Below, piece after piece: positions 1 to 64,000 of a stretch of DNA of 64,000 nucleotides. Origin of the DNA: Gemmatimonadota bacterium (GTDB taxonomy: Bacteria > Gemmatimonadota > Gemmatimonadetes > Longimicrobiales > Gaopeijiaceae); NCBI GenBank assembly GCA_040882465.1, contig JBBEBG010000008.1, forward strand, positions 48,848 to 112,847, in the 5' to 3' direction. The translations under genes were made by a program, and so were the position numbers. Position 1 is the first letter of the stretch, and every line of letters begins with the position of its first letter. A model generated the notes under the pieces. The model was not told where the DNA came from. It saw nothing but the letters and a program-made list of their open reading frames with translations, and searched no databases.

Positions 1-28
1 CCCCCCCCCCCCCCCCCCCCCCCCCCCC
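1..28. repeat. Poly-C homopolymer at the window edge
   Basis: The window opens with 28 consecutive C residues, then ACCC and ordinary coding sequence. It lies 26 bases from the stop codon of the first gene. A tract this long at the very edge of the sequence is more likely an assembly or sequencing artefact at a contig end than biology, but the sequence alone cannot decide this. Confidence 0.9.
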
Positions 29-54
29 ACCCTTCGTCGCGAGATCCGATCGGG

Positions 55-1017
55 TCAGGAGGTCCGGTCGAAAGGATCAGACGCGAGCGCTTCCCTGAGC
101 TTCGGGTGCCGTTGCCAGAGGTAGATCCCGATCGCCGCCACCGCCAGAACATTTCCCATCGCGATGGACCACCAGGCGATCGGACCCAGGAGAAATTCCG
201 CCACGATCGCGAGCAGTCCCAGGAGGAAGGACTCGAAAGCGACGAAGAGGAGAATCGCGCCGAGGATGATCGGTGGCCTCGATTCGGCTTCCCACGCGAT
301 CGCGGAAGCAATGAGCCCGATCACGCCGAAGGTCACGAAGTGGAGGATGGAGTAGCCTCCGACTGTGAAAAAGGTCACCTCGATCATCTCCGTGTTGGAG
401 GCGCCGAGGAGAAGCGCGGAGCCGAGCGCGGCCGGAGTGAAGAGGAGGCGTCCCTGGGTGAGGTCGAAGAAAAAGAACCAGGCCGCGACCGTCACGGCGC
501 CCACGAGCCCCGCTAGGAGCCCTTCCCGAACGATGTCGTGCTCCGCGAGCGCCTCCCACCAGGTGAGCGATCTTACCGTCCCTGTAAGGCGCAGGTAACC
601 CATGATGGTGAGCCCCGCCAGCAGATTCCCCGCCAGCACCTCCACCCAACCCAGCTCTTCCACGACGTCCACGCCCGTAATGTAGATGCTCGCGTAAAAA
701 GCGAGGTCGAAGAGTACGAAGCCGAGAACGACGCCAAGAAGTGTGTTCGGGCCCCACGCCACCGCCATGAAGAGGCGGGTCACGAGAAGACCGATCGCCA
801 CGAAGGCCAGGTAGTGAATGACCGTGTAGAGCGCGATACTTCCGGGGCTCGATTCCAGCCCCTCGACACCGAAGAGGGAGTGGGCAAGGAGGGAGGGGGT
901 GTGGAAGGGCTGTCCCAGGGACGCGTCAATGATGAGGAACCAGAGAGCCAGCACCGTCGCGCCGAGCACCCCCGCGATGACTCCTCGTGCCCAGAAACCT
1001 TGATTTGCGATCGGCAT
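55..1017 (-). CDS. Integral membrane protein with two homologous halves, function unknown
   Basis: This 320-residue protein is almost entirely hydrophobic, with roughly eight predicted membrane segments. I do not recognise the family. It is an internal duplication. The first half (about residues 8-145) and the second (about 160-308) share the same order of motifs: a leading GxxAGxxGA segment, a W-F-x5-D/x-F helix, a threonine-proline turn, a helix with a central histidine (VIHYLAF and ILHFVTF) and a closing GN-x-LA helix. It is the last gene of the minus-strand respiratory cluster, 49 bases after a 49-residue membrane protein, so a role linked to the terminal oxidase is possible but unproven. 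The conserved histidine in each half could bind metal or haem; that is speculation. The ATG start at 1017 is followed directly by a membrane segment. Confidence 0.75.
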   Translation of the reverse strand: MPIANQGFWARGVIAGVLGATVLALWFLIIDASLGQPFHTPSLLAHSLFGVEGLESSPGSIALYTVIHYLAFVAIGLLVTRLFMAVAWGPNTLLGVVLGFVLFDLAFYASIYITGVDVVEELGWVEVLAGNLLAGLTIMGYLRLTGTVRSLTWWEALAEHDIVREGLLAGLVGAVTVAAWFFFFDLTQGRLLFTPAALGSALLLGASNTEMIEVTFFTVGGYSILHFVTFGVIGLIASAIAWEAESRPPIILGAILLFVAFESFLLGLLAIVAEFLLGPIAWWSIAMGNVLAVAAIGIYLWQRHPKLREALASDPFDRTS

Positions 1018-1066
1018 CTCGGGACCTCCTTCGGTCAGAGTTCGAGGGGATGTGGTGGGCGCGGAG

Positions 1067-1216
1067 TCAGTCGTCGAGACGCCTCCTGAGGCGCCCGGCG
1101 TTCACGTGGCGGCGCAGAATGAAGATCCCGATCCCGAGGGACAGGAGGAGAGGGACCGCGGAGACGATCAGCCCTCCCCAGAACATTCCCACCATCAGCG
1201 GATGGTCGCTGTGCAT
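1067..1216 (-). CDS. 49-residue single-span membrane protein beside cytochrome oxidase genes
   Basis: A short open frame reads from ATG at 1216 to TGA at 1067, preceded by a good ribosome-binding site (GCGAGGAG, about 8 bases upstream). The product starts MHSDHPLMVGMFWGG, has one hydrophobic stretch (about residues 9-34) and ends in an arginine-rich cytoplasmic tail (RRHVNAGRLRRRLDD). It fills the gap between the oxidase subunit IV gene and the duplicated membrane protein, on the same strand. Its size, single helix and position resemble small accessory subunits of haem-copper oxidases, but I do not recognise the sequence, so the accessory role is inference. Confidence 0.6.
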   Translation of the reverse strand: MHSDHPLMVGMFWGGLIVSAVPLLLSLGIGIFILRRHVNAGRLRRRLDD

Positions 1217-1293
1217 GATCTATACTCCTCGCTCTTCCGGTTCGCCGGCGCCCTCCCCGGCCGGCATGGATCGGGGGCGGCCGGATGGCTCTC

Positions 1294-1563
1294 TCAAAAC
1301 TCCTGGATCACCGTGAGGATCAGGATGAAGATCAACGGGATCGGCACCGCGGCGATGATCCAGAGCTTCTTCGGCTCGAACCGCAGGTGCATGTAGTACA
1401 TCGCGACCAATAAAGCGCTGGTCAGGGACACGATGACGAGGAGGGTCACCGATACGGCCGTCGGAAGCCCCAGCATCATGATTCCCACCTTGCCGAACAT
1501 GAGAACGGCCAGAACGAACCAGATCAGCATGTACGGCGGGTGAACTTTTTCGGCGGATGCCAT
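1294..1563 (-). CDS. coxD: Cytochrome c oxidase subunit IV (caa3/COX4-prokaryotic type)
   Basis: An 89-residue protein with three hydrophobic helices and the YYMHLRFEPK loop that is typical of prokaryotic COX4/CtaF subunits. It is a small structural subunit of the membrane oxidase complex. I start it at the ATG at 1563 (MASAEKVHPP). A longer reading of the same frame adds a serine-rich stretch that merely shadows the end of the subunit III gene. It follows subunit III by 13 bases and is certainly co-transcribed with it. Family assignment rests on size, topology and the position coxB-coxA-coxC-coxD. Confidence 0.88.
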   Translation of the reverse strand: MASAEKVHPPYMLIWFVLAVLMFGKVGIMMLGLPTAVSVTLLVIVSLTSALLVAMYYMHLRFEPKKLWIIAAVPIPLIFILILTVIQEF

Positions 1564-1576
1564 TAAACGGCCTCCC

Positions 1577-2206
1577 TCAGACGAGGTAGACGATGGTGAA
1601 GAGGACGATCCAGACCAGGTCCACGAAGTGCCAATAAAGCCCCATGATCTCGACACCGCCCACCTTCTTCGAGTTGAAATGCCCTCCCATGGAGCGGATC
1701 AGCACGCCGATCAGGGCGAAGACCCCGATCGTGACGTGGAGCCCGTGAAATCCGGTCATCAGGTAAAAGGTCGAGCCGTAAAGCGGTCCTCCCTCGGCGC
1801 TGTAATTGGCGGCGACCGGGATGAATCCGTCGGCCGCCAGGTGAATGTATTCATACACCTGGACCCCGACGAACGTGCTTCCGAGGAGGATCGTGGCGAC
1901 CAACCAGAGCTGGAGCCCCTTCTGGTCGTCATGTTCCAGCGCGGCGAAGGCCTTCACCATCGTGACGGATGAACAGATCAGGACGAAGGTGTTGATCGCC
2001 GTCAGGGGGACGTTGAGCACCTCGCCCGGATAGGCCCACTGCTCCGGATGGGCGAACCGGAGAATGACGTAGGCTCCGATGAGCGAGGTGAAGAACATGA
2101 TCTCCGAAAGGAGGAAGATCCACATCCCGAGCTTCATGGTATAAAACTCGACCCCGGGCTCGGGACGCCGCTGGTCCATCGGGATCGCGGCTGCGTGACT
2201 CGTCAT
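1577..2206 (-). CDS. coxC: Cytochrome c oxidase subunit III
   Basis: A 209-residue protein with five predicted membrane helices and subunit III signatures: KLGMWIFLLSEIMFF near the N-terminus, FYLMTGFHGLHVTIGV in the middle (FHGxHV is the family hallmark) and a C-terminal YWHFVDLVWIVLF. Subunit III stabilises the catalytic core of haem-copper oxidases in the cytoplasmic membrane. The length fits the short five-helix form found with bacterial caa3-like enzymes. It lies 11 bases after coxA and 13 bases before subunit IV. The ATG at 2206 is the natural start. Confidence 0.96.
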   Translation of the reverse strand: MTSHAAAIPMDQRRPEPGVEFYTMKLGMWIFLLSEIMFFTSLIGAYVILRFAHPEQWAYPGEVLNVPLTAINTFVLICSSVTMVKAFAALEHDDQKGLQLWLVATILLGSTFVGVQVYEYIHLAADGFIPVAANYSAEGGPLYGSTFYLMTGFHGLHVTIGVFALIGVLIRSMGGHFNSKKVGGVEIMGLYWHFVDLVWIVLFTIVYLV

Positions 2207-2217
2207 CGGCGTCTCTC

Positions 2218-3999
2218 TCAGTGCGAAGTGGAGGCGGAGGTGTGGTGCGGCGCCACGGACGAATCCGGCGGATCCGTCTGGAGAATGAAGTCCTCGCGGG
2301 CGCCGGGAACGCTGTATTCATACGGACCCCGGTAAACGACCGGCATCCGCTCGAAGTTGCCGTGAGGCGGAGGTGAAGGTGCGCTCCACTCGATGGAATT
2401 CGCTCGCCATGGATTCGGGCCGGCCTTCTTCCCCTTCCAGATCGAGAGGAGGAAGTTCGCCGCGAAGATGAACTGGAAAGCGAAGAGCACGAATACCGAA
2501 TAAGAGATGAAGACGTTCCAGGGTTGGAGCGGCTGCAGGTACGCGTATAGCGTCGGGTCGTAGAGACGCCGCATCATCCCCTGGAGCCCGATTCCGTGCA
2601 TCGGGAAGAATGCCAGGTTGTAAGCGATGAAGGTCCCAATGAAGTGGATCTTTCCCCAGGTCTCGTTCATCAACGTCCCGAACAACTTCGGATACCAATA
2701 GGTGATCCCCGAGAAGATCGCGAAGAGGCTTCCTCCGAAGAGGACGTAGTGGATGTGCGCCACGATGAAGTAGGTGTCGTGGATCGGGATATCCACCGGC
2801 GTGGACGCCATGAACACTCCCGAGAGTCCTCCGATGATGAAAAGGGCGACGAAGGCCACGCTGTGCAGGAAGGGAGTCGTGAAATGGATGTTCCCCTTCC
2901 AGAGTGTGCCGAGCCAGTTGAACACTTTGATGGCGGAGGGGACCGCGATGACGATCGTGGTGAACATGAACGTCATCCCGAGCCTCGGGTTCATCCCGCT
3001 CATGAACATGTGGTGTCCCCACACGATCCAGCTCAGGAGCGCGATCGCCGCGATGGCGAAGACCATCGAGTGGTATCCGAATACGGGCTTCCTTGCCCCG
3101 TTTGCGATCACCTCGGAGACAATCCCCATCGCGGGGAGGATGAGGATGTAAACCTCGGGGTGGCCGAAGTACCAGAAGAGGTGCTGCCAGAGGAGAGGCT
3201 CACCGCCGAGTTCCGGCTTGAAAAAGGTCGTCCCGAGCGTCTGATCCGTGAGGAGCATGATCAGCCCTCCCGCGAGGATCGGCATCGCGAGGAGGACGAG
3301 AATCGCCGTGATGAAAAGCGCCCAGACGGTGAGCGGGAGGCGGAACCAGGTGAGCCCCGGGGCCCGCAGGTTGATGATGGTCGTGATGTAGTTTACGGCT
3401 CCCGTGATGGACGAGAAGCCGAGGAGGAAAAGAGAGATCAGCCAAAGTTGTTGGCCGAGGTAGACGCCGGTGAATTCGCCCGACGTCGAGAGTGGTGCGT
3501 ACGAGGTCCACCCCGCGCCCGCCGCTCCTCCTTCCACAAAAAAGCTCGCGAGCATGATGAAGCCGGCCGGCACCGCGAGCCAGAACGAGAACATGTTCAG
3601 CTTCGGGAAGGCCATGTCGGCCGCGCCGATCTGAAGGGGGATCAGCAGGTTCCCGAACACTCCGACGAGCAGCGGCATGATCGCGAAGAAGATCATGAAG
3701 GTCCCATGCATCGTCACGAGCGAGTTGTAAAACTCCGGGAGAATGATCCCGCCGGGAGCCATCGTCTCGGGAAGGATGTCCACCGGGAGGGGCGTTCCCG
3801 GAAAGCCGAGCTGCCACCGCATCACGGTGGCGAGCGTCCCCCCCAGGAGGAGGAAGAGGAGGCTCATGAAGAGGAATTGCTTCCCGATCGTCTTGTGGTC
3901 GGTCGAGAAGATATACTTCCGGACGAAGGAGAGCTCCTCATGGTGCTCTCCCGCGAAGGGAAGGAGGTCGTAGTCCGTTTTTGTGGCCACGTGACTCAT
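2218..3999 (-). CDS. coxA: Cytochrome c oxidase subunit I (haem-copper oxygen reductase, A1-like)
   Basis: The catalytic subunit of a proton-pumping haem-copper oxidase, 593 residues with about twelve helices. Visible ligands are H98 in TMHGTF (low-spin haem), H280 in FGHPEVY with the cross-link tyrosine Y284, the H329-H330 pair in VWGHHMF (CuB), and H415 and H417 in FIVAHIHYVLFGG (high-spin and low-spin haems). E282 within HPEVY marks an A1-type D-channel rather than the YSHP variant of A2 enzymes. It sits between coxB and coxC with short gaps, giving a standard operon. The electron donor is probably one of the cytochromes or the cupredoxin encoded just upstream. Genes for haem A synthesis (ctaA, ctaB) are absent from the window. 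Confidence 0.98.
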   Translation of the reverse strand: MSHVATKTDYDLLPFAGEHHEELSFVRKYIFSTDHKTIGKQFLFMSLLFLLLGGTLATVMRWQLGFPGTPLPVDILPETMAPGGIILPEFYNSLVTMHGTFMIFFAIMPLLVGVFGNLLIPLQIGAADMAFPKLNMFSFWLAVPAGFIMLASFFVEGGAAGAGWTSYAPLSTSGEFTGVYLGQQLWLISLFLLGFSSITGAVNYITTIINLRAPGLTWFRLPLTVWALFITAILVLLAMPILAGGLIMLLTDQTLGTTFFKPELGGEPLLWQHLFWYFGHPEVYILILPAMGIVSEVIANGARKPVFGYHSMVFAIAAIALLSWIVWGHHMFMSGMNPRLGMTFMFTTIVIAVPSAIKVFNWLGTLWKGNIHFTTPFLHSVAFVALFIIGGLSGVFMASTPVDIPIHDTYFIVAHIHYVLFGGSLFAIFSGITYWYPKLFGTLMNETWGKIHFIGTFIAYNLAFFPMHGIGLQGMMRRLYDPTLYAYLQPLQPWNVFISYSVFVLFAFQFIFAANFLLSIWKGKKAGPNPWRANSIEWSAPSPPPHGNFERMPVVYRGPYEYSVPGAREDFILQTDPPDSSVAPHHTSASTSH

Positions 4000-4051
4000 G
4001 TTTGTTTCCGGCTCCCTTGGCGCGTGTTCATCGTTGGTTCCCAGTTCCCCT

Positions 4052-4837
4052 TCAGAAATCTCCGTGCTCGTGCATGGGAGTTGCGGCGCCTTCCGCGAGG
4101 CCGGATGTCACCGCGCCGTTCCCCGCCTCCGCACCGATATCCAACGACGCCAGTACGCCGCCGAGCACCGCCTGGCGCGCCGCGACCTGGGTCGCCTCCC
4201 ATGCTTCGAACTCGGCCTGGGGTTGGACCGCCACGATGCCGTCCATCGTGGAGTGCCCGGTGCCGCACAGCTCCGCGCAGCCGAGCGTGTATTCGCCCGT
4301 CTGTATGGCCTCGAACCAGATGGGGATGACCATCCCCGGGACGGCGTCCTGCTTCAGCCTGAAGTCGTAAACGAAGAAAGAGTGGATTACGTCCTCGGAG
4401 GCGAGGTGGATGAGGATCGGCCGGTCCACGGGGACGTTCATGCGATTCAGGAGAGTGAAGTCGTCGGCGGTCTCGAACTGGCCGTCCGCCCCCGCGTAGC
4501 GGGTCTCCCACTCGAACTGTCGTGCCGTCAGCATGACTTCGTAACTGTCCGCCGGGAACACCTCCGGATTTTTGATCCGGTTCCAAACCGGCGCGCTCAT
4601 GAAGGCCAGCACCACAACGATGACGAAGGGAACCGCGGTCCAAATGACCTCGGCCTTCGTGCTTCCGTGAATGTATTCGGCGCGTTGTCCCTCGCGATGC
4701 CGGTACCTGAAGAGGAAGTACACGAGGAGCAGTTCCGTGCCGAAGAACACGGCGCCGGTGATGACCAGGATGATGTAATAAATCCGGTCTATGTCCGGCC
4801 CGAAGGTGGACACGCTTGGGTCTAGCAGCCAATCCAT
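4052..4837 (-). CDS. coxB: Cytochrome c oxidase subunit II, CuA-binding
   Basis: A 261-residue subunit that accepts electrons from a periplasmic donor at the binuclear CuA centre. Two membrane helices (about residues 20-43 and 64-82) precede a cupredoxin domain. The CuA ligands are complete: H152 in VIHSFF, then C187, E189, C191, H195 and M198 in CAELCGTGHSTM. There is no C-terminal cytochrome c domain, so this is not a true caa3-type subunit II and needs a separate electron carrier. The last 50 residues form an alanine/glycine-rich tail ending MHEHGDF, of unknown use. It is the first gene of the coxBACD set and lies 49 bases after a cupredoxin-like lipoprotein. Confidence 0.96.
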   Translation of the reverse strand: MDWLLDPSVSTFGPDIDRIYYIILVITGAVFFGTELLLVYFLFRYRHREGQRAEYIHGSTKAEVIWTAVPFVIVVVLAFMSAPVWNRIKNPEVFPADSYEVMLTARQFEWETRYAGADGQFETADDFTLLNRMNVPVDRPILIHLASEDVIHSFFVYDFRLKQDAVPGMVIPIWFEAIQTGEYTLGCAELCGTGHSTMDGIVAVQPQAEFEAWEATQVAARQAVLGGVLASLDIGAEAGNGAVTSGLAEGAATPMHEHGDF

Positions 4838-4886
4838 TCGCTTGATCTCCCCGTCACCGAGTGTGAACGCGCTTCCCGCCGAACCC

Positions 4887-5777
4887 TTACTGATCCGCTC
4901 CCGTCACCGCGGGAGCGTACCCGGCCGCCGCGAGCTCTTCCGGAGTATGGAAGTGCGGGTCGATCGGTTCACCCAGAGGCACGACCGCGTTTGCGAGCAT
5001 CGCCTCTGTGAAGGAAAAGGAGACCGTGGCGGTCTGGCCGGTCGCCACCGTCACCGTCGCCTCCTGCGTGCCGAGCCGGGAGTGCCACGCCTCGAGGACG
5101 TATTCGCCCGGAGGGAGATTTCGGAGGTCGAAGGTGCCCCCCGCGTTCGAGACGGCGTGGTAAGGATGGGCCACGACTCCCACGTACGAGTTCATCCACC
5201 CATGCACGTCGCATTGGATGGGGACCATGACCTCGGGCTGGGCGAGGGTCCGGTCCGTCGTCATGTTGACCGGCTGAGTGATGTTGAAGCCCCGGTTCAC
5301 CGTCGGGCTCGCCGAGATGTTATGGAGGAGCCCGTCCGAGTTCTGGAAGGTGAGGGTCTGGTTCACCATCACCCCCGAGACGTGAGGGAGGTACTGACAG
5401 CCGTCTTGGTTGATCAGCGTCGCCTCGGCCGGGACGGGGAAGCTCATCCCCTCGAGCCCCTCTTTCACGTAGACGAAGACATCGCCCAGATGGCCGGCGC
5501 TCACCTTGAAGCTTTCGGTCATCGCGGGCGTCGCATGTTTCGCCGCGCAGGTCGGCTCCGAGGTCATGTCGATCGGTGTATCCGCCGGAGCCGTGCCTTC
5601 GAACATCACCATCCCGGTAACGTGTCCCGCGGTCGCCATGTCGAAGGGCGCCTCCGTAGCGCCACCACCGGCAGCGCCGCCCGCGGCGTCACCTCCGTCA
5701 CCTCCGCCACATCCAGCGAGCGCCCCGACCACGACGAGCGGGGTCAACGTGTGTAACACCTTCTCATGGATCTTCAT
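4887..5777 (-). CDS. Cupredoxin-like lipoprotein, probable blue-copper electron carrier
   Basis: A 296-residue lipoprotein. The signal peptide ends in a lipobox with C23 (LAGC), followed by a glycine-rich linker. The central domain (about 50-205) has a possible type-1 copper set: H152 in LLHNIS, and C189, H192 and M195 in CDVHGWM. The C-terminal part (about 205-260) looks like a carboxypeptidase-regulatory beta-sandwich (GGTFDLRNLPPGEYVLEAW). Similar proteins are often found beside respiratory oxidases. Its place between the cytochrome c genes and coxB suggests it carries electrons to the CuA site, or is a structural part of the complex. Copper binding is inferred from the motif only. Confidence 0.72.
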   Translation of the reverse strand: MKIHEKVLHTLTPLVVVGALAGCGGGDGGDAAGGAAGGGATEAPFDMATAGHVTGMVMFEGTAPADTPIDMTSEPTCAAKHATPAMTESFKVSAGHLGDVFVYVKEGLEGMSFPVPAEATLINQDGCQYLPHVSGVMVNQTLTFQNSDGLLHNISASPTVNRGFNITQPVNMTTDRTLAQPEVMVPIQCDVHGWMNSYVGVVAHPYHAVSNAGGTFDLRNLPPGEYVLEAWHSRLGTQEATVTVATGQTATVSFSFTEAMLANAVVPLGEPIDPHFHTPEELAAAGYAPAVTGADQ

Positions 5778-5836
5778 GGCTCATCCCCTCCAGGGTGAGT
5801 TGAGTGGTCGAATCTGGCCTCGGAATCCGAGGTTTC

Positions 5837-7420
5837 TCAGGAGCCCATGCGCTTCAGGCCCTCGCGCTCCCGGCGTTGGGCGCGGCCCACGACGAATAAC
5901 CCCAGCCCGCCCGTCACGAGGAATGCGAGGAGAGGGGTCACGTACGTGGACGCCGGTACTTCTTCCTCCGGATAGATATAGTACCAGGAGCTGATGGCGC
6001 CCCGGGCTCCTGCCTCGCCGTTGTCGCCGTCCCAGGCGAAAAGGGCGAAGGGAATCGCCCGGCCCACCTCGAATCGCAGCTCGTTTTCGACGTCGGTGGG
6101 CTCGAAGCTCCGACGAAGGAGGAGCTGCCACTGGCCGTCCGCCCACTGCGCCTCGGCGGTCACACCGCCCGGGCCGCTGGATCGGATCGCGTTGATCCCG
6201 TTGGCAACTCCGCGTTCCACCCGGGCTTCGTCGCTCCGCCACTGCCAGAGGAAGACGGGCGTACGCGCGTCCCCCATGAGGAAGTAGGGGAGGTCCATCC
6301 CCTCCGGGATCTCGTTCCCCCACTGCACGGTGAGTCGGTCCGGCCGGGGACCTGGAGCCAGATCTCCGTCCTCCCGCGGTTCCATCGCCGCGAGGACTCG
6401 GGCTTGCCAGTCCGTCGTCCAGACCGGATCAGGGCTCAGTGACCGGTCGTTCCAGGTCAGCTTGAGGACGAGCTCGTATCCGTCATGCATTCCCTGAACC
6501 CAGACGGTGTTCACCGAAGGGTCGAACCATCGGGGGCGCGCGACGATCTGGCCGACGAGGGGGACGTATGCGGGCTCCAACTCGTCCCACCGCGGATCTG
6601 CGAGGTCGTTGGGGATGAGGCCGGGGTCCACGCGCTGGATGCGAATGACCTCGCGCGGAGCCGGAGTCCGTTCCGGAGAGAGGCTCCGCACGTAGTGCGC
6701 CAGGCTCCAGAGCTGTTCCTCCGTCATGAATCCGGCATCAATGAGGTCTGAAAACTGCGCCATCGGGGTCCCGTCGAGGCCGGTGCGGAGACGTCGGTAG
6801 ATGTTCTCGACCGTACCGCCCCCATTAAATCGCCAGTTCTGAGTGAGGTCGGCCGCGCGGATCGGACTTCCCCAATCGTCTTCGAGAGGTGGGGCGGAGG
6901 AGCCGTCGCCCCGTCCCGCCTGCCCATGACACTGGAAACATTCGATCGAATCGTAGAAGATGCGCCCTTCGGCGATTCGGTCCGCGGACGAGCCCGACGC
7001 CCCCCCGAACTCGAGCGGAGTCGGCACGGGCAGGGTCTCGAACGGTGGATAAAAGGACTTTACATGCGCGACGAGTGCCTCCCGGTCCGAAGCTGGAAGT
7101 TGTCCCTCCCATCCGGGCATCGTGGTTCCCGGCATCCCGACATTGATGACGTGCAGGATGTCTGCGTCCGAGGGGATGTCACCGGTGGCCGTCGTGCGGA
7201 CCTGGTAGATGCCGCGCGTGAAGTCGCGGGGGCGCGGCAGCATTCGAGCCGCCGCGGAACCATCCCCGGTCCCTTCGATTCCGTGGCAGGAGGCGCACCA
7301 GCGCTCGTAGACTTCCTGGCCGTGCGCCAGGTCCTGCGCCGCAACCGGCGCGGCGGTGAACGGAGCAACGGCGAGCAGGGCGGCGATGGTCGCAAGAGCC
7401 CTGAGCGGGGAGGTGCGCAT
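5837..7420 (-). CDS. Dihaem cytochrome c fused to an ethylbenzene-dehydrogenase-type haem domain, membrane anchored
   Basis: A 527-residue exported protein (signal peptide ending about VAAQ). Two CxxCH haem-c sites, CASCH (about residue 42) and CFQCH (about 160), lie in two successive cytochrome c domains. Residues about 265-480 resemble the EB_dh family (the haem-b-binding gamma subunit of ethylbenzene and dimethylsulfide dehydrogenases), with several tryptophan-rich beta strands. A C-terminal membrane helix (TPLLAFLVTGGLGLFVV) ends in a basic tail, so the domains face the periplasm. The start ATG at 7420 overlaps the stop of the previous gene as TGATG, behind AGGAGGAAGG; a GTG three bases upstream is the alternative. 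It is the third cytochrome of a CydA-like operon and may link that complex to the cox enzyme. Confidence 0.8.
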   Translation of the reverse strand: MRTSPLRALATIAALLAVAPFTAAPVAAQDLAHGQEVYERWCASCHGIEGTGDGSAAARMLPRPRDFTRGIYQVRTTATGDIPSDADILHVINVGMPGTTMPGWEGQLPASDREALVAHVKSFYPPFETLPVPTPLEFGGASGSSADRIAEGRIFYDSIECFQCHGQAGRGDGSSAPPLEDDWGSPIRAADLTQNWRFNGGGTVENIYRRLRTGLDGTPMAQFSDLIDAGFMTEEQLWSLAHYVRSLSPERTPAPREVIRIQRVDPGLIPNDLADPRWDELEPAYVPLVGQIVARPRWFDPSVNTVWVQGMHDGYELVLKLTWNDRSLSPDPVWTTDWQARVLAAMEPREDGDLAPGPRPDRLTVQWGNEIPEGMDLPYFLMGDARTPVFLWQWRSDEARVERGVANGINAIRSSGPGGVTAEAQWADGQWQLLLRRSFEPTDVENELRFEVGRAIPFALFAWDGDNGEAGARGAISSWYYIYPEEEVPASTYVTPLLAFLVTGGLGLFVVGRAQRREREGLKRMGS

Positions 7421-8205
7421 CACCCTTCCTCCTCTTCTTCCCAGGTCCTGGGGGCCACCCCGGCCTGCTCATAGAGGAAAAGCGTCACGGCCCAGATCTC
7501 TTCGGCGGTGAGGAACTCCTCCCAGGCGGGCATCGCGGAATTCCAGGGAGCGCCTTCGCGAGGAAGCCCCGGTCCACCCTTCGCGATCCGCCAGAAGACG
7601 AAGCTCTCGGTGAGCTGTGCGATCGTGCCGCCGCCGCGCAAGGGAAGGGGAGTCGGGTTGAATCCGGCGGCGTAGTGCCCGGCTCCGTCGAGGTAATCTC
7701 CGTGGCAGGGCATGCAGTTCTGGTAGTAGATCTCCTTTCCGAGCTCGTACGCCGCCTCGGGCGCCATCTCCTCGTGGAGCGGATTCTCGAGCCCGTTGAG
7801 GACCATCGTCTCACCCCGGAAGGTGATCTGGGGCGGGGGTGCCGGGTGGACCGAGCGGAGGGAGGCGGGCGCGGCGATCTTCGGTCGAACCGTGTCGTAA
7901 GCGCCGAAGGCCACGAGGGCCGGAATCGCGAGCAGGAAAACGGATCGGAGCCCCTTCTTTTCCGGCTGGACCATCACCGCCTGGATCGGCTCCTTGAACT
8001 CTTTCCACCGTTCCTCGTTGCTGCTGACCCAGACGAGGAGTCCGACCGTCACGGTGAGCATGTACTGGAGGATCACCGTGCTCGGGACGGGGGCGCTCGC
8101 CACGCCGACGAAGGGCGGGAGATACGGAATCCCGACCTTGACGAGTGCGTAGGCGATGGCCAGGACGAAGGCGGCCTGCCAGAACGGGTGTCGGATGAAG
8201 CTCAT
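7420..8205 (-). CDS. Membrane-bound monohaem cytochrome c
   Basis: A 261-residue protein with three N-terminal membrane helices (about residues 8-30, 43-61 and 86-103) and a C-terminal cytochrome c domain with one haem site, CMPCHGDY, and a plausible distal methionine in NSAMPAWEEF. It ends in a run of glutamates. I start it at the ATG at 8205, which follows GAGGAG at good spacing; a GTG at 8226 would overlap the previous gene. It is coupled by TGATG to the next gene and lies 7 bases after a dihaem cytochrome. The architecture (anchor plus monohaem domain) is that of a membrane electron-relay subunit. Confidence 0.85.
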   Translation of the reverse strand: MSFIRHPFWQAAFVLAIAYALVKVGIPYLPPFVGVASAPVPSTVILQYMLTVTVGLLVWVSSNEERWKEFKEPIQAVMVQPEKKGLRSVFLLAIPALVAFGAYDTVRPKIAAPASLRSVHPAPPPQITFRGETMVLNGLENPLHEEMAPEAAYELGKEIYYQNCMPCHGDYLDGAGHYAAGFNPTPLPLRGGGTIAQLTESFVFWRIAKGGPGLPREGAPWNSAMPAWEEFLTAEEIWAVTLFLYEQAGVAPRTWEEEEEG

Positions 8206-8212
8206 CGTCTCC

Positions 8213-9028
8213 TCACTGGAGCCCACTCAGGTGTCGAACCACGGCCTCGAGCTGACCGGCCGTGAGCTGGCTTCCAAAGGTCGCGGGCATGATTCCGGAC
8301 ATCTGTTCGAAACCCACGGCCATCGAAGCGGCCGGGTCGAGAATCGCGGTGCGGAGCTGTTCCGCGCTGAGTCGGCTGCCGATGCCGTCGAGGGGGGGAC
8401 CCAGGGCCACCCCCTGTCCGCCGATCTGGTGGCACATGACGCAAAGCGTCTGCGTGATTTGGACGGGATCCTCGCCGGCGACCGCGGGTCCGGCCGCGGC
8501 CCCACCCCCTGCCGGGGCACCACCGGCCACGGACCCCGTGGCCCCCACCGCGTCCGCCTGGATGTCGGCCGCGGTGACCGTCACCTCTCCCCCGTTCGAT
8601 TCGAGGTACGCGACGATCGCCCAGACCTGTTGAGAGTCCATGGTCCGTGCGACGGACGGCATGATCGGGGGATATTCGTCCACGAGGTGGGTCGTGGGAT
8701 CGGAGAGCGCCTGATGCAGATAGTCCTTGCAGGCCAGGCCGGGAACTCGATTTCCGCATCGCGCGCCGATAGTTCCCTGGCCCCGGTAGTCGGTGAGGAG
8801 GTTCGGAGCGCGCGCCCCGGGAGACTCCGCGTGGCAGGCGGTGCACCCGCCCGCTCCCTCGTATAACGAGAGCCCCACATCCACGAGCTCCTCCGCGGTC
8901 ACGTCCGCCCCGAAGTCCGCTTCCGCCGGCACCTCCGACTGGACCTGCGGGATCGCGTTCGCGACCAGAGTATAGAACCCGATCGTCCCGAGAACGAGGG
9001 CGATGATCTTCAAATCCACCGAACCCAT
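8213..9028 (-). CDS. Dihaem c-type cytochrome, N-terminally anchored
   Basis: A 271-residue protein. An uncleaved N-terminal helix (about residues 8-26) anchors two cytochrome c domains joined by a glycine/alanine/proline-rich linker (about 160-187). Haem sites are CTACH (C62) and CVMCH (C196), each followed by likely distal methionines (PPIMPSVARTM; SGIMPATFG). The first domain also holds two non-haem cysteines, C91 and C100, which may form a disulfide. It starts 17 bases after the CydA-like gene and is surely in the same operon. Likely role: electron transfer to or from the CydA-like core on the periplasmic side. Confidence 0.88.
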   Translation of the reverse strand: MGSVDLKIIALVLGTIGFYTLVANAIPQVQSEVPAEADFGADVTAEELVDVGLSLYEGAGGCTACHAESPGARAPNLLTDYRGQGTIGARCGNRVPGLACKDYLHQALSDPTTHLVDEYPPIMPSVARTMDSQQVWAIVAYLESNGGEVTVTAADIQADAVGATGSVAGGAPAGGGAAAGPAVAGEDPVQITQTLCVMCHQIGGQGVALGPPLDGIGSRLSAEQLRTAILDPAASMAVGFEQMSGIMPATFGSQLTAGQLEAVVRHLSGLQ

Positions 9029-9045
9029 GCGTGTGTCTCCCTCGC

Positions 9046-10908
9046 TCAGTGGCCAGGGGCCGGGTGGAGGCCTGAGCCGAGTCCGGGCTCGGCATCGGGG
9101 TTGTTTCCCGTCGTGCTCGCCAGCGGTGCCGCTCCGGGCGGGGCCTTCGCCGTCGTCAGCTCCGGCTTCGCGATCATCCCCCCGATCCAGAAGACGAAAG
9201 AGATCATCGCGAGGAAGACGAGGACGCAGGCGCTGATGATCTGCGCCGCGTACCCGAGCGCCGGTGTCGCCGCATATTCACTCGTGTCTCGGATGACTTC
9301 GTAGACATGCCAATGCTGGCGGATCCCGCTCCGCGCGAAGCCCATGAGCCCCATCAGCCAGGTGAAGGTCACGAGCAGCACAAAAAGCGCGTATTGGGAG
9401 CGCGGCGGCATTTTCCCCCATTGGATCGCGCCGCGCGACTGGGCCCCGCGCGCAATGAGGACATCGAGCGTCAGGACCGCGATGATCGTGAAGAGGACCG
9501 CAAGTACCTGGTAGACTGAAAAGCCGATTCGCACGATCGCGGGGACGAAGTAGCCGTAGACGCCATAAAAGAGGACGATTCCCGCGCACACCGCGAGGAG
9601 GATCCCCTGCGTCATCGTCCCCGTCCCCGCCCAGCTCACCGTCGGATTCTTGTTGGCGCGCCGGTAGAGGAGGAAGGAGAGGAAGGTCGTGAGGATCATG
9701 AGGTTCACCGCAGTATTCTTCGCGCTCATGACCCCGAGGACTCCGAGGAAGGGGTGGTGCGTCCCCCCCATCGCTGCCAGCTCCTCACGGTCGGCGATCA
9801 TCGAGTGGGGAGTCGCCCATACGATCACGCCGAGGACGAGGATGAGGAGCATCCACTTCGTATAAGGGGCGAAGCGCTCACCCCCGGGAATCCGGCCAAG
9901 TCCCAGCCAGAGGTAGTAATTTCCGGCGAGGAAGAGGATGCCAATGAGGAAGGCCTGGACGATCCAGAGCCAGCTCATGAAGCCCCCCATCATCGTGACG
10001 CCCATCTGTTGGTTGTACTCGTAAATCTCCCGCCCCAGATAGTATCCGGCGAAGGGGAGGACGAGGAATACGCCGATGGCGATGAAGTTTCCGACGTATC
10101 CCATCCAGTCGTAGTGCGCCCGCTCCTCGTCCGACGTTGCCTTGAGGAAGCGGTAACCCGCGTAGGCCGCGACGACCGCGCCCCCAAAAACCGCGTTCGC
10201 GATCAGGCGGTGGATGTTGATCGGCATCCAGGTTGCGTTTGCGAATGCGCTCCAGAACTGGACGGTGGCAGGGGCCGTATCGGGGGTGAGGTCGCCGGGA
10301 GGGCTCATCATAAAGGTGAGCCAGGAGTTCGCGATGAACATCACGACCGTGCCCCAGACATTCAGGAGAATCCCCATCCCCCAGTGCCCGAGCTTCGCGC
10401 GTCCCGCCTTCCAGTGATCCCATCCATAGTAGTAGATGTACAGCGTCGCCGACTCGGCAAAAAATAGTCCGGCGTAAATCCACATCGAGATCCGGAAGAC
10501 CTCGCTCATGTAGCTCCAGAGCGCCGGGTAGAGCGTCGTCAGGAGGAAGACGAAGAGCCCGCCGAGGAGCGCCGTCGCGCTGTAGGCGACGAGGAGGAGG
10601 CGGGTGAACTCCTTCGCGAGCTTGTCGTAGCGGGCATCCTTCCCCCAGATCCCGATCGCCTCGGCGATCACCGCGAACATGGGGACGCCAAGAACGAAAG
10701 CGGCGAACATGAGATGCACCTGAGCGACGATCCAGACCGCCGCGCGGCTTCCCACGAACGGAGCGTCCGCGCCGTAGGTCGGAGGGGTGTAACCCTGGGC
10801 GAGGAGGGGGCCGGCCATGCCCGCGAGCAACACGATTCCCGAAAGGAGGACGGCGGCCAGGACCCTTCCGGGCGCCAACCCGGCGTCGAATCTCGACGAT
10901 TCCTTCAT
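9046..10908 (-). CDS. CydA-like (cytochrome bd superfamily) membrane subunit without a CydB partner
   Basis: A 620-residue protein with an N-terminal signal-like helix and about a dozen further helices, related to cytochrome bd subunit I. Family positions are recognisable: H65 in VAQVHLMFAA (haem b595 ligand position), E152 in FAESATLYIYYYGWDHW (the conserved acidic residue), and H233 in INIHRLIANAVFGG (haem b558 ligand position) after the NSWLTFMMSPPG loop. The quinol-loop motif GRQPW is absent and no cydB gene follows. Instead three cytochrome c genes follow directly. This pattern matches the CydA homologues described as cytochrome-c-associated (OR-C) or related divergent (OR-N) branches of the bd superfamily, so the donor may be cytochrome c rather than quinol. 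Whether it reduces oxygen, or works as a quinol:cytochrome c reductase, cannot be told from sequence. A TAGTG overlap joins it to the radical SAM gene. Confidence 0.82.
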   Translation of the reverse strand: MKESSRFDAGLAPGRVLAAVLLSGIVLLAGMAGPLLAQGYTPPTYGADAPFVGSRAAVWIVAQVHLMFAAFVLGVPMFAVIAEAIGIWGKDARYDKLAKEFTRLLLVAYSATALLGGLFVFLLTTLYPALWSYMSEVFRISMWIYAGLFFAESATLYIYYYGWDHWKAGRAKLGHWGMGILLNVWGTVVMFIANSWLTFMMSPPGDLTPDTAPATVQFWSAFANATWMPINIHRLIANAVFGGAVVAAYAGYRFLKATSDEERAHYDWMGYVGNFIAIGVFLVLPFAGYYLGREIYEYNQQMGVTMMGGFMSWLWIVQAFLIGILFLAGNYYLWLGLGRIPGGERFAPYTKWMLLILVLGVIVWATPHSMIADREELAAMGGTHHPFLGVLGVMSAKNTAVNLMILTTFLSFLLYRRANKNPTVSWAGTGTMTQGILLAVCAGIVLFYGVYGYFVPAIVRIGFSVYQVLAVLFTIIAVLTLDVLIARGAQSRGAIQWGKMPPRSQYALFVLLVTFTWLMGLMGFARSGIRQHWHVYEVIRDTSEYAATPALGYAAQIISACVLVFLAMISFVFWIGGMIAKPELTTAKAPPGAAPLASTTGNNPDAEPGLGSGLHPAPGH

Positions 10909-10910
10909 CA

Positions 10911-12329
10911 CTAAGCTTCCCCCCCGCGTCGGAGGAAAAATGGGAGACGCTTCGAAAAATCCACCGGCATGTTTCTCCGCACCTCGGCCATCACCTCGAG
11001 GTCCACGCGCTCGTATCCGCGCTCCCGCGCGAAACTTTCCACGCGGGAAGTCACGACGCCACGAACGAAGCTCGGAATCCGGCGCATCCGCTCCTCCGCT
11101 TCAGCGCTCCAGGGGAGTGTTGGTTCGCTCGCCGCGCCGTAAGTGACGGCCCGTGCCGGCTCGAAGACCGGCCTGTTCCCCGGGGGATCGTAGGCGCAAG
11201 AGTCGTCCGGCCCGAGGAGATCCCCCGTCATCGCGTACGCCCGCGCGCGGCATCCTCCGCAGACGGAGCGGAACTCGCAGGCTCCGCAGCGTCCCCCGAG
11301 CTCGCCGTGGCGAAGCGCGTGGAAGACGGAGGACCGCTCCCAGACCTCGCGGAATCCGGTCTCGCGCAGATCTCCCGCGACGACCGGTGTGTACGGGCAG
11401 GGGGTGAGCTTTCCCTCGGGCGTGATGCGGCAGTATTGGACCCCGCAGGGGCAGCGCGTCCGGTAGTTCAGGAGGGGCGACTCCGGGTCACCCTGGAGGA
11501 CGTGGCGCATCAGCTGGGGCTGGCACTTGGAGCGAATCATCATCCGACCGCGATACTCGCATTCGAGCGAGACGAGCTCCTCCAGGACACCTTCGTTTTC
11601 TTCAGGGGAGAGCCCCTTCATCGCCTCGCCTCGTCCCGTGGGGACGAGGAAATAGAGATTGAAGGAGACTGCGCCCTCATCGGCGGACCAGGCAACGAGG
11701 TCGCGGAGCTCGCTCCGGTTTCCTCGGGTCAGGCTCGTCTGGACGATGAAATCGAGACCGGCTTCGCGGAGGCGTCGGACCGCGCCCAACGTCTCCGTGA
11801 GGGCGCCCTGCCCATGCCGGAATCGGTCGTGATACTCATTGCGAAGCGAGTCCACGCTGATCGCGACCCCGGTGACGCCGGCTCCTTGCAAGGAGGCGAT
11901 GCGAGGTCCGGTCAGGCGGGTCCCGTTCGTTCCGACGACCACCGTCGCCCCCGCCGTCGAGGCGTGGCGGGCGATCTCCTCGAGGTCCTCCCGGAGGAGG
12001 GGCTCCCCGCCGGAGAGGATCATCACGGGATTCGGGTTCACTTCAAGGATTTCGTCCAGAATCCGGTGGCACTCCGCCGTCGAAAGCTCGCCCTCGGCGG
12101 CATGCCACGATCCCGCGGAGATGTAGCAGTGCGAGCATGCGAGATTGCACCGCTTCGTGAGATTCCAGGCCACGACATGGGGGAGGAAAGGCACCCCCTC
12201 GCCGAAATGGGGTGCCGAATCGAGGAACGCGGCGGTGGCCGGGCCCCGTGTCCACCCTGGAGCGCAAGCTCCGTCGCGGGAGGAATCCACCGCAGCCAAT
12301 GGTAGCGCGCGTCGTGCGAACGGCTCCAT
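10911..12329 (-). CDS. Radical SAM/SPASM protein with C-terminal PCP_red domain
   Basis: A 472-residue protein. The radical SAM cluster motif is C61-x3-C65-x2-C68 (CNLACSHCY), preceded by PHVVAWNLTKR as in the NirJ/AhbC/AhbD haem-modifying group. A cysteine-rich SPASM region follows (CPCGVQYCRITPEGKLTPCPY, then CGACEFRSVCGGCRA), fit to bind extra Fe-S clusters. The last 60 residues contain a PCP_red-like segment (WSAEAEERMRRIPSFVRG), the domain found at the C-terminus of dark protochlorophyllide reductase subunit B. The start ATG at 12329 overlaps the stop of the USP/PCP_red gene (TGATG), so the two are translationally coupled. A tetrapyrrole or peptide substrate is plausible; the actual reaction is unknown. 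Confidence 0.85.
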   Translation of the reverse strand: MEPFARRALPLAAVDSSRDGACAPGWTRGPATAAFLDSAPHFGEGVPFLPHVVAWNLTKRCNLACSHCYISAGSWHAAEGELSTAECHRILDEILEVNPNPVMILSGGEPLLREDLEEIARHASTAGATVVVGTNGTRLTGPRIASLQGAGVTGVAISVDSLRNEYHDRFRHGQGALTETLGAVRRLREAGLDFIVQTSLTRGNRSELRDLVAWSADEGAVSFNLYFLVPTGRGEAMKGLSPEENEGVLEELVSLECEYRGRMMIRSKCQPQLMRHVLQGDPESPLLNYRTRCPCGVQYCRITPEGKLTPCPYTPVVAGDLRETGFREVWERSSVFHALRHGELGGRCGACEFRSVCGGCRARAYAMTGDLLGPDDSCAYDPPGNRPVFEPARAVTYGAASEPTLPWSAEAEERMRRIPSFVRGVVTSRVESFARERGYERVDLEVMAEVRRNMPVDFSKRLPFFLRRGGEA

Positions 12330-14455
12330 CAATTGGCGCCGTCCCGTTCCGTCGCCATGAAGCGTTCCATCGCGGAACGTGCCTCCTCGGGGGAGGCCAT
12401 CTTGAGGTCCACGGGGCACTTCCCGGCCTTCTCTTCGATGTCTCTGATCGGGCACCGGGTAATCCCCTGGGCCTTCGCCTCCTCGATGAACTTCCGCATC
12501 TCGGGGGTGAGGCCGTCCACCCCTTCGGCGGCCGCCTGGATCTGCTTCGTCTGAAGCTCGCGGAACATGACGAGCATCGTGTCCATGTCGAACTCGTCCG
12601 CTTCGACCATGGCCTGTTTGTTTTCGTCCATGACGCGGGTCGTGACCCGCCAGAGCCCGTGCTCCTTGGCGAAACGCTCGACGGTGTTGCGGGCGAGAGG
12701 GCGGGCGACGAGGGGAACGGCGCGGAGCCGGTCGAAGGCCTCACTGCTCCAGACGACGGGGTCGTGCGCGGTCCGCTCGCGCGTCTGCACGTGCCCGGTG
12801 TAGGGGCACTTGGTTTCGATGGTGGGCACTGTCGCGACCGGGTCCGCGTCGTTCCCCTGGACGACGGTCCGCTTCATCGCCTCTTCGGCCTTCACCTCGG
12901 CCAGGGCGAGCTCCTCCGCCGTACCGATCCCCATGATGAGCTGCATGTGGGTCGGGAGGAGTTTCTTGATCGCCTCGTCGAGGCGTTCCCCGGTCACGGT
13001 CGGGAGGACGGTCGCCGTGCCCTTCACGCTCCCGTTGGTGGCGGCACCGTCTCCGTTGACGGACGCGCCATTCGCTGAAACGCCGTTTCCGTTCGCCTGG
13101 GCCGCGGCTCCATTCGACTCCGCGCCTCCACGCGCGGAGGCGACCGCGGGCCCGTAGTGCTCGAGGACGAACTCCTCGACCGCCTTCCGTGCGATTCCCA
13201 GCGCGAACGGGGGCACACGGAGAATCCGGACCTCCGCGTCGGGCGCCCACTCGAGCCCCTTTTCGCCGTCTTCCTCGATCCAGGGGATGTCGTCCGGGCG
13301 AACGTCCGTCGTCCCCACGAGGAGGATGTTCGTCGGGGAGAGGCGGCAAAGGTTCTCCGCCTGCGACCCCATGTCCGTCCCGTCCACGCGGTGTCCACCG
13401 TGTCGCGCGATCACCAGGAGGGTGGGGTTCAGCTCCTCTACCCACTGGAGAATGCACTGGAAGGGCTTCCCGATGAGGATCTGGGTCTCCATCTCCACGT
13501 CGGGGAACTCGCGGGCCATGATCTCGGCCCGCTTCAGGTTCGCCTGGCAGAGCTTCAGGAGCCCCTTGTCTATGATGTTGTTGTGGAGCTCTTCCTGCTC
13601 CTCGAACTTGAAGACCTTCGCCGCCTGGGCCGAGAGGACATCCTTGATGTTGCCGAAAACGACGTGGTGGTATTCGACGTCGAAGGCCGAACAGACGTGG
13701 AGTTTCGCGCCGAACTCGCGCGCCAGCTCCAGCGCCACCCGCATCGCCTTGTACGAGTAAGAAGAGCCATCCACGCAGACGATCCAATTCCCTCCGGAGA
13801 GAGGTCGGTCGTCCCTCACGATCAGGGTGTCCTTCTCGATTTCACGGATTACGCGAGAGGTGACGCCGCCGAGTTGGGAGTATGGCTGACGCCCGATTCC
13901 GTGTGCGCCCATGACGACGAGGTCGTAGTCGCGCCCGCTCTCGCCGGCCAGCTTCTCGTCCAAATCTTCGTCCTCGGCGACGATCCGGCCGTTTTCCCCG
14001 AGGCGCACGTCCCCCCGGACCTTATCTCCACCGTCGTATTTGCCGGCGATGTTGGGATCGAAGCCGATCAGGCTGGGAAGCCGCCCCGCTCCACGATTCG
14101 CCTCGCGGATGATCTCTTCGAAGTTGATTCCCTCGAGGAGCTGGCGAGTGAGAGGGATCTTCGCGGCCTGGCAGCGCTTGTCCGTCTCGTCGAGGAAGGA
14201 ATCCGAAATGAGCTGGAGCCCCTTCTCGATCAGCTTGTCGTGGATCTTGCGCTGGCGCTTGATCTCTTCGTCGGTCTGAAACTGCGCGGGAAGGCCGGTC
14301 TCGAGCTGCCGGAAGCGGACGTCGTGTAGGCGGGCGGCATAAACGTGATTGCCCGTAATGCGCCCTTCGGAGCGGTTACAGACCTCGACTGCTCGCTCGA
14401 CCGCCCAATTCGAGTGAGGGGAGTTATCAACGGGAACGAAGACCTCGCGGTACAT
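12329..14455 (-). CDS. Double universal-stress-protein domain fused to two PCP_red-like segments
   Basis: A 708-residue cytoplasmic protein with an unusual architecture. USP domain 1 covers about residues 1-215, with an acidic insertion at about 125-172 and the nucleotide motif GAHGIGRQ. USP domain 2 covers about 223-383 (ARHGGHRVDGTDMGS). A PCP_red-like segment (403-434, WAPDAEVRILRVP) is followed by an Asn/Gly/Ala-rich linker (440-480), a helical stretch, a CPYTGH motif (C550), a second PCP_red segment (569-615, WSSEAFDRLRAVP) and a tail with CPIRDIEEKAGKCP. I start it at the ATG at 14455 (MYREVFVPVDNS), where the USP fold begins. The next gene is a radical SAM protein with the same domain. 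Function is unknown; it could sense or hold a tetrapyrrole or nucleotide. Confidence 0.78.
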   Translation of the reverse strand: MYREVFVPVDNSPHSNWAVERAVEVCNRSEGRITGNHVYAARLHDVRFRQLETGLPAQFQTDEEIKRQRKIHDKLIEKGLQLISDSFLDETDKRCQAAKIPLTRQLLEGINFEEIIREANRGAGRLPSLIGFDPNIAGKYDGGDKVRGDVRLGENGRIVAEDEDLDEKLAGESGRDYDLVVMGAHGIGRQPYSQLGGVTSRVIREIEKDTLIVRDDRPLSGGNWIVCVDGSSYSYKAMRVALELAREFGAKLHVCSAFDVEYHHVVFGNIKDVLSAQAAKVFKFEEQEELHNNIIDKGLLKLCQANLKRAEIMAREFPDVEMETQILIGKPFQCILQWVEELNPTLLVIARHGGHRVDGTDMGSQAENLCRLSPTNILLVGTTDVRPDDIPWIEEDGEKGLEWAPDAEVRILRVPPFALGIARKAVEEFVLEHYGPAVASARGGAESNGAAAQANGNGVSANGASVNGDGAATNGSVKGTATVLPTVTGERLDEAIKKLLPTHMQLIMGIGTAEELALAEVKAEEAMKRTVVQGNDADPVATVPTIETKCPYTGHVQTRERTAHDPVVWSSEAFDRLRAVPLVARPLARNTVERFAKEHGLWRVTTRVMDENKQAMVEADEFDMDTMLVMFRELQTKQIQAAAEGVDGLTPEMRKFIEEAKAQGITRCPIRDIEEKAGKCPVDLKMASPEEARSAMERFMATERDGAN

Positions 14456-14902
14456 AACGCGCCTCGGTCTCGGGGCCGCAGTTCCCTTCGTCCCTTGCGG
14501 GCACACACTGCCCACAACCCCGTTCAGGGGATCGCACAATGCTCTAACCGGCAACACTTCACCGGTAAGTCCCCCGAGCGTGGCTCGGGGGACCTGGTGT
14601 CGATCCGGGGCGAAGGTGGCGAGTCTTTCTCGCCATCTCGCATTGTCACCGACCGGTCTCCTCCCGGAGACCAACCGCCAAGCCACGACCGACCGTAGCC
14701 GGCGCGTGCTCAAGAACCGCGAGAACCTTGCGGACCCGTGCGCTCCAAGTACGAGGCAGGAGCCAGCGTATCACCTGCAGGCGTCCAAGGACGCCCAACG
14801 ATCCGCCCGAAATGCGGCGAAATCCCAACCCTTCCGATCCCGCCGCGTGGCCAGTATATCCGGCCCCCTCAGGGCTGTCAACTTGCGGTTCGGGGCGTCG
14901 GG
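14456..14902 (-). other. 447-bp non-coding stretch with at least seven hairpins (possible structured leader)
   Basis: I see no credible gene here. Inverted repeats are frequent: 14499-14513 (5-bp stem), 14518-14530 (4 bp), 14547-14566 (5 bp), 14569-14593 (perfect 11-bp stem, 3-base loop), 14617-14635 (perfect 7 bp, 5-base loop), 14655-14672 (perfect 7 bp, 4-base loop) and 14780-14795 (7 bp). All but the last lie within 220 bases of the ATG of the USP/PCP_red gene, so a transcript of that gene would begin with a chain of stem-loops. I find no RNase P, tmRNA, SRP or known riboswitch signature. It could be a regulatory leader, a small RNA, or a terminator for the ABC transporter genes plus a new promoter. 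Confidence 0.5.
14569..14593 (-). terminator. Perfect 11-bp hairpin with 3-base loop
   Basis: Arms at 14569-14579 (GTCCCCCGAGC) and 14583-14593 are exact reverse complements. The stem is very stable, but no T-run follows on either strand, so it is not a classical intrinsic terminator. It is the strongest element in the hairpin-rich gap ahead of the USP/PCP_red gene. Confidence 0.45.
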
Positions 14903-15625
14903 CTAACGGGGAGGAGCGCTGATTCTCGCCAGGATGAAGGGTGCGATCAGAAGTGTCACGACGAAGAGCAAAAGGGTGAGCGCGGACGGAATCGGAAGGG
15001 TCCCGATCAGCCCCGTTGGGATCCCGCTCCCCGCCGCGCCGAGAAGGGTTTCATGCATCGGGCTCGCGGGTAGAATCGCATCGAACGTGGCGCCCACCGT
15101 CCCCGGCGCCGGTGTGCGAAAGACGCCCGATCCATGGAGGAGAAAGAGGGCGATCACTGCCGCGAAGAGGGCGCCCTCTGCGATGGATCCGGCCGCCGCG
15201 GCGACCCAGACGCCGATGAGATTCGCGGCCAGAAGCGCGAGGGCGAGCGAGGCCGCCGCGACCAGGAGGGCGCCCGGGTTAAGGTTCGAGGGGAAGAGGA
15301 TGAAAAGGAGCGCGGGGAGGAGCTGAAGCAGGTCGAGCAGGGACCCGGCGACGACCCGCTGGGCGAGGAATGCCCATTCGGGAAAGCCGGAGAGGACCAT
15401 CCTCCGGAGCGGTCCTCCGTCTCCCTCGCGGAGGAGCGGGATCGCGGAGCCGAACGTGCCGAAGAGGACGAAGAGGACCGCGTACGCGGCCGAGGCGTGG
15501 AAGGAGGGGGCACCGGCGAGCTTGATGGGGAGGATCAGGAGGAGCGGAATCGCCACGTTGAAGTAAAGGAGACGCCGCCTCCGGAAAGCGAGGCGCCACT
15601 CGAGCTTCCAGATTGGGAGGCTCAC
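14903..15625 (-). CDS. ABC-2 type/CcmB-like transporter permease
   Basis: A 240-residue integral membrane protein with six hydrophobic helices and a short amphipathic N-terminus (LPIWKLEWRLAFRRRR). Size and topology fit CcmB or small ABC-2 permeases. It starts at GTG 15625, overlapping the stop of the ATPase gene as GTGA, so the two make one transporter. Much longer readings of this frame run through the upstream genes and are not real. The substrate is unknown. Placement inside a cytochrome and cofactor gene set favours haem or a haem-related molecule, by analogy with CcmAB, but this is inference. Confidence 0.75.
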   Translation of the reverse strand: MSLPIWKLEWRLAFRRRRLLYFNVAIPLLLILPIKLAGAPSFHASAAYAVLFVLFGTFGSAIPLLREGDGGPLRRMVLSGFPEWAFLAQRVVAGSLLDLLQLLPALLFILFPSNLNPGALLVAAASLALALLAANLIGVWVAAAAGSIAEGALFAAVIALFLLHGSGVFRTPAPGTVGATFDAILPASPMHETLLGAAGSGIPTGLIGTLPIPSALTLLLFVVTLLIAPFILARISAPPR

Positions 15626-16650
15626 CCTTGGCCCTCCCCGTTCCCTGACGGGAGGGGGGCCGACTCTCCGGTGAGCCGCTCGCCGGTCAGGGTGAAAAAG
15701 AGGTCCGCGAGCTTCGGCTCCCTGACCCTCACGTCCAGGATCGCGAGTCCCTCCGCGAGCAGTGTGGAGATGAGGGGAGGGAGGACGCGCCCTCCGGCGG
15801 AGCTGCGGACCTCGAGGCGGCGCCCCGTGAATCGTGCCTCTTCGATCCCCTCCACCTCGAGGAGTCGCCGGGCGAGCGTTTCTCCGGCCCCCCGATCTGA
15901 CCGCGCGCCCGCGTCCTCTTCCTCCAACCCGACCTCGATGCGGGTTCCGGTTCCGAGCCGAGCGAGGAGTGTCGCGACTTCGGCGTCCTCGACGATAGCA
16001 CCCTGATGGAGAAAGGCGATTCGGCTTCCCCAAAGGGGAAGGTCCCGCGTCTCGTTCGAAGCGAGGACGACGGCGGCTCCGGCTGAGGCGCTCTCCCGGA
16101 TCGCATCCCTCAGGGCTCCCGTCCCAGCCGGGTCGAGACCGAGGGCGGGCTCGTCCAGGAGGAGAAGCTCGGGGGCGGGAGCGATCGCCTCGACGAGGAG
16201 GAGCTTCCGCCGCATGCCGAAGGAGTACTCGGAGACCGGCGTGCGGCGGACGTCGGATAGGGCGAAGGCTTCGAAAAGTCCGGAGATGCGCTCGGGAGTG
16301 GCCGCGCCCCGGGCGCCGAGCTCGACGAAAAGCGCGGCGTTTTCCTCTCCGGTGAGGGGCGAAACGTGGACAGGGGTGTCCGGAGCGTATCCGATCCGGC
16401 GCCGGAGGCCGCGCGGCGAGGACGCCGTGGCTTCCCCGAAAAGGGCGAGGGACCCTGCGGTGGGACGGAGGTCGGTAGCGAGAAGGCGGAGGAGGGTGCT
16501 TTTCCCCGACCCGTTTGGTCCCAACAGGGTGACGATCTCGCCCGGCCGCACTTCGAGGTCGGCCTGGCTCACTCCAATCCGTCCCGAGCGGTAGCGGTAC
16601 TCCAACCCTCGCGCCAGGACCGCCGCGGGCCGAGGGCCCGGAGCCACCAT
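15622..16650 (-). CDS. ABC transporter ATP-binding protein (CcmA-like) with degenerate signature motif
   Basis: A 342-residue ATPase. Walker A is GPNGSGKST (about 44-52), Walker B is LLLLDEPALGLDP, and the D-loop is intact. Two motifs are unusual: the LSGGQ signature reads YSFGM (SEYSFGMRRKLLLVEAI), as in many ABC-2-type ATPases, and the switch histidine is replaced by asparagine (VVLASNETRD). The C-terminal 100 residues form a separate alpha/beta extension often seen in ABC-2 exporters. It is followed by its permease with a GTGA overlap and starts one base after the zinc-ribbon gene stop. The pair probably exports a small molecule or assembles a cofactor. Confidence 0.85.
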   Translation of the reverse strand: MVAPGPRPAAVLARGLEYRYRSGRIGVSQADLEVRPGEIVTLLGPNGSGKSTLLRLLATDLRPTAGSLALFGEATASSPRGLRRRIGYAPDTPVHVSPLTGEENAALFVELGARGAATPERISGLFEAFALSDVRRTPVSEYSFGMRRKLLLVEAIAPAPELLLLDEPALGLDPAGTGALRDAIRESASAGAAVVLASNETRDLPLWGSRIAFLHQGAIVEDAEVATLLARLGTGTRIEVGLEEEDAGARSDRGAGETLARRLLEVEGIEEARFTGRRLEVRSSAGGRVLPPLISTLLAEGLAILDVRVREPKLADLFFTLTGERLTGESAPLPSGNGEGQG

Positions 16651-17103
16651 CTACATCCCTTCCAGTCCGAGCTCGGACCGCGCGGTGTCCATGATCTCGG
16701 GCGTAAGGGTGCGGATCTCTCGCTCGCGCGCGTAGTCGGTGTAGATGCGCTTCACCATCCCGCGCACGAAGCTCGGTACGCGTTGGAGGCGCTCCACCGC
16801 CTCGGGGCTCCACTCCACCGGCGCGGGCCCGGCGCGTGGCCGGAGCTCGGGTTCCACGAAGGCCAGCTCGCTCCCGCCGTCGAGGGACCCCCGGGTCGCC
16901 TCCATGGGCTGCACGGGGACTTCTCTCCCCCCGATCTGAATTCCCATCGAGCTCACGAAGCGCGTCTCCATCGGGTTCGTAAGCATGGCCATTTCCCTGT
17001 GGCAGTTCCCGCAGGTGAAGACCGCGGCCAGCGTTCCGTCGCCGGGAAGCTGGCGTTCCGCGAATGCCATCACTTCGTCGCACTCGATGCACAGGAACTT
17101 CAC
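16651..17103 (-). CDS. Zinc-ribbon protein with PCP_red domain
   Basis: A 150-residue protein starting at GTG 17103, overlapping the stop of the Mrp gene as GTGA. An N-terminal zinc ribbon (C5-x2-C8 and C31-x2-C34) is followed by a linker and a C-terminal PCP_red segment (about 95-145, WSPEAVERLQRVPSFVRGM). The CGNCH string looks like a haem-c site, but there is no signal peptide, and two evenly spaced CxxC pairs fit a zinc or Fe-S ribbon better. It is the third protein of the cluster with this domain. It may bind a tetrapyrrole and dock on the Mrp ATPase or radical SAM enzyme; that is inference. Confidence 0.78.
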   Translation of the reverse strand: MKFLCIECDEVMAFAERQLPGDGTLAAVFTCGNCHREMAMLTNPMETRFVSSMGIQIGGREVPVQPMEATRGSLDGGSELAFVEPELRPRAGPAPVEWSPEAVERLQRVPSFVRGMVKRIYTDYAREREIRTLTPEIMDTARSELGLEGM

Positions 17104-18008
17104 GGCGCGCCTCCAAACGGGGCGCGCACGACTCCGGCCACGCGTCCCGCGAGCTCGCGCAAGGCGCGGGAGGCCGGACGTTCCCCCTCGCCTCCCGCCG
17201 GTGGGTGTCCGCGGTCCGTCTCGCGGCCAAGGACCGGATCGAAGGGGATCCGCGCCCAGACCGGAACGTCGGCGACGCCGGAGAGTTGACGGACCCCATC
17301 TCCGGGAAAGACGTCGTGCTCGTGCCCGCATTCAGGGCACACGTACCCGCTCATGTTCTCGACGAGCGCGATCTCCGCGGCCGACGCCTCGCGCACCAGC
17401 CGCACCGACCGGGCGACGACAGCGCGAGAGATCTCCGAAGGGGTGCTGACGAGGAGGACGAGGGGAATCCCCGGGACGAGCTCGAGCAGGCGGCGGATCT
17501 TGTCGGTTCCGGGGGGCACGTCGATCAGGAGAAAATCCGGCTCGCCCCAATCCACGTCGCCCAGAAACTCGCGGAGCGCCGTCGTCTCCATGCTGCTCTG
17601 CCAGAGAAAGGTGTCGGATGCCGGGTCTCTCCACCGGAGCGGGGCGTCTTCGCCCTCCTGGAGGAGCTCCATCGAAATGACGCGCACGCCTCCGACGCCC
17701 GTGGGAGGAATGACACCGGTCTCGCGGTCCTCCAGCCGGCCTCCCCGGACCCCGAGCATCCGGGCGAGGGACGGGCCGTTCAGGTCGGCGTCGAGGACGC
17801 CGACCCGGTGGCCGCGGCTCGCGAGCGCCACTGCCAGATTTGCGGTGACGGCGCTTTTTCCCACGCCTCCCTTGCCGCTCGCGATCGCGATGATCGTTCC
17901 GATTCCCGAGAGGCGCGCGGCGAGGCGCGCCCGCTGGTCGAGCACCTGTTCAAGGAGCTGCGAGCCGGTCGCGTGTTCGACTTCTCCGTATGTCCTGAAC
18001 TTTCTCAT
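17100..18008 (-). CDS. Mrp/NBP35-family P-loop ATPase (Fe-S cluster carrier)
   Basis: A 302-residue ParA-like ATPase. The deviant Walker A is SGKGGVGKSA near residue 45, followed by VLDADLNGPSL and the D-VPPGT switch (LLIDVPPGTDK), all Mrp/ApbC hallmarks. A C-terminal CPECG supplies the CxxC that bridges an Fe-S cluster between two monomers. I start it at ATG 18008 (MRKFRTYGEVE). The N-terminal DUF59 domain of longer Mrp proteins is missing. It lies 26 bases after a small ferredoxin gene and is coupled to the zinc-ribbon gene. Likely role: delivering Fe-S clusters to the radical SAM enzyme or another cluster protein here. Confidence 0.9.
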   Translation of the reverse strand: MRKFRTYGEVEHATGSQLLEQVLDQRARLAARLSGIGTIIAIASGKGGVGKSAVTANLAVALASRGHRVGVLDADLNGPSLARMLGVRGGRLEDRETGVIPPTGVGGVRVISMELLQEGEDAPLRWRDPASDTFLWQSSMETTALREFLGDVDWGEPDFLLIDVPPGTDKIRRLLELVPGIPLVLLVSTPSEISRAVVARSVRLVREASAAEIALVENMSGYVCPECGHEHDVFPGDGVRQLSGVADVPVWARIPFDPVLGRETDRGHPPAGGEGERPASRALRELAGRVAGVVRAPFGGAP

Positions 18009-18034
18009 CGGCGAAGCGTTCTCCCGTGCGTTTC

Positions 18035-18280
18035 TCAGGGGGCGAGCTGCGTGCCGTCGGGCCCGAGGACGGTCAGCGCGTCCACGGGACATGTCCGGCA
18101 GGCCGTCACGACCTCGCTCTCGGAAAGGGCTTCGATCCCGTCGCGAAAGATCGCGATCCCCTCGTCGTCCAGCTCAAAGGAGGCCGGGCTCGCCTCGATG
18201 CAGTCGCCGAAGCCCACGCAGATCAGCCGGTCGATCCGGACGGTCAGCTCGCCGGCCTTTCGCTCCTCGACGTCCGCCAA
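18035..18280 (-). CDS. Small [3Fe-4S]/[4Fe-4S]-type ferredoxin
   Basis: An 81-residue soluble ferredoxin. Cysteines are C21, C27, C61 and C64, in CVGFGDC and CRTCP. Phenylalanine F24 stands where a second cluster cysteine is common, and S31 replaces the one before P32. This is the spacing of the single-cluster [3Fe-4S] ferredoxins that serve P450s, with one extra cysteine. The start is uncertain; I take TTG at 18280, behind GGGGGAG, since the frame upstream has no ferredoxin features. It is the first gene of the minus-strand cluster and could give electrons to the radical SAM protein. A divergent DUF481 gene begins 276 bases away. Confidence 0.78.
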   Translation of the reverse strand: MADVEERKAGELTVRIDRLICVGFGDCIEASPASFELDDEGIAIFRDGIEALSESEVVTACRTCPVDALTVLGPDGTQLAP

Positions 18281-18556
18281 CCCGCTCCCCCCGGCTCCTG
18301 AGTCGAACCACCGGCCGCGGGCATCCCTCCCGACGGACCTGCGCGAGCGGTGAAGGTTCCTCGGGTGACGGTCGTGCGGCAAGGGGCACGCGGCCTCGGG
18401 GGCGGCGGTAACAGCCGGCGACCTGGCGATGCCGCCGAGGGTTCACGGGGTTCGGCCGTGGAGATACCTTCCCTTCGATGGACTCGCATTGGCCCTCGAA
18501 TCCCCAGGGGGCGAAGGCGCGATCCGAGCCGCACCCGTTCTCACACAGACCGCACG

Positions 18557-19354
18557 ATGCCCGACCACTTTTTCCGTGGCCTTCCCCTCCTGGGTTCTAT
18601 CCTCCTCCTGGCCTCCGCCGGGGCGGCCGCAGCGCAGGAGGCCGCGACAGGTGAGGCCGGCGATCGTTCCTGGGAGATCGAGGTGGAGGTGGGGGGGACT
18701 CTCTTCTTCGGCAACCGGGACCAGAGCATCGTCGCGACCCGCACCGAAATCTCCTGGGCGGATGCGAAGGTGGAGTCCACGGTCGGTCTCCGCTTCACTT
18801 ATGGCGAGTCCACGGACGGCGAAGGGGTGACCGAAGTGAACCGGCGTTCCTGGCTGGTGGACAGCGCTCTGGACTTTCGACCGGGGGGGCTCTGGCGCCC
18901 TTTCGTGACCGGGAGGGCGGAGTCGGCGTTGGAGCGCCGGATCGACCGCCGTTACCAGGGAGGCGTGGGAGTCAAGTACGACAATCGGATAGACCGCGAC
19001 AACCGGACGGAGTTTTCGCTCGGCGTCCTTGCCGAACGCACTTATCGAATTTCAACCTCGACTCCTTCCTCCGACGACCGGGGAGATGTCGGAAGGCTCT
19101 CCTCCGAGCTTCGAATCCGGCGCACTCTCATCTCCAACCGGATCGGGATCGACCTGCAAAACGCCTACCGCCCGGTCTTCGATGCCCTGGGTAACTTCGT
19201 CGTCACGTCGAGAAACGCGCTCACCTTGGAGCTCACAGAGGTCTTCGGCCTCCGCTTCTCGCACCAGAGCAACTACGACTCCGGGGCGAAGGACCGTGGG
19301 GCCGGCACGAACCACGACGGCGAGTTGCAGATTTCCGTCGTTGCGCGGTTCTGA
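18557..19354 (+). CDS. DUF481-family outer-membrane beta-barrel protein
   Basis: A 265-residue exported protein (signal peptide ending about AAAAQ) made of alternating beta strands such as VEVGGTLFFGN, VKYDNRIDRDNRTEFSLGV and LTLELTEVFGLRFSHQSNYD, ending in phenylalanine as outer-membrane barrels do. The pattern matches DUF481 (YdiY-like) proteins. Function is poorly known in the family; roles in salt or envelope stress have been proposed. It is transcribed alone, divergently from the ferredoxin gene and convergently with the VWA gene. I start it at the ATG at 18557, which gives a clean signal peptide. Confidence 0.82.
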   Translation: MPDHFFRGLPLLGSILLLASAGAAAAQEAATGEAGDRSWEIEVEVGGTLFFGNRDQSIVATRTEISWADAKVESTVGLRFTYGESTDGEGVTEVNRRSWLVDSALDFRPGGLWRPFVTGRAESALERRIDRRYQGGVGVKYDNRIDRDNRTEFSLGVLAERTYRISTSTPSSDDRGDVGRLSSELRIRRTLISNRIGIDLQNAYRPVFDALGNFVVTSRNALTLELTEVFGLRFSHQSNYDSGAKDRGAGTNHDGELQISVVARF

Positions 19355-19387
19355 AGGTCGGCGCCAGGAGGTCCGGGAAGTGCCGGT

Positions 19388-20677
19388 CTACCCGACGCGC
19401 CGGCGCTTCCCGCGAAGGAAATCCATCATCACGTATTCCCCGAGGGTTAGCGTCGAGGTGAAGTAGGCCTTTCCACGCGCAATCTCCGAAACTTTTTCGA
19501 CGAAACGAACGAGATAGGGGTCCCGCGCGAGCATGAAGGTGTTGATGAGGATCCCCGCCTTGCGGCAGGCCATCACTTCGCGGTAACTCCGCTCCAGTAT
19601 GCGAGGGTCAAGTCCGCCCGAGTTCGCGTATATGCGGCCGTCAGGAAGAGTCATCGCCGATGGTTTCCCGTCGGTCACCATGATGATCTGACGCATCTCC
19701 TTCTTCTGCGAGAGGAGAATGCGGCGAGCGACTTCGAGCCCCTCCGCGGTGTTCGTGTGGAAGGGGCCTACCTGCGCCTGGGCCAGCTGCGCGAGGGGGA
19801 TCTCCTGCGCCCGGTCTCCGAAGGTGACGACCCGTAGCGAGTCGCCCGGGAACTGGGTGCGGATGAGGTGAGAGAGCGCGAGCGCCACACGCTTCGCAGG
19901 AGAGAAGCGGTCCTCTCCATACAGGATCATCGAGTGCGAAACGTCGAGCATGAGGACGGTCGCGCACGAGGAGCGATACTCGGCCTGGTGGACCATGAGG
20001 TCGCCGTAGTCGAGGTCGAGCGGAGTCCCGAGTCCGCTCCGCTGGATCGCATTCGAAAGGGTGGCCGGGAGGTCGAGGTTCATCGTATCACCGAACTCGT
20101 AAGGACGACTCGTACTTCCCGCCTCCACCCCGGTCGAGAGGTGCGGCGTGTCGTGAGACCCGACCGACGACTTGCCCATCGCGCCGAGGAGATCCCGCAG
20201 GGCGCGATATCCGAGGAAGTCCATCCCCTTCTGAGTCAGCGTGAAGTCCACGCGGAGGGATGCTTCGCGGGCCTCATCCACCTTCCCCTCCCGATTCGGC
20301 GGCTCATCCCCGGGACCGGGCGGGCCCTGCTGGTCGAGGGAGATGTATCCCTCATCCACCATCTTTTGCACGAGGTCGTTGAGGAGTTTCGCAATCTGCG
20401 CGCGGAGATCCGCGTCGCCACCTCCTTCACGCCCCAGCTCCTCGAGCATCTCCGGGGTGAGCTGCCCGCTCTCGAGGAGCGCGCGGAGGAGCACTTCCTT
20501 CAGGGCGTCCGTGGATGCGCGGTCGTCCGCGCCCGACCACCCCCAATAGGGATGGAAGTGCGGGCCGCCGGCGAATCCGCCGTCGAGGAGAAAGTCCGAG
20601 AGCTTCTCGAGTAGCGCCTCGAGATTCAGCGCGTCGAGAATGCTTCCTCGATACTTCGTGTAGGTCGTGAATCTCAT
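19388..20677 (-). CDS. VWA-domain protein, probable partner of the MoxR-like ATPase
   Basis: A 429-residue soluble protein. The N-terminal half is helical and acidic. The C-terminal half is a von Willebrand A domain with a full MIDAS: DVSHS (about residue 245), a downstream threonine in FHTNTAEG, and the aspartate in VTDGKPS. Proteins of this type pair with MoxR/RavA-type AAA+ ATPases to insert metals or remodel complexes (NorD/NorQ, CoxE/CoxD, BchD/BchI). A matching AAA+ gene lies 3.3 kb away on the same strand (23955-25427), separated by plus-strand genes. Starts at ATG 20677 ([11 protein letters not shown]). Its target is unknown, but the oxidase cluster next door is a candidate. Confidence 0.82.
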
Positions 20678-20805
20678 CGAGGTCCGCGGGCGAAGTTGCA
20701 AGAAGCGGCACCGGGGGGCTCCGCACAGACAGTACCGGGGGGGATCCGGCCGGTTCCCCGATTCCCGGGTGTCCCCGGGGAACGACTTGGCTACCTTCCG
20801 GTCCG

Positions 20806-22020
20806 ATGAGCCGCTCCAACTCCACTCCGATGGGTACGGCTCCCCGATCCGCCGCTCCGTTCGCGCGCGACGCTGCCGGGATGCCCGGTTGGGATGGGGA
20901 GCGGGCCGCCGCCTTCCGGAGGGCCCTGCTCGACTTCTATCGTGCGTCGGCGCGTGACCTTCCGTGGAGGGGATCTCCGCGCCCGTATGATGTCCTCGTC
21001 TCCGAGTTCATGCTCCAACAGACCCGTGTGGAGGCGGCGATCCCATACTTCGAAGCTTGGATGCGACGATTTCCGGACCTTTCGGCGCTCGCAGGCGCGG
21101 ACTCGGAAGAGGTTCTCCGGGTCTGGGCGGGGCTCGGGTATTACGCGCGCGCCCGGAATCTGCACCGCGCGGTGCGCGAGGTCGTGGCCCAGCGCGGAGG
21201 CGAGATCCCCGACCAGGTCGAAGAACTCAGGGCGCTTCCGGGCGTCGGAGAATACACCGCGGCGGCGGTCGCCTCCATCGCCTTCGGAGCCCGTGCGGCG
21301 ACGGTGGACGGAAACGTCCGGCGCGTTCTCGCACGATTGGCCGACGAGGCGGATCCTTCTCCCGCGAACTTGAGGCATTGGGCGTACCAGCTCCTTGACC
21401 CCGAAGACCCCGGCGCCTTCAATCAGGCGATGATGGAGCTCGGAGCGCTCGTATGTACGCCGCGCGCTCCCGGCTGCGGGGGGTGCCCCGTGGCGACTTA
21501 CTGCCGTGCGCGTGCCGCCGGAACCCAGGGGGAGCGTCCCGCACGGCGCTCACCGCGCGTCGTACCGCGGTCGCGCGAGGCGGTCGCCGCAGTCGTCGGG
21601 GAGTCACACGGCCGTTTTTTCCTCCTCTTTCGGAAGCGACCGGAAAAGGGGCTCCTGGGAGGACTCTGGGAGCTCCCGGGAGTGGAGGTCGGGGAGAAAG
21701 AGGGGCCGCACGACTCGGCGAAGCGCCTCGCCGGCGGAATGGTCCGGTCGTTCGAGGGAACGGGGCGCCGGGACTCGGTTGGCGCGGGAACGCGGCTCGA
21801 GCCGCTCGAGCATGTCTTCACGCACCGGCGCCTTTGTTACCTTCCTTACCTCTTTCACGTCGCGGTGAAACAAATCCCGCGCGGGGCGTCGCGTTCCTTG
21901 CGATGGGTGGAGCCGGCATGTGCGCGGGAGCTTGCACTCCCGGCGGCGCAGCGAACCCTCCTGACCCGCGTCGAGGAGGCGCTCGGGGTCCGGACAATCT
22001 CAACTTGTGAGGCGGAGTAG
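20806..22020 (+). CDS. mutY: A/G-specific adenine DNA glycosylase MutY
   Basis: A 404-residue base-excision repair enzyme that removes adenine opposite 8-oxoguanine. Visible features are the catalytic-glutamate region (YDVLVSEFMLQQTRVEA), the helix-hairpin-helix LPGVGEYTAAAV, the catalytic aspartate in ATVDGNVRRVL, the [4Fe-4S] loop C-x6-C-x2-C-x5-C (CTPRAPGCGGCPVATYC), and a C-terminal NUDIX-like 8-oxoG recognition domain (LLGGLWELPGVEV; HVFTHRR). The N-terminal 30 residues are extra, so the true start may be the internal ATG at 20881. It is followed after 4 bases by a USP gene, suggesting an oxidative-stress operon. Confidence 0.95.
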   Translation: MSRSNSTPMGTAPRSAAPFARDAAGMPGWDGERAAAFRRALLDFYRASARDLPWRGSPRPYDVLVSEFMLQQTRVEAAIPYFEAWMRRFPDLSALAGADSEEVLRVWAGLGYYARARNLHRAVREVVAQRGGEIPDQVEELRALPGVGEYTAAAVASIAFGARAATVDGNVRRVLARLADEADPSPANLRHWAYQLLDPEDPGAFNQAMMELGALVCTPRAPGCGGCPVATYCRARAAGTQGERPARRSPRVVPRSREAVAAVVGESHGRFFLLFRKRPEKGLLGGLWELPGVEVGEKEGPHDSAKRLAGGMVRSFEGTGRRDSVGAGTRLEPLEHVFTHRRLCYLPYLFHVAVKQIPRGASRSLRWVEPACARELALPAAQRTLLTRVEEALGVRTISTCEAE

Positions 22021-22024
22021 GCCC

Positions 22025-22936
22025 ATGTACAAGACGATTCTCGTTCCGTTGGACGGCTCCGACTTCGCCGAGGAAGCGTTGCCCCTCGCGAAGGCGCTCG
22101 CCGCAAAAATTGGAGCGGAACTGCACCTGGCCCATGTCGTCGTTCCGGAGCCCGACATGGACTTCAAGACGCCGCAGGAGGACCTGGATTGGCGCGGGCG
22201 CGTGAGGGAGGGTGCGGAGCGCTATCTCGCGGACCATGCGAAGACCGCCGAGGGGGAGGGGATCTCGACGCTCACGGCGGTGCTCGAAGGCCAAGTCACC
22301 TCCGCCCTCCTCGATTACGCGGAAGAACAGGAGGTGGATCTCATCGCCCTCACCAGCCACGGTTCGGGCGGGATCCAGAGGTGGTGGCTGGGAAGTGTGG
22401 CCGACGGGCTCCTTCAGTCCAGGAAGGCGGATCTCCTCTTGGTTCGCCCCTGGGACGAAACGGAAGAACGAAGCGGCCGCGAAGCTCTTTTCCACCGAAT
22501 TCTCGTTCCGCTCGACGGGTCCGACCTGGCGGAAGGCGCCCTCCGTCCCGCGGTGGAGCTCGCCGAGCGGTTTGGCGCGTCTCTGATCGCGCTGCGCGTG
22601 GTGCCGAAGCCGCTCGAGTTGACCTCCATCTACGGGATGCCGGGCGTGGAGATCCGTGGTCGAGGCCACCAAGAGCGAGTCCAGGATGCCACCGCGTATC
22701 TCGCCGCGCTGGCGGATCGCCACTCCGGGGTCCCGGTCGAAGTCCATGTCGTCGAAAGCTCGGGAGCGGCCGACGGGGTCGTGAACAGCGCGCGAGCTCT
22801 CGAGGCCGATCTCGTCGTGCTCTCGAGCCGGGGACGGGGGGGGATGACGCGCGTCGTGATCGGGAGCGTGGCCGACAAGGTGATCCGGGGCACGACGCGT
22901 CCCGTCCTGGTCGTGCACGTCTCCGAGGAGGTCTGA
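22025..22936 (+). CDS. Tandem universal stress protein (two USP domains)
   Basis: A 303-residue cytoplasmic protein with two USP folds (about 1-140 and 155-300), each starting with the ILVPLDGSDxAE pattern and ending with the nucleotide-binding G-x2-G-x9-GS motif (GSGGIQRWWLGS; GRGGMTRVVIGS). The intact glycine motifs suggest ATP binding. It starts at ATG 22025, 4 bases after mutY, and is followed by a second tandem USP 30 bases on. USP proteins help cells endure stress such as starvation, oxidants or low oxygen. The exact role is unknown. Confidence 0.93.
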   Translation: MYKTILVPLDGSDFAEEALPLAKALAAKIGAELHLAHVVVPEPDMDFKTPQEDLDWRGRVREGAERYLADHAKTAEGEGISTLTAVLEGQVTSALLDYAEEQEVDLIALTSHGSGGIQRWWLGSVADGLLQSRKADLLLVRPWDETEERSGREALFHRILVPLDGSDLAEGALRPAVELAERFGASLIALRVVPKPLELTSIYGMPGVEIRGRGHQERVQDATAYLAALADRHSGVPVEVHVVESSGAADGVVNSARALEADLVVLSSRGRGGMTRVVIGSVADKVIRGTTRPVLVVHVSEEV

Positions 22937-22966
22937 GTCTCGGGGCAGCCGAGGAAAATTCCTGCG

Positions 22967-23917
22967 ATGTATTCCCGGATCATGGTGCCGCTCGATGGGT
23001 CGGCCTTCGCGGAGGCCGCCCTTCCCTATGCTCTGGCGCTCGCCGGGAGGTGGCGTGCGGCGGTGGAGCTGGTGACTGTAAATGATGCCGAGAGTGGCGG
23101 GGGAGGCCGTTCGATGGCCGAAGGGTCGGCGGAGCGCCAGATGGGCGCGGAGTATCTGGCCTCCGTGCTCGAGAGGATCCGCACCTCGGGCTATCGGGGA
23201 AAATTCGAATCCGCCCTGGTCACGGGCGGCGAGGTGGTCCCCCGTCTCGTCGAGCGGCTCCGCAACTCCGCCGCCGACTTCGTGGTGATGACGACCCACG
23301 GGAGAGGACCCGTTCGCCGTGCCTGGCTGGGGAGCAGAGCGGACGGCTTCCTGCGATGCACTCCCGTTCCCGTCCTGTTGATCCGTCCCACTGGGGAGGA
23401 TGCTGCAACCGGGGAGGATGCCGTCCCCGGGGACGAGCCCTCCCGGACCGATCTCTCCCATCTCCCGCCGCCCTTCAAACGCGTCCTCCTTCCCCTGGAC
23501 GGCTCCCCCGAAGCGGAGCGGCTCCTCGAGATCGCGGCGCCTCTCGCCTCCGGAAGCGACACGGAAGTCCTCCTCCTCCGGGCCGTTCCCCCGTTCATTC
23601 CGTGCGGTTCACCCTACGTTCCCCATGTCGTGCGGGGCGCAGAGGAGGAAACGATGGTGACCGCCGCCGCGCAGGAATACCTCGATGCCCTTGCGACGAG
23701 GGTGCCGGTGGGAAGGGTGGTGACTCGCGTGACCACGATCGGACAACCGGCCCTCGCGATCCTCGATGTCGCCGAAGAAGAGGGCGCCGATCTCATCGCG
23801 ATGTCCACCGCCGGGCGCGGGGGAGTCTCCCGAATGCTCCTGGGGAGCGTGGCCGACAAGGTGATCCGGGGTTCGGCGGTGCCCGTCCTTCTTTACCGTT
23901 ACGCCCCGGAGGCGTAA
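22967..23917 (+). CDS. Tandem universal stress protein (two USP domains)
   Basis: A 316-residue paralogue of the gene before it. Domain 1 (about 1-143) has the nucleotide motif GRGPVRRAWLGS and domain 2 (about 168-315) has GRGGVSRMLLGS. An acidic linker near residues 140-165 contains the repeated ATGEDA / GEDAV text. The last gene of the mutY-usp-usp set; it ends 37 bases from the convergent AAA+ gene. With the USP/PCP_red fusion, this brings the window to three USP proteins and six USP domains. Confidence 0.93.
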   Translation: MYSRIMVPLDGSAFAEAALPYALALAGRWRAAVELVTVNDAESGGGGRSMAEGSAERQMGAEYLASVLERIRTSGYRGKFESALVTGGEVVPRLVERLRNSAADFVVMTTHGRGPVRRAWLGSRADGFLRCTPVPVLLIRPTGEDAATGEDAVPGDEPSRTDLSHLPPPFKRVLLPLDGSPEAERLLEIAAPLASGSDTEVLLLRAVPPFIPCGSPYVPHVVRGAEEETMVTAAAQEYLDALATRVPVGRVVTRVTTIGQPALAILDVAEEEGADLIAMSTAGRGGVSRMLLGSVADKVIRGSAVPVLLYRYAPEA

Positions 23918-23954
23918 GGGGGAGAAACCGCGAGAAAAGGGGCGTGGCCCCCGA

Positions 23955-25427
23955 TCACATTCCCATCGGGGGAAAGCCGTGCAGCCCCTCTCCGCCGTGT
24001 CCCTTCCCGAACGAGCTGCCGTGGCGGGCGCGCGTATACCCGCCGTCGGAGCGCGAAATGCGATGCTCGGCGACGAGGGCCTCCAACACGAGCTCGCACG
24101 CGCCGGCGCGAACGCCGGGCTGGCTCTTTTCACCGGCGAGGCCGACCGCCCCGATCAGGGATAGGAGCCCGGGCACGTGCCCGAAGCCTCGAACGCAGGC
24201 TTCCGCGGCCGCGTCGTCGGAAACCTGGAGCGCCCCTCCCGATTCGAAGTATTCCACGATCTCCTCCACGTCTGCGCCACCAGCCCTCGCGTCGAAGGTC
24301 TCCTTGGCCGCGGCGGAGATGAGCTCGCGCGCGATGCGCGAGGCTCCCTGGAGCTCCCCGTCGTATTCCAGCTCGAGCTTCCCCGTGATCATCGGGAGGG
24401 AGGCGTAGATATCCCCGATCCGGGGAATCGCTATCTCCTCCTCGAGGCGTAGCGCCCGGCGCTCGGCATTCGAGACGGCCCCTTCGACGACGGTGATCGG
24501 CATGCGCTGGCTCACCCCGGAGCGCTGATCTATGCGCTTGTCGGCCCGGGCGAGGAAGGCGATCCGCTCCACGACCTCCGAGATGAAGTCGGGGATCTCG
24601 ATGGGCAATCCTCCGCGATCCGTCCAGGCCTCCTGCTCCGTGATCTCGACCCCGGTCTCCACCGCCTCGGGGTAATGAGTCCGAATCTCCGCTCCGATCC
24701 GGTCTTTGAGCGGGGTGATGATCTTGCCCCTCGCCGTGTAGTCCTCCGGGTTGGCGGTGAAAACAAGGAAGACGTCGAGGGCCACTCGGATCGGGAAGCC
24801 TTTGATCTGGATGTCCCCCTCTTCCAGGATGTTGAAGAGGGCGACCTGGATCTTTCCCGCCAGGTCCGGCAGCTCGTTCAGGGCGAAGATCCCCCGGTTC
24901 GCCCGGGGGAGAAGCCCGTAGTGAATGGTGAGCTCGTCGGAGAGGAGGTGCCCTCCCTTTGCCGCCTTGATCGGATCGAGGTCTCCGATGAGGTCCGCCA
25001 CCGTCACATCCGGTGTCGCGAGCTTCTCGACGTAGCGCGAGGAGCTGGGGACCCAGGCGATCGGAGCGTCGTCGCCCGCGGCCTCGACGAGAAGCCGCCC
25101 CTCTTTCGAAATGGGACGGTACGGATCGTCGTTCACCTCCGTCCCGTCGAGAACCGGGAGCTCGGGGTCGAGGAGATCCACGAGCTGGCGGAGGATTCGA
25201 CTCTTCGCCTGCCCTCGGAGGCCCAGGAGGATGAAATCGTGGCGCGCGAGGATCGCGTTCACGATCTGCGGGATCACCGTGTCGCCGTAACCACGGATGC
25301 CAGGGAAGAGCTCGACTCCGGACCTGAGCTTGGTGACGAGGTTCGCCCGGACCTCGTCGCGCACGGAGCGGGATCGGTATCCCGATGCCTTTAGCGCTCC
25401 AAGCGTCTTGGGGAGGGATACGGGCAT
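23955..25427 (-). CDS. MoxR-like AAA+ ATPase (magnesium-chelatase/sigma-54-like)
   Basis: A 490-residue AAA+ protein. Walker A is GLRGQAKS near residue 74 (a GxxGxxKS form), with the Walker B region in RGIFALNELPDL, sensor 1 in FLVFTANPEDYTARG and the arginine-finger region in LKDRIGAEI. It resembles the ChlI/MoxR clade that works with a VWA protein. The matching VWA gene is at 19388-20677. The C-terminal 90 residues are glycine-rich with an H-G-x repeat-like tail (GKGHGGEGLHG). The start at ATG 25427 is followed by LPKTLGALKASGY. Likely role: remodelling or metal insertion into an unknown target. Confidence 0.85.
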   Translation of the reverse strand: MPVSLPKTLGALKASGYRSRSVRDEVRANLVTKLRSGVELFPGIRGYGDTVIPQIVNAILARHDFILLGLRGQAKSRILRQLVDLLDPELPVLDGTEVNDDPYRPISKEGRLLVEAAGDDAPIAWVPSSSRYVEKLATPDVTVADLIGDLDPIKAAKGGHLLSDELTIHYGLLPRANRGIFALNELPDLAGKIQVALFNILEEGDIQIKGFPIRVALDVFLVFTANPEDYTARGKIITPLKDRIGAEIRTHYPEAVETGVEITEQEAWTDRGGLPIEIPDFISEVVERIAFLARADKRIDQRSGVSQRMPITVVEGAVSNAERRALRLEEEIAIPRIGDIYASLPMITGKLELEYDGELQGASRIARELISAAAKETFDARAGGADVEEIVEYFESGGALQVSDDAAAEACVRGFGHVPGLLSLIGAVGLAGEKSQPGVRAGACELVLEALVAEHRISRSDGGYTRARHGSSFGKGHGGEGLHGFPPMGM

Positions 25428-25597
25428 CGGGCAGCTCCTGGAGGACCGGTGGCCTGAGAAAGCCTTCCCCGGTCGGGCGAGGCGGTCGGCGCCGGTCCGA
25501 CGTGACGGAGAGGAGGGGAGACGCTAGTCTTCCGGCTTCGCGGCTCCGGGTACCACCCGGATACCCCGAGGGTTCCGCAAGGAAGGCCGGGAGGGAG

Positions 25598-27277
25598 ATG
25601 AGCAGTGCGAACGGCGCGGGGAGTGTCATCCACCCCGCGAAGGCGAGACCCCGCCTCCCCCGGGAACGCCTCATCGTGGAAGAGGCGCCCGGGAGCGAGG
25701 CGGTCCCGATGGACGTCGTTTTTGTCGGCGGCGGACCGGCGGGTCTCGCGGGTGCGATCGAGCTGGCGAAGCTCGTGCGGCGAAATCGCGACGAGGGCGG
25801 GGGGCTCGGCAACGTAGAGATCGCGGTTCTCGAGAAGGCAGCCGAGCTCGGGGGGCATTCGCTCTCCGGGGCCATTCTGAACCCGCGCCCCTTCCGCGAG
25901 CTTTTTCCGGATGTCGCCGACGCGGCCTTTCCCTTCCGCGGCGAAGTCGAGGGGGAGGCGGTCTACCTCCTCCGCGAATCCTCGTCGGTCAGGGTGCCGG
26001 TTCCCCCCACTATGCGGAACCATGGCAACCGGATCGCCTCGATCTGCGAAGTCGTGCGGTGGATGGGGGAAAAAGCGGAGGCGGTCGGGGTGAACGTCTT
26101 CCCCGGATTCCCGGTGGACTCCCTCCTCGTTGCGGAGGGAGGCGTGCGCGGGGTCCGGACCGCTCCGGCGGGCCTCGATCGGGAGGGGAATCCCGGTGCG
26201 GCATTCACGCCCCCGATGGAAGTGGCGGCGAGCGTCACGGTGCTCGCGGAGGGGACGCGGGGTTCCCTCACACAGGCGTGGATGGAACGCGAGGGGATCG
26301 GCTCCACCAATCCGCAGATTTACGCTCTCGGGGTCAAGGAGCTCTGGCGGGTCCCACGTCCCTTCGACCGCGTGATCCACACGCTCGGATGGCCGCTCCG
26401 CGAGGACACCTTCGGAGGGAGCTGGATCTACCCGATGGGAGAAGACGTCGTTTCGCTCGGGCTCGTAGTGGGCCTCGACTCGCCCGATGCCCGGCTCGAT
26501 CCGCACGTCCTTCTCCAGCGCTTCAAGACGCATCCGAGGGTTCGTAGCCTTCTCGAGGGGGGCGAGCTTCTCGAGTGGGGTGCGAAGACGATTCCGGAGG
26601 GTGGATATCACGCTCTTCCCCGGAGGCGCCACGGAGACGGGGTGCTCGTGATCGGAGACGCCGCCGGGTACGTGGACGTCCCTTCGCTGAAGGGAATCCA
26701 CTACGCCGTCCAGTCGGGAATCCTGGCGGCCCGCGCGATCTTTCGCGCCCTCGAGGTGGGAGACACCTCCGAGGCTGGGTTGCGGAGTTACACCGCTTCG
26801 GTGGACCGCTCCTTCATTGCCGAGGACCTTTACCGCACGCGCAACATGCGGGGCGCCTTCCGTTCCGGCCTCTGGGGGGGCGCCCTCAGTGCGGGCGCGA
26901 TGACGTTGACGGGGGGTCGGTTTCCCGGGGGAGTGATCCGGATGGAGGAGGATGCCGAGCGCCCGCGTGTCGTGGAGCCCTCGATGACGCCTCCGCGTCC
27001 GGACGGAAAGCTCATCTTCTCCAAGCTCGACGCAGTCTTCCGCTCAGGGAACCGGACCCGCGACGACCTGCCTTCCCATCTCGTCGTCGGAGAGCATATC
27101 TCGCCGGGGCTGGCGGACTTTTATGCGCACCTCTGTCCCGCCGGAGTTTACGAGCGGGAGGGCGACCGGCTCGTCGTAAACGCCCCCAACTGCGTGGACT
27201 GCAAGGCGACCGACGTGCTCGGCCCCCGTTGGACCGTCAGGGAAGGAGGGAGTGGTCCCGCGTACCGGGCCATGTGA
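25598..27277 (+). CDS. Electron-transfer flavoprotein:quinone oxidoreductase, with one cluster cysteine missing
   Basis: A 559-residue flavoprotein that passes electrons from ETF to the membrane quinone pool during fatty-acid and amino-acid oxidation. FAD binding is seen in VFVGGGPAGLAGAIEL and VIGDAAGYVDVPSLKGIHYA. The membrane-inserting and quinone regions follow the ETF-QO order. The C-terminal ferredoxin domain normally has four cysteines (C...C-x2-C-x2-C). Here it reads CPAGVYE and CVDCKATDV: the last cysteine is replaced by threonine, confirmed in the codons (TGC AAG GCG ACC). The cluster may be [3Fe-4S], use another ligand, or be lost. I start it at ATG 25598 behind GGGAGGGAG. ETF genes are not in the window. 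Confidence 0.9.
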   Translation: MSSANGAGSVIHPAKARPRLPRERLIVEEAPGSEAVPMDVVFVGGGPAGLAGAIELAKLVRRNRDEGGGLGNVEIAVLEKAAELGGHSLSGAILNPRPFRELFPDVADAAFPFRGEVEGEAVYLLRESSSVRVPVPPTMRNHGNRIASICEVVRWMGEKAEAVGVNVFPGFPVDSLLVAEGGVRGVRTAPAGLDREGNPGAAFTPPMEVAASVTVLAEGTRGSLTQAWMEREGIGSTNPQIYALGVKELWRVPRPFDRVIHTLGWPLREDTFGGSWIYPMGEDVVSLGLVVGLDSPDARLDPHVLLQRFKTHPRVRSLLEGGELLEWGAKTIPEGGYHALPRRRHGDGVLVIGDAAGYVDVPSLKGIHYAVQSGILAARAIFRALEVGDTSEAGLRSYTASVDRSFIAEDLYRTRNMRGAFRSGLWGGALSAGAMTLTGGRFPGGVIRMEEDAERPRVVEPSMTPPRPDGKLIFSKLDAVFRSGNRTRDDLPSHLVVGEHISPGLADFYAHLCPAGVYEREGDRLVVNAPNCVDCKATDVLGPRWTVREGGSGPAYRAM

Positions 27278-27316
27278 GGATCCGGGCTCCTCGGGACGAG
27301 GGCGCGCCCGGCAAAG

Positions 27317-29590
27317 TCAGCGTGCCCGCGAGATCCCAGGGACGCGACCCTCGTAGGGGCTCCGGGCGAGGGCGTCCGGATAGGAGAGACCGTGGCAGGG
27401 CTCCATCTCTCCGCATCCATACAACGCCGTGTAGATGCGGGCGTATTGCTGCACGACCTTCACGTAATTCCGCGTCTCGGCGAAGGGGATATGCTCCATG
27501 AAGACGTCGCGGTCCCGGTAGGCCGGATCGTCCCGCCACTGCCGGATCCGGTTCGGACCCGCATTGTAGGCCGCGAGCGCGTCTTCGGCGCGACCGTCGA
27601 AGCGGTCCAGCATCGTGCGTAGATAGGTCGTGCCGAGCCGGAGATTCGTCTCGGGGTCGGTGAGCGACTCCTCCGTGAAGCGGATGCCGAGCGAGCCCGC
27701 CACCTCCCGCCCCGTCGTGGGCATGAGCTGCATGAGCCCCACCGCGCCGGACGCGCTCACGATCTTCGCGTCCCAGGCGGATTCCTGGCGGATGACGCCT
27801 GCCACGAAAAAGGGATCGAGTCCGCGATTCGACGCCTCGCGCAAGAGGAATTCGCGGTGGGGGAGAGGGTGGACGATCCGGAGGAGCCGGAGATTCCATT
27901 CCTCCTCCATGCGGCGAAGATCCCGTCCCAGCACGATCGCCTCGAGCGGGAAGCCCCCCTCCACGAGCGCTTCTCCAAAGTCGTATGCGCCGTCCCCCCG
28001 CCGAAGGAAGTGCTCCGTCAGTCGTGCGAGCTCGTAGGAAAAGGAGCCGCTCGTGGGGACGAGGCGATGCACCCGCAGCCGGATGATCGCGTTCCGAAGT
28101 TCCAGCTCGAGCCCGGGAACCGGGAGGGGGCCGGGTCCGAGCCCCTCCGGGAGAACGGGGGCGCCGATCCGCTCCCCCGCGAAGACGCCGTATGCGGAGA
28201 GGGGGTCCTCGAGACGCGCCTCGGCGAAGCGCGCTCGGGCCAGCTCGTTCGATCCGGCCCGTTCGTGAGTCAGGGCGGCCCAATAGGAGGCCTGTTGTTG
28301 CGCGGCCGGGCGCCCGCCGCCGGAGAGGTAAGCCTCGAAAACGCGCGCCGCGCCTTCGAGATCGCCTTCCAGGTAGAGGGTCGTCCCGAGTTCGACCACA
28401 AGCGTTTCCGCCGTGGACCCTCGAACGCCCTCTTCCAAGAGGTCACCGAGAAGAGTCCGCGCGCGCGGACCAAATCCGGATTCGAGCTCGTGCTGAAGGA
28501 GAAGGGTGAAACCCTCGCTCCCCCGCGCGGACCCCGGGGCGAGCTCGACCACTCTCCGGAAGGAGGCGTCCGCTGCCGCGAGCGAGCCCCGCTCGAGGGC
28601 CGACCGTCCCCGCCAGTACATGGCTTCCAGGGCGGCTTCGGAAGTGCTGTCGGTCGCCACGAGGGGCGCGAGCAGATCCTCCGCCTCGCTGTAGCGGCGC
28701 TCCTCGAAGAGGGCGCGGGCCACCCCGAGCCTGATCTCGGTGTCCTCCTCCGGCGAGAGGGAATTCCGCTCCAGGAAGGAAGCGAGCCGGCGATGCGCTC
28801 CCTCCCAGGTCCCACCGGCGAGAAGGGACCGCCCGAGAAGGAGCTCGTCCGCCGGGGGGAGTGGAGCACGATTCCGGTCCAGAATTCGCGCCGCGCTCTG
28901 GGCGGCGGCGCCGCGCTCTCCCAGGGAGAGGACGCGCCAGAGGTCTTCGCGCGCCGCGGCGGAGTCTCCGGTCTCGAGACCCAGCCGTCCCGCGAAGAGC
29001 CAGAGCTCCGCGACTCTCGAGGCGTCCGTTTCCATCCCGGCCTGCGCGCGCGCCACCTCGCGGGCGGCGGCCGTATCCCCGGCCTCGATCAGAGACTCCG
29101 CCCGGACCCGCCATCCCCAGCGGGAGGCGTAATCCGTATCGGGGTCCAGCCCCTCCAGAGATCGGCGCACCGCCGCCGTGTCGCCCGTCGGCGCGAGCAA
29201 CTCGGCGCGGACCAAGGGGCGCCAATCGCGAAGGGTCGGGAAGAGCGCGAGGATCGAGTCCACCTGGAGTGCGCCTCGGAGCTTATCGCCCTCCACCCAC
29301 TCGGTGATGGCCTCCTCGAGGCGCACGAAGGCCGTGCGCTCGACCTCCGCGTTGGGCGCGTCGAGAGTCAGATAAAAGGCGAGGGGTTCCGCCGTCGGCA
29401 CCGTTTCCGCGGCGATCAACCCTCCGCCCACCGATTCCCCTCCCGGGCGCCCCTCGAAGGTTGGCATGAGCGCCAGCGAGACCACGGCGAGCCCCTGGGC
29501 GGGGACACGCAGGTAGGGAGCGCGAATGAACCCCGCGCGGAGCCGGGAGAAGATCGCCCTTTTTGGGGTCGGATCGGGTGACGTCAACAA
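27317..29590 (-). CDS. Soluble lytic murein transglycosylase (Slt-like)
   Basis: A 757-residue exported protein. A hydrophobic N-terminus (about 25-50) precedes a long helical superhelix (about 70-560) of TPR-like repeats, then a goose-type lysozyme SLT domain (about 590-740). The catalytic glutamate is in GVIRQESAWD, with the other SLT signatures GAVGLMQLMPTTG and ALAAYNAGPNRI. It cleaves peptidoglycan glycan strands to anhydro-muropeptides. It is convergent with the ETF-QO gene and lies 37 bases downstream of an M50 protease gene on the same strand. The start may be a few codons later than 29590. Confidence 0.92.
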   Translation of the reverse strand: MLTSPDPTPKRAIFSRLRAGFIRAPYLRVPAQGLAVVSLALMPTFEGRPGGESVGGGLIAAETVPTAEPLAFYLTLDAPNAEVERTAFVRLEEAITEWVEGDKLRGALQVDSILALFPTLRDWRPLVRAELLAPTGDTAAVRRSLEGLDPDTDYASRWGWRVRAESLIEAGDTAAAREVARAQAGMETDASRVAELWLFAGRLGLETGDSAAAREDLWRVLSLGERGAAAQSAARILDRNRAPLPPADELLLGRSLLAGGTWEGAHRRLASFLERNSLSPEEDTEIRLGVARALFEERRYSEAEDLLAPLVATDSTSEAALEAMYWRGRSALERGSLAAADASFRRVVELAPGSARGSEGFTLLLQHELESGFGPRARTLLGDLLEEGVRGSTAETLVVELGTTLYLEGDLEGAARVFEAYLSGGGRPAAQQQASYWAALTHERAGSNELARARFAEARLEDPLSAYGVFAGERIGAPVLPEGLGPGPLPVPGLELELRNAIIRLRVHRLVPTSGSFSYELARLTEHFLRRGDGAYDFGEALVEGGFPLEAIVLGRDLRRMEEEWNLRLLRIVHPLPHREFLLREASNRGLDPFFVAGVIRQESAWDAKIVSASGAVGLMQLMPTTGREVAGSLGIRFTEESLTDPETNLRLGTTYLRTMLDRFDGRAEDALAAYNAGPNRIRQWRDDPAYRDRDVFMEHIPFAETRNYVKVVQQYARIYTALYGCGEMEPCHGLSYPDALARSPYEGRVPGISRAR

Positions 29591-29627
29591 GAGGCTCCCT
29601 CGAGAATGCCGGATCGGGGGCGACCTA

Positions 29628-30815
29628 TTAATCCATCAGGGCCGCCCGGTCGAGCCAGCGGGCGATATCGGTCGAAGAGATGATACCCACGAGCTCCCAT
29701 TCACGAGCCACGAGAATCCGCCGTGTCCCCGCGTCCCGCATTCGCTCGAGGACGACGGTCATCGGCGTCTCGGGGGGAAGGAGCACGGTCTCCTCCAACG
29801 GTACCATGATATCGCTGACCCGTTTCTCCTTCCAATCGTCGCGCGAAAGAGCCCGCACCTGCCCCAGCGTCACGATTCCGATCACGACGCCGTCGTCGGT
29901 CACGGGAAAGGCGCTGTAAGGCATGCGGAGGAAGTGGTCGTGGACCAGGGTGTCGATCGGGAGATCCGGGGCCACCGTTTCGGGATTGGGAGACATCGCT
30001 TCCCCGGCGGTGAGTGGGCTCAGCATCTCCTGGAGAAGGACCTGCTCGTAGCTCATCCGGGCGGCATTCCCGAGGAACCAACCGATAAAGACGAGCCAGA
30101 GACCGCCGATGAAGCCGCCGCCGGCGAAGAAGAAGGAATAAACTCCGAGCGCGATCAGCCCCCATCCGAGGGCACGGCCGACCCCCGAGGCGATCCGCGT
30201 CGCCTTCCGGAAGGAACCGGTGAACCGCCAGAGCGTCGCGCGGAAGAGGCGTCCGCCGTCGAGAGGAAATCCTGGCAGCAAATTGAAGACGGCGAGGATG
30301 AGGTTGAGGATGCCGAGATATTCCGCCACGACGACGAACTCGAGACCGAGCCCGATCGTCGGGGCGGTGGACGCGGCGGCGTAGAACAGGACTGCGAGGG
30401 CGAAGGACGCCAGGGGCCCCACGGCGGCGATGAGGAACTCATCCCCCGGGGTCGAGGCCTCCCGCGCCGTACGGGCCATCCCACCGAAGATGAAGAGGGT
30501 GATCCCCTGGACTTCGATTCCCTTCGCGCGCGCGACGAAGGAGTGCGCCAGCTCGTGCAGTAGGAGGGAGGCGAAAAACAGGAGGGCGCCGACGAGTCCC
30601 ATGAAGATGTAGACGCCCTGCCCGAGCCCCGGTGCCGCGGGCGGGAACACCGCCGTGGTGAAGGAGGCCACGATCAGGACGAGGATGATGAACCACGAAT
30701 AATCGAGGGAGATTTCGAATCCCCCGATCGAGCCGAGGCGAATGCCCGAATGGCGGCCCCGTGGCTTGCGCCGGATCGGGGACCCGGACCCGGAGGAAGT
30801 GACCTTTTCGGGCAT
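29628..30815 (-). CDS. Site-2 (M50/rhomboid-independent) membrane metalloprotease with CBS pair
   Basis: A 395-residue membrane protein. The zinc-binding HELAH motif (LLLHELAHSF) sits in the second of about five helices, and the second metal motif is NLLPGFPLDGGRLFRA. The C-terminal 150 residues hold two CBS repeats (about 245-300 and 320-390), which usually bind adenosine nucleotides. This domain order is that of the SpoIVFB-like S2P group with C-terminal CBS domains, which cleave membrane-bound regulators. The substrate is unknown. Transcribed divergently from lon. Confidence 0.93.
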   Translation of the reverse strand: MPEKVTSSGSGSPIRRKPRGRHSGIRLGSIGGFEISLDYSWFIILVLIVASFTTAVFPPAAPGLGQGVYIFMGLVGALLFFASLLLHELAHSFVARAKGIEVQGITLFIFGGMARTAREASTPGDEFLIAAVGPLASFALAVLFYAAASTAPTIGLGLEFVVVAEYLGILNLILAVFNLLPGFPLDGGRLFRATLWRFTGSFRKATRIASGVGRALGWGLIALGVYSFFFAGGGFIGGLWLVFIGWFLGNAARMSYEQVLLQEMLSPLTAGEAMSPNPETVAPDLPIDTLVHDHFLRMPYSAFPVTDDGVVIGIVTLGQVRALSRDDWKEKRVSDIMVPLEETVLLPPETPMTVVLERMRDAGTRRILVAREWELVGIISSTDIARWLDRAALMD

Positions 30816-30927
30816 CTCGCGAATTCAACTCTGGAGGGTCGTAGCGTGGGTCGGCGAAGATGCGCTCACCCCGACCGCCGAAAAGGAGGCGCAAGCGGGC
30901 CATTTTGACAGAACCCCCGCCGAACCG

Positions 30928-30947
30928 GCACGTTCCAGCACGTTCCA
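30928..30947. promoter_or_regulatory. Perfect tandem 10-bp direct repeat upstream of lon
   Basis: GCACGTTCCA occurs twice with no gap, at 30928-30937 and 30938-30947, about 115 bases before the lon start and between divergent genes. Two copies at one helical-turn spacing suggest a protein-binding site, such as an operator for heat-shock or stress control. A TTGACA hexamer lies just upstream at 30905-30910, but I see no convincing -10 element at the right distance. Confidence 0.5.
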
Positions 30948-31062
30948 GGGGGATTTTGGGTGGCAGGATTCGTGCAAGACGGGCATGGGTTACCCGTACT
31001 ACATGGCAATTCAGGGGCGTTCGATCGTCCGCCGCCGTGACCCGTAAGAAAGGCCAGCGAAC

Positions 31063-33687
31063 ATGGGAGATCGTTTCACCCTTCCGGTCCTTCCGCTTAG
31101 AGACACCGTCGTTTATCCGGGGGTGGCGGTTCCCATTTCCGCAGGACGCCCGGGCACCGTCGAAGCCGTCCAGGCCGCACTCGACGGCGATCGCCAACTC
31201 TTCGCGGTCGCTCAAAAGGAAAACGCCGAGGACGCTTCGCCGGAGATCCTCTATTCGGTGGGGACGATCGTACGCGTCATCCAGGCGCATCGCGTTCGTG
31301 GCGGGCTTCAGCTTCTCGTCCAGGGAGATACGAGGGCCGAGGCCGTTCACTACGAAACGGGGGAAGGAAACATGCTCCGGGCGAACCTGGTTCGCCTGAA
31401 CCGGTTCCCCCCACGAAACCTCGAAGACCCCGCCTTCCAGGCGCTCGACAAGGAGCTCCGCGATCGCGCGGCCGAGCTCGGCACCCGCCGGGGCGTCCCC
31501 GCCGAAGCTCTGAATCAGCTCATCCAGGGGGTGGACGACCCCGGCTCCTTCGCGGACCTCGTCGCCTTTTATCTGGACCTTCCTACGCCCGAAAAACAGA
31601 AGCTACTCGCGGTGCTCGACGACGAGGAGCGGATGCGACGCGCACTCGTGGCGGTCGAACGCGAGCTCGCGCGCATCGAGGCCCAGGAGGACATTCAGGC
31701 GCGCGTCCAGGAAGAGCTCGGCGAGCGTCAGCGGGAGATGCTCCTCCGCGAGCAGATGCGCCAGATCCAGCGCGAGCTCGGCGACGAGGACGAAAAGCAG
31801 GAGATCGAGGAGCTCAGGAAGCGGATCGAGGCACTCGATCTGGAGGAGGACGCCCGGGTCGAGGTGGAGCGGGAGCTCAAGCGGCTCGAGCGCACTTCTC
31901 CGCAATCGGCGGAATACCAGGTGATCCGCACGTTCCTGGAGTGGATCACCGAGCTCCCCTGGAGCCTCCGGACCGAGGACAAGATCGATCTCGCCGTGGC
32001 GCAACAGATCCTCCAGGAAGACCACTACGGCTTGGAGGATGTGAAGGACCGCATCGTCGAGTTCCTCGCCGTGAGGAAGCTCCAGCTGGAGCGAATCGCG
32101 GTCGAGGAGGAGTCTTCGTCCGAAGACGGGCCGGCTCATGACGGCGACGTGGGAGCGGGAGGTCGGAACGGGGGCGCGACCACGTCCGTCCTGGGTGGCG
32201 CGCTCCCGGTCGCCGGCGGCGAAGAAGATGATGGGATCGGGGAGGTGGAGGAGGACGGGGGTGCCGATGGGGAGACCCAGGAGACGCCGGAGACCGGCGA
32301 CTCCACGGCCGGGACGCCCCGCAAGAGGGGTGCGGGTGTGGGGAAGGGTCCGATTCTCCTCTTCACCGGTCCTCCCGGCGTCGGGAAAACCTCGATCGCG
32401 CAGTCCATCGCGCGCGCCCTCGGCCGGAAGTACGTGCGGATCTCTCTCGGCGGGGCGCGCGACGAGGCCGACATCCGCGGCCACCGGCGCACGTACGTGG
32501 GAGCGATGCCCGGCCGGATCATCCAGGGGATGCGCCAGGTGAAGTCGAAGAATCCCGTCTTCCTCCTCGACGAGGTGGACAAGCTCGGGATTTCTTTTCA
32601 AGGGGATCCCTCGGCGGCACTCCTCGAGGTCCTGGATCCGGCGCAGAACTACGCCTTCACGGACCACTACCTCGGTATTCCCTTCGACCTTTCGGAGGTG
32701 CTTTTTATTGCCACCGCGAACTACGCGGATCGTATCCCGGCTCCGCTCCTCGACCGGATGGAGCGTGTGGATTTCTCCGGCTACACGGAGCAGGAGAAGC
32801 TGGAGATCGCGAAACGATACCTCCTCCCCCGCCAGCAGGCCGAAGCGGGGCTCAAGGAAGGCGAGCTCGAGATCACCGACGAGGCGATCCGGCGGATGAC
32901 CTCCAGCTACACGCGGGAGGCCGGAGTCCGCCAGCTAGAGCTCACCCTGGGCAAGATCGCCCGCAAGGTCGCGCGCCTGATCGCGGCGGCTCAGGTGGAC
33001 AAGGTGGCCGTGACCCCCGAAAAGGTCCGCGAGCTTCTCGGACGGCCACGGGTCCACCCCGAGAAGATGCGCCTCGAAGACCAGGCGGGGGTGGCGACCG
33101 GCATGTTCTACACTCCCATGGGCGGCGACATCATGTTCGTTGAGGCGAGCGTGATGCCCGGGGAAGGCGGGCTCGTGCTGACCGGGCAGCTCGGCGACGT
33201 CATGAAGGAATCGGGGCGCGCGGCGTGGAGTTATGCGAAGGCGCACCACCGCGAGTTCGGGATCGCGGGGCGCCATCTGAAGGGGACAGAGGTTCACATC
33301 CACGTGCCGGCGGGGGCGATCCCAAAGGATGGCCCTTCCGCGGGGATCACGATGGCCACCGCGCTCGTTTCGGCGCTTTCCGAGCGGAAGGTGCGCAGAG
33401 ATGTGGCGATGACGGGCGAGCTGACCCTGACCGGGCGCGTTCTTCCGATCGGCGGAGTGAAGGAAAAAGTCCTCGGCGCCGTGCGCGCGGGGATCAACGA
33501 GATCATCGTCCCCGCCGAGAACGAGGCCGACCTGGAGGACATTCCCGATCCGGTGCGGGAGACGCTCACCGTTCACCTCGTTCACGACCTGGACGAAGTG
33601 ATCCAGATCGCGATGGAACCGGCCACTCGGAGGGCGCGGGCGGCGGCGGAGCGAGCGGAAGACGAGGTCCCGACCCGCGCGCGCTAG
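31063..33687 (+). CDS. lon: ATP-dependent protease Lon with acidic insertion before the ATPase
   Basis: An 874-residue Lon protease, which unfolds and degrades damaged and regulatory proteins in the cytoplasm. The LON substrate domain covers about 1-200 and a coiled-coil helical region about 200-345. Walker A is GPPGVGKT (about 435) and Walker B is [10 protein letters not shown]. The protease catalytic dyad is S759 (PKDGPSAG) and K800 (GGVKEK). Unusually, residues about 347-427 are a low-complexity acidic/Gly/Ser/Thr-rich insertion placed directly between the helical domain and Walker A, where other Lon proteins have only a short linker. The gene starts at ATG 31063; upstream is a tandem 10-bp repeat that may control it. 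Confidence 0.97.
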
Positions 33688-33741
33688 TGTAGTGGCGCTC
33701 GCATGCCACAGGACTTCCGCTCCACTACACGTAGGAGCGCC
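33687..33741 (+). terminator. Inverted-repeat terminator-like element between convergent genes
   Basis: GTGTAGTGG (33687-33695) and CCACTACAC (33722-33730) are perfect 9-bp arms just after the lon stop. A second pair, GGCGCTC (33694-33700) and GAGCGCC (33735-33741), is interlocked with the first, so the two stems compete or form a pseudoknot. There is no T-run. It separates lon from the convergent EVE-domain gene. Confidence 0.5.
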
Positions 33742-33750
33742 CGCGTTTCT

Positions 33751-34221
33751 CTACCGGGCCCCTCCGAGCGAGAGCACGGTTGCGAGCTCCTTCCCCGTCA
33801 CGGGATGCACGGATAGACGTGGCCTCGTCAGGAGCGACATGTCCGCCAACCGTGGATCGGATTTCAACTCTTGAAGCGTCACGGCGCGCGGTAGCTTCTC
33901 CACGAATTCGAGGGGCGCGGACCACCAGCGCGGCGCGTCAGGCGGCGACTTTGGGTCGTAATAGGGGTTCTTGCGATCGAACTGCGTCGGATCCGGCACC
34001 GGCACGCCCGCAACGCGAGCAACTCCCACGATGCTGGGCGCCGTGCCGCCCGTGTGATAATAGAGGGCCAGGTCGCCTTTCTCCATTCCATCCCGGATGA
34101 AATTGCGAGCCTGGTAGTTTCGAATTCCAGTCCAGAGCGTAGTGCCGTCGCGAGCGAGGTCGTCGATCGAATAGTCCGCCGCCTCGCTTTTCAGGAGCCA
34201 GGAGTTTCCGCTCGCCGTCAT
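33751..34221 (-). CDS. EVE-domain protein (thymocyte nuclear protein 1-like)
   Basis: A 156-residue EVE (PUA-like) domain protein: WLLKSEAADYSIDDLARDG at the N-terminus, GIRNYQARNFIRDGMEKGDLALYYHT in the core, and SLLTRPRLSVHPVT near the C-terminus are family patterns. EVE domains bind modified bases in DNA or RNA. The start ATG at 34221 overlaps the pckA stop as ATGA. Coupling to pckA may be simple operon economy. The molecular target is unknown. Confidence 0.92.
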   Translation of the reverse strand: MTASGNSWLLKSEAADYSIDDLARDGTTLWTGIRNYQARNFIRDGMEKGDLALYYHTGGTAPSIVGVARVAGVPVPDPTQFDRKNPYYDPKSPPDAPRWWSAPLEFVEKLPRAVTLQELKSDPRLADMSLLTRPRLSVHPVTGKELATVLSLGGAR

Positions 34222-35840
34222 CCCGGCCCGGCTTCCGCCACCGTGCGGTCCACACCTTTCCGGTACTGATCGAAGTTCTCCTCGAACATCGCGGCGAGGC
34301 GTCGCGCCGCTACGTCGTATGCGTCCGGATCCTTCCACACCGTCCGAGGCATGAGTAGTTCGGTGGGAACATCCGGGACCCGCGCTGGGACGTGAAGTCC
34401 GAAGACGGGGTCGCGTTCCGTTTCCAGGTCGTCGAGCTCTCCTTCGAGCCCGGCGCGGACCATCGCGCGGGTGTGTGCGAGGCGGATACGGCTTCCGACG
34501 CCGGTTCCACCCCCGGTCCACCCCGTGTTCACGAGCCAGGCTCGGCTCCCATGGCGCTCGAGCTTTTCGCCCAGCAATCGGGCGTAGACCGCCGGATGCC
34601 GGGAGAGGAAAGGAGCCCCGAAACAGGCGGAAAAAACGGCCTTCGGCTCGGTCACGCCCCGCTCCGTCCCCGCAACCTTCGCCGTGTATCCCGAGAGGAA
34701 GTGGTACATCGCCTCGTCGGGGGTCAGCCGTGAGATCGGAGGGAGCACGCCAAAGGCATCGCATGTGAGGAAGACGACGTTTTGCGGGTGCCCGCCCCGT
34801 CCGGACGGGACCGCGTTCGGAATGTATTCGATCGGGTAAGAGGCCCGCGTATTTTCCGTGATCGTTTCGTCGTCGTACATGACTTCTCGGGAGATCGGGT
34901 CGAGCACTACGTTTTCGAGGACGGTTCCGAACATCCTCGTGGCACCGTAAATCTCCGGCTCGCTTCCGGGGGCGAGGCGGATGACCTTCGCGTAACACCC
35001 GCCCTCGAAGTTGAAGACGCCACGGGCTCCCCATCCGTGTTCGTCGTCCCCGATGAGGCCCCGCTCGGGGTCTGCGGAAAGAGTCGTCTTTCCCGTCCCG
35101 GACAGGCCGAAGAAGAGCGCCACGTCCCCGCCCTTTCCGACGTTCGCGGAACAGTGCATCGGGAGAATGCCCTCCTCCGGGAGGAGGTGATTCAGGACCG
35201 AGAAGACCGACTTCTTGATCTCGCCTCCGTAATGGGTCCCCCCGATCAGGACGGTTCGATCTGAGAAGCTCACCACGATGAAGGTCCCCGTCCGGGTTCC
35301 GTGGAGAGCGGGGTCCGCCTCGAGCTCGGGCGCGTGCAGGACGACGAAGTCGGGGCGGATCTCCTCCAGCTCGGCAGTTCCCGGGCGGAGGAACATGTTC
35401 CAGGCGAAGAGTGCGTGCCATGCCGAAGTCGTAACCACTCGCACGTTGATCCCTGCGGCGGGATCCTGGCCCGCTCGGGCGTCTCGGACGAATAGTTCCC
35501 GGCCGTTCAGGTGGGCCACGACCTCCTTTCGGAGCTCCTCGTAACTCTCCGACGAGATCGGGACGTTGACGCTTCCCCAGTCCACGCTGGCCTCGGTCGC
35601 TCTATCCCGCACCAGAAACTTATCCAGCGGCGAGCGGCCGGTGTGCGGGGCCGTCTCGACGGCGAGTCCACCCATGTGCGCGAGCCGCCCCTCGCCGCGG
35701 GACAGTGTCCGTTCGTAGAGCTCGGGCGGAGAGAGGTTCCAGTGGACCTGTGCGGAGGGGGTGAGCCCGTGTGAGTCGAGACCGTGCCGACTCTTCGGAC
35801 CCCGAGTCTCGCGGGACGTTGGCTCCTTCGACTCGATCAT
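34218..35840 (-). CDS. pckA: Phosphoenolpyruvate carboxykinase (ATP)
   Basis: A 540-residue enzyme that converts oxaloacetate and ATP to PEP and CO2, the first step of gluconeogenesis. The ATP-dependent class is shown by the P-loop GLSGTGKTTLSADP, NVGKGGDVALFFG, and the metal/substrate segments LIGGTHYGGEIKKS and FNFEGGCYAKVI. I start it at ATG 35840 (MIESKEPTSR), which gives the usual family length; an upstream GTG adds 20 residues with no homologous character. It is followed by an EVE gene with an ATGA overlap and is divergent from the Omp85-like gene. Confidence 0.97.
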   Translation of the reverse strand: MIESKEPTSRETRGPKSRHGLDSHGLTPSAQVHWNLSPPELYERTLSRGEGRLAHMGGLAVETAPHTGRSPLDKFLVRDRATEASVDWGSVNVPISSESYEELRKEVVAHLNGRELFVRDARAGQDPAAGINVRVVTTSAWHALFAWNMFLRPGTAELEEIRPDFVVLHAPELEADPALHGTRTGTFIVVSFSDRTVLIGGTHYGGEIKKSVFSVLNHLLPEEGILPMHCSANVGKGGDVALFFGLSGTGKTTLSADPERGLIGDDEHGWGARGVFNFEGGCYAKVIRLAPGSEPEIYGATRMFGTVLENVVLDPISREVMYDDETITENTRASYPIEYIPNAVPSGRGGHPQNVVFLTCDAFGVLPPISRLTPDEAMYHFLSGYTAKVAGTERGVTEPKAVFSACFGAPFLSRHPAVYARLLGEKLERHGSRAWLVNTGWTGGGTGVGSRIRLAHTRAMVRAGLEGELDDLETERDPVFGLHVPARVPDVPTELLMPRTVWKDPDAYDVAARRLAAMFEENFDQYRKGVDRTVAEAGPG

Positions 35841-35950
35841 TGTTGGGACTCCACTCGGCGCATTCGTGGCAGGTCGCTCGTTTTCCCCTACCCGGGACAC
35901 GGGAAGGGCGTGCCGTTAGGACCGGGATCGCTCGCAGCGGTGTAGGATGA

Positions 35951-37774
35951 ATGCGCCTTCCCAGTTCCATGAATCCAGCCATGCATAATACCTCACTCGC
36001 CCTATTCGCCTTCGTGCTCCTCCTCGTGCCGGCTTTCCGCATCGAGGCTCAGGAGGCCTGTCCGGAGGGAAGGGTGACCGAGGTGCTGATCGAGAACCAC
36101 TCGATCTTCGATCCGGAAGACCTGCCGGACGAAGGGCGGCTGGTGTGGGCGTACGAGCTCGCCAACCGGGTCCACATCCGTACGCGCGAAGACTTCATCG
36201 CCAGCGAGATCCTTTTCAGCACGGGCGGCTGCTACGACGCGCGCCAGGTCGTGGAGAGCGCGCGAATTCTTCGGGAGTTCCGATTCATCGCCAGCGCGGA
36301 AGTGGCCAGCTTTCCGGCGGAAGAGGGAAACCGCCGCGTCGTCGTGAGCACGCGGGACGAGTGGACGACGAAGGTTCGGCTCGGAGTCGCCCTGGGCGGC
36401 GGGATCCAGTTTAGCAGTGCGGCGATCACCGAGGAGAACCTCCTCGGGAGGGGGATCACCCTCGGCCTCTCCTGGGCGGACCGGGGCGGGCTCCACGAAC
36501 TGGGAGGAACGCTCGAGGTCCCGGGAGTCCGTGGCAGCGATCTCGACGCCCTCGTCGGCGTCAGCCACAACCGGGGCGGGTCCAGCGGTTCGGTGACTTT
36601 GATTCGCCCTTTCGTGGGTGAGCTGATTGGTACCGCTCATCGACAGCGAGTCTTCCGTCGTCAGGAATTGTTCGCGTACGTCCTTCCCGCTGGAAACGAG
36701 ATCTCTCATGTGACCGTGCCCGATCGGGCGCAGCAAATCGAGCTTTCCCTCGCGCGCCGCTTCGGTGCTCCCGGCCGTCTCTATCTTCTCGGCGGCGGCG
36801 TCTCGGTGGAGCGTGTGGACGTGGGGGATGGGGAAATCGAAGCCATTCGCGACGGAGACTTTTCCAATCGGATTCAGGCCGGCTCGGAGCTCACGGATGC
36901 CATCTTCCCGCAGATGACGAGCCGCCGTGCGGTTCGCATGAATCTGCTCTTTGGCGCACGCCGGCTGGAGTTTCAGACGCTCCGCGGCTTGGACGCCGTG
37001 TACGGGGAGCGGGATGTGCCGAGCGGGTGGGAGGCCACAATTACTGCGGGGCGGAGCGTCGGCGGTGCGGGGGGAGGCGACCGCCCTTCCGACCTCTTCA
37101 CGGGTGGCTCGCTCCTCGCGGGATGGGCAAGACCGCACAGCGTGGGACAGCTCCGGGTCGGTGTGGAAGGGAGGCGTCTGGACGCGACCGAAGCGGGCCC
37201 CGCGGGTTGGCGGGACGTCCTCGTGGAGACCCAGGGCACTCTTTTTCTGACACCGGAATGGACCGGTGTGCAATCGTTCGTGTTCCGAGGCGCCTTCCAT
37301 GGCGGTTGGAGAGCGACCTCTCCCTTTCAGATCACCCTCGGAGGGCCCGAGGGGGTTCGCGGATTCGGCGATGCGGAGTTTCCTGGAGGGAGGCGGGTCG
37401 TGATCTCCATTGAAGCGCGGCTGGGGAGCCCCAATCCTTTCCCCGAATTCCTCGACCTGGGCTTGACGGTCTTCGGCGATGCCGGAACGGTTTGGGGCGG
37501 GGATGCCCCTTTCGGCGCCGACTCCGCGTGGAAGGGGACTCTCGGCGCGGGGCTCCGCGTCGGGTTTCCGGCCGGGAGCTCGTCGGTCATACGATTCGAT
37601 CTCGCATATCCGGTCGGACGGGGTGCCGAGACGGGATCGCCGATCCTCAGAATCTCTGCGAAGGAGTGGATTGGGGTGATCGGGGACACACGCAACCCCC
37701 AGCTCGCTCGAAGCCGGCGAAGCGGAATCCAGAGCGACTACGTGGGCGCCGCGCGAGACGAGGGCGCGCGGTGA
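35951..37774 (+). CDS. Omp85/BamA-like outer-membrane protein
   Basis: A 607-residue exported protein with a signal peptide (about 1-33, ending EAQEA). Residues about 40-140 form a POTRA-like domain (VTEVLIENHSIFD; REDFIASEILFSTGG), followed by a beta barrel. GGPEGVRGFGDAEFPGG matches the conserved barrel loop VRGF of the Omp85/TpsB family, followed by strands ending in GLRVGFPAGSSSVIRFDLAYPVG. Proteins of this type insert or translocate proteins or lipids at the outer membrane; a specific role cannot be named. The short single POTRA separates it from BamA. The start may be the second ATG at 35969. Confidence 0.82.
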   Translation: MRLPSSMNPAMHNTSLALFAFVLLLVPAFRIEAQEACPEGRVTEVLIENHSIFDPEDLPDEGRLVWAYELANRVHIRTREDFIASEILFSTGGCYDARQVVESARILREFRFIASAEVASFPAEEGNRRVVVSTRDEWTTKVRLGVALGGGIQFSSAAITEENLLGRGITLGLSWADRGGLHELGGTLEVPGVRGSDLDALVGVSHNRGGSSGSVTLIRPFVGELIGTAHRQRVFRRQELFAYVLPAGNEISHVTVPDRAQQIELSLARRFGAPGRLYLLGGGVSVERVDVGDGEIEAIRDGDFSNRIQAGSELTDAIFPQMTSRRAVRMNLLFGARRLEFQTLRGLDAVYGERDVPSGWEATITAGRSVGGAGGGDRPSDLFTGGSLLAGWARPHSVGQLRVGVEGRRLDATEAGPAGWRDVLVETQGTLFLTPEWTGVQSFVFRGAFHGGWRATSPFQITLGGPEGVRGFGDAEFPGGRRVVISIEARLGSPNPFPEFLDLGLTVFGDAGTVWGGDAPFGADSAWKGTLGAGLRVGFPAGSSSVIRFDLAYPVGRGAETGSPILRISAKEWIGVIGDTRNPQLARSRRSGIQSDYVGAARDEGAR

Positions 37775-37808
37775 CCGCGATTCCACGGCGAATCGGCGCT
37801 GCCAGGGC

Positions 37809-38537
37809 ATGGGAGTGAGCAGGTTCGGCGCCTTCCCCGGTTCCGGTCCGAGGATTCGTGGGCACGAGCTCCTAGACGAGCCGGAAATCTCGACGACGGC
37901 CCTTCGCCTCGCCCTCGGGAATGTGGAGCGCGCAAATCGGTACATCGGAGGAATTCGATCCCTCAAGAGGCACATCGCGCCCTTCACCGTGGGGCGTGGG
38001 ACCCTCTCCCTCCTCGACGTCGGGGTGGGGAACGGTGCCGTGCCCCGGCGTATCGCACCCTGGCTCGCTTCGACAGGGACCAGGCTCCGATGGGTGGGGG
38101 TGGACCTCCATCCTCGCGCCCTCCAAGTAGCCCGCCTCGAGGCCCTCGCCGAAGACAGCACCTTCGGACTGGTGCAGGCGGACGCACGGGCGCTCCCCTT
38201 CGCGAACGGGAGCTTCGATGTGAGCACCGCCACCCTCACGCTCCACCACTTCGACGATGCGGACTGCGTGACCGTCCTCTCCGAGATGGCCCGAGTGAGC
38301 CGGTCTGGAGTGATCGTGAGCGATCTGGAACGCCATCCCCTTCACTACCTCGGCGCTCGATTCCTTGCGGAGACCTGGTGGCGGGGCGACCCTGTGACGC
38401 GTCACGACGCGCCCGTGTCGGTGCTCCGGTCGTTCACCCCATCGGAACTCGGGGCATTGGCCCGAAGAGTTCCGCTCGGCTCCCCGCGGGTCCGGAGGCA
38501 CTTTCCCTTCCGACTCGTGCTGGAAGGGCATCCATGA
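37809..38537 (+). CDS. Class I SAM-dependent methyltransferase
   Basis: A 242-residue methyltransferase. Motif I is LLDVGVGNGAVPRRIA, followed by the acidic VGVDLHPRAL, ADARALPFANGSFDV and TLHHFDD, typical of the UbiE/Methyltransf_11 fold. It is the first gene of a coupled cluster; its stop overlaps the next start as ATGA. Pairing with an FAD oxidoreductase, a START-like protein and a ketosynthase resembles small polyketide or lipid-quinone biosynthetic operons. The substrate is unknown. Confidence 0.88.
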   Translation: MGVSRFGAFPGSGPRIRGHELLDEPEISTTALRLALGNVERANRYIGGIRSLKRHIAPFTVGRGTLSLLDVGVGNGAVPRRIAPWLASTGTRLRWVGVDLHPRALQVARLEALAEDSTFGLVQADARALPFANGSFDVSTATLTLHHFDDADCVTVLSEMARVSRSGVIVSDLERHPLHYLGARFLAETWWRGDPVTRHDAPVSVLRSFTPSELGALARRVPLGSPRVRRHFPFRLVLEGHP

Positions 38538-39796
38538 CCACCCTTTCGGCCGAGGTGATCGTCGTGGGAGGCGGGCCGGCCGGCGCTGCCCTGTCGGCCG
38601 AGCTCGCCGGCCGCGGGCGGTCCGTGCTCCTCGCGGACCGCGCCACCTTTCCGCGTCCCAAGGCGTGTGGCGAGTGCGTGAATCCCGGAGCGGTGGCCGC
38701 GCTCGGGAGGCTCGGGCTCCTTTCGGGTGTCTACGCCACGAGTCCGGTCACTCTCCGCGGGTGGGAGTTGGTGACGCCGGGTGGGCGGTCGGCCTGGGCG
38801 GCGTTTCCCGGAGGAGCGCGGGCGCTTGGTGTCGACCGGCGCACCTTCGACGCGGCCCTCCTCGCGGAAGCGAGGAGGCGTGGTGTTCGGGTCATCGAGG
38901 GGGTCAGGGTCCGCCACGTCGTAGCGGGCAGCTCCGATGCCGCGGCCCGCGCTTCGGGCGACAGGCACTCGGGAGAAAAGTATGTTCTCGAGGGCGATAT
39001 ACTCGTGGGCGCGGACGGCCTGCGTTCCGTCGTGGCGCGGGAGGTGGGAGCGCTCCGTCGGAGGCCTCGTCTCCGAAAGAGCTCTCTGACCTGGCGCATT
39101 CGCGGGTTCGGTCCGACCCGCGACCGGGGCCGCCTCTTGTTGGCGAGCGGAATCACCGTGGGACTCGCTCCGGTGCCTGGCGGCCCCGGCCAGGACGACC
39201 GGTGGAACGCGACCCTCGTGGTCGAGGGGAAGGGAAGCGAGGGGCTGCGTGGACGCGGGTGGGCCCTCCTCCGGGACCGACTGGGGCGCCTTACCCATGA
39301 CTGGGTGGATGAACCCCGACCGGAGGCGGGGCCCTGGGGGAGCGGACCCTTCGATTGCCCCACGAGCGCGGTGGTGGTTGGGAGGACCCTCCTCGTGGGA
39401 GACGCCGCCGGGTATTACGATCCACTCACCGGTCAGGGAATCTTTCGCGCCCTCCGTGGAGCGGAGCTCGCAGCGGAGGCGATCGATCGCGCGTTGAAGC
39501 GGCCGCGGGAGTCGTCCCCTTCGGAGCCACGGCGGGTGACGCGGCTCGTCGACCGCACGCCCCTCGACGGGTACGCACGATCGTTGGCCCGGGCCTTCTC
39601 GCCCGGGCGCCGGGTCCAAAGGGCAGTGGAGGGGGTGGTTTCGCGCCCCGCGCTCCGAGAACCGGCTCTGGCGATTCTGGGCCGCTGGCCGGCGGGGGGG
39701 CGGCTTCTCGCCGGAGTCACGGGAGACGTGCCGGCGGCGGGAGCCGGGGTCGGGATGAACGAAGACACGCGGAGGCTCGATGCGGACGGTGGATGA
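38534..39796 (+). CDS. FAD-dependent oxidoreductase (geranylgeranyl reductase/FixC-like)
   Basis: A 420-residue flavoprotein with the dinucleotide motif VVGGGPAGAALSAELA at residue 9, the PKACGECV motif typical of the geranylgeranyl-reductase and FixC group, and the second FAD motif LLVGDAAGYYDPLTGQGIF near residue 300. The family reduces or hydroxylates lipid-like or aromatic substrates. It overlaps both neighbours (ATGA upstream; 17 bases downstream), so it is made as part of a set. The reaction is unknown. Confidence 0.9.
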   Translation: MTTLSAEVIVVGGGPAGAALSAELAGRGRSVLLADRATFPRPKACGECVNPGAVAALGRLGLLSGVYATSPVTLRGWELVTPGGRSAWAAFPGGARALGVDRRTFDAALLAEARRRGVRVIEGVRVRHVVAGSSDAAARASGDRHSGEKYVLEGDILVGADGLRSVVAREVGALRRRPRLRKSSLTWRIRGFGPTRDRGRLLLASGITVGLAPVPGGPGQDDRWNATLVVEGKGSEGLRGRGWALLRDRLGRLTHDWVDEPRPEAGPWGSGPFDCPTSAVVVGRTLLVGDAAGYYDPLTGQGIFRALRGAELAAEAIDRALKRPRESSPSEPRRVTRLVDRTPLDGYARSLARAFSPGRRVQRAVEGVVSRPALREPALAILGRWPAGGRLLAGVTGDVPAAGAGVGMNEDTRRLDADGG

Positions 39797-40256
39797 GGCG
39801 GTCGCACGGGCACCTCGGGAGATATGCCTGCGTCTCGCCGCCGACGTGGAGCGGTGGCCGGACCACCTCCCGCACTACCGTTGGGTCACCTTTCGCGACA
39901 GGCGGGGCTTCGCGGACGGGGTCGTGGAGATGGCCGCCTGGCGCCACTTTCCGGGATTTCGTTGGCCGATTTGGTGGGTTTCGGAGATGGAGCCGGATCT
40001 GGACGCGGGTCGCGTGCGCTACCGTCATATCGGGGGGATCACCCGTGGAATGGAGGTCCTCTGGGAGGTGCGCGGTGAGAGCGAGGAGAAGACGCGCATG
40101 AAAATCGTCCACGAGTGGTCGGGGCCTCGTTGGCCCCTGATCGGCAATCTAGCGGCCAGCCTGGTGATTGGACCCCACTTCATCTCGCACATCGCCGGAC
40201 GCACACTCGCCGGAATCGTACGGGCCGCCGAAGCCGCACACGGGGACGGGACGTGA
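39780..40256 (+). CDS. SRPBCC (START-like/polyketide cyclase) domain protein
   Basis: A 158-residue protein with the SRPBCC helix-grip pattern: DVERWPDHLPHYRWVTF near the N-terminus, a central beta sheet, and a long C-terminal helix (GPHFISHIAGRTLAGIVRAAE). Members bind hydrophobic ligands in a deep cavity and act as cyclases, dehydratases or lipid carriers. Its start lies inside the FAD gene, and its stop overlaps the ketosynthase start as GTGA. In this context it could bind or cyclise a growing acyl chain. Confidence 0.85.
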   Translation: MRTVDEAVARAPREICLRLAADVERWPDHLPHYRWVTFRDRRGFADGVVEMAAWRHFPGFRWPIWWVSEMEPDLDAGRVRYRHIGGITRGMEVLWEVRGESEEKTRMKIVHEWSGPRWPLIGNLAASLVIGPHFISHIAGRTLAGIVRAAEAAHGDGT

Positions 40257-41599
40257 CCGGCCGGACGGGGGACGAGGGTGCGACGAACGGAACCGAGAAG
40301 GATCAAGCCGGCGCGGCTGCGAGTTGGAGAGCGAATGGGGCGCCACTCCCGCGCCGCGTAGTCGTGACCGGGATCGGTATCGTGACTGCGGCGGGAGTCG
40401 GCGTGAAGTCCTTTTGGGAGAATCTGCGCGTCCTCCGATCCCCCGTCGCCAAGATCACCCGCTTCGATGCCTCACTCTTTCGGACGCAGATCGCGGCCGA
40501 GGCGAATGAGTTCAACCCCGAGGACTTCCTCGAGAGAAACCAGGTTCGGCGGCTCGATCGTTTTGGTCAGCTCTCTCTCGCGACTGCCCACCAGGCGCTG
40601 GACGACGCGGGGCTGGACACCTCCACGCTCCCTGGGGACCGCGTCGCGGTCCAGATGGGCTCGGCCCTCGGCGGAATCGCCCACGCGGAAGCGCAGATGC
40701 ATGGCTTCATCAGCGCCGGCGTGCGGGGGGTGGACCCCCGCCTCGCCCTCACCGTCTATTGCGGAGCATCGAGCTGCAACGTGGCCATCGAGTTCGGCTT
40801 CCATGGGCCCAATTCGACCAACGCGATGAGTTGCGCGTCCGGCACCATCGCAGTCGGGGACGCGTTTCGCCTGATTCGCGATGGAAGCGCTGACGTTGCG
40901 CTTGCGGGCGGGATCGAAGCCCCCCTCGCCCCCCTCACGTTTGGCGCATTCGCGCTGATTCGGGCGATGAGCACGCGAAACGACGATCCGGCGCACGCTT
41001 GCCGCCCGTTCGACCGGGACCGTGACGGCTTTGTGATGGGAGAGGGTGGAGCGGTGCTCGTCCTGGAGGAGGAGGAGCGGGCCCGCGCCCGAGGGGCGCC
41101 CCTGTACGCTCGGATCTCCGGGTATGGGACGACAAACGACGCCCACCACATGACGGCGCCGCGCCCCGACGGACTACAGGCCGCACGCGCCATCACCGAC
41201 GCCCTCGCGAGCGCCGGAGTCGGACCGGACGAAGTGGACTACGTGAACGCACATGGGTCCTCGACCCCCCTGAACGACTCCACTGAATCTCGGGCGATCC
41301 GGATCGCGCTCGGCGAACGCGCGGGGCGGATCCCGGTGAGCGGTACGAAAGCCTACTACGGGCATGCGCTCGGAGCTTCCGGCGCGATCGAGGCCGCGGT
41401 CTGCGCGCTCGCGATCCGTGACGGCTGGATCCCGGGGACGCTGAACCTCGAGCAGGCCGGAGAGGACTGCGATCTCGACTATGTCTCCGGGGAAGGGCGC
41501 TCGCAGCCCCTTCGTCACGTGATCAGCAACTCCTTCGGGTTTGGAGGCATCAACGCGAGCCTCGTTCTCTCGGCTCCGGAGGCTGCGTCCCCTCCCTGA
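40253..41599 (+). CDS. Beta-ketoacyl-ACP synthase (FabF/KAS II family)
   Basis: A 448-residue condensing enzyme. The catalytic cysteine lies in MSCASGTIAVGDAF and the histidines in VNAHGSSTPLND and GTKAYYGHALGASGA, so the C-H-H triad is intact. A 35-residue N-terminal extension (TGRTGDEGATNGTEK) precedes the fold at RRVVVTGIGIVTAAG. It starts at GTG 40253, overlapping the previous stop. Its place among a methyltransferase, an FAD enzyme and an SRPBCC protein suggests a secondary or polyketide-like role rather than housekeeping fatty-acid synthesis. No ACP or chalcone-synthase-type gene is in the window. Confidence 0.94.
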   Translation: MTGRTGDEGATNGTEKDQAGAAASWRANGAPLPRRVVVTGIGIVTAAGVGVKSFWENLRVLRSPVAKITRFDASLFRTQIAAEANEFNPEDFLERNQVRRLDRFGQLSLATAHQALDDAGLDTSTLPGDRVAVQMGSALGGIAHAEAQMHGFISAGVRGVDPRLALTVYCGASSCNVAIEFGFHGPNSTNAMSCASGTIAVGDAFRLIRDGSADVALAGGIEAPLAPLTFGAFALIRAMSTRNDDPAHACRPFDRDRDGFVMGEGGAVLVLEEEERARARGAPLYARISGYGTTNDAHHMTAPRPDGLQAARAITDALASAGVGPDEVDYVNAHGSSTPLNDSTESRAIRIALGERAGRIPVSGTKAYYGHALGASGAIEAAVCALAIRDGWIPGTLNLEQAGEDCDLDYVSGEGRSQPLRHVISNSFGFGGINASLVLSAPEAASPP

Positions 41600-42588
41600 T
41601 GACATTCCTTCAGGAGCTCCCGGTTCCGGAGTGGGCGGCCCTCGTGCCGCTGGCTCTGGCTCTCGGGGTCGTCATGTATCTCACCCTCCTCGGACTGGCG
41701 GTCGTCCCGCATGTCCCGGCGGCGCCCCCCCTCCCCGGCGACCTCGAGTTCCTCGCGACGCCCTCCGTCATGGTCCCCGCCGCCCTTCTCTACCTGCTGG
41801 GATGGATGGTCCGGCGGCGGCGGATCCCCGAGCTCGTCTGGGAGGGCGGAAACGTCGGGGTGCGCGCGATCGCCGCCGGGCTTCTGGCCCTTCTCGTGAT
41901 TCCTGAGGGGGGAGTGGCCGGGAAAGCCGCGGCGGCCCTCGGCACCGGAGTTGCGGCCGGATTGCTTCAGCTCCTTCGCCTGGGTTGGATCACACTCGAC
42001 CATCAGGGCGGGATTGTCCCCGCGCGGAGGTGGATCCAGAAGCTCGGCGCGGACACGGGCGCGCTCGGGCTCCTCTGGCTCACCCTTCTCTCGCCCGGGC
42101 CGGCCGCGCTCCTTGCCGGCGTCGTGCTCGTGGCGCTCGCGGCGGGAGGGGGCCCTGCGTACCGCGCTGGAAGGCTTTCCCTCGTGGCGCTGGTCGGACT
42201 CTTCCGGGTTGCCGCGGGACGGTCGGGATGGCGCCATCGCCGCGCACTTCCGAGCCGGGTCGCGCGCCGCGTTCGTTCCGGGCACCTGGATGGCAAGGCC
42301 GGGATCCGGGCGGCGCCTGCGGCGCTCCTTCGCAGGGACGGGGGCCGCTCCTTCCAGGACGGGTGGCTCGTCGCCAGCGCCGAGGGACCATGGTTCCTAC
42401 CGAGGTCCGGTCGCGTGCGCGAGGGTTTCCCGCTCGCGCACCGCGTGATTGGAGTCCCAATCCGAAGTCCCCTTCTCACAGAAGTGGAACTCCGCGACCC
42501 GGGAGGAGATATGATTTTGATGGTTCCGGTCGGCGGCCCCGGGCCGGAGGAACTTGCGGGAGTCTTCGAGCGATTCGAAAACCTTTGA
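41599..42588 (+). CDS. Membrane protein with C-terminal soluble domain, function unknown
   Basis: A 329-residue protein whose first 200 residues contain about six hydrophobic helices (DUF4126-like pattern, tentative), followed by a cytoplasmic or periplasmic domain rich in arginine and glycine and ending in a beta-rich segment (EVELRDPGGDMILMVPVGG). Its ATG overlaps the ketosynthase stop as TGATG, so it belongs to the same operon and may handle the product or anchor the enzymes. I do not recognise the C-terminal domain. Confidence 0.72.
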   Translation: MTFLQELPVPEWAALVPLALALGVVMYLTLLGLAVVPHVPAAPPLPGDLEFLATPSVMVPAALLYLLGWMVRRRRIPELVWEGGNVGVRAIAAGLLALLVIPEGGVAGKAAAALGTGVAAGLLQLLRLGWITLDHQGGIVPARRWIQKLGADTGALGLLWLTLLSPGPAALLAGVVLVALAAGGGPAYRAGRLSLVALVGLFRVAAGRSGWRHRRALPSRVARRVRSGHLDGKAGIRAAPAALLRRDGGRSFQDGWLVASAEGPWFLPRSGRVREGFPLAHRVIGVPIRSPLLTEVELRDPGGDMILMVPVGGPGPEELAGVFERFENL

Positions 42589-42611
42589 CTCCGGAATCGC
42601 CTGTTTATAGC
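42585..42611 (+). promoter_or_regulatory. Possible sigma-70-type promoter for the sigma factor gene
   Basis: TTGACT (42585-42590) and TATAGC (42606-42611) are separated by 15 bases, shorter than the usual 17. The -35 hexamer contains the TGA stop codon of the preceding gene. It would give a leader of about 130 bases before the GTG at 42747. Confidence 0.3.
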
Positions 42612-42746
42612 TTTTGGCCACCGGATAGAGACCGCACTCCCTGAGGCCCCTGGCCATCGCCATACCGCGCAAGGCGTAGGGCCCCATAATCTTTTACGTC
42701 TCATCCCTAGTCGGGTTTCCTGCCGAACCCCTTTGAGAGAGGTAGC

Positions 42747-43616
42747 GTGGAACGGATGTTTTCCTCGTCTCGTGGTCTGGATTCCTTCGACCAGTACCTG
42801 CAGGACGTGGAGAAGTACCCGCTCATCCAGGATCCCGAGGAGGAGCGCGCCCTGGCCCGCCGCGCCCGGGCCGGGGACAAGGAAGCGGCCGAGCGCCTGG
42901 TGACCGCGAACCTCCGGTTCGTCATCTCCTATGTGAAGAAGTACCAGGGACGTGGGCTCGGCCTCGCCGAACTCGTCTGTATCGGGAATGAGGGGCTCCT
43001 GAAGGCGGTAAAGAAGTTCGATCCCGATAAGGGGGTCAAATTCATCTCCTACGCGGTCTGGTGGATTCGCCAGACCGTCCTCCAGGCCCTCGCCGAACAG
43101 ACGCGTTCCGTCCGGATCCCCCTCAACCAGAATTCGAACCTCGCCCGCCTCGCCCGTACCAACACCGCCCTGACCCAAGCGCTCGGCCGTCCCCCGACGG
43201 ACCAGGAGATCGCCGACGACATGGTCGAGCCGGTTGACACGGTCCGGGCGCTGCGCCGGGTGGCGGCAAGCGAGCTCTCCCTCGACGCCCCGATCGACCG
43301 AAGCGACCGCGACAGCGCCTCCTTCGGGGAGCGCTTCGCCGGAGTGGACTCGAGCGACATCGAGCAGGACGTCGAAGCGATCGCCCGGCGCGACTTCCTC
43401 GAGTCCATGTTCGAGAGTTATCTGACCGAGCGGGAACGAAAGATCCTCTATCTGTACTACGGCCTCGACGACGGCGAGGAGCGCACCCTCGAGGAGATCG
43501 GCTCACTCCTCGGCGTCACGCGCGAACGGATCCGCCAGATTCGCAACCGGGCGTTCGAGAAGCTCCGCGAAAGCCCCCACGGTGAGTCGCTCTCCGGATT
43601 CTGGACCGCCAACTGA
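42747..43616 (+). CDS. rpoD: Primary-type RNA polymerase sigma-70 factor (RpoD/SigA, short form)
   Basis: A 289-residue sigma factor without region 1.1. Region 2 is clear (NLRFVISYVKKYQGRGLGLAELVCIGNEGL and FISYAVWWIRQTVLQALAEQ), with region 3 and a C-terminal region 4 helix-turn-helix (TLEEIGSLLGVTRERIRQIRNRAFEKL). The lengths and motifs fit the compact housekeeping sigma factors of Bacteroidota and Gemmatimonadota rather than RpoH or RpoS. It starts at GTG 42747 behind GAGAGAGG (an ATG follows at 42756). A GC stem followed by TTCTTCT lies just after the stop, forming a terminator before convergent ssb. Confidence 0.92.
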   Translation: MERMFSSSRGLDSFDQYLQDVEKYPLIQDPEEERALARRARAGDKEAAERLVTANLRFVISYVKKYQGRGLGLAELVCIGNEGLLKAVKKFDPDKGVKFISYAVWWIRQTVLQALAEQTRSVRIPLNQNSNLARLARTNTALTQALGRPPTDQEIADDMVEPVDTVRALRRVAASELSLDAPIDRSDRDSASFGERFAGVDSSDIEQDVEAIARRDFLESMFESYLTERERKILYLYYGLDDGEERTLEEIGSLLGVTRERIRQIRNRAFEKLRESPHGESLSGFWTAN

Positions 43617-43621
43617 TCTCC

Positions 43622-43644
43622 GGGTCCCCACGGGACCTTCTTCT
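43622..43644 (+). terminator. Intrinsic terminator after the sigma factor gene
   Basis: A short hairpin (GGTCCC at 43623-43628, loop CAC, GGGACC at 43632-43637) is followed by TTCTTCT. It lies in the 27-base gap between convergent sigma factor and ssb genes. Confidence 0.55.
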
Positions 43645-44009
43645 CAGTCCTCTTCCTCCCCCTCGCCCGACCCGTTGTTCGGCGGCGTGAGAAGGACCAG
43701 CTCGCGGACATTCACCTCCGCGGTCGGAATCGTCACTCCATCCCTCTCGTACGAGTCGTACTCGAGCCGCCCCTCGACGTAGACGCGGTCCCCTTTCTTC
43801 ACGTACTCCTCCGCGAACGCCGCCAGTCGGTTCCAGAGGGTAACCCGGTGCCAATCCGTACGCTCGCGCTCCTCCTCCCCGCCGGCGACGATCCGGTGGT
43901 TCGTCGCGAGAGAAAAGTGAGCCACCTTCGTGCCGCTCTGGGTCTCGCGCACCTCCGGGTCCCTCCCGACATGTCCAATGAGGGTGATTTTGTTGATCGA
44001 CCGGCTCAT
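43644..44009 (-). CDS. ssb: Single-stranded DNA-binding protein
   Basis: A 121-residue OB-fold protein: INKITLIGHVGRDPEVR, KVAHFSLATN, TDWHRVTLWNRLAAFAEEYVKKGDRVYVEGRL and the acidic C-terminal tail GEGEEED, which recruits repair and replication proteins. It coats single-stranded DNA in replication, recombination and repair. I start it at ATG 44009 behind AGGAGG. The tail is shorter than the DIPF-type tip of Escherichia coli SSB, and no aromatic end is present, so partner docking may differ. Confidence 0.96.
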   Translation of the reverse strand: MSRSINKITLIGHVGRDPEVRETQSGTKVAHFSLATNHRIVAGGEEERERTDWHRVTLWNRLAAFAEEYVKKGDRVYVEGRLEYDSYERDGVTIPTAEVNVRELVLLTPPNNGSGEGEEED

Positions 44010-44286
44010 CTCGCCTCCTCGCGTCTTCTTCGTGGGTCTCGGGTCCGGTCTCGGGGGTGTCGGGACGGACCAAGGAAGCCCCAAGTTGAAGAGAGGAAGG
44101 GGGCGTCTCCATGGCCCGGCGGGCCGTAGTCACGGGTCCGCGAACGCGTTGGAGCGGGGTGCGGCGCCAGGGCCGGTCGCCCCACACCGTGGCCGGCCGT
44201 TAGAACATCTGCACCACCCGACTCGTATTGAGCTCGAAGGCCCCAGTGCGCTCGGTCGGGTCGCCCAACGATCCTGAGGGAACGCG

Positions 44287-45306
44287 ATGTACACGAACTG
44301 CATGTTCTGCAGCCGCCCGCTCGGAAACAACGAAGTCATCGAGCACTTTCCCATCGGACGCCGCCTGGCCTTCGACGCCGAGCGGGGGCGCCTCTGGGTC
44401 GTCTGCCGGAAGTGCGAGCGTTGGAACCTCACCCCCATGGAAGAGCGGTGGGAGGCTGTCGAAAGCTGTGAGCGCATCTTCCGGGACACACGGGTTCGAG
44501 TCTCCACGGACAACGTGGGGCTGGCGAGGCACCGAGAGGGGCTCGAGCTGGTCCGGATCGGGCGGCCACTCCGCCCCGAGTTCGCGGCCTGGCGCTATGG
44601 CGATCAGTTCGGTCGGCGCCGAAAGCGCGCGATCCTCTATGGCGTGGGTGGGGCCGCGCTCATCGGGGGCCTCCAGATCAGCCTGACGTTCGTGGGTGGG
44701 ATCGGCGCCAACACCTGGTTTGTATGGAACGCGTGGGCCACGGGGCGAACTGCGGTCAAGCTACGCACCGACGACGGACGGCTCATCAAGCTGAACCGGC
44801 AGGATCTGAAAGGGGCTCGCATTCTACCGGGGGCGGATGGGGCCGGCTACTCACTCGAAGTGCGGAAGGGAAGGAAGAGGTTTCCCTTCGAGGGCGAGGA
44901 GGCGGAGCGTCACCTGTCCCGGATCGTCCCCAAGATCAACCACATGGGCGGGAAGAAGGAGGCGGTCCAGGCGGCCGTCGCGCAGATCGAGGAGGCGGGG
45001 CACCCCGACGCCTTCCTCGCCGACGTCGTGACCGGAAGCGGAAATGGTTACAGGGACAGAAAAGGTGTCCCCGGCTACCTGAACAAGATGCCCGCGCCGA
45101 CGAAGCTCGCCCTCGAGATGGCGCTCCACGAAGAGCAGGAGCGCCGTGCCCTCGCCGGGGAGCTCTGGCTCCTGGAAGAGGCGTGGAAGGAGGCGGAAGA
45201 AATCGCGGCGATCGCCGATAACCTCCTCCTCCCATCCGGCGTGGAGGAGTTCATCGCGAGACACCGGAGAGGGGAAGAGCCGGAGAGAGAGGGAGAAATG
45301 GCTTAG
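44287..45306 (+). CDS. Zinc-ribbon membrane protein, function unknown
   Basis: A 339-residue protein of unrecognised family. The N-terminus holds a zinc ribbon (CMFC at residues 5-8 and CRKC at about 41-44). A hydrophobic segment follows at about 118-142. The C-terminal 170 residues are charged and helical (ALEMALHEEQERRALAGELWLLEEAWKEAEEIAAIADN), likely a coiled coil. The text KLRTDDGRLIKLNRQDLKGARIL suggests a beta-rich ligand or nucleic-acid binding region between. It stands alone between ssb and polA. It is a true gene by codon pattern and lack of overlap, but no function can be given. Confidence 0.75.
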   Translation: MYTNCMFCSRPLGNNEVIEHFPIGRRLAFDAERGRLWVVCRKCERWNLTPMEERWEAVESCERIFRDTRVRVSTDNVGLARHREGLELVRIGRPLRPEFAAWRYGDQFGRRRKRAILYGVGGAALIGGLQISLTFVGGIGANTWFVWNAWATGRTAVKLRTDDGRLIKLNRQDLKGARILPGADGAGYSLEVRKGRKRFPFEGEEAERHLSRIVPKINHMGGKKEAVQAAVAQIEEAGHPDAFLADVVTGSGNGYRDRKGVPGYLNKMPAPTKLALEMALHEEQERRALAGELWLLEEAWKEAEEIAAIADNLLLPSGVEEFIARHRRGEEPEREGEMA

Positions 45307-45368
45307 GGAAGCGGGGGGCGCGGTCCCGCTCCTCCCGGGTCGAGCCTCGTTCGGCCTCCCCCCACGCC

Positions 45369-48143
45369 TCACCCCTCGCAATCCAACCACGAAGCTCCGG
45401 TCCCCACATGTACCCGAAGGGGGACCCTGAGAGGCATCGCCCCCTCCATTTCCCGAACCACCATTTCCTGGAGGGCCGGGATCTCCTTTTCCGGAGTCTC
45501 GAAGACGAGCTCGTCGTGGACCTGCAGGAGGAGGCGGCCGCGGGCCTCCCCCTCCGCGAGTCTCCGGTGGATCCGGATCATGGCCTCCTTGATGAGGTCG
45601 GCCGCCGTTCCCTGGATCGGGGTGTTCTGCGCGATCCGCTCCCCGAACTGGCGGACGTTCCAATTGTCCGACTTGAGCTCGGGGATGTAACGCCGCCGCC
45701 CGCTCAGCGTCTCCACATATCCCTTCTCCCGGGCCATTTGAACCTGCGCGTCGAGAAAGGCGCGCACCCCCGAAAAGCGTTCGAAGTACTGTCGGATGAA
45801 GGTCCCCGCTTCCTCCCTCGTGATTCCTAGCTGGTTCCCCAGAGAGAACTCCCCCTGCCCGTAAAGCGTGGCGAAGTTGATCGTCTTGGCGCGCGCTCGC
45901 TGTTCGTCGGAGACCTCTTCGATCGGGACGTCGAAGATCACGGACGCCGTCTGGCGGTGGACGTCGATGTCCTCCTCGAATGCCGTGACGAAGGCTTCGT
46001 CGCCGGAGAAATGTGCCAGGATACGAAGTTCGATCTGGGAGTAGTCCGCCGCGAGGAAGAGATTGCCCGGGTCGGGGATGAAGCCCTTCCGGATCTGGCG
46101 TCCGACCTCGGAGCGGATCGGGATGTTCTGAAGGTTGGGATCCGAGGAGGAGATCCGGCCGGTCGCAGCGACCGTCTGGTTGAAAGATGCGTGGATCCGC
46201 CCCGTCTCCGGATTTACCATCCGAGGGAGAGCATCCACGTAAGTCGAGCGAAGCTTTTCGAGTTGCCGGTATTCGAGGAGGTGGATGGGAAGGGTGTGAC
46301 CCCTTGCCGCCAGCTCTTCGAGGACACTCGCGTCGGTCGAAGGGCCGGTCTTCGTCTTGCGGATCACAGGAAGCTGGAGCTTCTCGAAGAGGATCTCACG
46401 GAGCTGTGGCGTCGAGTTCACGTTGAACTCGCCGCCCGCTTCCTTGAAGATCTCGCTACGGATCGCTTCGAGCTCGGACTCGAGCTTCAGGCTCATCCCC
46501 TCGAAGAGGGGAGGATGGATCCGGATGCCGGCCTCTTCCATGGCCGCGAGGACGGGGATGAGCGGCATCTCCAGCTCCCGGAACAGCCGGTCCAGCTTCT
46601 GCTCCTGGAGCTCGGGACCGAAGCGGGTCCAGAGGCGAAGGGTGATATCGGCATCCTCGCAGGCGTACTCCACGGCACGGTCCAGGGGAACCTGCGAGAA
46701 AGGGACCTGGCTCTTCCCCTTCCCGGTCACGTCCTGGTACGAGATCATGCTGTGCCCGAGGAAGTCGGTCGCGAGGACGTCGAGGGAGTGCTGTCGGCGT
46801 CCCGGATCGAGGACGTACGAGGCGATCATCGTGTCCGCGTCGAGCCCCGCCAGCTCGAGGCCGGCGCGGCGCAAGACGAGGAGGTCGTACTTGAGGTTCT
46901 GCCCTACCTTCGGGAGCTCCGCGTCCTCGAGGAGCGCCCGGAGAGGCTCCATGCGCGGATCGGAGAGCGGGGGAAGATTGGGCGGAGGCTCCGCGGCCGA
47001 GGGATCGTCGAGAAGGTCTCCCGGAGGGAGCTCGTGCGCGAGGGGGAAGTAGACGCCCTCCCCTTCCTTCCATGAGAGGGAGATCCCCACGAGCTTCGCC
47101 CGCATCGGTTCGGTGGATGTCGTCTCCGTATCCACGGCGAGGCGTCCCGCCCGCTTCGCCACGCGCGCGATCGCCGCGATCTCGTTCGCCTCGGTGACTG
47201 CCCTGTAAGACGGAGCGTTCTCCGGCGACGACCGAGCCGGCGTTCCCCCCGCGGAAAACTTCTCAATGAGCGTGCGAAACTCTAGCTCCACGCAGATTTC
47301 GCGAAGGCGGTCCACGTCCGGCTCCCGGACCTTCAGCCGCTCCAGGTCGAGCTCCACGGGGAGGTCGCGCTGGATGGTCACAAGGCGCCGGGAGAGGCGA
47401 ATTTGCTCCACGTTTTCGATGAGCGAGTCGCGCTTCCCCTTCCAGGGGATCGAGCCGGGGTTTTGGAGGAGGGTCTCGAGGGGGCCGATCTCCTTCAGGA
47501 GCCGCCGTGCCCATCCCTCCCCGATTCCCGGCGCCCCCGGAACGTTGTCCGAGGCGTCGCCGACGAGGGCCAGATAGTCCACCACCAGGTCGGGGGGAAC
47601 GCCGAGGCGTTCGGAGGCGTTGGATTCGTCCACCCACTCGGCTGCGACCCCGGTCGGGCCGCCCCGTCCTGGGTTGAGAAGGTGCACCCCCGGTCCCACG
47701 AGCTGGTGGAAATCCTTGTCGCCGGAGACGACCACGGCTTCGATCCCCCGCTCCTGAGCCTTCCGGGCGAGGGTTCCGATCACGTCGTCGGCCTCGTATC
47801 CATCGAGCTCGACGATTTCGTCGTGAAATGCCTCCACTAGCGCGCGCACCCGGGGGAGGGAGGCGCGCAGCTCGTCGGGCATCTTCTCCCGCGTCGCCTT
47901 GTACGCTGGGTATTCTTTTTCCCGGTGGCTCATCCCCGAATCGAAAACGACCGCGAGGTAGTCCGGGGCGTATTTCTCCCGAATTCCCAGGAGGAAGTTG
48001 ATGAAGCCCCACGGAGCGGAGGTGTTTTCCCCGCGTGAGTTGGTCAGGGGTCGGTTGACGAAGGCGAAGAAGGCCCGGTAAATGAGCGCGTAGGCGTCGA
48101 TCAGAAAAAGCCGCGGGGCCTTCTTGGTGGGGACCTCGACCAT
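45369..48143 (-). CDS. polA: DNA polymerase I
   Basis: A 924-residue replication and repair polymerase. The 5'-3' nuclease covers about 1-290 (FLIDAYALIYRAFFAF; DKDFHQLVGPG). The 3'-5' exonuclease keeps its active site (AVDTETTSTEP, NLKYDLLVLR, EDADITLRLW), so proofreading is likely. The polymerase shows motif A (DYSQIELRILAHFSGD), motif B (RARAKTINFATLYGQGEF) and motif C (LLQVHDELVFE). Starts at ATG 48143, downstream of a strong terminator, so it probably has its own promoter. Confidence 0.98.
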   Translation of the reverse strand: MVEVPTKKAPRLFLIDAYALIYRAFFAFVNRPLTNSRGENTSAPWGFINFLLGIREKYAPDYLAVVFDSGMSHREKEYPAYKATREKMPDELRASLPRVRALVEAFHDEIVELDGYEADDVIGTLARKAQERGIEAVVVSGDKDFHQLVGPGVHLLNPGRGGPTGVAAEWVDESNASERLGVPPDLVVDYLALVGDASDNVPGAPGIGEGWARRLLKEIGPLETLLQNPGSIPWKGKRDSLIENVEQIRLSRRLVTIQRDLPVELDLERLKVREPDVDRLREICVELEFRTLIEKFSAGGTPARSSPENAPSYRAVTEANEIAAIARVAKRAGRLAVDTETTSTEPMRAKLVGISLSWKEGEGVYFPLAHELPPGDLLDDPSAAEPPPNLPPLSDPRMEPLRALLEDAELPKVGQNLKYDLLVLRRAGLELAGLDADTMIASYVLDPGRRQHSLDVLATDFLGHSMISYQDVTGKGKSQVPFSQVPLDRAVEYACEDADITLRLWTRFGPELQEQKLDRLFRELEMPLIPVLAAMEEAGIRIHPPLFEGMSLKLESELEAIRSEIFKEAGGEFNVNSTPQLREILFEKLQLPVIRKTKTGPSTDASVLEELAARGHTLPIHLLEYRQLEKLRSTYVDALPRMVNPETGRIHASFNQTVAATGRISSSDPNLQNIPIRSEVGRQIRKGFIPDPGNLFLAADYSQIELRILAHFSGDEAFVTAFEEDIDVHRQTASVIFDVPIEEVSDEQRARAKTINFATLYGQGEFSLGNQLGITREEAGTFIRQYFERFSGVRAFLDAQVQMAREKGYVETLSGRRRYIPELKSDNWNVRQFGERIAQNTPIQGTAADLIKEAMIRIHRRLAEGEARGRLLLQVHDELVFETPEKEIPALQEMVVREMEGAMPLRVPLRVHVGTGASWLDCEG

Positions 48144-48170
48144 GGGGCTCGCTCGGTGGAAGGGGGAAGC

Positions 48171-48208
48171 GAAAGGGGGCCACCCCGCACCCGGGATGGC
48201 CCCCTTTC
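48171..48208 (-). terminator. Strong intrinsic terminator between exbB and polA
   Basis: Perfect 12-bp arms, GAAAGGGGGCCA (48171-48182) and its complement (48197-48208), with a 14-base loop, read on the minus strand into TTTCGCTTCCCCCTT. It ends the exbB transcript and would insulate polA. Confidence 0.75.
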
Positions 48209-48266
48209 GGCTACCGCCCGGCCGCCCCGGAGACTTCGTTCGCCGGCGCGGGGACGAGAGGCGGGA

Positions 48267-48965
48267 TCAGACCTGCCGGCCTCCCATCGCGTGGATCGTG
48301 TCGATCATCTTCTGGGCCGACTCCTCCATGTCGATCACGAGCGAATCGATCCGGGACACGAAATAATTGTGGGCGATGCTCACCGGAATGGCGATCGCGA
48401 GTCCCGCGGCCGTCGTGAGAAGCGCAACCTTGATCCCTCCGGCCACCGTCGTCGGATCGACCTCGCCCGCGAGCTCGATGGCCTCGAAGGCGATGATCAT
48501 CCCGACCACGGTCCCGAGGAAGCCGAGGAGCGGAGCGACGTTCGTGAGGGTCGCCAACCAGACCAACCCGCTTTCGAGCTTCGTGAGCTCCAGGAGCCCC
48601 TGGTTCTCGACAGCCTTCATGACCCGCTCAGGCCCTTCCTGGCGGCGCTCGAGGCCCGCGAAGAGGATGTTCGCCGCCGGGGAGTTCGATCCCCGGCAGA
48701 CCTCCATCGCCTCCTCGACGCGTTGCTCGGCGAGCAGCCCGTTCACCGTCGAGAGAATCCTCTTGGTCCGTGCGCTCTTCACCATGAGGTCCGCGAACTT
48801 CCAGATGATCAGGAGGATCCCCAAGACGAGGCACAGCCCCAGTGGCCAGCGCATGAACCCCATCTCGTCCCAGGAAAACTGGAGCCACTCCATCGGCGAC
48901 ATCTCTGGGGACTCGAGCCCGGCGAGCTGGAGTAGGGAGCTGTAGAGCTGAAGTGACCCGACCAA
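48267..48965 (-). CDS. MotA/TolQ/ExbB-type proton channel protein without ExbD partner
   Basis: A 232-residue membrane protein with three helices: about 35-60, then the conserved pair in the C-terminal half (NVAPLLGFLGTVVGMIIAF and LLTTAAGLAIAIPVSIAHNYF). These match ExbB/TolQ, which with ExbD/TolR drives outer-membrane energy coupling. No exbD or tonB gene follows; the next gene is polA beyond a strong terminator. I choose TTG 48965, behind GGGAGG, as the start; TTG 48992 is an alternative. A good promoter (TTGACA-17-CATTAT) lies upstream at 49054-49082. Confidence 0.85.
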   Translation of the reverse strand: MVGSLQLYSSLLQLAGLESPEMSPMEWLQFSWDEMGFMRWPLGLCLVLGILLIIWKFADLMVKSARTKRILSTVNGLLAEQRVEEAMEVCRGSNSPAANILFAGLERRQEGPERVMKAVENQGLLELTKLESGLVWLATLTNVAPLLGFLGTVVGMIIAFEAIELAGEVDPTTVAGGIKVALLTTAAGLAIAIPVSIAHNYFVSRIDSLVIDMEESAQKMIDTIHAMGGRQV

Positions 48966-49053
48966 GTGGACCTCCCGGCGATGTGGGTGCAAACGACTTC
49001 ACATTCCGACAAAGGGACCGGAACGTGTTGAGCCAATGATTTCGGAGGGTGGG

Positions 49054-49082
49054 ATAATGGAACCGGCCGCGGACCATGTCAA
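49054..49082 (-). promoter_or_regulatory. Sigma-70-type promoter for the exbB-like gene
   Basis: On the minus strand, TTGACA (49082-49077) and CATTAT (49059-49054) are separated by exactly 17 bases. The -35 box contains the TGA stop codon of the peptide-transporter ATPase gene. Transcription would start near 49047, about 80 bases before the gene. Confidence 0.65.
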
Positions 49083-50164
49083 GTCACTTCCCTCCCACCC
49101 GCGAGACCTCCCTTTTCAAGCTTGATGCACCGGGCGGCGTGCTCGAATCCGACCGGGTCCAGGGGGGGCTCGATCCGGGCGCATGCCTGATCCCTGAGGG
49201 GATACCAGCACCGGGGATGGAAGGCGCAGCCCGAAGGGGGCGCGACCGGGGAAGGGACCTCTCCCTCGAGCACGATCCGCCTCCGGGCGTCGCGGAGCGA
49301 GGGGTCGGGCCGGGGCACCGCCGAGAGGAGGGCCCGCGTGTAAGGGTGCTGGGGATTCCGGTAAAGTGAAGCGACCGGGGCCGTCTCGACGATTCTCCCG
49401 AGGTACATGACGGCCACCCGGTCGCTCACATGCTCCACTACGGCCAGGTCGTGCGCGATGAAGAGGTAGGTGAGGCCGAGCTCCTTCTGAAGCTCCTTCA
49501 GGAGGTTCACGACCTGCGCCTGGACCGAGACGTCCAGCGCCGAGACGGGCTCGTCGCAAACGATGAAGTCGGGCTCCACGGAGAGGGCCCGCGCGATCCC
49601 GATCCGTTGGCGCTGGCCCCCGCTGAACTCGTGCGGATAGCGGTCGGCATGTTCAGCGAGGAGACCGACGATGTCGAGGAGCTGCCGGACCCGGCGCCGC
49701 CGTCCCTCCCGGTCCCCGCCCAGCCGATGAACTCGTAGGACCTCGTCGAGCATCTGCCCGACGGTCATTCGGGGATTCAGGGAGGAGTAAGGGTCCTGGA
49801 AGACGATCTGAGCCCGCCTCCTCAGCCGGCGGAGCGCGTCGCGCTCCATGGCGAGCACGTCTTCACCCCCGAATCGAATCTCTCCCGAGGTGGGCTCGAT
49901 CAGCCGGAGGATCGCGCGCCCTGCGGTGGACTTCCCACACCCCGATTCGCCGACGAGCCCAAGGGTCTCCCCCCGGAAGAGGTCGAAGGAGATCCCGTCC
50001 ACCGCCTTCACCCAACCCTTGCTTCGAGGGAGCACCCCCTTTCCGATGGGGAAGTACTTCTTCAGGTCCCGGACGGAGAGGAGCGGCTCGGCCGGGGGCG
50101 AGGCACTTCGGGAGACCACCGGAGAGCTCCCGCTCCGCGGGTCATCGTGCGAAGCGGAGCTCAT
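49079..50164 (-). CDS. dppF: Peptide ABC transporter ATP-binding protein DppF/OppF
   Basis: A 361-residue ATPase. Walker A is GESGCGKST, the signature is [16 protein letters not shown], Walker B is [14 protein letters not shown], the switch histidine is in [11 protein letters not shown], and the C-terminal oligopeptide-transporter region contains GCAFHPRC, an Fe-S-binding-like C motif. It powers import of peptides or similar solutes with DppD. The start ATG at 50164 overlaps the dppD stop as ATGA. The N-terminal 28 residues are serine/proline-rich and not conserved. Confidence 0.94.
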
Positions 50165-51183
50165 CGCTGAGCCTCTCCCCGGACCGCTGGGTCCCTCCGG
50201 CGCTCCGGCTCTTCCTCGAGCCAGCATCGAGACGCCCGGCCCCCGTCCTCCCCCGGCGGCGCGAGGAGGGGCGGCATCTCCTGGGCGCAGCGCTCCCATG
50301 CGTGGGGGCAGCGGGGGCGGAAGCGGCACGCTTCGGGCCAGGCGGTCGGGCTCGGGACAACGCCCTGAATCGGGTGGAGCCGGGTTTCCCCTTCCGCGAG
50401 CTTGGGAAGGGAATCGAGGAGCCCCTGAGTGTAGGGGTGACGCGGCCGGAGGAAGATGTCGTGAACGGAGCCCGATTCCACAATCTGCCCGGCGTACATC
50501 ACGATGACGCGGTCGCAAACTTCCGCGACGACACCCAGGTCGTGCGTGATGAGGAGGACCGCCATTCCCCGCTGTCTTCGAAGGCGCTCGAGGAGGTCGA
50601 GGATCTGGGCCTGGATGGTCACGTCGAGCGCGGTAGTCGGCTCGTCCGCGATGAGGATCTCGGGCTCGCAGGAGAGGGCCATCGCGATCATGACGCGCTG
50701 GCGCATTCCGCCGGAGAGCTGGTGCGGATATTCGTCGAAGCGGCGCTCCGGCTCGGAAATTCCCACCTCCTTCAGGAGCCCGATCCCCACCCGGCGCGCT
50801 TCCTTCCTCCCGAGGCGGCGGTGGAGCTCGAGCGCTTCCTGGATCTGGCTTCCCACCGTGAAGACGGGATTGAGGGAGGTCATGGGCTCCTGGAAGATCA
50901 TCGCGATGTCGTTCCCCCGGATCGTGCGGAGCCGGGGTTCGGGGAGCCCCACGAGCTCCTCCCCCTCGAGCCGGATCGAGCTCCCCGGCAGGATCGCTCC
51001 GGGGGGATTTGGAACGAGCCCCATGATCGAGAGAGAGGTCACGGTTTTCCCGCACCCGGACTCCCCGACGATTCCCACCGCCTCGCCCCTCTCCACCGCG
51101 AAGGACACGCCGTCCACCGCGCGGGCGGTGCCCCCGTCCACGGTGAAGTAGGTCCGCAGGTTGTCGACGGCGAGAAGTGTCAC
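50161..51183 (-). CDS. dppD: Peptide ABC transporter ATP-binding protein DppD/OppD
   Basis: A 340-residue ATPase: Walker [10 protein letters not shown], signature [16 protein letters not shown], Walker [15 protein letters not shown], switch histidine [11 protein letters not shown], and C-terminal [15 protein letters not shown] start it at GTG 51183, one base after the permease stop and 6 bases after AGGAG; an ATG at 51213 would overlap the permease by 29 bases. It pairs with DppF and the two permeases. Confidence 0.94.
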
Positions 51184-51184
51184 A

Positions 51185-52324
51185 TCAGCTCCTGAGGCGT
51201 GGGTCGAGGGCATCGCGCAGCCCGTCCCCGGCCAGATTGAACGAAAGGACGGTAAGGACGATCGCGAGTCCCGGGAAGGTGGTGATCCACCATGCCCCCA
51301 GGAGATTGTTCCGCCCGTCGGCCACCATCGTTCCCCAGGAGGGGGTCGGTGGCTGGACGCCCATCCCAAGGAAGGAGAGCCCCGCCTCGAGGACGATCGT
51401 GTCGCCGATTCCGAGGGTGGCCGCCACGATCACCGGCGCCAGGGTGTTGGGAATGAGGTGCCGAAAGATCAGCCGGAGTCGGGAGAATCCGAGCGCACGC
51501 CCCGCCTGGATGAACTCCCTCTCGCGGAGGCTCAGCACCTCCCCCCGGACGATCCGGGAGGTCTGCGGCCACTGCGTGAGCCCCAGGACGGCCACGATCA
51601 AGAAGATCGAGGGCTCGAACACGGCAATGATCGTGATGAGGAGAATGAGACGGGGAAAGGAGATCACCATGTCCACGCACCGCATGATGACGGAGTCCAC
51701 CCGTCCGCCGATGAATCCGGCCACCGCGCCGACGATCGTTCCGATGGAGATCGAGATCCCCACCGCGATGAATCCGATGGAGAGGGAGACGCGGGCCCCA
51801 TAGAGCATCCGGGAGAGGACGTCACGGGCGAACTGATCCGTCCCGAGAGGATGCGCCGCCGAGGGGGAAAGAAACCGCTCGGTGAGGAGATTTCCCTGGG
51901 CCGCGGGATCGAAGGGGGCGAGGAAGGGAGTGAGGAGAGCGACGAGGTAGAACGCCGCGACCGCCAGGAGCCCCGCCACGGCGACCCGATTCTTCCGGAA
52001 GGCGCGGAGTGCCAGCGTCCACTGCGTTGTCGCGGCCCTTTCCGGACCGCCCATCGCGCCTGTCCGCTCTGCCTCGCTCCGCCGCGCGTCCCGTGCCGAC
52101 CAGAGCCAGGACCCCGCCCCGGCCGCGAGGAGGGCCGCTAGCGCGATCCGGTGGTCCCACGGCCCACCGGGCGCCGCTGCGATCCGGTTCCAACGCGTGA
52201 CGACGACCGTGACGACGGCCAACCAGAGGAGGAGGGGCGGGAGCCCCGCGAGAGCGCGCCCCGCGAGGAGCTGGTGAAGCCCGGGGAGGGCGAAGGCGAG
52301 ACGTCCGCGCGCGCCGTCAGTCAT
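51185..52324 (-). CDS. dppC: Peptide ABC transporter permease DppC with extra N-terminal membrane region
   Basis: A 379-residue permease. Residues about 105-379 are a standard OppC/DppC permease ([14 protein letters not shown]; the EAA-type loop [24 protein letters not shown]). The first 100 residues are additional and contain two or three helices ([31 protein letters not shown]). The start overlaps the dppB stop region by 8 bases. The family role is to form the channel with DppB. Confidence 0.93.
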
Positions 52325-53303
52325 AACGAATGCGCGGGTCCACCAGAGAGTAGAGGAGGTCGGCCATCAAATTCCCGACCACCACCATCAGCGCGAAGAT
52401 GAAGGCGCTCGCCATCACGACCGGGTAATCCCTTTGCGCGATCGCGTCCACGACGAGCTTTCCCATTCCGGGCCAGGCGAAAACCGTCTCGATGAAGACG
52501 GTTCCGCTGAAGAGGACGGGGAGGTAAAGGCCGAGGAGAGTCACGATCGGGATGAGCGCGTTCCGAAGGGCGTGCCGGAAGATGACACGACCCTCCGGGA
52601 GTCCCTTCGCCCGCGCGGTGCGAACGTAATCCTGTCGGATCACCTCGAGCATGCTTCCCCGCGTGTAGCGCGCGATTCCGGCGGCAAGAACGAGTGCGAG
52701 GGAGGCCGCCGGAAGGATGAGATGCGCGATCCGATCGCGGATCTGCCCCGCGGCGGTCATGAAGGGATAGTCCACCGAAGTCATCCCCGAGGCGGGAAGC
52801 CAGAAGGGCCACTCCCAGACGTTCCGCGCCCCGAGGCTGAAGACCAGGATCAGCATCAGGGCGAGCCAGAACGAAGGCATCGAATAAAAGAAGAGGGAGA
52901 TGAGGCTCAGGAGGTTGTCCACCCACGAGTTCTGGCGGATCGCCTGGATGACCCCGATGAGGATCCCACCGAGAAAAGCGAGGACGATCGCGCTCGCAGA
53001 AAGGATCAGGGTGTTCGGTAGGATCTGTGCGATCACGTCCCGCACCGGCTGGTTCCGCGCGAAAGAAACGCCGAAGTCCCCCTGCAGCATGGCTTTCATC
53101 CAGCGGACGTAACGCACGGGAATGGGCTGGTCGAGCCCCATGTTCACCCGCATCTGCTGGAGGACCTCGGGGGAGACGTTCGGGGCGGTGTAAATCGAGA
53201 CCGGATCCCCCGGGGCGAGGTTGAGGACGAAAAAGACGATCGTCGCGATCCCGAGGACGAGCGGGATCGCCCCGAGGAGGCGCCGGAGGAGGAAAGAGAT
53301 CAT
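52317..53303 (-). CDS. dppB: Peptide ABC transporter permease DppB
   Basis: A 328-residue permease with the usual N-terminal helix (LLRRLLGAIPLVLGIATIVFF), the APGDP motif, five more helices and the EAA loop (AKGLPEGRVIFRHALRNALIPIVT). It lies 75 bases after the receptor gene and overlaps dppC by 8 bases, forming an sbp-dppB-dppC-dppD-dppF operon. Confidence 0.95.
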   Translation of the reverse strand: MISFLLRRLLGAIPLVLGIATIVFFVLNLAPGDPVSIYTAPNVSPEVLQQMRVNMGLDQPIPVRYVRWMKAMLQGDFGVSFARNQPVRDVIAQILPNTLILSASAIVLAFLGGILIGVIQAIRQNSWVDNLLSLISLFFYSMPSFWLALMLILVFSLGARNVWEWPFWLPASGMTSVDYPFMTAAGQIRDRIAHLILPAASLALVLAAGIARYTRGSMLEVIRQDYVRTARAKGLPEGRVIFRHALRNALIPIVTLLGLYLPVLFSGTVFIETVFAWPGMGKLVVDAIAQRDYPVVMASAFIFALMVVVGNLMADLLYSLVDPRIRYD

Positions 53304-53378
53304 GGCGGCGCCAGGGAAGCCCCGCTCAGAGCTTCGCGGGGGCCCGGGGGCCCCGGCGCCTCACCGAAGCGGCCGGCC

Positions 53379-55106
53379 TCAGGGTGCGCTCGCCCTGCGA
53401 CGGTCGGCGGGAATCCACCACTCCTGGATTCCCGCCCACTCCCCGCGCGCGTCCAGAACGACGTTCTGGAGCCTCCGGTTCAGCCCGGCCCGCCGGAGAG
53501 GAAAATAGAGGTAGGTGTAAGGCTGAACCTCAACGAGGAGCTCCTGGTAGTCGTGCCAGAGCGGAATCGCCTCCGCCCGGTCCACGATGAGGGGGAGGGT
53601 GTCGAGGAGGAGGTCGAGGCGCGGGTCGTTCGTCCCCGACCAGCCGTAGGGTTGATTCAAATTCCGCGAGTGGTGCAGGTCGGTATCGTCGAGCCTGAAC
53701 TCCGCGACCCATCCGATCACGACTCCGTCGAAGTCGCGCACCTCGGGGGTGTTGATCTGGCTGAGCAGGGTGGCCCACTCGACCACCTGGGGCCGCACCG
53801 CGATCCCGACTTCTCGGAGCTGGGCTTGCATGATCTCGGCGATGTCCTGCCGGTCCTGATTCCCATCGTTGTATTTGATCGAGAGATCGAGACGGACTCC
53901 CTCCGAGTTCTCTCGGATTCCGTCCCCGTCTCGGTCCACCCACCCCGCCTCGTCGAGGAGGGCGCGCGCACCCGCGGGATCGTAAGGGAGGGCGTCCCTG
54001 TTTCCCTCGTGAAAGGCCCAATGGATCGGAGGAACTCCCGCGTTCGCCACCTCCCCGTAACCAAGGAGGAGGGCCTCCACGATCTCGGCCCGGTTCGTCG
54101 CCATCGTGATCGCTCGGCGCACGCGCGCGTCCGCGAGCTGCGGCCGCCGTGTGTTCCAACCCACGAAATCGTACGAACGCCAGGGAAAAGTGCGGAATTG
54201 GAGGTGGGAAGCCCCCGTGATCTGCGGTTCCTGGCTCGCCGGCGGATTGATCATGAAGTCGATGTTCTCCGTGAGCAGCTCGGTCAGGAGCGTCGTCTGC
54301 TCCGGGATGATCCGGAGGACGTAACGCGCGAGGTATGGTGGCCCGCCGAGCCCTTCCGGGAAGGCCGGATTCCGCACGAAGCTCCAACTCGCGTCCGCCC
54401 GATGGTCCTCGAACACGAAGGGGCCGTTCCCCACCGGGCACCGATTTCCGTACGGATGCTGGCGGAGCTCCGCGGGGGCAACGTCGCGAAGGAGGTGCTC
54501 CGGCATGATCGCCGTGGCGCGCCAGGGATCGAGGAGCTCCGCATGGGGGCGAAGGCGAAAAAGGATGGTGTGGTCGTCGAGAACTTCGACCCCGTCCGGA
54601 CCGGGAACGTAGTGGGTCCAGAAGGCCTGGTTCGGGAAGGCGGTCGCCGGATCGGTGGCGCGCAGGTAAGTGAACTCCACGTCGCGCGCCGTGGTCGGCG
54701 TCCCGTCGTGCCAGAAGACGTCGTCGCGAAGGTGGAAGGTGAGCTCCGTGCTCTCCTCGTTCAGCTCCCAGGTCCGGGCCAGGTAGGGCTCCGGCTCGAA
54801 GCCCCCGTCGAACCGGATCAGCGTCATCAGGTTGAGAAAGGTCTGGTGCTGCGTGGACTCGTACGCGGAGGAGACCAGCGCGTTCATTCCGTCCGCGAGC
54901 TCTCCGATCGTTCCGACGACCGCGGTTCCCCCGTAACGCTCTCCCGTCGGATGCTCGAAACCGGCGAGGTGCTCGGCCACCCGGGGAAGGACATCTCGGC
55001 AAAACTCCGGGAGCCCGGCGAGGGAGCGCGCCGCCTGGTCTCCGCACCCGGCGGCCAGGGAGAAGACGAGGAAGGCCCAGGAGGTCGCGAGAGATCGGGG
55101 CTTCAT
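53379..55106 (-). CDS. Peptide ABC transporter substrate-binding lipoprotein
   Basis: A 575-residue solute-binding protein of the SBP_bac_5 family. The signal peptide ends in a lipobox (SLAAGC, C21), so it is a lipoprotein. Conserved segments include LTFHLRDDVFWHDGTPTTARDVEFTY, the FWTHYVPGPDGVEV region and WNTRRPQLADARVRRAITMATNR. The ligand may be peptides, nickel or another solute; DppA, NikA and OppA cannot be separated from sequence. It is the first gene of the transporter operon. Confidence 0.93.
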   Translation of the reverse strand: MKPRSLATSWAFLVFSLAAGCGDQAARSLAGLPEFCRDVLPRVAEHLAGFEHPTGERYGGTAVVGTIGELADGMNALVSSAYESTQHQTFLNLMTLIRFDGGFEPEPYLARTWELNEESTELTFHLRDDVFWHDGTPTTARDVEFTYLRATDPATAFPNQAFWTHYVPGPDGVEVLDDHTILFRLRPHAELLDPWRATAIMPEHLLRDVAPAELRQHPYGNRCPVGNGPFVFEDHRADASWSFVRNPAFPEGLGGPPYLARYVLRIIPEQTTLLTELLTENIDFMINPPASQEPQITGASHLQFRTFPWRSYDFVGWNTRRPQLADARVRRAITMATNRAEIVEALLLGYGEVANAGVPPIHWAFHEGNRDALPYDPAGARALLDEAGWVDRDGDGIRENSEGVRLDLSIKYNDGNQDRQDIAEIMQAQLREVGIAVRPQVVEWATLLSQINTPEVRDFDGVVIGWVAEFRLDDTDLHHSRNLNQPYGWSGTNDPRLDLLLDTLPLIVDRAEAIPLWHDYQELLVEVQPYTYLYFPLRRAGLNRRLQNVVLDARGEWAGIQEWWIPADRRRASAP

Positions 55107-55161
55107 GGGCGCTCCGCGGCGGAGGTGCTCGACAGGTTTCCGGCCGGGAGTACGTGGGAGG

Positions 55162-56139
55162 CTATCGCCGCCAGGTCCACCCAGCCGATTCATATTGGGA
55201 AAGGAGCTCCTCCGCCACCACCCGCGCGACCGGGCTCGTTTCCCCGCGGCTCCATTTCCCGCCGAGCGTTCCCGCCATCGCCGCCTCGACGGCAGCCGCG
55301 ACTCGAGGGAAGGCCACAGGGCCCGCGACGAGTTCCGAGAGGGTGGTCGGATCCCTCCCGGCCCCTCCCGGCCCGTGCCCGTCCATCCCAGCCTCTCCGC
55401 GGCTCGACCGAGGACCACCCTCTCCGGATCCCACCTCGGCCGAAGGTGGTGCCCGAAGTGCGGCGATGGTGACCGTCGAAGGAGCGAGCAGGAGCGAGCC
55501 GTGCTGGAGGAGGATTCCACCGAAGCGGCGTTGGGCGCTTCCCGCGATCTTTCTGCCGCCCACCGCCACTTCCCCGGCGGCGGGGCGTTCGAAGCAGGGG
55601 CCGGAGCCGATGGCGGGCGTGCGCCCCGGAGGATCGGCGAGCGCGGCGTTCACACCCAGCGATCGGAGGGCGTTGACCAGGGCAGCATTGACGAGTCGGT
55701 AACTGTCGCGGAGCCCGCCGAAGGTCCCGACCGGAAAAACCGTCGCGTAGGTCAGCTCCCGGTCATGGAGGACTTCCCGCCCGCCCGTCGGCCGGCGGAC
55801 GACGCCCGCGCCCAATCCCTGCGCGGCGAGGGGGTCGAAGCGTCCGCGGGCCGGCTGGTTTCGCCCCAGCGAGAGGGTGGGGCGGATCCACCGGTAGATA
55901 CGGAGAATGGCCTCGCCCGTTTCCACCGTCCGCGCCAGCGCGACGTCCATCGCCATGTTTGCCCCGCCGTCGGCCGGAGGATCGCGGAGGATCCTCCAGC
56001 GGAGCGTCTCGGGCGGTACGCCTTTCCCGGCCGCACGCAACCAGGTCTCCCCGGTTGCACCCGTTCCGAACCCGCGCTCCCCGGTCTGTTCTGCGGGAGT
56101 GACTCCCGCAGGCGCCCCCCCCTCTTCAGTCCGATCCAA
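55162..56139 (-). CDS. lplA: Lipoate-protein ligase A family protein
   Basis: A 325-residue BPL/LplA-fold enzyme: [18 protein letters not shown] opens the fold, followed by [19 protein letters not shown] (lipoyl-AMP binding) and [13 protein letters not shown] with the catalytic lysine. It attaches lipoate to carrier proteins such as GcvH. The start is uncertain: TTG 56139 gives an N-terminal extension of about 45 residues overlapping the gcvP stop. It lies directly after gcvP in the gcvH-gcvP-lplA set, which fits a role in loading the glycine cleavage H protein. A proline/glycine-rich insertion of about 45 residues breaks the C-terminal half. Confidence 0.85.
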
Positions 56140-59050
56140 GGGATTCCAATTCGCCTGTGCCCGGTGCGAAGGCGCTCACCGGTGGACAGGAGCAAATGAG
56201 ATTCCGGTCGCCGTATGCGTTGTCCACCCGGCGAACGGGGGGCCAAAACTTCCACTCCCGGGTCCATGGCGCCGGAAAAACCGCCCGATTCCGAGAGTAC
56301 GGGTGGTCCCATGCGCCCGACGCGATCGCGGCGGCCGTGTGGGGCGCGTTTTTCAGCGGGTTGTCCGTCGGATCCATGAGGCCGAGCTCGACCTGCTGGA
56401 TCTCCGCCCGGATCGAGATGAGGGCGTCGCAGAAGCGGTCCAGCTCATCCTTGGACTCGGACTCGGTGGGCTCCACCATCATCGTTCCCGGCACAGGAAA
56501 GGCCATCGTCGGCGCGTGGTAGCCGTAGTCCATGAGCCGCTTCGCCACATCCACCTCGGTGATTCCGGACACCTTCCGGAGGGGGCGCAGGTCGAGGATG
56601 AACTCGTGCGCCACACGCCCCTCCCGTCCCCGGTAGAGGACCGGAAAGTGTTCCTCGAGCCGGTGGGCCATGTAGTTCGCATTCAGAATCGCGATCTCGC
56701 TCGCGCGCCGGAGCCCTTCCTTCCCGAGCATCGCGATGTAGGCCCACGAGATGAGAAGTATGGACGCGCTCCCCCACGGCGCGGCGGAGACGGGCGGAAT
56801 CGCGCGTTCCCCCCCCACGGGGACGATCGGGTGCCCAGGGAGGTACGGCCGGAGGTGCTCGGCGGCACAGATGGGGCCCATCCCCGGTCCGCCCCCGCCG
56901 TGCGGAATCGAAAACGTCTTGTGCAAGTTGATGTGGCAGACGTCGGCCCCGTAGTCCCCCGGTCGCGCGATCCCGACCTGAGCGTTCATGTTCGCGCCGT
57001 CGAGATAGACCTGTCCCCCCCGCTCATGGACGATCCGGCACACCTCGCGGATTCCCTCCTCGAAGACGCCATGAGTGGACGGGTAGGTCGTCATCAGCGC
57101 GCCGAGCTCGCCCGCGTGCGCCTCCGACTTCGCGCGGAGATCGTCCAGCTCCACGTTCCCGTTTTCGTCGCAGGCGACCACGACGACTTTCATCCCCGCC
57201 ATCACGGCCGAGGCCGGATTGGTCCCGTGCGCGGAGGAGGGGATCAGGCAGACCCGTCGGTACGCCTCTCCCCGGGAGGCATGGTAGGCGCAAATCACAA
57301 GGAGGCCGGCGTATTCCCCCTGCGCCCCGGAATTGGGCTGCAGGGAGACCGCGGGGAGCCCGGAGATCGCGGCGAGCCACCGCTCCAGATTGTCCACGAT
57401 CCGGCGGTATCCTCGCGCCTGGTCCGGAGGAGCGAACGGATGGATCCGCGAGAACTCGGGCCAGCTCAGGGCGCGCATCGCCGTCGCGGCATTCAGCTTC
57501 ATCGTACACGAGCCGAGGGGGATCATGCTCGTTCGGAGCGTTAAATCGCGGCTTTCGAGCCGGTGGATGTAACGGAGCATCTCCGTCTCCGTCCGATGCC
57601 GGTGGAACACGGGATGCTCGAGAAAGGGGGAGCTCCGCCGCAGCTCCGGCGGAAGGCTGGAGGCCGCCTCGGTGCCCTTCCGGGAGATTTCGTCGAGGAG
57701 GTGTCGCGGGTCGGGCGACTTCCGTCCATCCGGAACGAAGAGCTCGAAAAGCGCCTCCAGGTCTTCCATCTCGACCGTTTCGTCAAGGGCGATGCCGAGG
57801 GTCCCGTCACCGAAATCTCGGAGATTGATGTGGACTTCGGCGGCGCGCCCGAGGACGGTCCGGATGTCCGGATCCGATGGCCGCACCCGGATCGTGTCGA
57901 AGTAGTGCTCGTGGAGAATTTCATGACCCTGCCCGACCATCGCGGCAGCGAGGGCGCGCGTCAGTTCGTGGATCCGCTTCGCGATGCGGCGAAGCCCTTC
58001 GGGTCCATGATAAACCGCGTACATCGACGCCATCACCGCGAGCAGGACCTGGGCCGTGCAGATGTTCGAGGTCGCTTTTTCCCGCCGGATATGCTGCTCG
58101 CGGGTCTGGAGCGCCATGCGGAGGGCGGGTGCACCGTCCGCGTCCTTGGAAACGCCGATGATCCGCCCCGGAATTCCACGCTTGAGCGCCTCAGTCGTGG
58201 CGAAGTAGGCGGCGTGGGGGCCCCCGTACCCGAGCGGGACCCCAAAACGCTGGCTGTTTCCCACGACCACGTCGGCGCCCATCTCGCCCGGAGGGAAGAG
58301 AAGGGTCAGCGAAAGGAGATCCGCGACGACGGCGACGAGCACGCCCCCGTCGTGCGCCTTCGCGATCGTCGGGCGCGGGTCCGTCACCTCGCCGTTGGTG
58401 TCCGGATAAGCGAGAAGAACTCCGAAGACCGAATCGTCGAACGCGGCGTCCGCCGGGTCCTCGATCCGGAGCTCGATTCCGAGCGGGAGTGCCCGCCCCC
58501 GGACGACCTCGATCGTCTGCGGATGGCATCCACGGTCCACAAGGAAGACATTTCGCTCGCTCACCCCTTCCGAGAGGAAGAGCGACATCGCCTCGGCTGC
58601 GGCCGTCCCCTCGTCGAGGAGGGAGGCGTTCGCAATTGCGAGACCAGTCAGATCCATCACGACCGTCTGGAAGTTGAGGAGCGCCTCGAGCCGCCCCTGC
58701 GAGATTTCCGCCTGGTAGGGGGTGTAGGCCGTGTACCACCCTGGATTCTCGAGTACCGTTCGCAGGATCACCGACGGGACCACCGTGTCGTGGTAACCCA
58801 TTCCGATGAAGGAACGGAAGGGCCGGTTTTCCGCGGCGATTTCGCGGAGGCGTTGGAGGAGCTGGGGCTCGGAGAGGGCGTCTCCGATCCCGGGGAGAGC
58901 TTCGTTCCGAATGGCGGCGGGGACGGTCTGCCCGATGAGCTCCGCCAGGGAGCTGCAACCGAGCGTCCCGAGCATTTCCTCGACGGCTCTCTCGTCCGGA
59001 CCCAGATGCCTGCGTACGAAACGGTCGTCTCGGTCGAAGGCGCGTGTCAT
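56126..59050 (-). CDS. gcvP: Glycine dehydrogenase (decarboxylating), single-chain P protein
   Basis: A 974-residue PLP enzyme that decarboxylates glycine and passes the aminomethyl group to the lipoyl arm of GcvH. It is the fused form: N-terminal half (about 1-440) and PLP-binding C-terminal half. The PLP lysine is in [23 protein letters not shown]; the family segments [14 protein letters not shown] and [15 protein letters not shown] are also present. I start it at ATG 59050 ([11 protein letters not shown]). It follows gcvH by 87 bases. No gcvT or lpd gene is in the window. Confidence 0.97.
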
Positions 59051-59137
59051 GACGAGCGGCTCACACTCCCCAGGAAATGACGGGCCGGGTTGGACGGGAA
59101 GCCTCGCCACCCGGCGGCGGGGCGTTCGCCAAAAGGG

Positions 59138-59524
59138 TCAGCCGACGAGCTTGCGGTAGGCTTCGTGATCGAGGAGCTCCTCGACTGCGGATGGGTCGCT
59201 CACGCGAAGGCGGATCATCCACCCCTCACCATAGGGATCGGTGTTCACGAGGGCGGGATCCTGGTCGAGCGCCGAGTTGATCTCCACCACTTCGCCCGCC
59301 ACCGGGGAAAACAGATCGCTCACCGCCTTCACCGCCTCGATGGTTCCGAACACTTCCATTCGGTCGAAGGCCTCCCCGACTCCGGGAAGCTCGAGGAAGA
59401 CGACGTCCCCCAACTCGCCCTGGGCATAATCGGTGACCCCGACCAGAAACACGTTCGTTTCATCAGTGGGTTTTAGGTATTCGTGCTCTTCGGTGTAATG
59501 CAGGCCGGCGGGGATCCGGGACAT
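59138..59524 (-). CDS. gcvH: Glycine cleavage system H protein
   Basis: A 128-residue lipoyl carrier. The lipoylation lysine is in GTIEAVKAVSDL, with YTEEHEYLKP at the N-terminus and INSALDQDPALVNTDPYGEGW in the C-terminal half. It shuttles the methylamine group between GcvP and GcvT. I start it at ATG 59524. The upstream gap holds stem-loops but no clear glycine riboswitch. Confidence 0.97.
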   Translation of the reverse strand: MSRIPAGLHYTEEHEYLKPTDETNVFLVGVTDYAQGELGDVVFLELPGVGEAFDRMEVFGTIEAVKAVSDLFSPVAGEVVEINSALDQDPALVNTDPYGEGWMIRLRVSDPSAVEELLDHEAYRKLVG

Positions 59525-59664
59525 CCGGACTGTCTCCGATATGGTGAGGGGGATGCGGCGCCCCGGGAATAGATATTTTCTCCGGGGAAGCGTCAAGCGG
59601 CCCGTCCCGACAGGGAGTCAGGGCGGCGCGGAACCCGCGCGCGTTGCCTCCGGGTGGCTTTCGG

Positions 59665-59692
59665 AGCCCGGGTTGCAGAGATTTCCCGGGCT
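59665..59692. repeat. Perfect 8-bp inverted repeat between gcvH and tatA
   Basis: AGCCCGGG (59665-59672) and CCCGGGCT (59685-59692) flank a 12-base loop in the divergent gap. On the gcvH strand it would fold ahead of the gene, followed by a second small stem (CTCCG...CGGAG). I cannot match it to a known riboswitch. Confidence 0.4.
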
Positions 59693-59778
59693 GGCTGGTG
59701 TTCGCGGGAAGAGCGCCGGGGTCCACGGCGACCCGCCGGGCGTGCCGGCCCGTCGTCTCGTGCTAGGGAGGCTAAGAC

Positions 59779-59976
59779 ATGATCGGTGGCATCGGTGCGT
59801 GGGAGATCGCGCTGATTCTCTTTCTCCTTCTCCTCCTCTTCGGGGCGAAGCGGATTCCTCAGATTGCAAGAGGCCTCGGCGAGGGGATTCGGAACTTCAA
59901 GTCGGGGATCAAGGACCCGGAGCGGCTGGAGAAAGGCGAAGGAGAGCGGAGTCGGGAAGAGGAGAGGAAGAGCTGA
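59779..59976 (+). CDS. tatA: Sec-independent protein translocase TatA/E
   Basis: A 65-residue protein: one membrane helix (about 7-22, WEIALILFLLLLLFGAKRIP), the hinge phenylalanine-glycine-x-lysine (FGAK), an amphipathic helix (ARGLGEGIRNFKSGIKD) and a charged tail. It forms the pore of the Tat pathway, which exports folded proteins such as those with Fe-S or copper cofactors. It starts at ATG 59779 behind AGGGAGG. tatB and tatC are not in the window. Confidence 0.95.
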   Translation: MIGGIGAWEIALILFLLLLLFGAKRIPQIARGLGEGIRNFKSGIKDPERLEKGEGERSREEERKS

Positions 59977-60016
59977 TTCTTCGGCAGGGCCCCACTCCCT
60001 CCCCGCGTGAGGCGCA

Positions 60017-60796
60017 TTGTCCGTGAACGAGGCGGGCCGGGGCAACGTGGTGATCGTGCTCGACGAGCCCCAGAACCTGGTGAACGTCGCCGGCGTCGTA
60101 CGGGCGATGAAGAACATGGGGCTCCACCGCCTCCGGCTCGTGCGTCCGCTGGAATTCGACCCCTGGAGAATCGAGGGGATCGCACACCGCTCCGAAGACG
60201 TCGTCGAGTCCGCCGCTATTGTGGACACCCTCGACGAAGCCCTCTCGGACTGCCTCCTCGTCATCGGGACTTCGGCCCGCGCCCGCACCGCCCAGCGAAA
60301 CTACGGACATCCACGGGAGTGGGCCCCGAGGATCGCCGAGAAGGCCCGGGAGGGCCCCGTCGCCATCGTGTTCGGGCGGGAGGACAAGGGACTCTCCAAC
60401 GAGGCCCTCGACCGTTGCGACGGCGTCGTCGTGATTCCGACGGACCCCGGGTACCGAAGCCTGAACCTCGCTCAGGCCTGCCTGCTCTTGGCGTATGAGG
60501 TTTTCCTCGCCCTCGAGGGGGACGAACGGCCGCTCCCCCAGGGGAAGCGTTCGGCGGGTCCGGCGACGCGCGGAGAGCTGGAGGCCATGCTGGAAGCCCT
60601 CGAGGGGGGCCTTTGGCGCATTGATTTCTTCAAAGCCCGCCCGGCCGAAAGTGTGATGCGGACCTTTCGAACCCTGCTCGCGCGCGCCGAGCTCGACCGG
60701 CACGAGGCCGGGCTCGTGAAGGCGCTCGGATTCGAGATCGGGAATTTCCTGGACAGGAGGGACACCTCGATGGCTTCGCCGGAAGAGGGCGACTAG
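60017..60796 (+). CDS. SpoU/TrmJ-like tRNA/rRNA 2'-O-methyltransferase
   Basis: A 259-residue SPOUT enzyme. The knot motifs are VIVLDEPQNLVNVAGVVRAMKNMG, IVFGREDKGLSNEAL and IPTDPGYRSLNLAQACLLLAYEVF. The C-terminal 90 residues form a helical TrmJ-type extension. It would methylate a ribose hydroxyl in tRNA (position 32 for TrmJ) or rRNA; the exact target is inference. The start is TTG 60017, or GTG at 60023. It lies 40 bases after tatA and may share its transcript. Confidence 0.88.
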   Translation: MSVNEAGRGNVVIVLDEPQNLVNVAGVVRAMKNMGLHRLRLVRPLEFDPWRIEGIAHRSEDVVESAAIVDTLDEALSDCLLVIGTSARARTAQRNYGHPREWAPRIAEKAREGPVAIVFGREDKGLSNEALDRCDGVVVIPTDPGYRSLNLAQACLLLAYEVFLALEGDERPLPQGKRSAGPATRGELEAMLEALEGGLWRIDFFKARPAESVMRTFRTLLARAELDRHEAGLVKALGFEIGNFLDRRDTSMASPEEGD

Positions 60797-61062
60797 GACA
60801 TCCGATCCGATCGCTTGTGCCCCCCCCTCGCAAAGCTTTCGTTGCCGCACTCCTTTTCCCCACCTATGTTTTCCATCGCTCGGGGCCATGACGGACGAGA
60901 TTTCCCTCGCGCGGTTCCGCGCGAAGCGCCCGCCGCAACCAGCTGAGCGTCGCGACCCTCCTGCGATGCGGGACCTTCGACCCACCATCTGCGGTCGCCG
61001 GGGAGGAGGGATTTCGTCCGTCGGCGTTGGCCAACACAACCCCTTGCCGGAGATGTCCCCGT

Positions 61063-61368
61063 ATGCGCCGCAATCAGGAAAGCCCGAAGCGCCGCCACAT
61101 CGTGCCCACGCTCGCCCTCCTCCTCCTCCTCGCGGGATGCAACCCCGTGTCGGGGACCTATACGGGGAATCAGGGGATGATTCAGTCCATGACCTTCGAT
61201 GGGGGAGAAGTTGAGATTTCTACGATGTTGGGGATCGAGACCGGCACGTACGAAGTGGATGGTGACCGGGTGCATGTCACGATTGACGGGGACACGCAGA
61301 CCCTCGCGATCAATAACGACGGGTGCCTCGACGGCGGAATGATGATCGGCGTCCTCTGCAAGGATTGA
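61063..61368 (+). CDS. Small secreted lipoprotein, function unknown
   Basis: A 101-residue protein with a signal peptide (about 13-25, LALLLLLAGC) ending in a lipobox cysteine. The mature part is short and beta-rich (GTYTGNQGMIQSMTFDGGEVEI; GTYEVDGDRVHVTIDGD), with two further cysteines near the end (DGCLDGG and VLCKD) that may pair. Start ATG 61063 with GGAG upstream. I do not recognise the family. Confidence 0.72.
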   Translation: MRRNQESPKRRHIVPTLALLLLLAGCNPVSGTYTGNQGMIQSMTFDGGEVEISTMLGIETGTYEVDGDRVHVTIDGDTQTLAINNDGCLDGGMMIGVLCKD

Positions 61369-61399
61369 TTTCGGGGGACCTTTCGGTGTGTGGGGGTCC

Positions 61400-61448
61400 G
61401 CTCCGGCCGGGGACGACGCATCGCTCCACGGCCGGAGCCGGTCCTCGC
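61400..61448. repeat. 10-bp perfect inverted repeat before the diguanylate cyclase gene
   Basis: GCTCCGGCCG (61400-61409) and its exact complement (61439-61448) flank a 29-base loop, in the 174-base gap between the lipoprotein gene and the diguanylate cyclase gene. No T-run follows, so it is either an operator or a weak terminator. Confidence 0.4.
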
Positions 61449-61542
61449 GGCCAGTTGTAGCTCGCACCACGGCGCGCCTATCTTTGCCCAGGCCGCCGCC
61501 GCGGCCCTTTCCCCACTCAAGAACCCGGAACTGAAGCGACGG

Positions 61543-63033
61543 ATGGCAACCCCGGAACGGATCACCGAGCCCGCCTCTTTGGCGGAACGGTACCGCGTCC
61601 TCCTCGAGATCGGCCGCGCGCTGACGAGCGCCCTGAGCGACGACGAGCTCTATACGGCGATCCACAGGGAGACCTCCCGGGTCATCGAGGCTGACGGCTT
61701 CTACGTCTCCCTTTACGACGCCACCAACGACCGCGCGACGGTCGTCTTCTGGGCGGAGGGAGGGGAAAGCCGCCGTGCCCGCATCACCTATCCGGGCTCC
61801 GAGAGTCAGGTGATCCGGACGGGGGTCCCCGCAATGGTTTCGGACCGGCTCGCGGATGGTTCGCTTCTCGTCCTCGGCGACGGGGGCGAACGGGTCACCC
61901 GGTCGGCCATCTCGGCGCCCATGCGGGCCCGCAAGGCGGTCCTGGGTGTGATCAGCGCGCAGAGTTACCGACCCGACGCCTATACGCACTCGGACCTCGA
62001 GCTTCTCGCGGGCATCGCCGATCTCGCCGCTGTCGCGAGCCAAAACGTGATTCACGTCTCCCTGCTCGATCACCGGCGGCGGGAAGCCGAGAACATGGAG
62101 GAGATCGTCCGCGCGCTCGTCAGCTCCCTCGACGTCGAGGAAGTTCTGTCACGAGTCGCGGAGGCGGCCCTCGACCTTCTCGAGGGCGGCGAAGCGGTCG
62201 TTTGGCTCCTCGGCGAGGAGACGGCGCGGGTTGCAGCGAGTCGGGGCCCACGCGCGCCGGCGGTGGGGAGCGAAATCCCCTTCGAGGGGGAATGGGCCCG
62301 CATTCTCCTCGAGGAACGGCGCCCCGTCCTCCTCGAGAACATCCAGGAGTCGCCCCTCCTCACAGATGGAGTCCGAAAGGCTTTTCAGGGCAAGTCCGGC
62401 CTCATCGCCCCGCTCACGGTAGGCGACCGGATCACGGGGGCTCTCTTCGTGGGGGTCGAACACGACCGCGTCTTCACCGATGACGAGGCGCATCTCCTCC
62501 AACGCCTCGCAGGACACGCGGCGGTCGCACTCAAAAACGCTCGCCTCCATTCGCGGCTTCAAACCCTTTCCCTGACCGATCCACTCACGAAGCTTCCAAA
62601 CCGGCGTCACCTCGAGATGCACCTGGCGCGGGAGTTCGCCGCGGCCCAGCGGGGGCGACGGATCTCCATGGTTCTTTTCGATCTAGACAACTTCAAGCAG
62701 TACAACGACGCCTTCGGACACCTCGCCGGCGACGGAGTTCTCGAGGCAATGGGGGAGGTTCTCTCCGGGGAAACCCGTGCCATGAACCTCGTTGCCCGGT
62801 ACGGGGGCGACGAGTTCGTGGCAGTCCTCTCGGAAACCTCGGCGGAGGGGGCCAGGCATCACGCCGCGCGGGTCGCGGACCAGGTCGCAAGGCACCCGGC
62901 TCTCGGGCCGCACGGAATCGGGGTGACCGCGGGGGTTGCCGAATTCACCGAGGGGATGGAGACGGTCAAAGACCTCATCCGGGCTGTGGACGAAGACATG
63001 TACAGGGCAAAAGCGGCTCGGGAAGCCCTTTGA
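61543..63033 (+). CDS. Diguanylate cyclase with two GAF domains
   Basis: A 496-residue cytoplasmic signalling protein. GAF domain 1 covers about 15-170, GAF domain 2 about 185-325, and the GGDEF domain about 335-496 with the intact active site YGGDEF (residues 420-425). It would make cyclic di-GMP in response to ligands of the GAF domains. The product-inhibition I-site, RxxD nine residues before GGDEF, reads RAMN, so feedback inhibition is probably lost. No membrane segment is seen. The start is uncertain: ATG 61543 fits the GAF domain best; upstream codons in this frame look non-coding. Confidence 0.88.
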   Translation: MATPERITEPASLAERYRVLLEIGRALTSALSDDELYTAIHRETSRVIEADGFYVSLYDATNDRATVVFWAEGGESRRARITYPGSESQVIRTGVPAMVSDRLADGSLLVLGDGGERVTRSAISAPMRARKAVLGVISAQSYRPDAYTHSDLELLAGIADLAAVASQNVIHVSLLDHRRREAENMEEIVRALVSSLDVEEVLSRVAEAALDLLEGGEAVVWLLGEETARVAASRGPRAPAVGSEIPFEGEWARILLEERRPVLLENIQESPLLTDGVRKAFQGKSGLIAPLTVGDRITGALFVGVEHDRVFTDDEAHLLQRLAGHAAVALKNARLHSRLQTLSLTDPLTKLPNRRHLEMHLAREFAAAQRGRRISMVLFDLDNFKQYNDAFGHLAGDGVLEAMGEVLSGETRAMNLVARYGGDEFVAVLSETSAEGARHHAARVADQVARHPALGPHGIGVTAGVAEFTEGMETVKDLIRAVDEDMYRAKAAREAL

Positions 63034-63052
63034 GGGAAGGCCCGGCGTGGTG

Positions 63053-63871
63053 ATGAAGGGGCCCCGGAACGACGGGCCATCTCTGGATCTCGCCGAGCTC
63101 CTCGAAGCCGCCGAGCGATTCGCGGTGGCCGCGGGTACCCTCACCCTCAAACACTTCGGGGCCCTTCTCGCCGCGGAAGCGAAGTCGGATGGCAGCCCCG
63201 TCACCATCGCCGACCGCGAAGCCGAGCGTTATCTCCGGTCCCGGATCCGGACGGCCTTTCCCACCCACACCATCCTCGGGGAGGAGTTCGGGGAAGAGGC
63301 CGGGTCGGCCCCGGTCCGCTGGATTCTCGATCCGATCGATGGCACGCGGGGCTTCATGCGAGGAGTTCCTCTTTACGGAGTCCTGATCGGGATCGAGGTC
63401 GAGGGAGAGGCCGCGGTTGGAGTCGCACACTTCCCCCCCCTCGGGGAGACGGTCTCCGCCGCCAACGGGTTGGGGTGCCGCTGGATGGTGCGAGGCGCCT
63501 CGGAAGCGCGTCCCGCCCGCGTCTCGGAGGTCACCGGGCTCTCGGACGCGGCCGTCCTCGTCACCGACCCCCGGGTCGCCCTCTCCCCTTCACTCGGCGA
63601 GGGATGGAAGAGGCTAGCCGCCCAGGTGGATCTCGCGCGGGGGTGGGGAGACGCCTACGGCCACCTCCTCGTCGCGACCGGGCGAGCTGAGATCATGGTG
63701 GACCCCATTTTAGCCCCGTGGGACGCGGCTCCATTTCTCCCCATCCTCCGGGAGGCGGGCGGACGTTTCACGGACTTTTCGGGGGTGGAGACGATCCACG
63801 GGGGGCGCGGGGTGTCCAGCAACGGACACCTTCACGCGGAGGTTCTGGCGCTGCTCAACCCGGCTGGGTGA
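63053..63871 (+). CDS. Inositol-monophosphatase-family phosphatase (HisN-like)
   Basis: A 272-residue metal-dependent phosphatase. Metal ligands appear in order: E in GEEFGEE, D-x-I-D in WILDPIDGTRGF, and D in APWDAAPFLPILREAGG. Family members hydrolyse inositol phosphate, fructose bisphosphate or histidinol phosphate; the GTRGFMRGVPLYG segment favours the HisN-type histidinol-phosphatase group. Start ATG 63053. It follows the diguanylate cyclase by 19 bases; a functional link is doubtful. Its stop overlaps a convergent gene by 17 bases. Confidence 0.88.
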   Translation: MKGPRNDGPSLDLAELLEAAERFAVAAGTLTLKHFGALLAAEAKSDGSPVTIADREAERYLRSRIRTAFPTHTILGEEFGEEAGSAPVRWILDPIDGTRGFMRGVPLYGVLIGIEVEGEAAVGVAHFPPLGETVSAANGLGCRWMVRGASEARPARVSEVTGLSDAAVLVTDPRVALSPSLGEGWKRLAAQVDLARGWGDAYGHLLVATGRAEIMVDPILAPWDAAPFLPILREAGGRFTDFSGVETIHGGRGVSSNGHLHAEVLALLNPAG

Positions 63872-64000
63872 CGGGTCCCTCGGCCTCGACCATCTCGGGC
63901 TCGGGCTTCAGCTGCCAGAGCTGAATCACGGGGAAGGTGGAGAGGAACCACCGCACCCCTCCGGTGAAGATTCCGAGGAATCCGAGGGCGATCAGCGGCT
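63855..64000 (-). CDS. Partial membrane protein, C-terminal end only
   Basis: Reading the minus strand from the window edge gives an open frame of at least 47 residues ending with TGA at 63857-63855. It starts PLIALGFLGIFTGGVRWF and ends QLKPEPEMVEAEGPVTQPG. One hydrophobic helix is followed by a proline/glutamate-rich tail. The 5' end lies outside the window, so neither start nor family can be given. It overlaps the convergent phosphatase gene by 17 bases. Confidence 0.5.
   Translation of the reverse strand, partial: PLIALGFLGIFTGGVRWFLSTFPVIQLWQLKPEPEMVEAEGPVTQPG

Follow-up and report, generated by a model that had tools for sequence, protein, structure and literature searches.

The closest described relatives of the locus reported here come from nitrite-oxidizing bacteria. 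In Nitrospira, a gene for a bd-like protein (bd-like_3) is clustered with genes for two membrane cytochromes c and an alternative NxrC (alt_NxrC_2), and the cluster is duplicated as bd-like_4 (PMC6606698). The same bd-like/alt-NxrC cluster is found in Nitrospinae and anammox bacteria (PMC8026999, PMC3578206), and NXR adjoins this module in nitrite oxidizers and anammox bacteria (PMC6606698, PMC8026999). Few unexplained membrane complexes of nitrite oxidizers are transcribed as highly as the one it encodes (PMC6606698). Its bd-like CydA has the N-terminal half of CydA, extra helices replacing the Q-loop, and about 14 transmembrane helices (PMC3578206). In canonical CydA of Escherichia coli, two glutamates, E99 and E445, stand at hemes d and b595 and act as O2-site ligands (PMC6853902).

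We analyzed a 64,000-nucleotide stretch of a Gemmatimonadota genome (the window), which encodes a CydA-like protein of 621 amino acids initiated with a GTG codon (Table 1). A preceding sequence-only reading had identified this open reading frame correctly, but the start that it gave, 10908, is an ATG codon after the GTG at 10911. The protein matched Pfam family PF01654 (Cyt_bd_oxida_I, E=4.5e-20) over nearly the whole profile, and an NCBIfam scan returned no CydA equivalog match for it. Its AlphaFold model, generated from a 46-sequence alignment (mean pLDDT 84.9, pTM 0.84), showed approximately 13–14 transmembrane helices behind a signal-peptide-like first helix. All 10 Foldseek matches of the model below E=0.001 were CydA chains, and a profile of the CydA-like family retrieved only CydA from the PDB. 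The CydA fold, and with it the earlier description of the protein as CydA-like, is thus supported. Profile searches of the whole genome (3.53 Mb, 99.56% complete, 4.55% contamination) revealed no PF02322 (cydB) gene, as had been claimed from the sequence, and a single PF01654 gene, that of the window, leaving no gene for a second, CydA' subunit.

On the 3' side, the CydA-like gene is followed by c1, c2, c3, a cupredoxin-like gene, coxB, coxA, coxC, and a coxD-like gene, which form an operon-like array with intergenic spacings of −14 to +59 bp. The three cytochrome c genes follow at spacings of 17, −14, and −4 bp, and their products contain 2, 1, and 2 CxxCH motifs, respectively, five in total; both observations agree with the earlier reading of them as cytochrome c genes of one operon, and the coxBACD genes named at the same time were recovered behind them. 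The c1 protein is a relative of Kustd1711 of Kuenenia (PDB code: 7zs0, 3e-16), for which potentials near +350 mV have been reported (PMC11791136). Two CxxCH motifs were conserved in 22 of 23 c1 orthologues and one in all 23 c2 orthologues. The c3 protein carries a C-terminal membrane helix and resembles the "alternative NxrC": it contains two Cytochrome_CBB3 domains and an EB_dh domain (1.1e-12), matches TIGR03477 (4.5e-22), and aligned in the PDB with 6h5l_B (5e-49), 2ivf_C (EbdC), and 7b04_C (NxrC). Residues H152, C189, H192, and M195 of the cupredoxin-like lipoprotein are conserved and would constitute a copper site. In CoxA every heme and CuB histidine is present, and the CuA set of CoxB is complete (H152, C187, E189, C191, H195, and M198); judged by these residues, the aa3 oxidase appears functional.

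Table 1. Features of the CydA-like/aa3 locus in window coordinates.
Feature	Position	Strand	Support
coxD-like small membrane subunit	1294..1563	-	ORF; name inferred, start inferred inside a longer ORF
coxC, cytochrome c oxidase subunit III	1577..2206	-	ORF, synteny; named from sequence
coxA, heme-copper oxidase subunit I	2218..3999	-	PF00115 4.8e-148
coxB, subunit II, no fused cytochrome c	4052..4837	-	TIGR02866 above cut-off
Cupredoxin-like lipoprotein with CarboxypepD_reg-like domain	4887..5777	-	Pfam
c3, diheme cytochrome c fused to EbdC/NxrC-like heme-b domain, 528 aa	5837..7423	-	Pfam, NCBIfam, PDB
c2, monoheme cytochrome c with three N-terminal membrane helices, 268 aa	7420..8226	-	Pfam
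c1, N-terminally anchored diheme cytochrome c, 271 aa	8213..9028	-	Pfam Cytochrom_C
CydA-like subunit (bd superfamily, OR-N/bd-like branch)	9046..10911	-	PF01654, AlphaFold/Foldseek, residues, tree
Radical SAM/SPASM protein, NirJ2/AhbD type, C-terminal PCP_red domain	10911..12455	-	TIGR04055, TIGR04545, PF08369
Universal-stress-protein (Usp) domains and PCP_red domain	12329..14713	-	PF00582, PF08369; conserved upstream of module
Candidate operon promoter TTGACA-17-TATACT, 11/12 consensus	14853..14881	-	Consensus scan, weak

Upstream lies the radical SAM gene, whose stop codon overlaps the start of the CydA-like gene by one base. Its product scored 284 bits with TIGR04055 and 283 bits with TIGR04545, both under the 500-bit cut-offs. 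A PCP_red domain (protochlorophyllide reductase) was observed in three neighbors (10911–12455, 12329–14713, and 16651–17331), and homologues also stand near the module in other phyla, at about 19 and 26 of 80 loci. A role of these neighbors in heme or FeS maturation is possible. The idea that the radical SAM protein makes a modified heme is only a lead, since a similar gene lies beside nar in the same genome and a ferrochelatase is present. At a looser threshold, the promoter scan yielded one candidate against 1.4 expected.

The arrangement recurs across the phylum. A clear CydA-like relative was detected in 79 of 298 Gemmatimonadota genomes, mostly at 69–85% identity, with an additional 50%-identity paralogue in two of them (G239 and G275). 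The gene order Usp-PCP_red, radical SAM, cydA-like, c1, c2, c3, cupredoxin, coxB, coxA, coxC is kept in 24 loci, one of which is without the radical SAM gene (present in 23/24). Given this spread and the conserved order, the CydA-like gene is more than a chance occurrence. Wherever a Gemmatimonadota contig reaches coxB, cupredoxin-coxBAC follows the module (21/21 loci, several families). The module-linked coxA type, defined at ≥65% identity with the next band at ~50%, was present in about 80 genomes, and almost all of these have the module. Four apparently module-free genomes (G160, G226, G210, and G267) proved to be contig ends; three keep coxBAC without the module (G158, G166, and G043), and one is ambiguous (G038). 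A bc-type cytochrome b was present in all three clear module-free genomes. With kinship ignored, it was rarer in genomes with the module than in those without (15/79 vs 92/219, p=2e-4), and likewise within the window's family (3/27 vs 23/47, p=0.001). This pattern, which is confounded by relatedness, gives a hint that the module's function overlaps with that of a quinol:cytochrome c enzyme.

Public genomes were scanned with a profile led by the Gemmatimonadota paralogue of 50% identity, and members of the family turned up in anammox Planctomycetota, Nitrospirota, Nitrospinota, Rokubacteria, SAR324, Proteobacteria, and other groups. The modules are of two recurrent types, both consisting of a CydA-like gene, c1, c2, and c3: type A has the longer CydA-like protein, and type B is that of the window. 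Anammox loci mostly carry an A module, and A and B stand in tandem in Nitrospirota, Nitrospinota, SAR324, and many Proteobacteria. At one locus (L095:2416-7915), an AioB/AioA-like pair and two MauG/MbnH-like diheme genes precede the tandem modules, and some 25 others in Proteobacteria, SAR324, and Rokubacteria are similar (e.g. L107, L112, L117, L122, and L130). The AioA/AioB-like pair scored 434 bits with TIGR02693 (cut-off 359) and over the cut-off with TIGR02694; the gene content recalls iodate reductase operons. Separately, on an Anaerolineales MAG contig (L073:2057-10034), the genes behind an A-type module are those for cupredoxin, coxB, and coxA; the cox link may have arisen there a second time, or the contig may be mis-binned, and this case was left out of the evidence.

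In a tree of 148 rows, with canonical CydA drawn from one phylum and with OR-C and archaeal CydAA' outside the sample, canonical CydA and the bd-like family were set apart by branches of 4.4 and 5.6 changes per site, each with 100% support. The nine canonical CydA of the same phylum formed a separate 100% clade, the A proteins another (with one deviant row), and the cox-linked Gemmatimonadota proteins a third (33 rows, including L061_B). The window protein grouped with bd-like proteins of Nitrospirota, Nitrospinota, and anammox bacteria. Its placement in the bd-like (OR-N) branch outside canonical CydA is therefore supported, as is the divergent branch proposed for it from the sequence; the result that would have overturned that proposal, a position within canonical CydA together with a cydB gene at another site, did not emerge. 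A canonical quinol-oxidizing cytochrome bd with cydB elsewhere in the genome, which the Pfam family name alone would suggest, is extremely improbable: the tree, the missing Q-loop, GRQPW, E99, and E445, and a nearly complete genome with neither cydB nor a second cydA all stand against it. CydAB identity was rejected on the absent PF02322, the single PF01654 gene, and the tree.

We then compared the residues of the bd active site. H19, E107, and H186 of E. coli CydA are retained as H66, E153, and H234, and the position that we take to be H126 in E. coli numbering is retained as H176. The H19, E107, and H126 equivalents are kept almost everywhere in the CydA-like family. H66 has an equivalent wherever the N-terminus is complete, except for Lys in the A-type CydA-like proteins of two Betaproteobacteria (L122:9986-12097 and L123:9983-12091). 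E99, however, is replaced by Tyr146, invariant in 139 relatives, and E445 is lost, with a non-acidic residue at its position in either alignment in all 139; the invariant candidates nearest to it are Met523 and His535. The M393 equivalent differs by alignment, being M395 with MAFFT and Tyr467/Gln468 with HHalign. The Q-loop region is replaced by predicted helices 313–340, 344–365, and 394–420, so that the model has the bd-like layout described above. The sequence-only reading, which had the histidine and glutamate positions present and GRQPW missing, therefore held for H19, E107, and H186 but not for E99 and E445, and the motif is altered to (G)IRQHWH in window-type proteins, where R531 and W534 persist and H535 is invariant. 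Replacement of E99 and E445 with retention of H19, E107, H126, and H186 implies a high-spin heme site that has changed without disappearing.

These residues bear on whether the CydA-like subunit itself reduces O2. As an OR-N-type cytochrome-c-oxidizing oxygen reductase, it would receive electrons via c1, c2, and c3 and reduce O2 at an altered di-heme site of His66, Tyr146, Glu153, and possibly His535 or Met523, with aa3 as a second oxidase sharing the same donors. The protein does fall in the OR-N/bd-like branch, whose members are held to be putative cytochrome c:O2 reductases in two papers (PMC10839748, PMC8509429), although no characterized OR-N enzyme was found in the literature consulted, and the H19, E107, H126, and H186 positions are retained. 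Nitrospira, which lack heme-copper oxidases, are also thought to respire with a bd-like protein (PMC6606698); that candidate, however, is bd-like_2, a paralogue distinct from the alt-NxrC-linked bd-like_3 and bd-like_4 that match the window module (PMC6606698). Further points against O2 reduction are the replacement of E99 and E445 throughout, the Lys for H19 in the two betaproteobacterial relatives, the strict pairing with an intact aa3, and the presence of the family in anaerobic anammox bacteria. We consider this explanation rather unlikely, and the oxygen reductase first guessed from the sequence is weakened by the same glutamate loss, anammox occurrence, and aa3 linkage.

We instead favor, at somewhat less than even confidence, a membrane complex that feeds quinol electrons through cytochromes c to aa3 and is not itself an oxygen reductase. 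The operon would then specify an electron path complete in itself. The CydA-like protein, c1, c2, and c3 would assemble into a membrane cytochrome complex; the CydA-like part, a descendant of a bd oxygen reductase, would be its heme-b-carrying membrane subunit, with the O2 site probably lost or altered. This complex would take electrons from (mena)quinol into periplasmic c and b hemes and pass them, directly or via the cupredoxin, to CuA of the operon's aa3 oxidase, where O2 would be reduced. The potentials of Kustd1711, the c1 relative, would suit a donor towards CuA (PMC11791136). Several lines of evidence point this way: the module stands beside NXR, AioAB-like enzymes, or aa3 in different lineages and occurs in anammox bacteria; cupredoxin-coxBAC follows it in all 21 Gemmatimonadota loci whose contigs extend that far, and the complete aa3 is of a type almost confined to module genomes; both O2-site glutamates are gone in all 139 relatives; and bc-type cytochrome b is rarer with the module and present in all three module-free cox genomes, an association that is confounded by relatedness and includes few module-free exceptions. 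An adapter between the membrane and differing periplasmic enzymes covers the NXR, AioAB-like, and aa3 contexts more simply than a terminal oxidase does. Against it, no quinone site is identifiable in the CydA-like protein, whose known quinol-binding loop is missing; retention of the H19, E107, and H126 equivalents is unexpected if the high-spin heme site is dead; and a working O2 site could have Tyr146, Met523, or His535 as replacement ligands. The putative quinol:cytochrome c link to coxBACD suggested from the sequence fits better than O2 reduction.

The other respiratory enzymes of the genome also count against a feeding role. A complete alternative complex III (ACIII) operon, actABCDEF, lies on the same contig just right of the window (C8, ~112.7–120.4 kb; L059), with no oxidase directly attached among the neighboring genes examined. 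A second oxidase, of caa3 type with cytochrome c fused to CoxB, is encoded within a few kb, in convergent orientation to the module operon (L060:3296-8518), and a third COX1 gene is on contig C26. With ACIII and a caa3 oxidase already in the organism, the proposed function would be redundant, and the idea that the module substitutes for complex III in an organism lacking one was rejected. NrfD-type (ACIII-like) genes, a type also found in other enzymes, occur in 295 of 298 Gemmatimonadota genomes; a 2022 survey gives ACIII in <10% of Gemmatimonadota genomes (PMC9426454).

Such donors would be used if the module served an aa3 supercomplex as an electron wire or docking unit, carrying electrons from periplasmic donors, such as ACIII cytochromes or a dehydrogenase that docks on the NxrC-like domain, to aa3 with neither quinone nor O2 chemistry. 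The five c hemes and the NxrC/EbdC-like heme-b domain do point to the periplasm, partner enzymes vary by lineage, and the genome has ACIII. A 13–14-helix protein held at ~70% identity across a class, with invariant His, Glu, Tyr, and Met in its helices, is nevertheless hard to explain as a mere anchor, and we regard the wire as improbable. A link to nitrite oxidation in this genome was rejected: PF00384 was matched by NarG of a NarGHJI cluster, by ActB, and by a short 515-amino-acid frame on contig C40, and no periplasmic NXR was found among them; the large molybdoenzyme is NarG.

The family and the four-gene module of a CydA-like protein, two membrane cytochromes c, and an alternative NxrC were already known from nitrite oxidizers, a precedent that the sequence-only reading had missed; the arrangement is new. 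In the literature searched we found no solitary B-type module tied to an aa3 operon throughout Gemmatimonadota, and the accessible part of the 2022 survey mentions no such complex (PMC9426454). Its occurrence in Gemmatimonadota suggests that the bd-like complex is a general electron-feeding device, beyond nitrite metabolism. More speculatively, and with greater doubt than the favored reading above, it may represent, besides bc1 and ACIII and without kinship to either, a third kind of quinol:cytochrome c oxidoreductase, one with the scaffold of a bd oxidase and acting as an exchangeable quinone-pool adapter for NXR (nitrite oxidizers and anammox bacteria), AioAB-like enzymes (Proteobacteria and SAR324), and aa3 (Gemmatimonadota). 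Free of nitrite oxidation, lacking a CydA' partner, and tied to a well-understood oxidase, the Gemmatimonadota version is a simpler system for determining the reaction and its direction. If it is a quinol:cytochrome c enzyme, it would add a new complex III; if O2 is reduced without the two glutamate ligands, the requirements of the bd-type active site would change.

Compared with known systems, the locus shares with ACIII and cytochrome bc1 the proposed role alone, quinol to cytochrome c beside an oxidase operon; there is no homology, and ACIII is encoded separately in the organism. Canonical cytochrome bd (CydAB, qOR) has the same fold, PF01654, H19, E107, and H186, whereas the window protein lacks CydB and the Q-loop, has Tyr for E99, has lost E445, and carries an altered GRQPW. 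Like the OR-N family (Murali et al., 2021), as papers citing that work describe it, the protein is CydA-like without CydB or Q-loop and has extra helices and a cytochrome c context; unlike it, the locus has no proposed CydA' partner, a pairing itself unproven in the literature, and is linked to an aa3 operon. The modules of Nitrospira, Nitrospina, and anammox bacteria contain the same four kinds of gene (CydA-like, diheme c, membrane c, and NxrC/EbdC-like diheme c), and window-type CydA-like proteins of Nitrospirota, Nitrospinota, SAR324, and proteobacterial loci are ~50–57% identical. Those NXR-linked clusters have one or two modules (A and B) with NXR nearby, whereas the window locus, in a genome where periplasmic NXR was not found, has a B-type module only, with coxBACD in the same operon.
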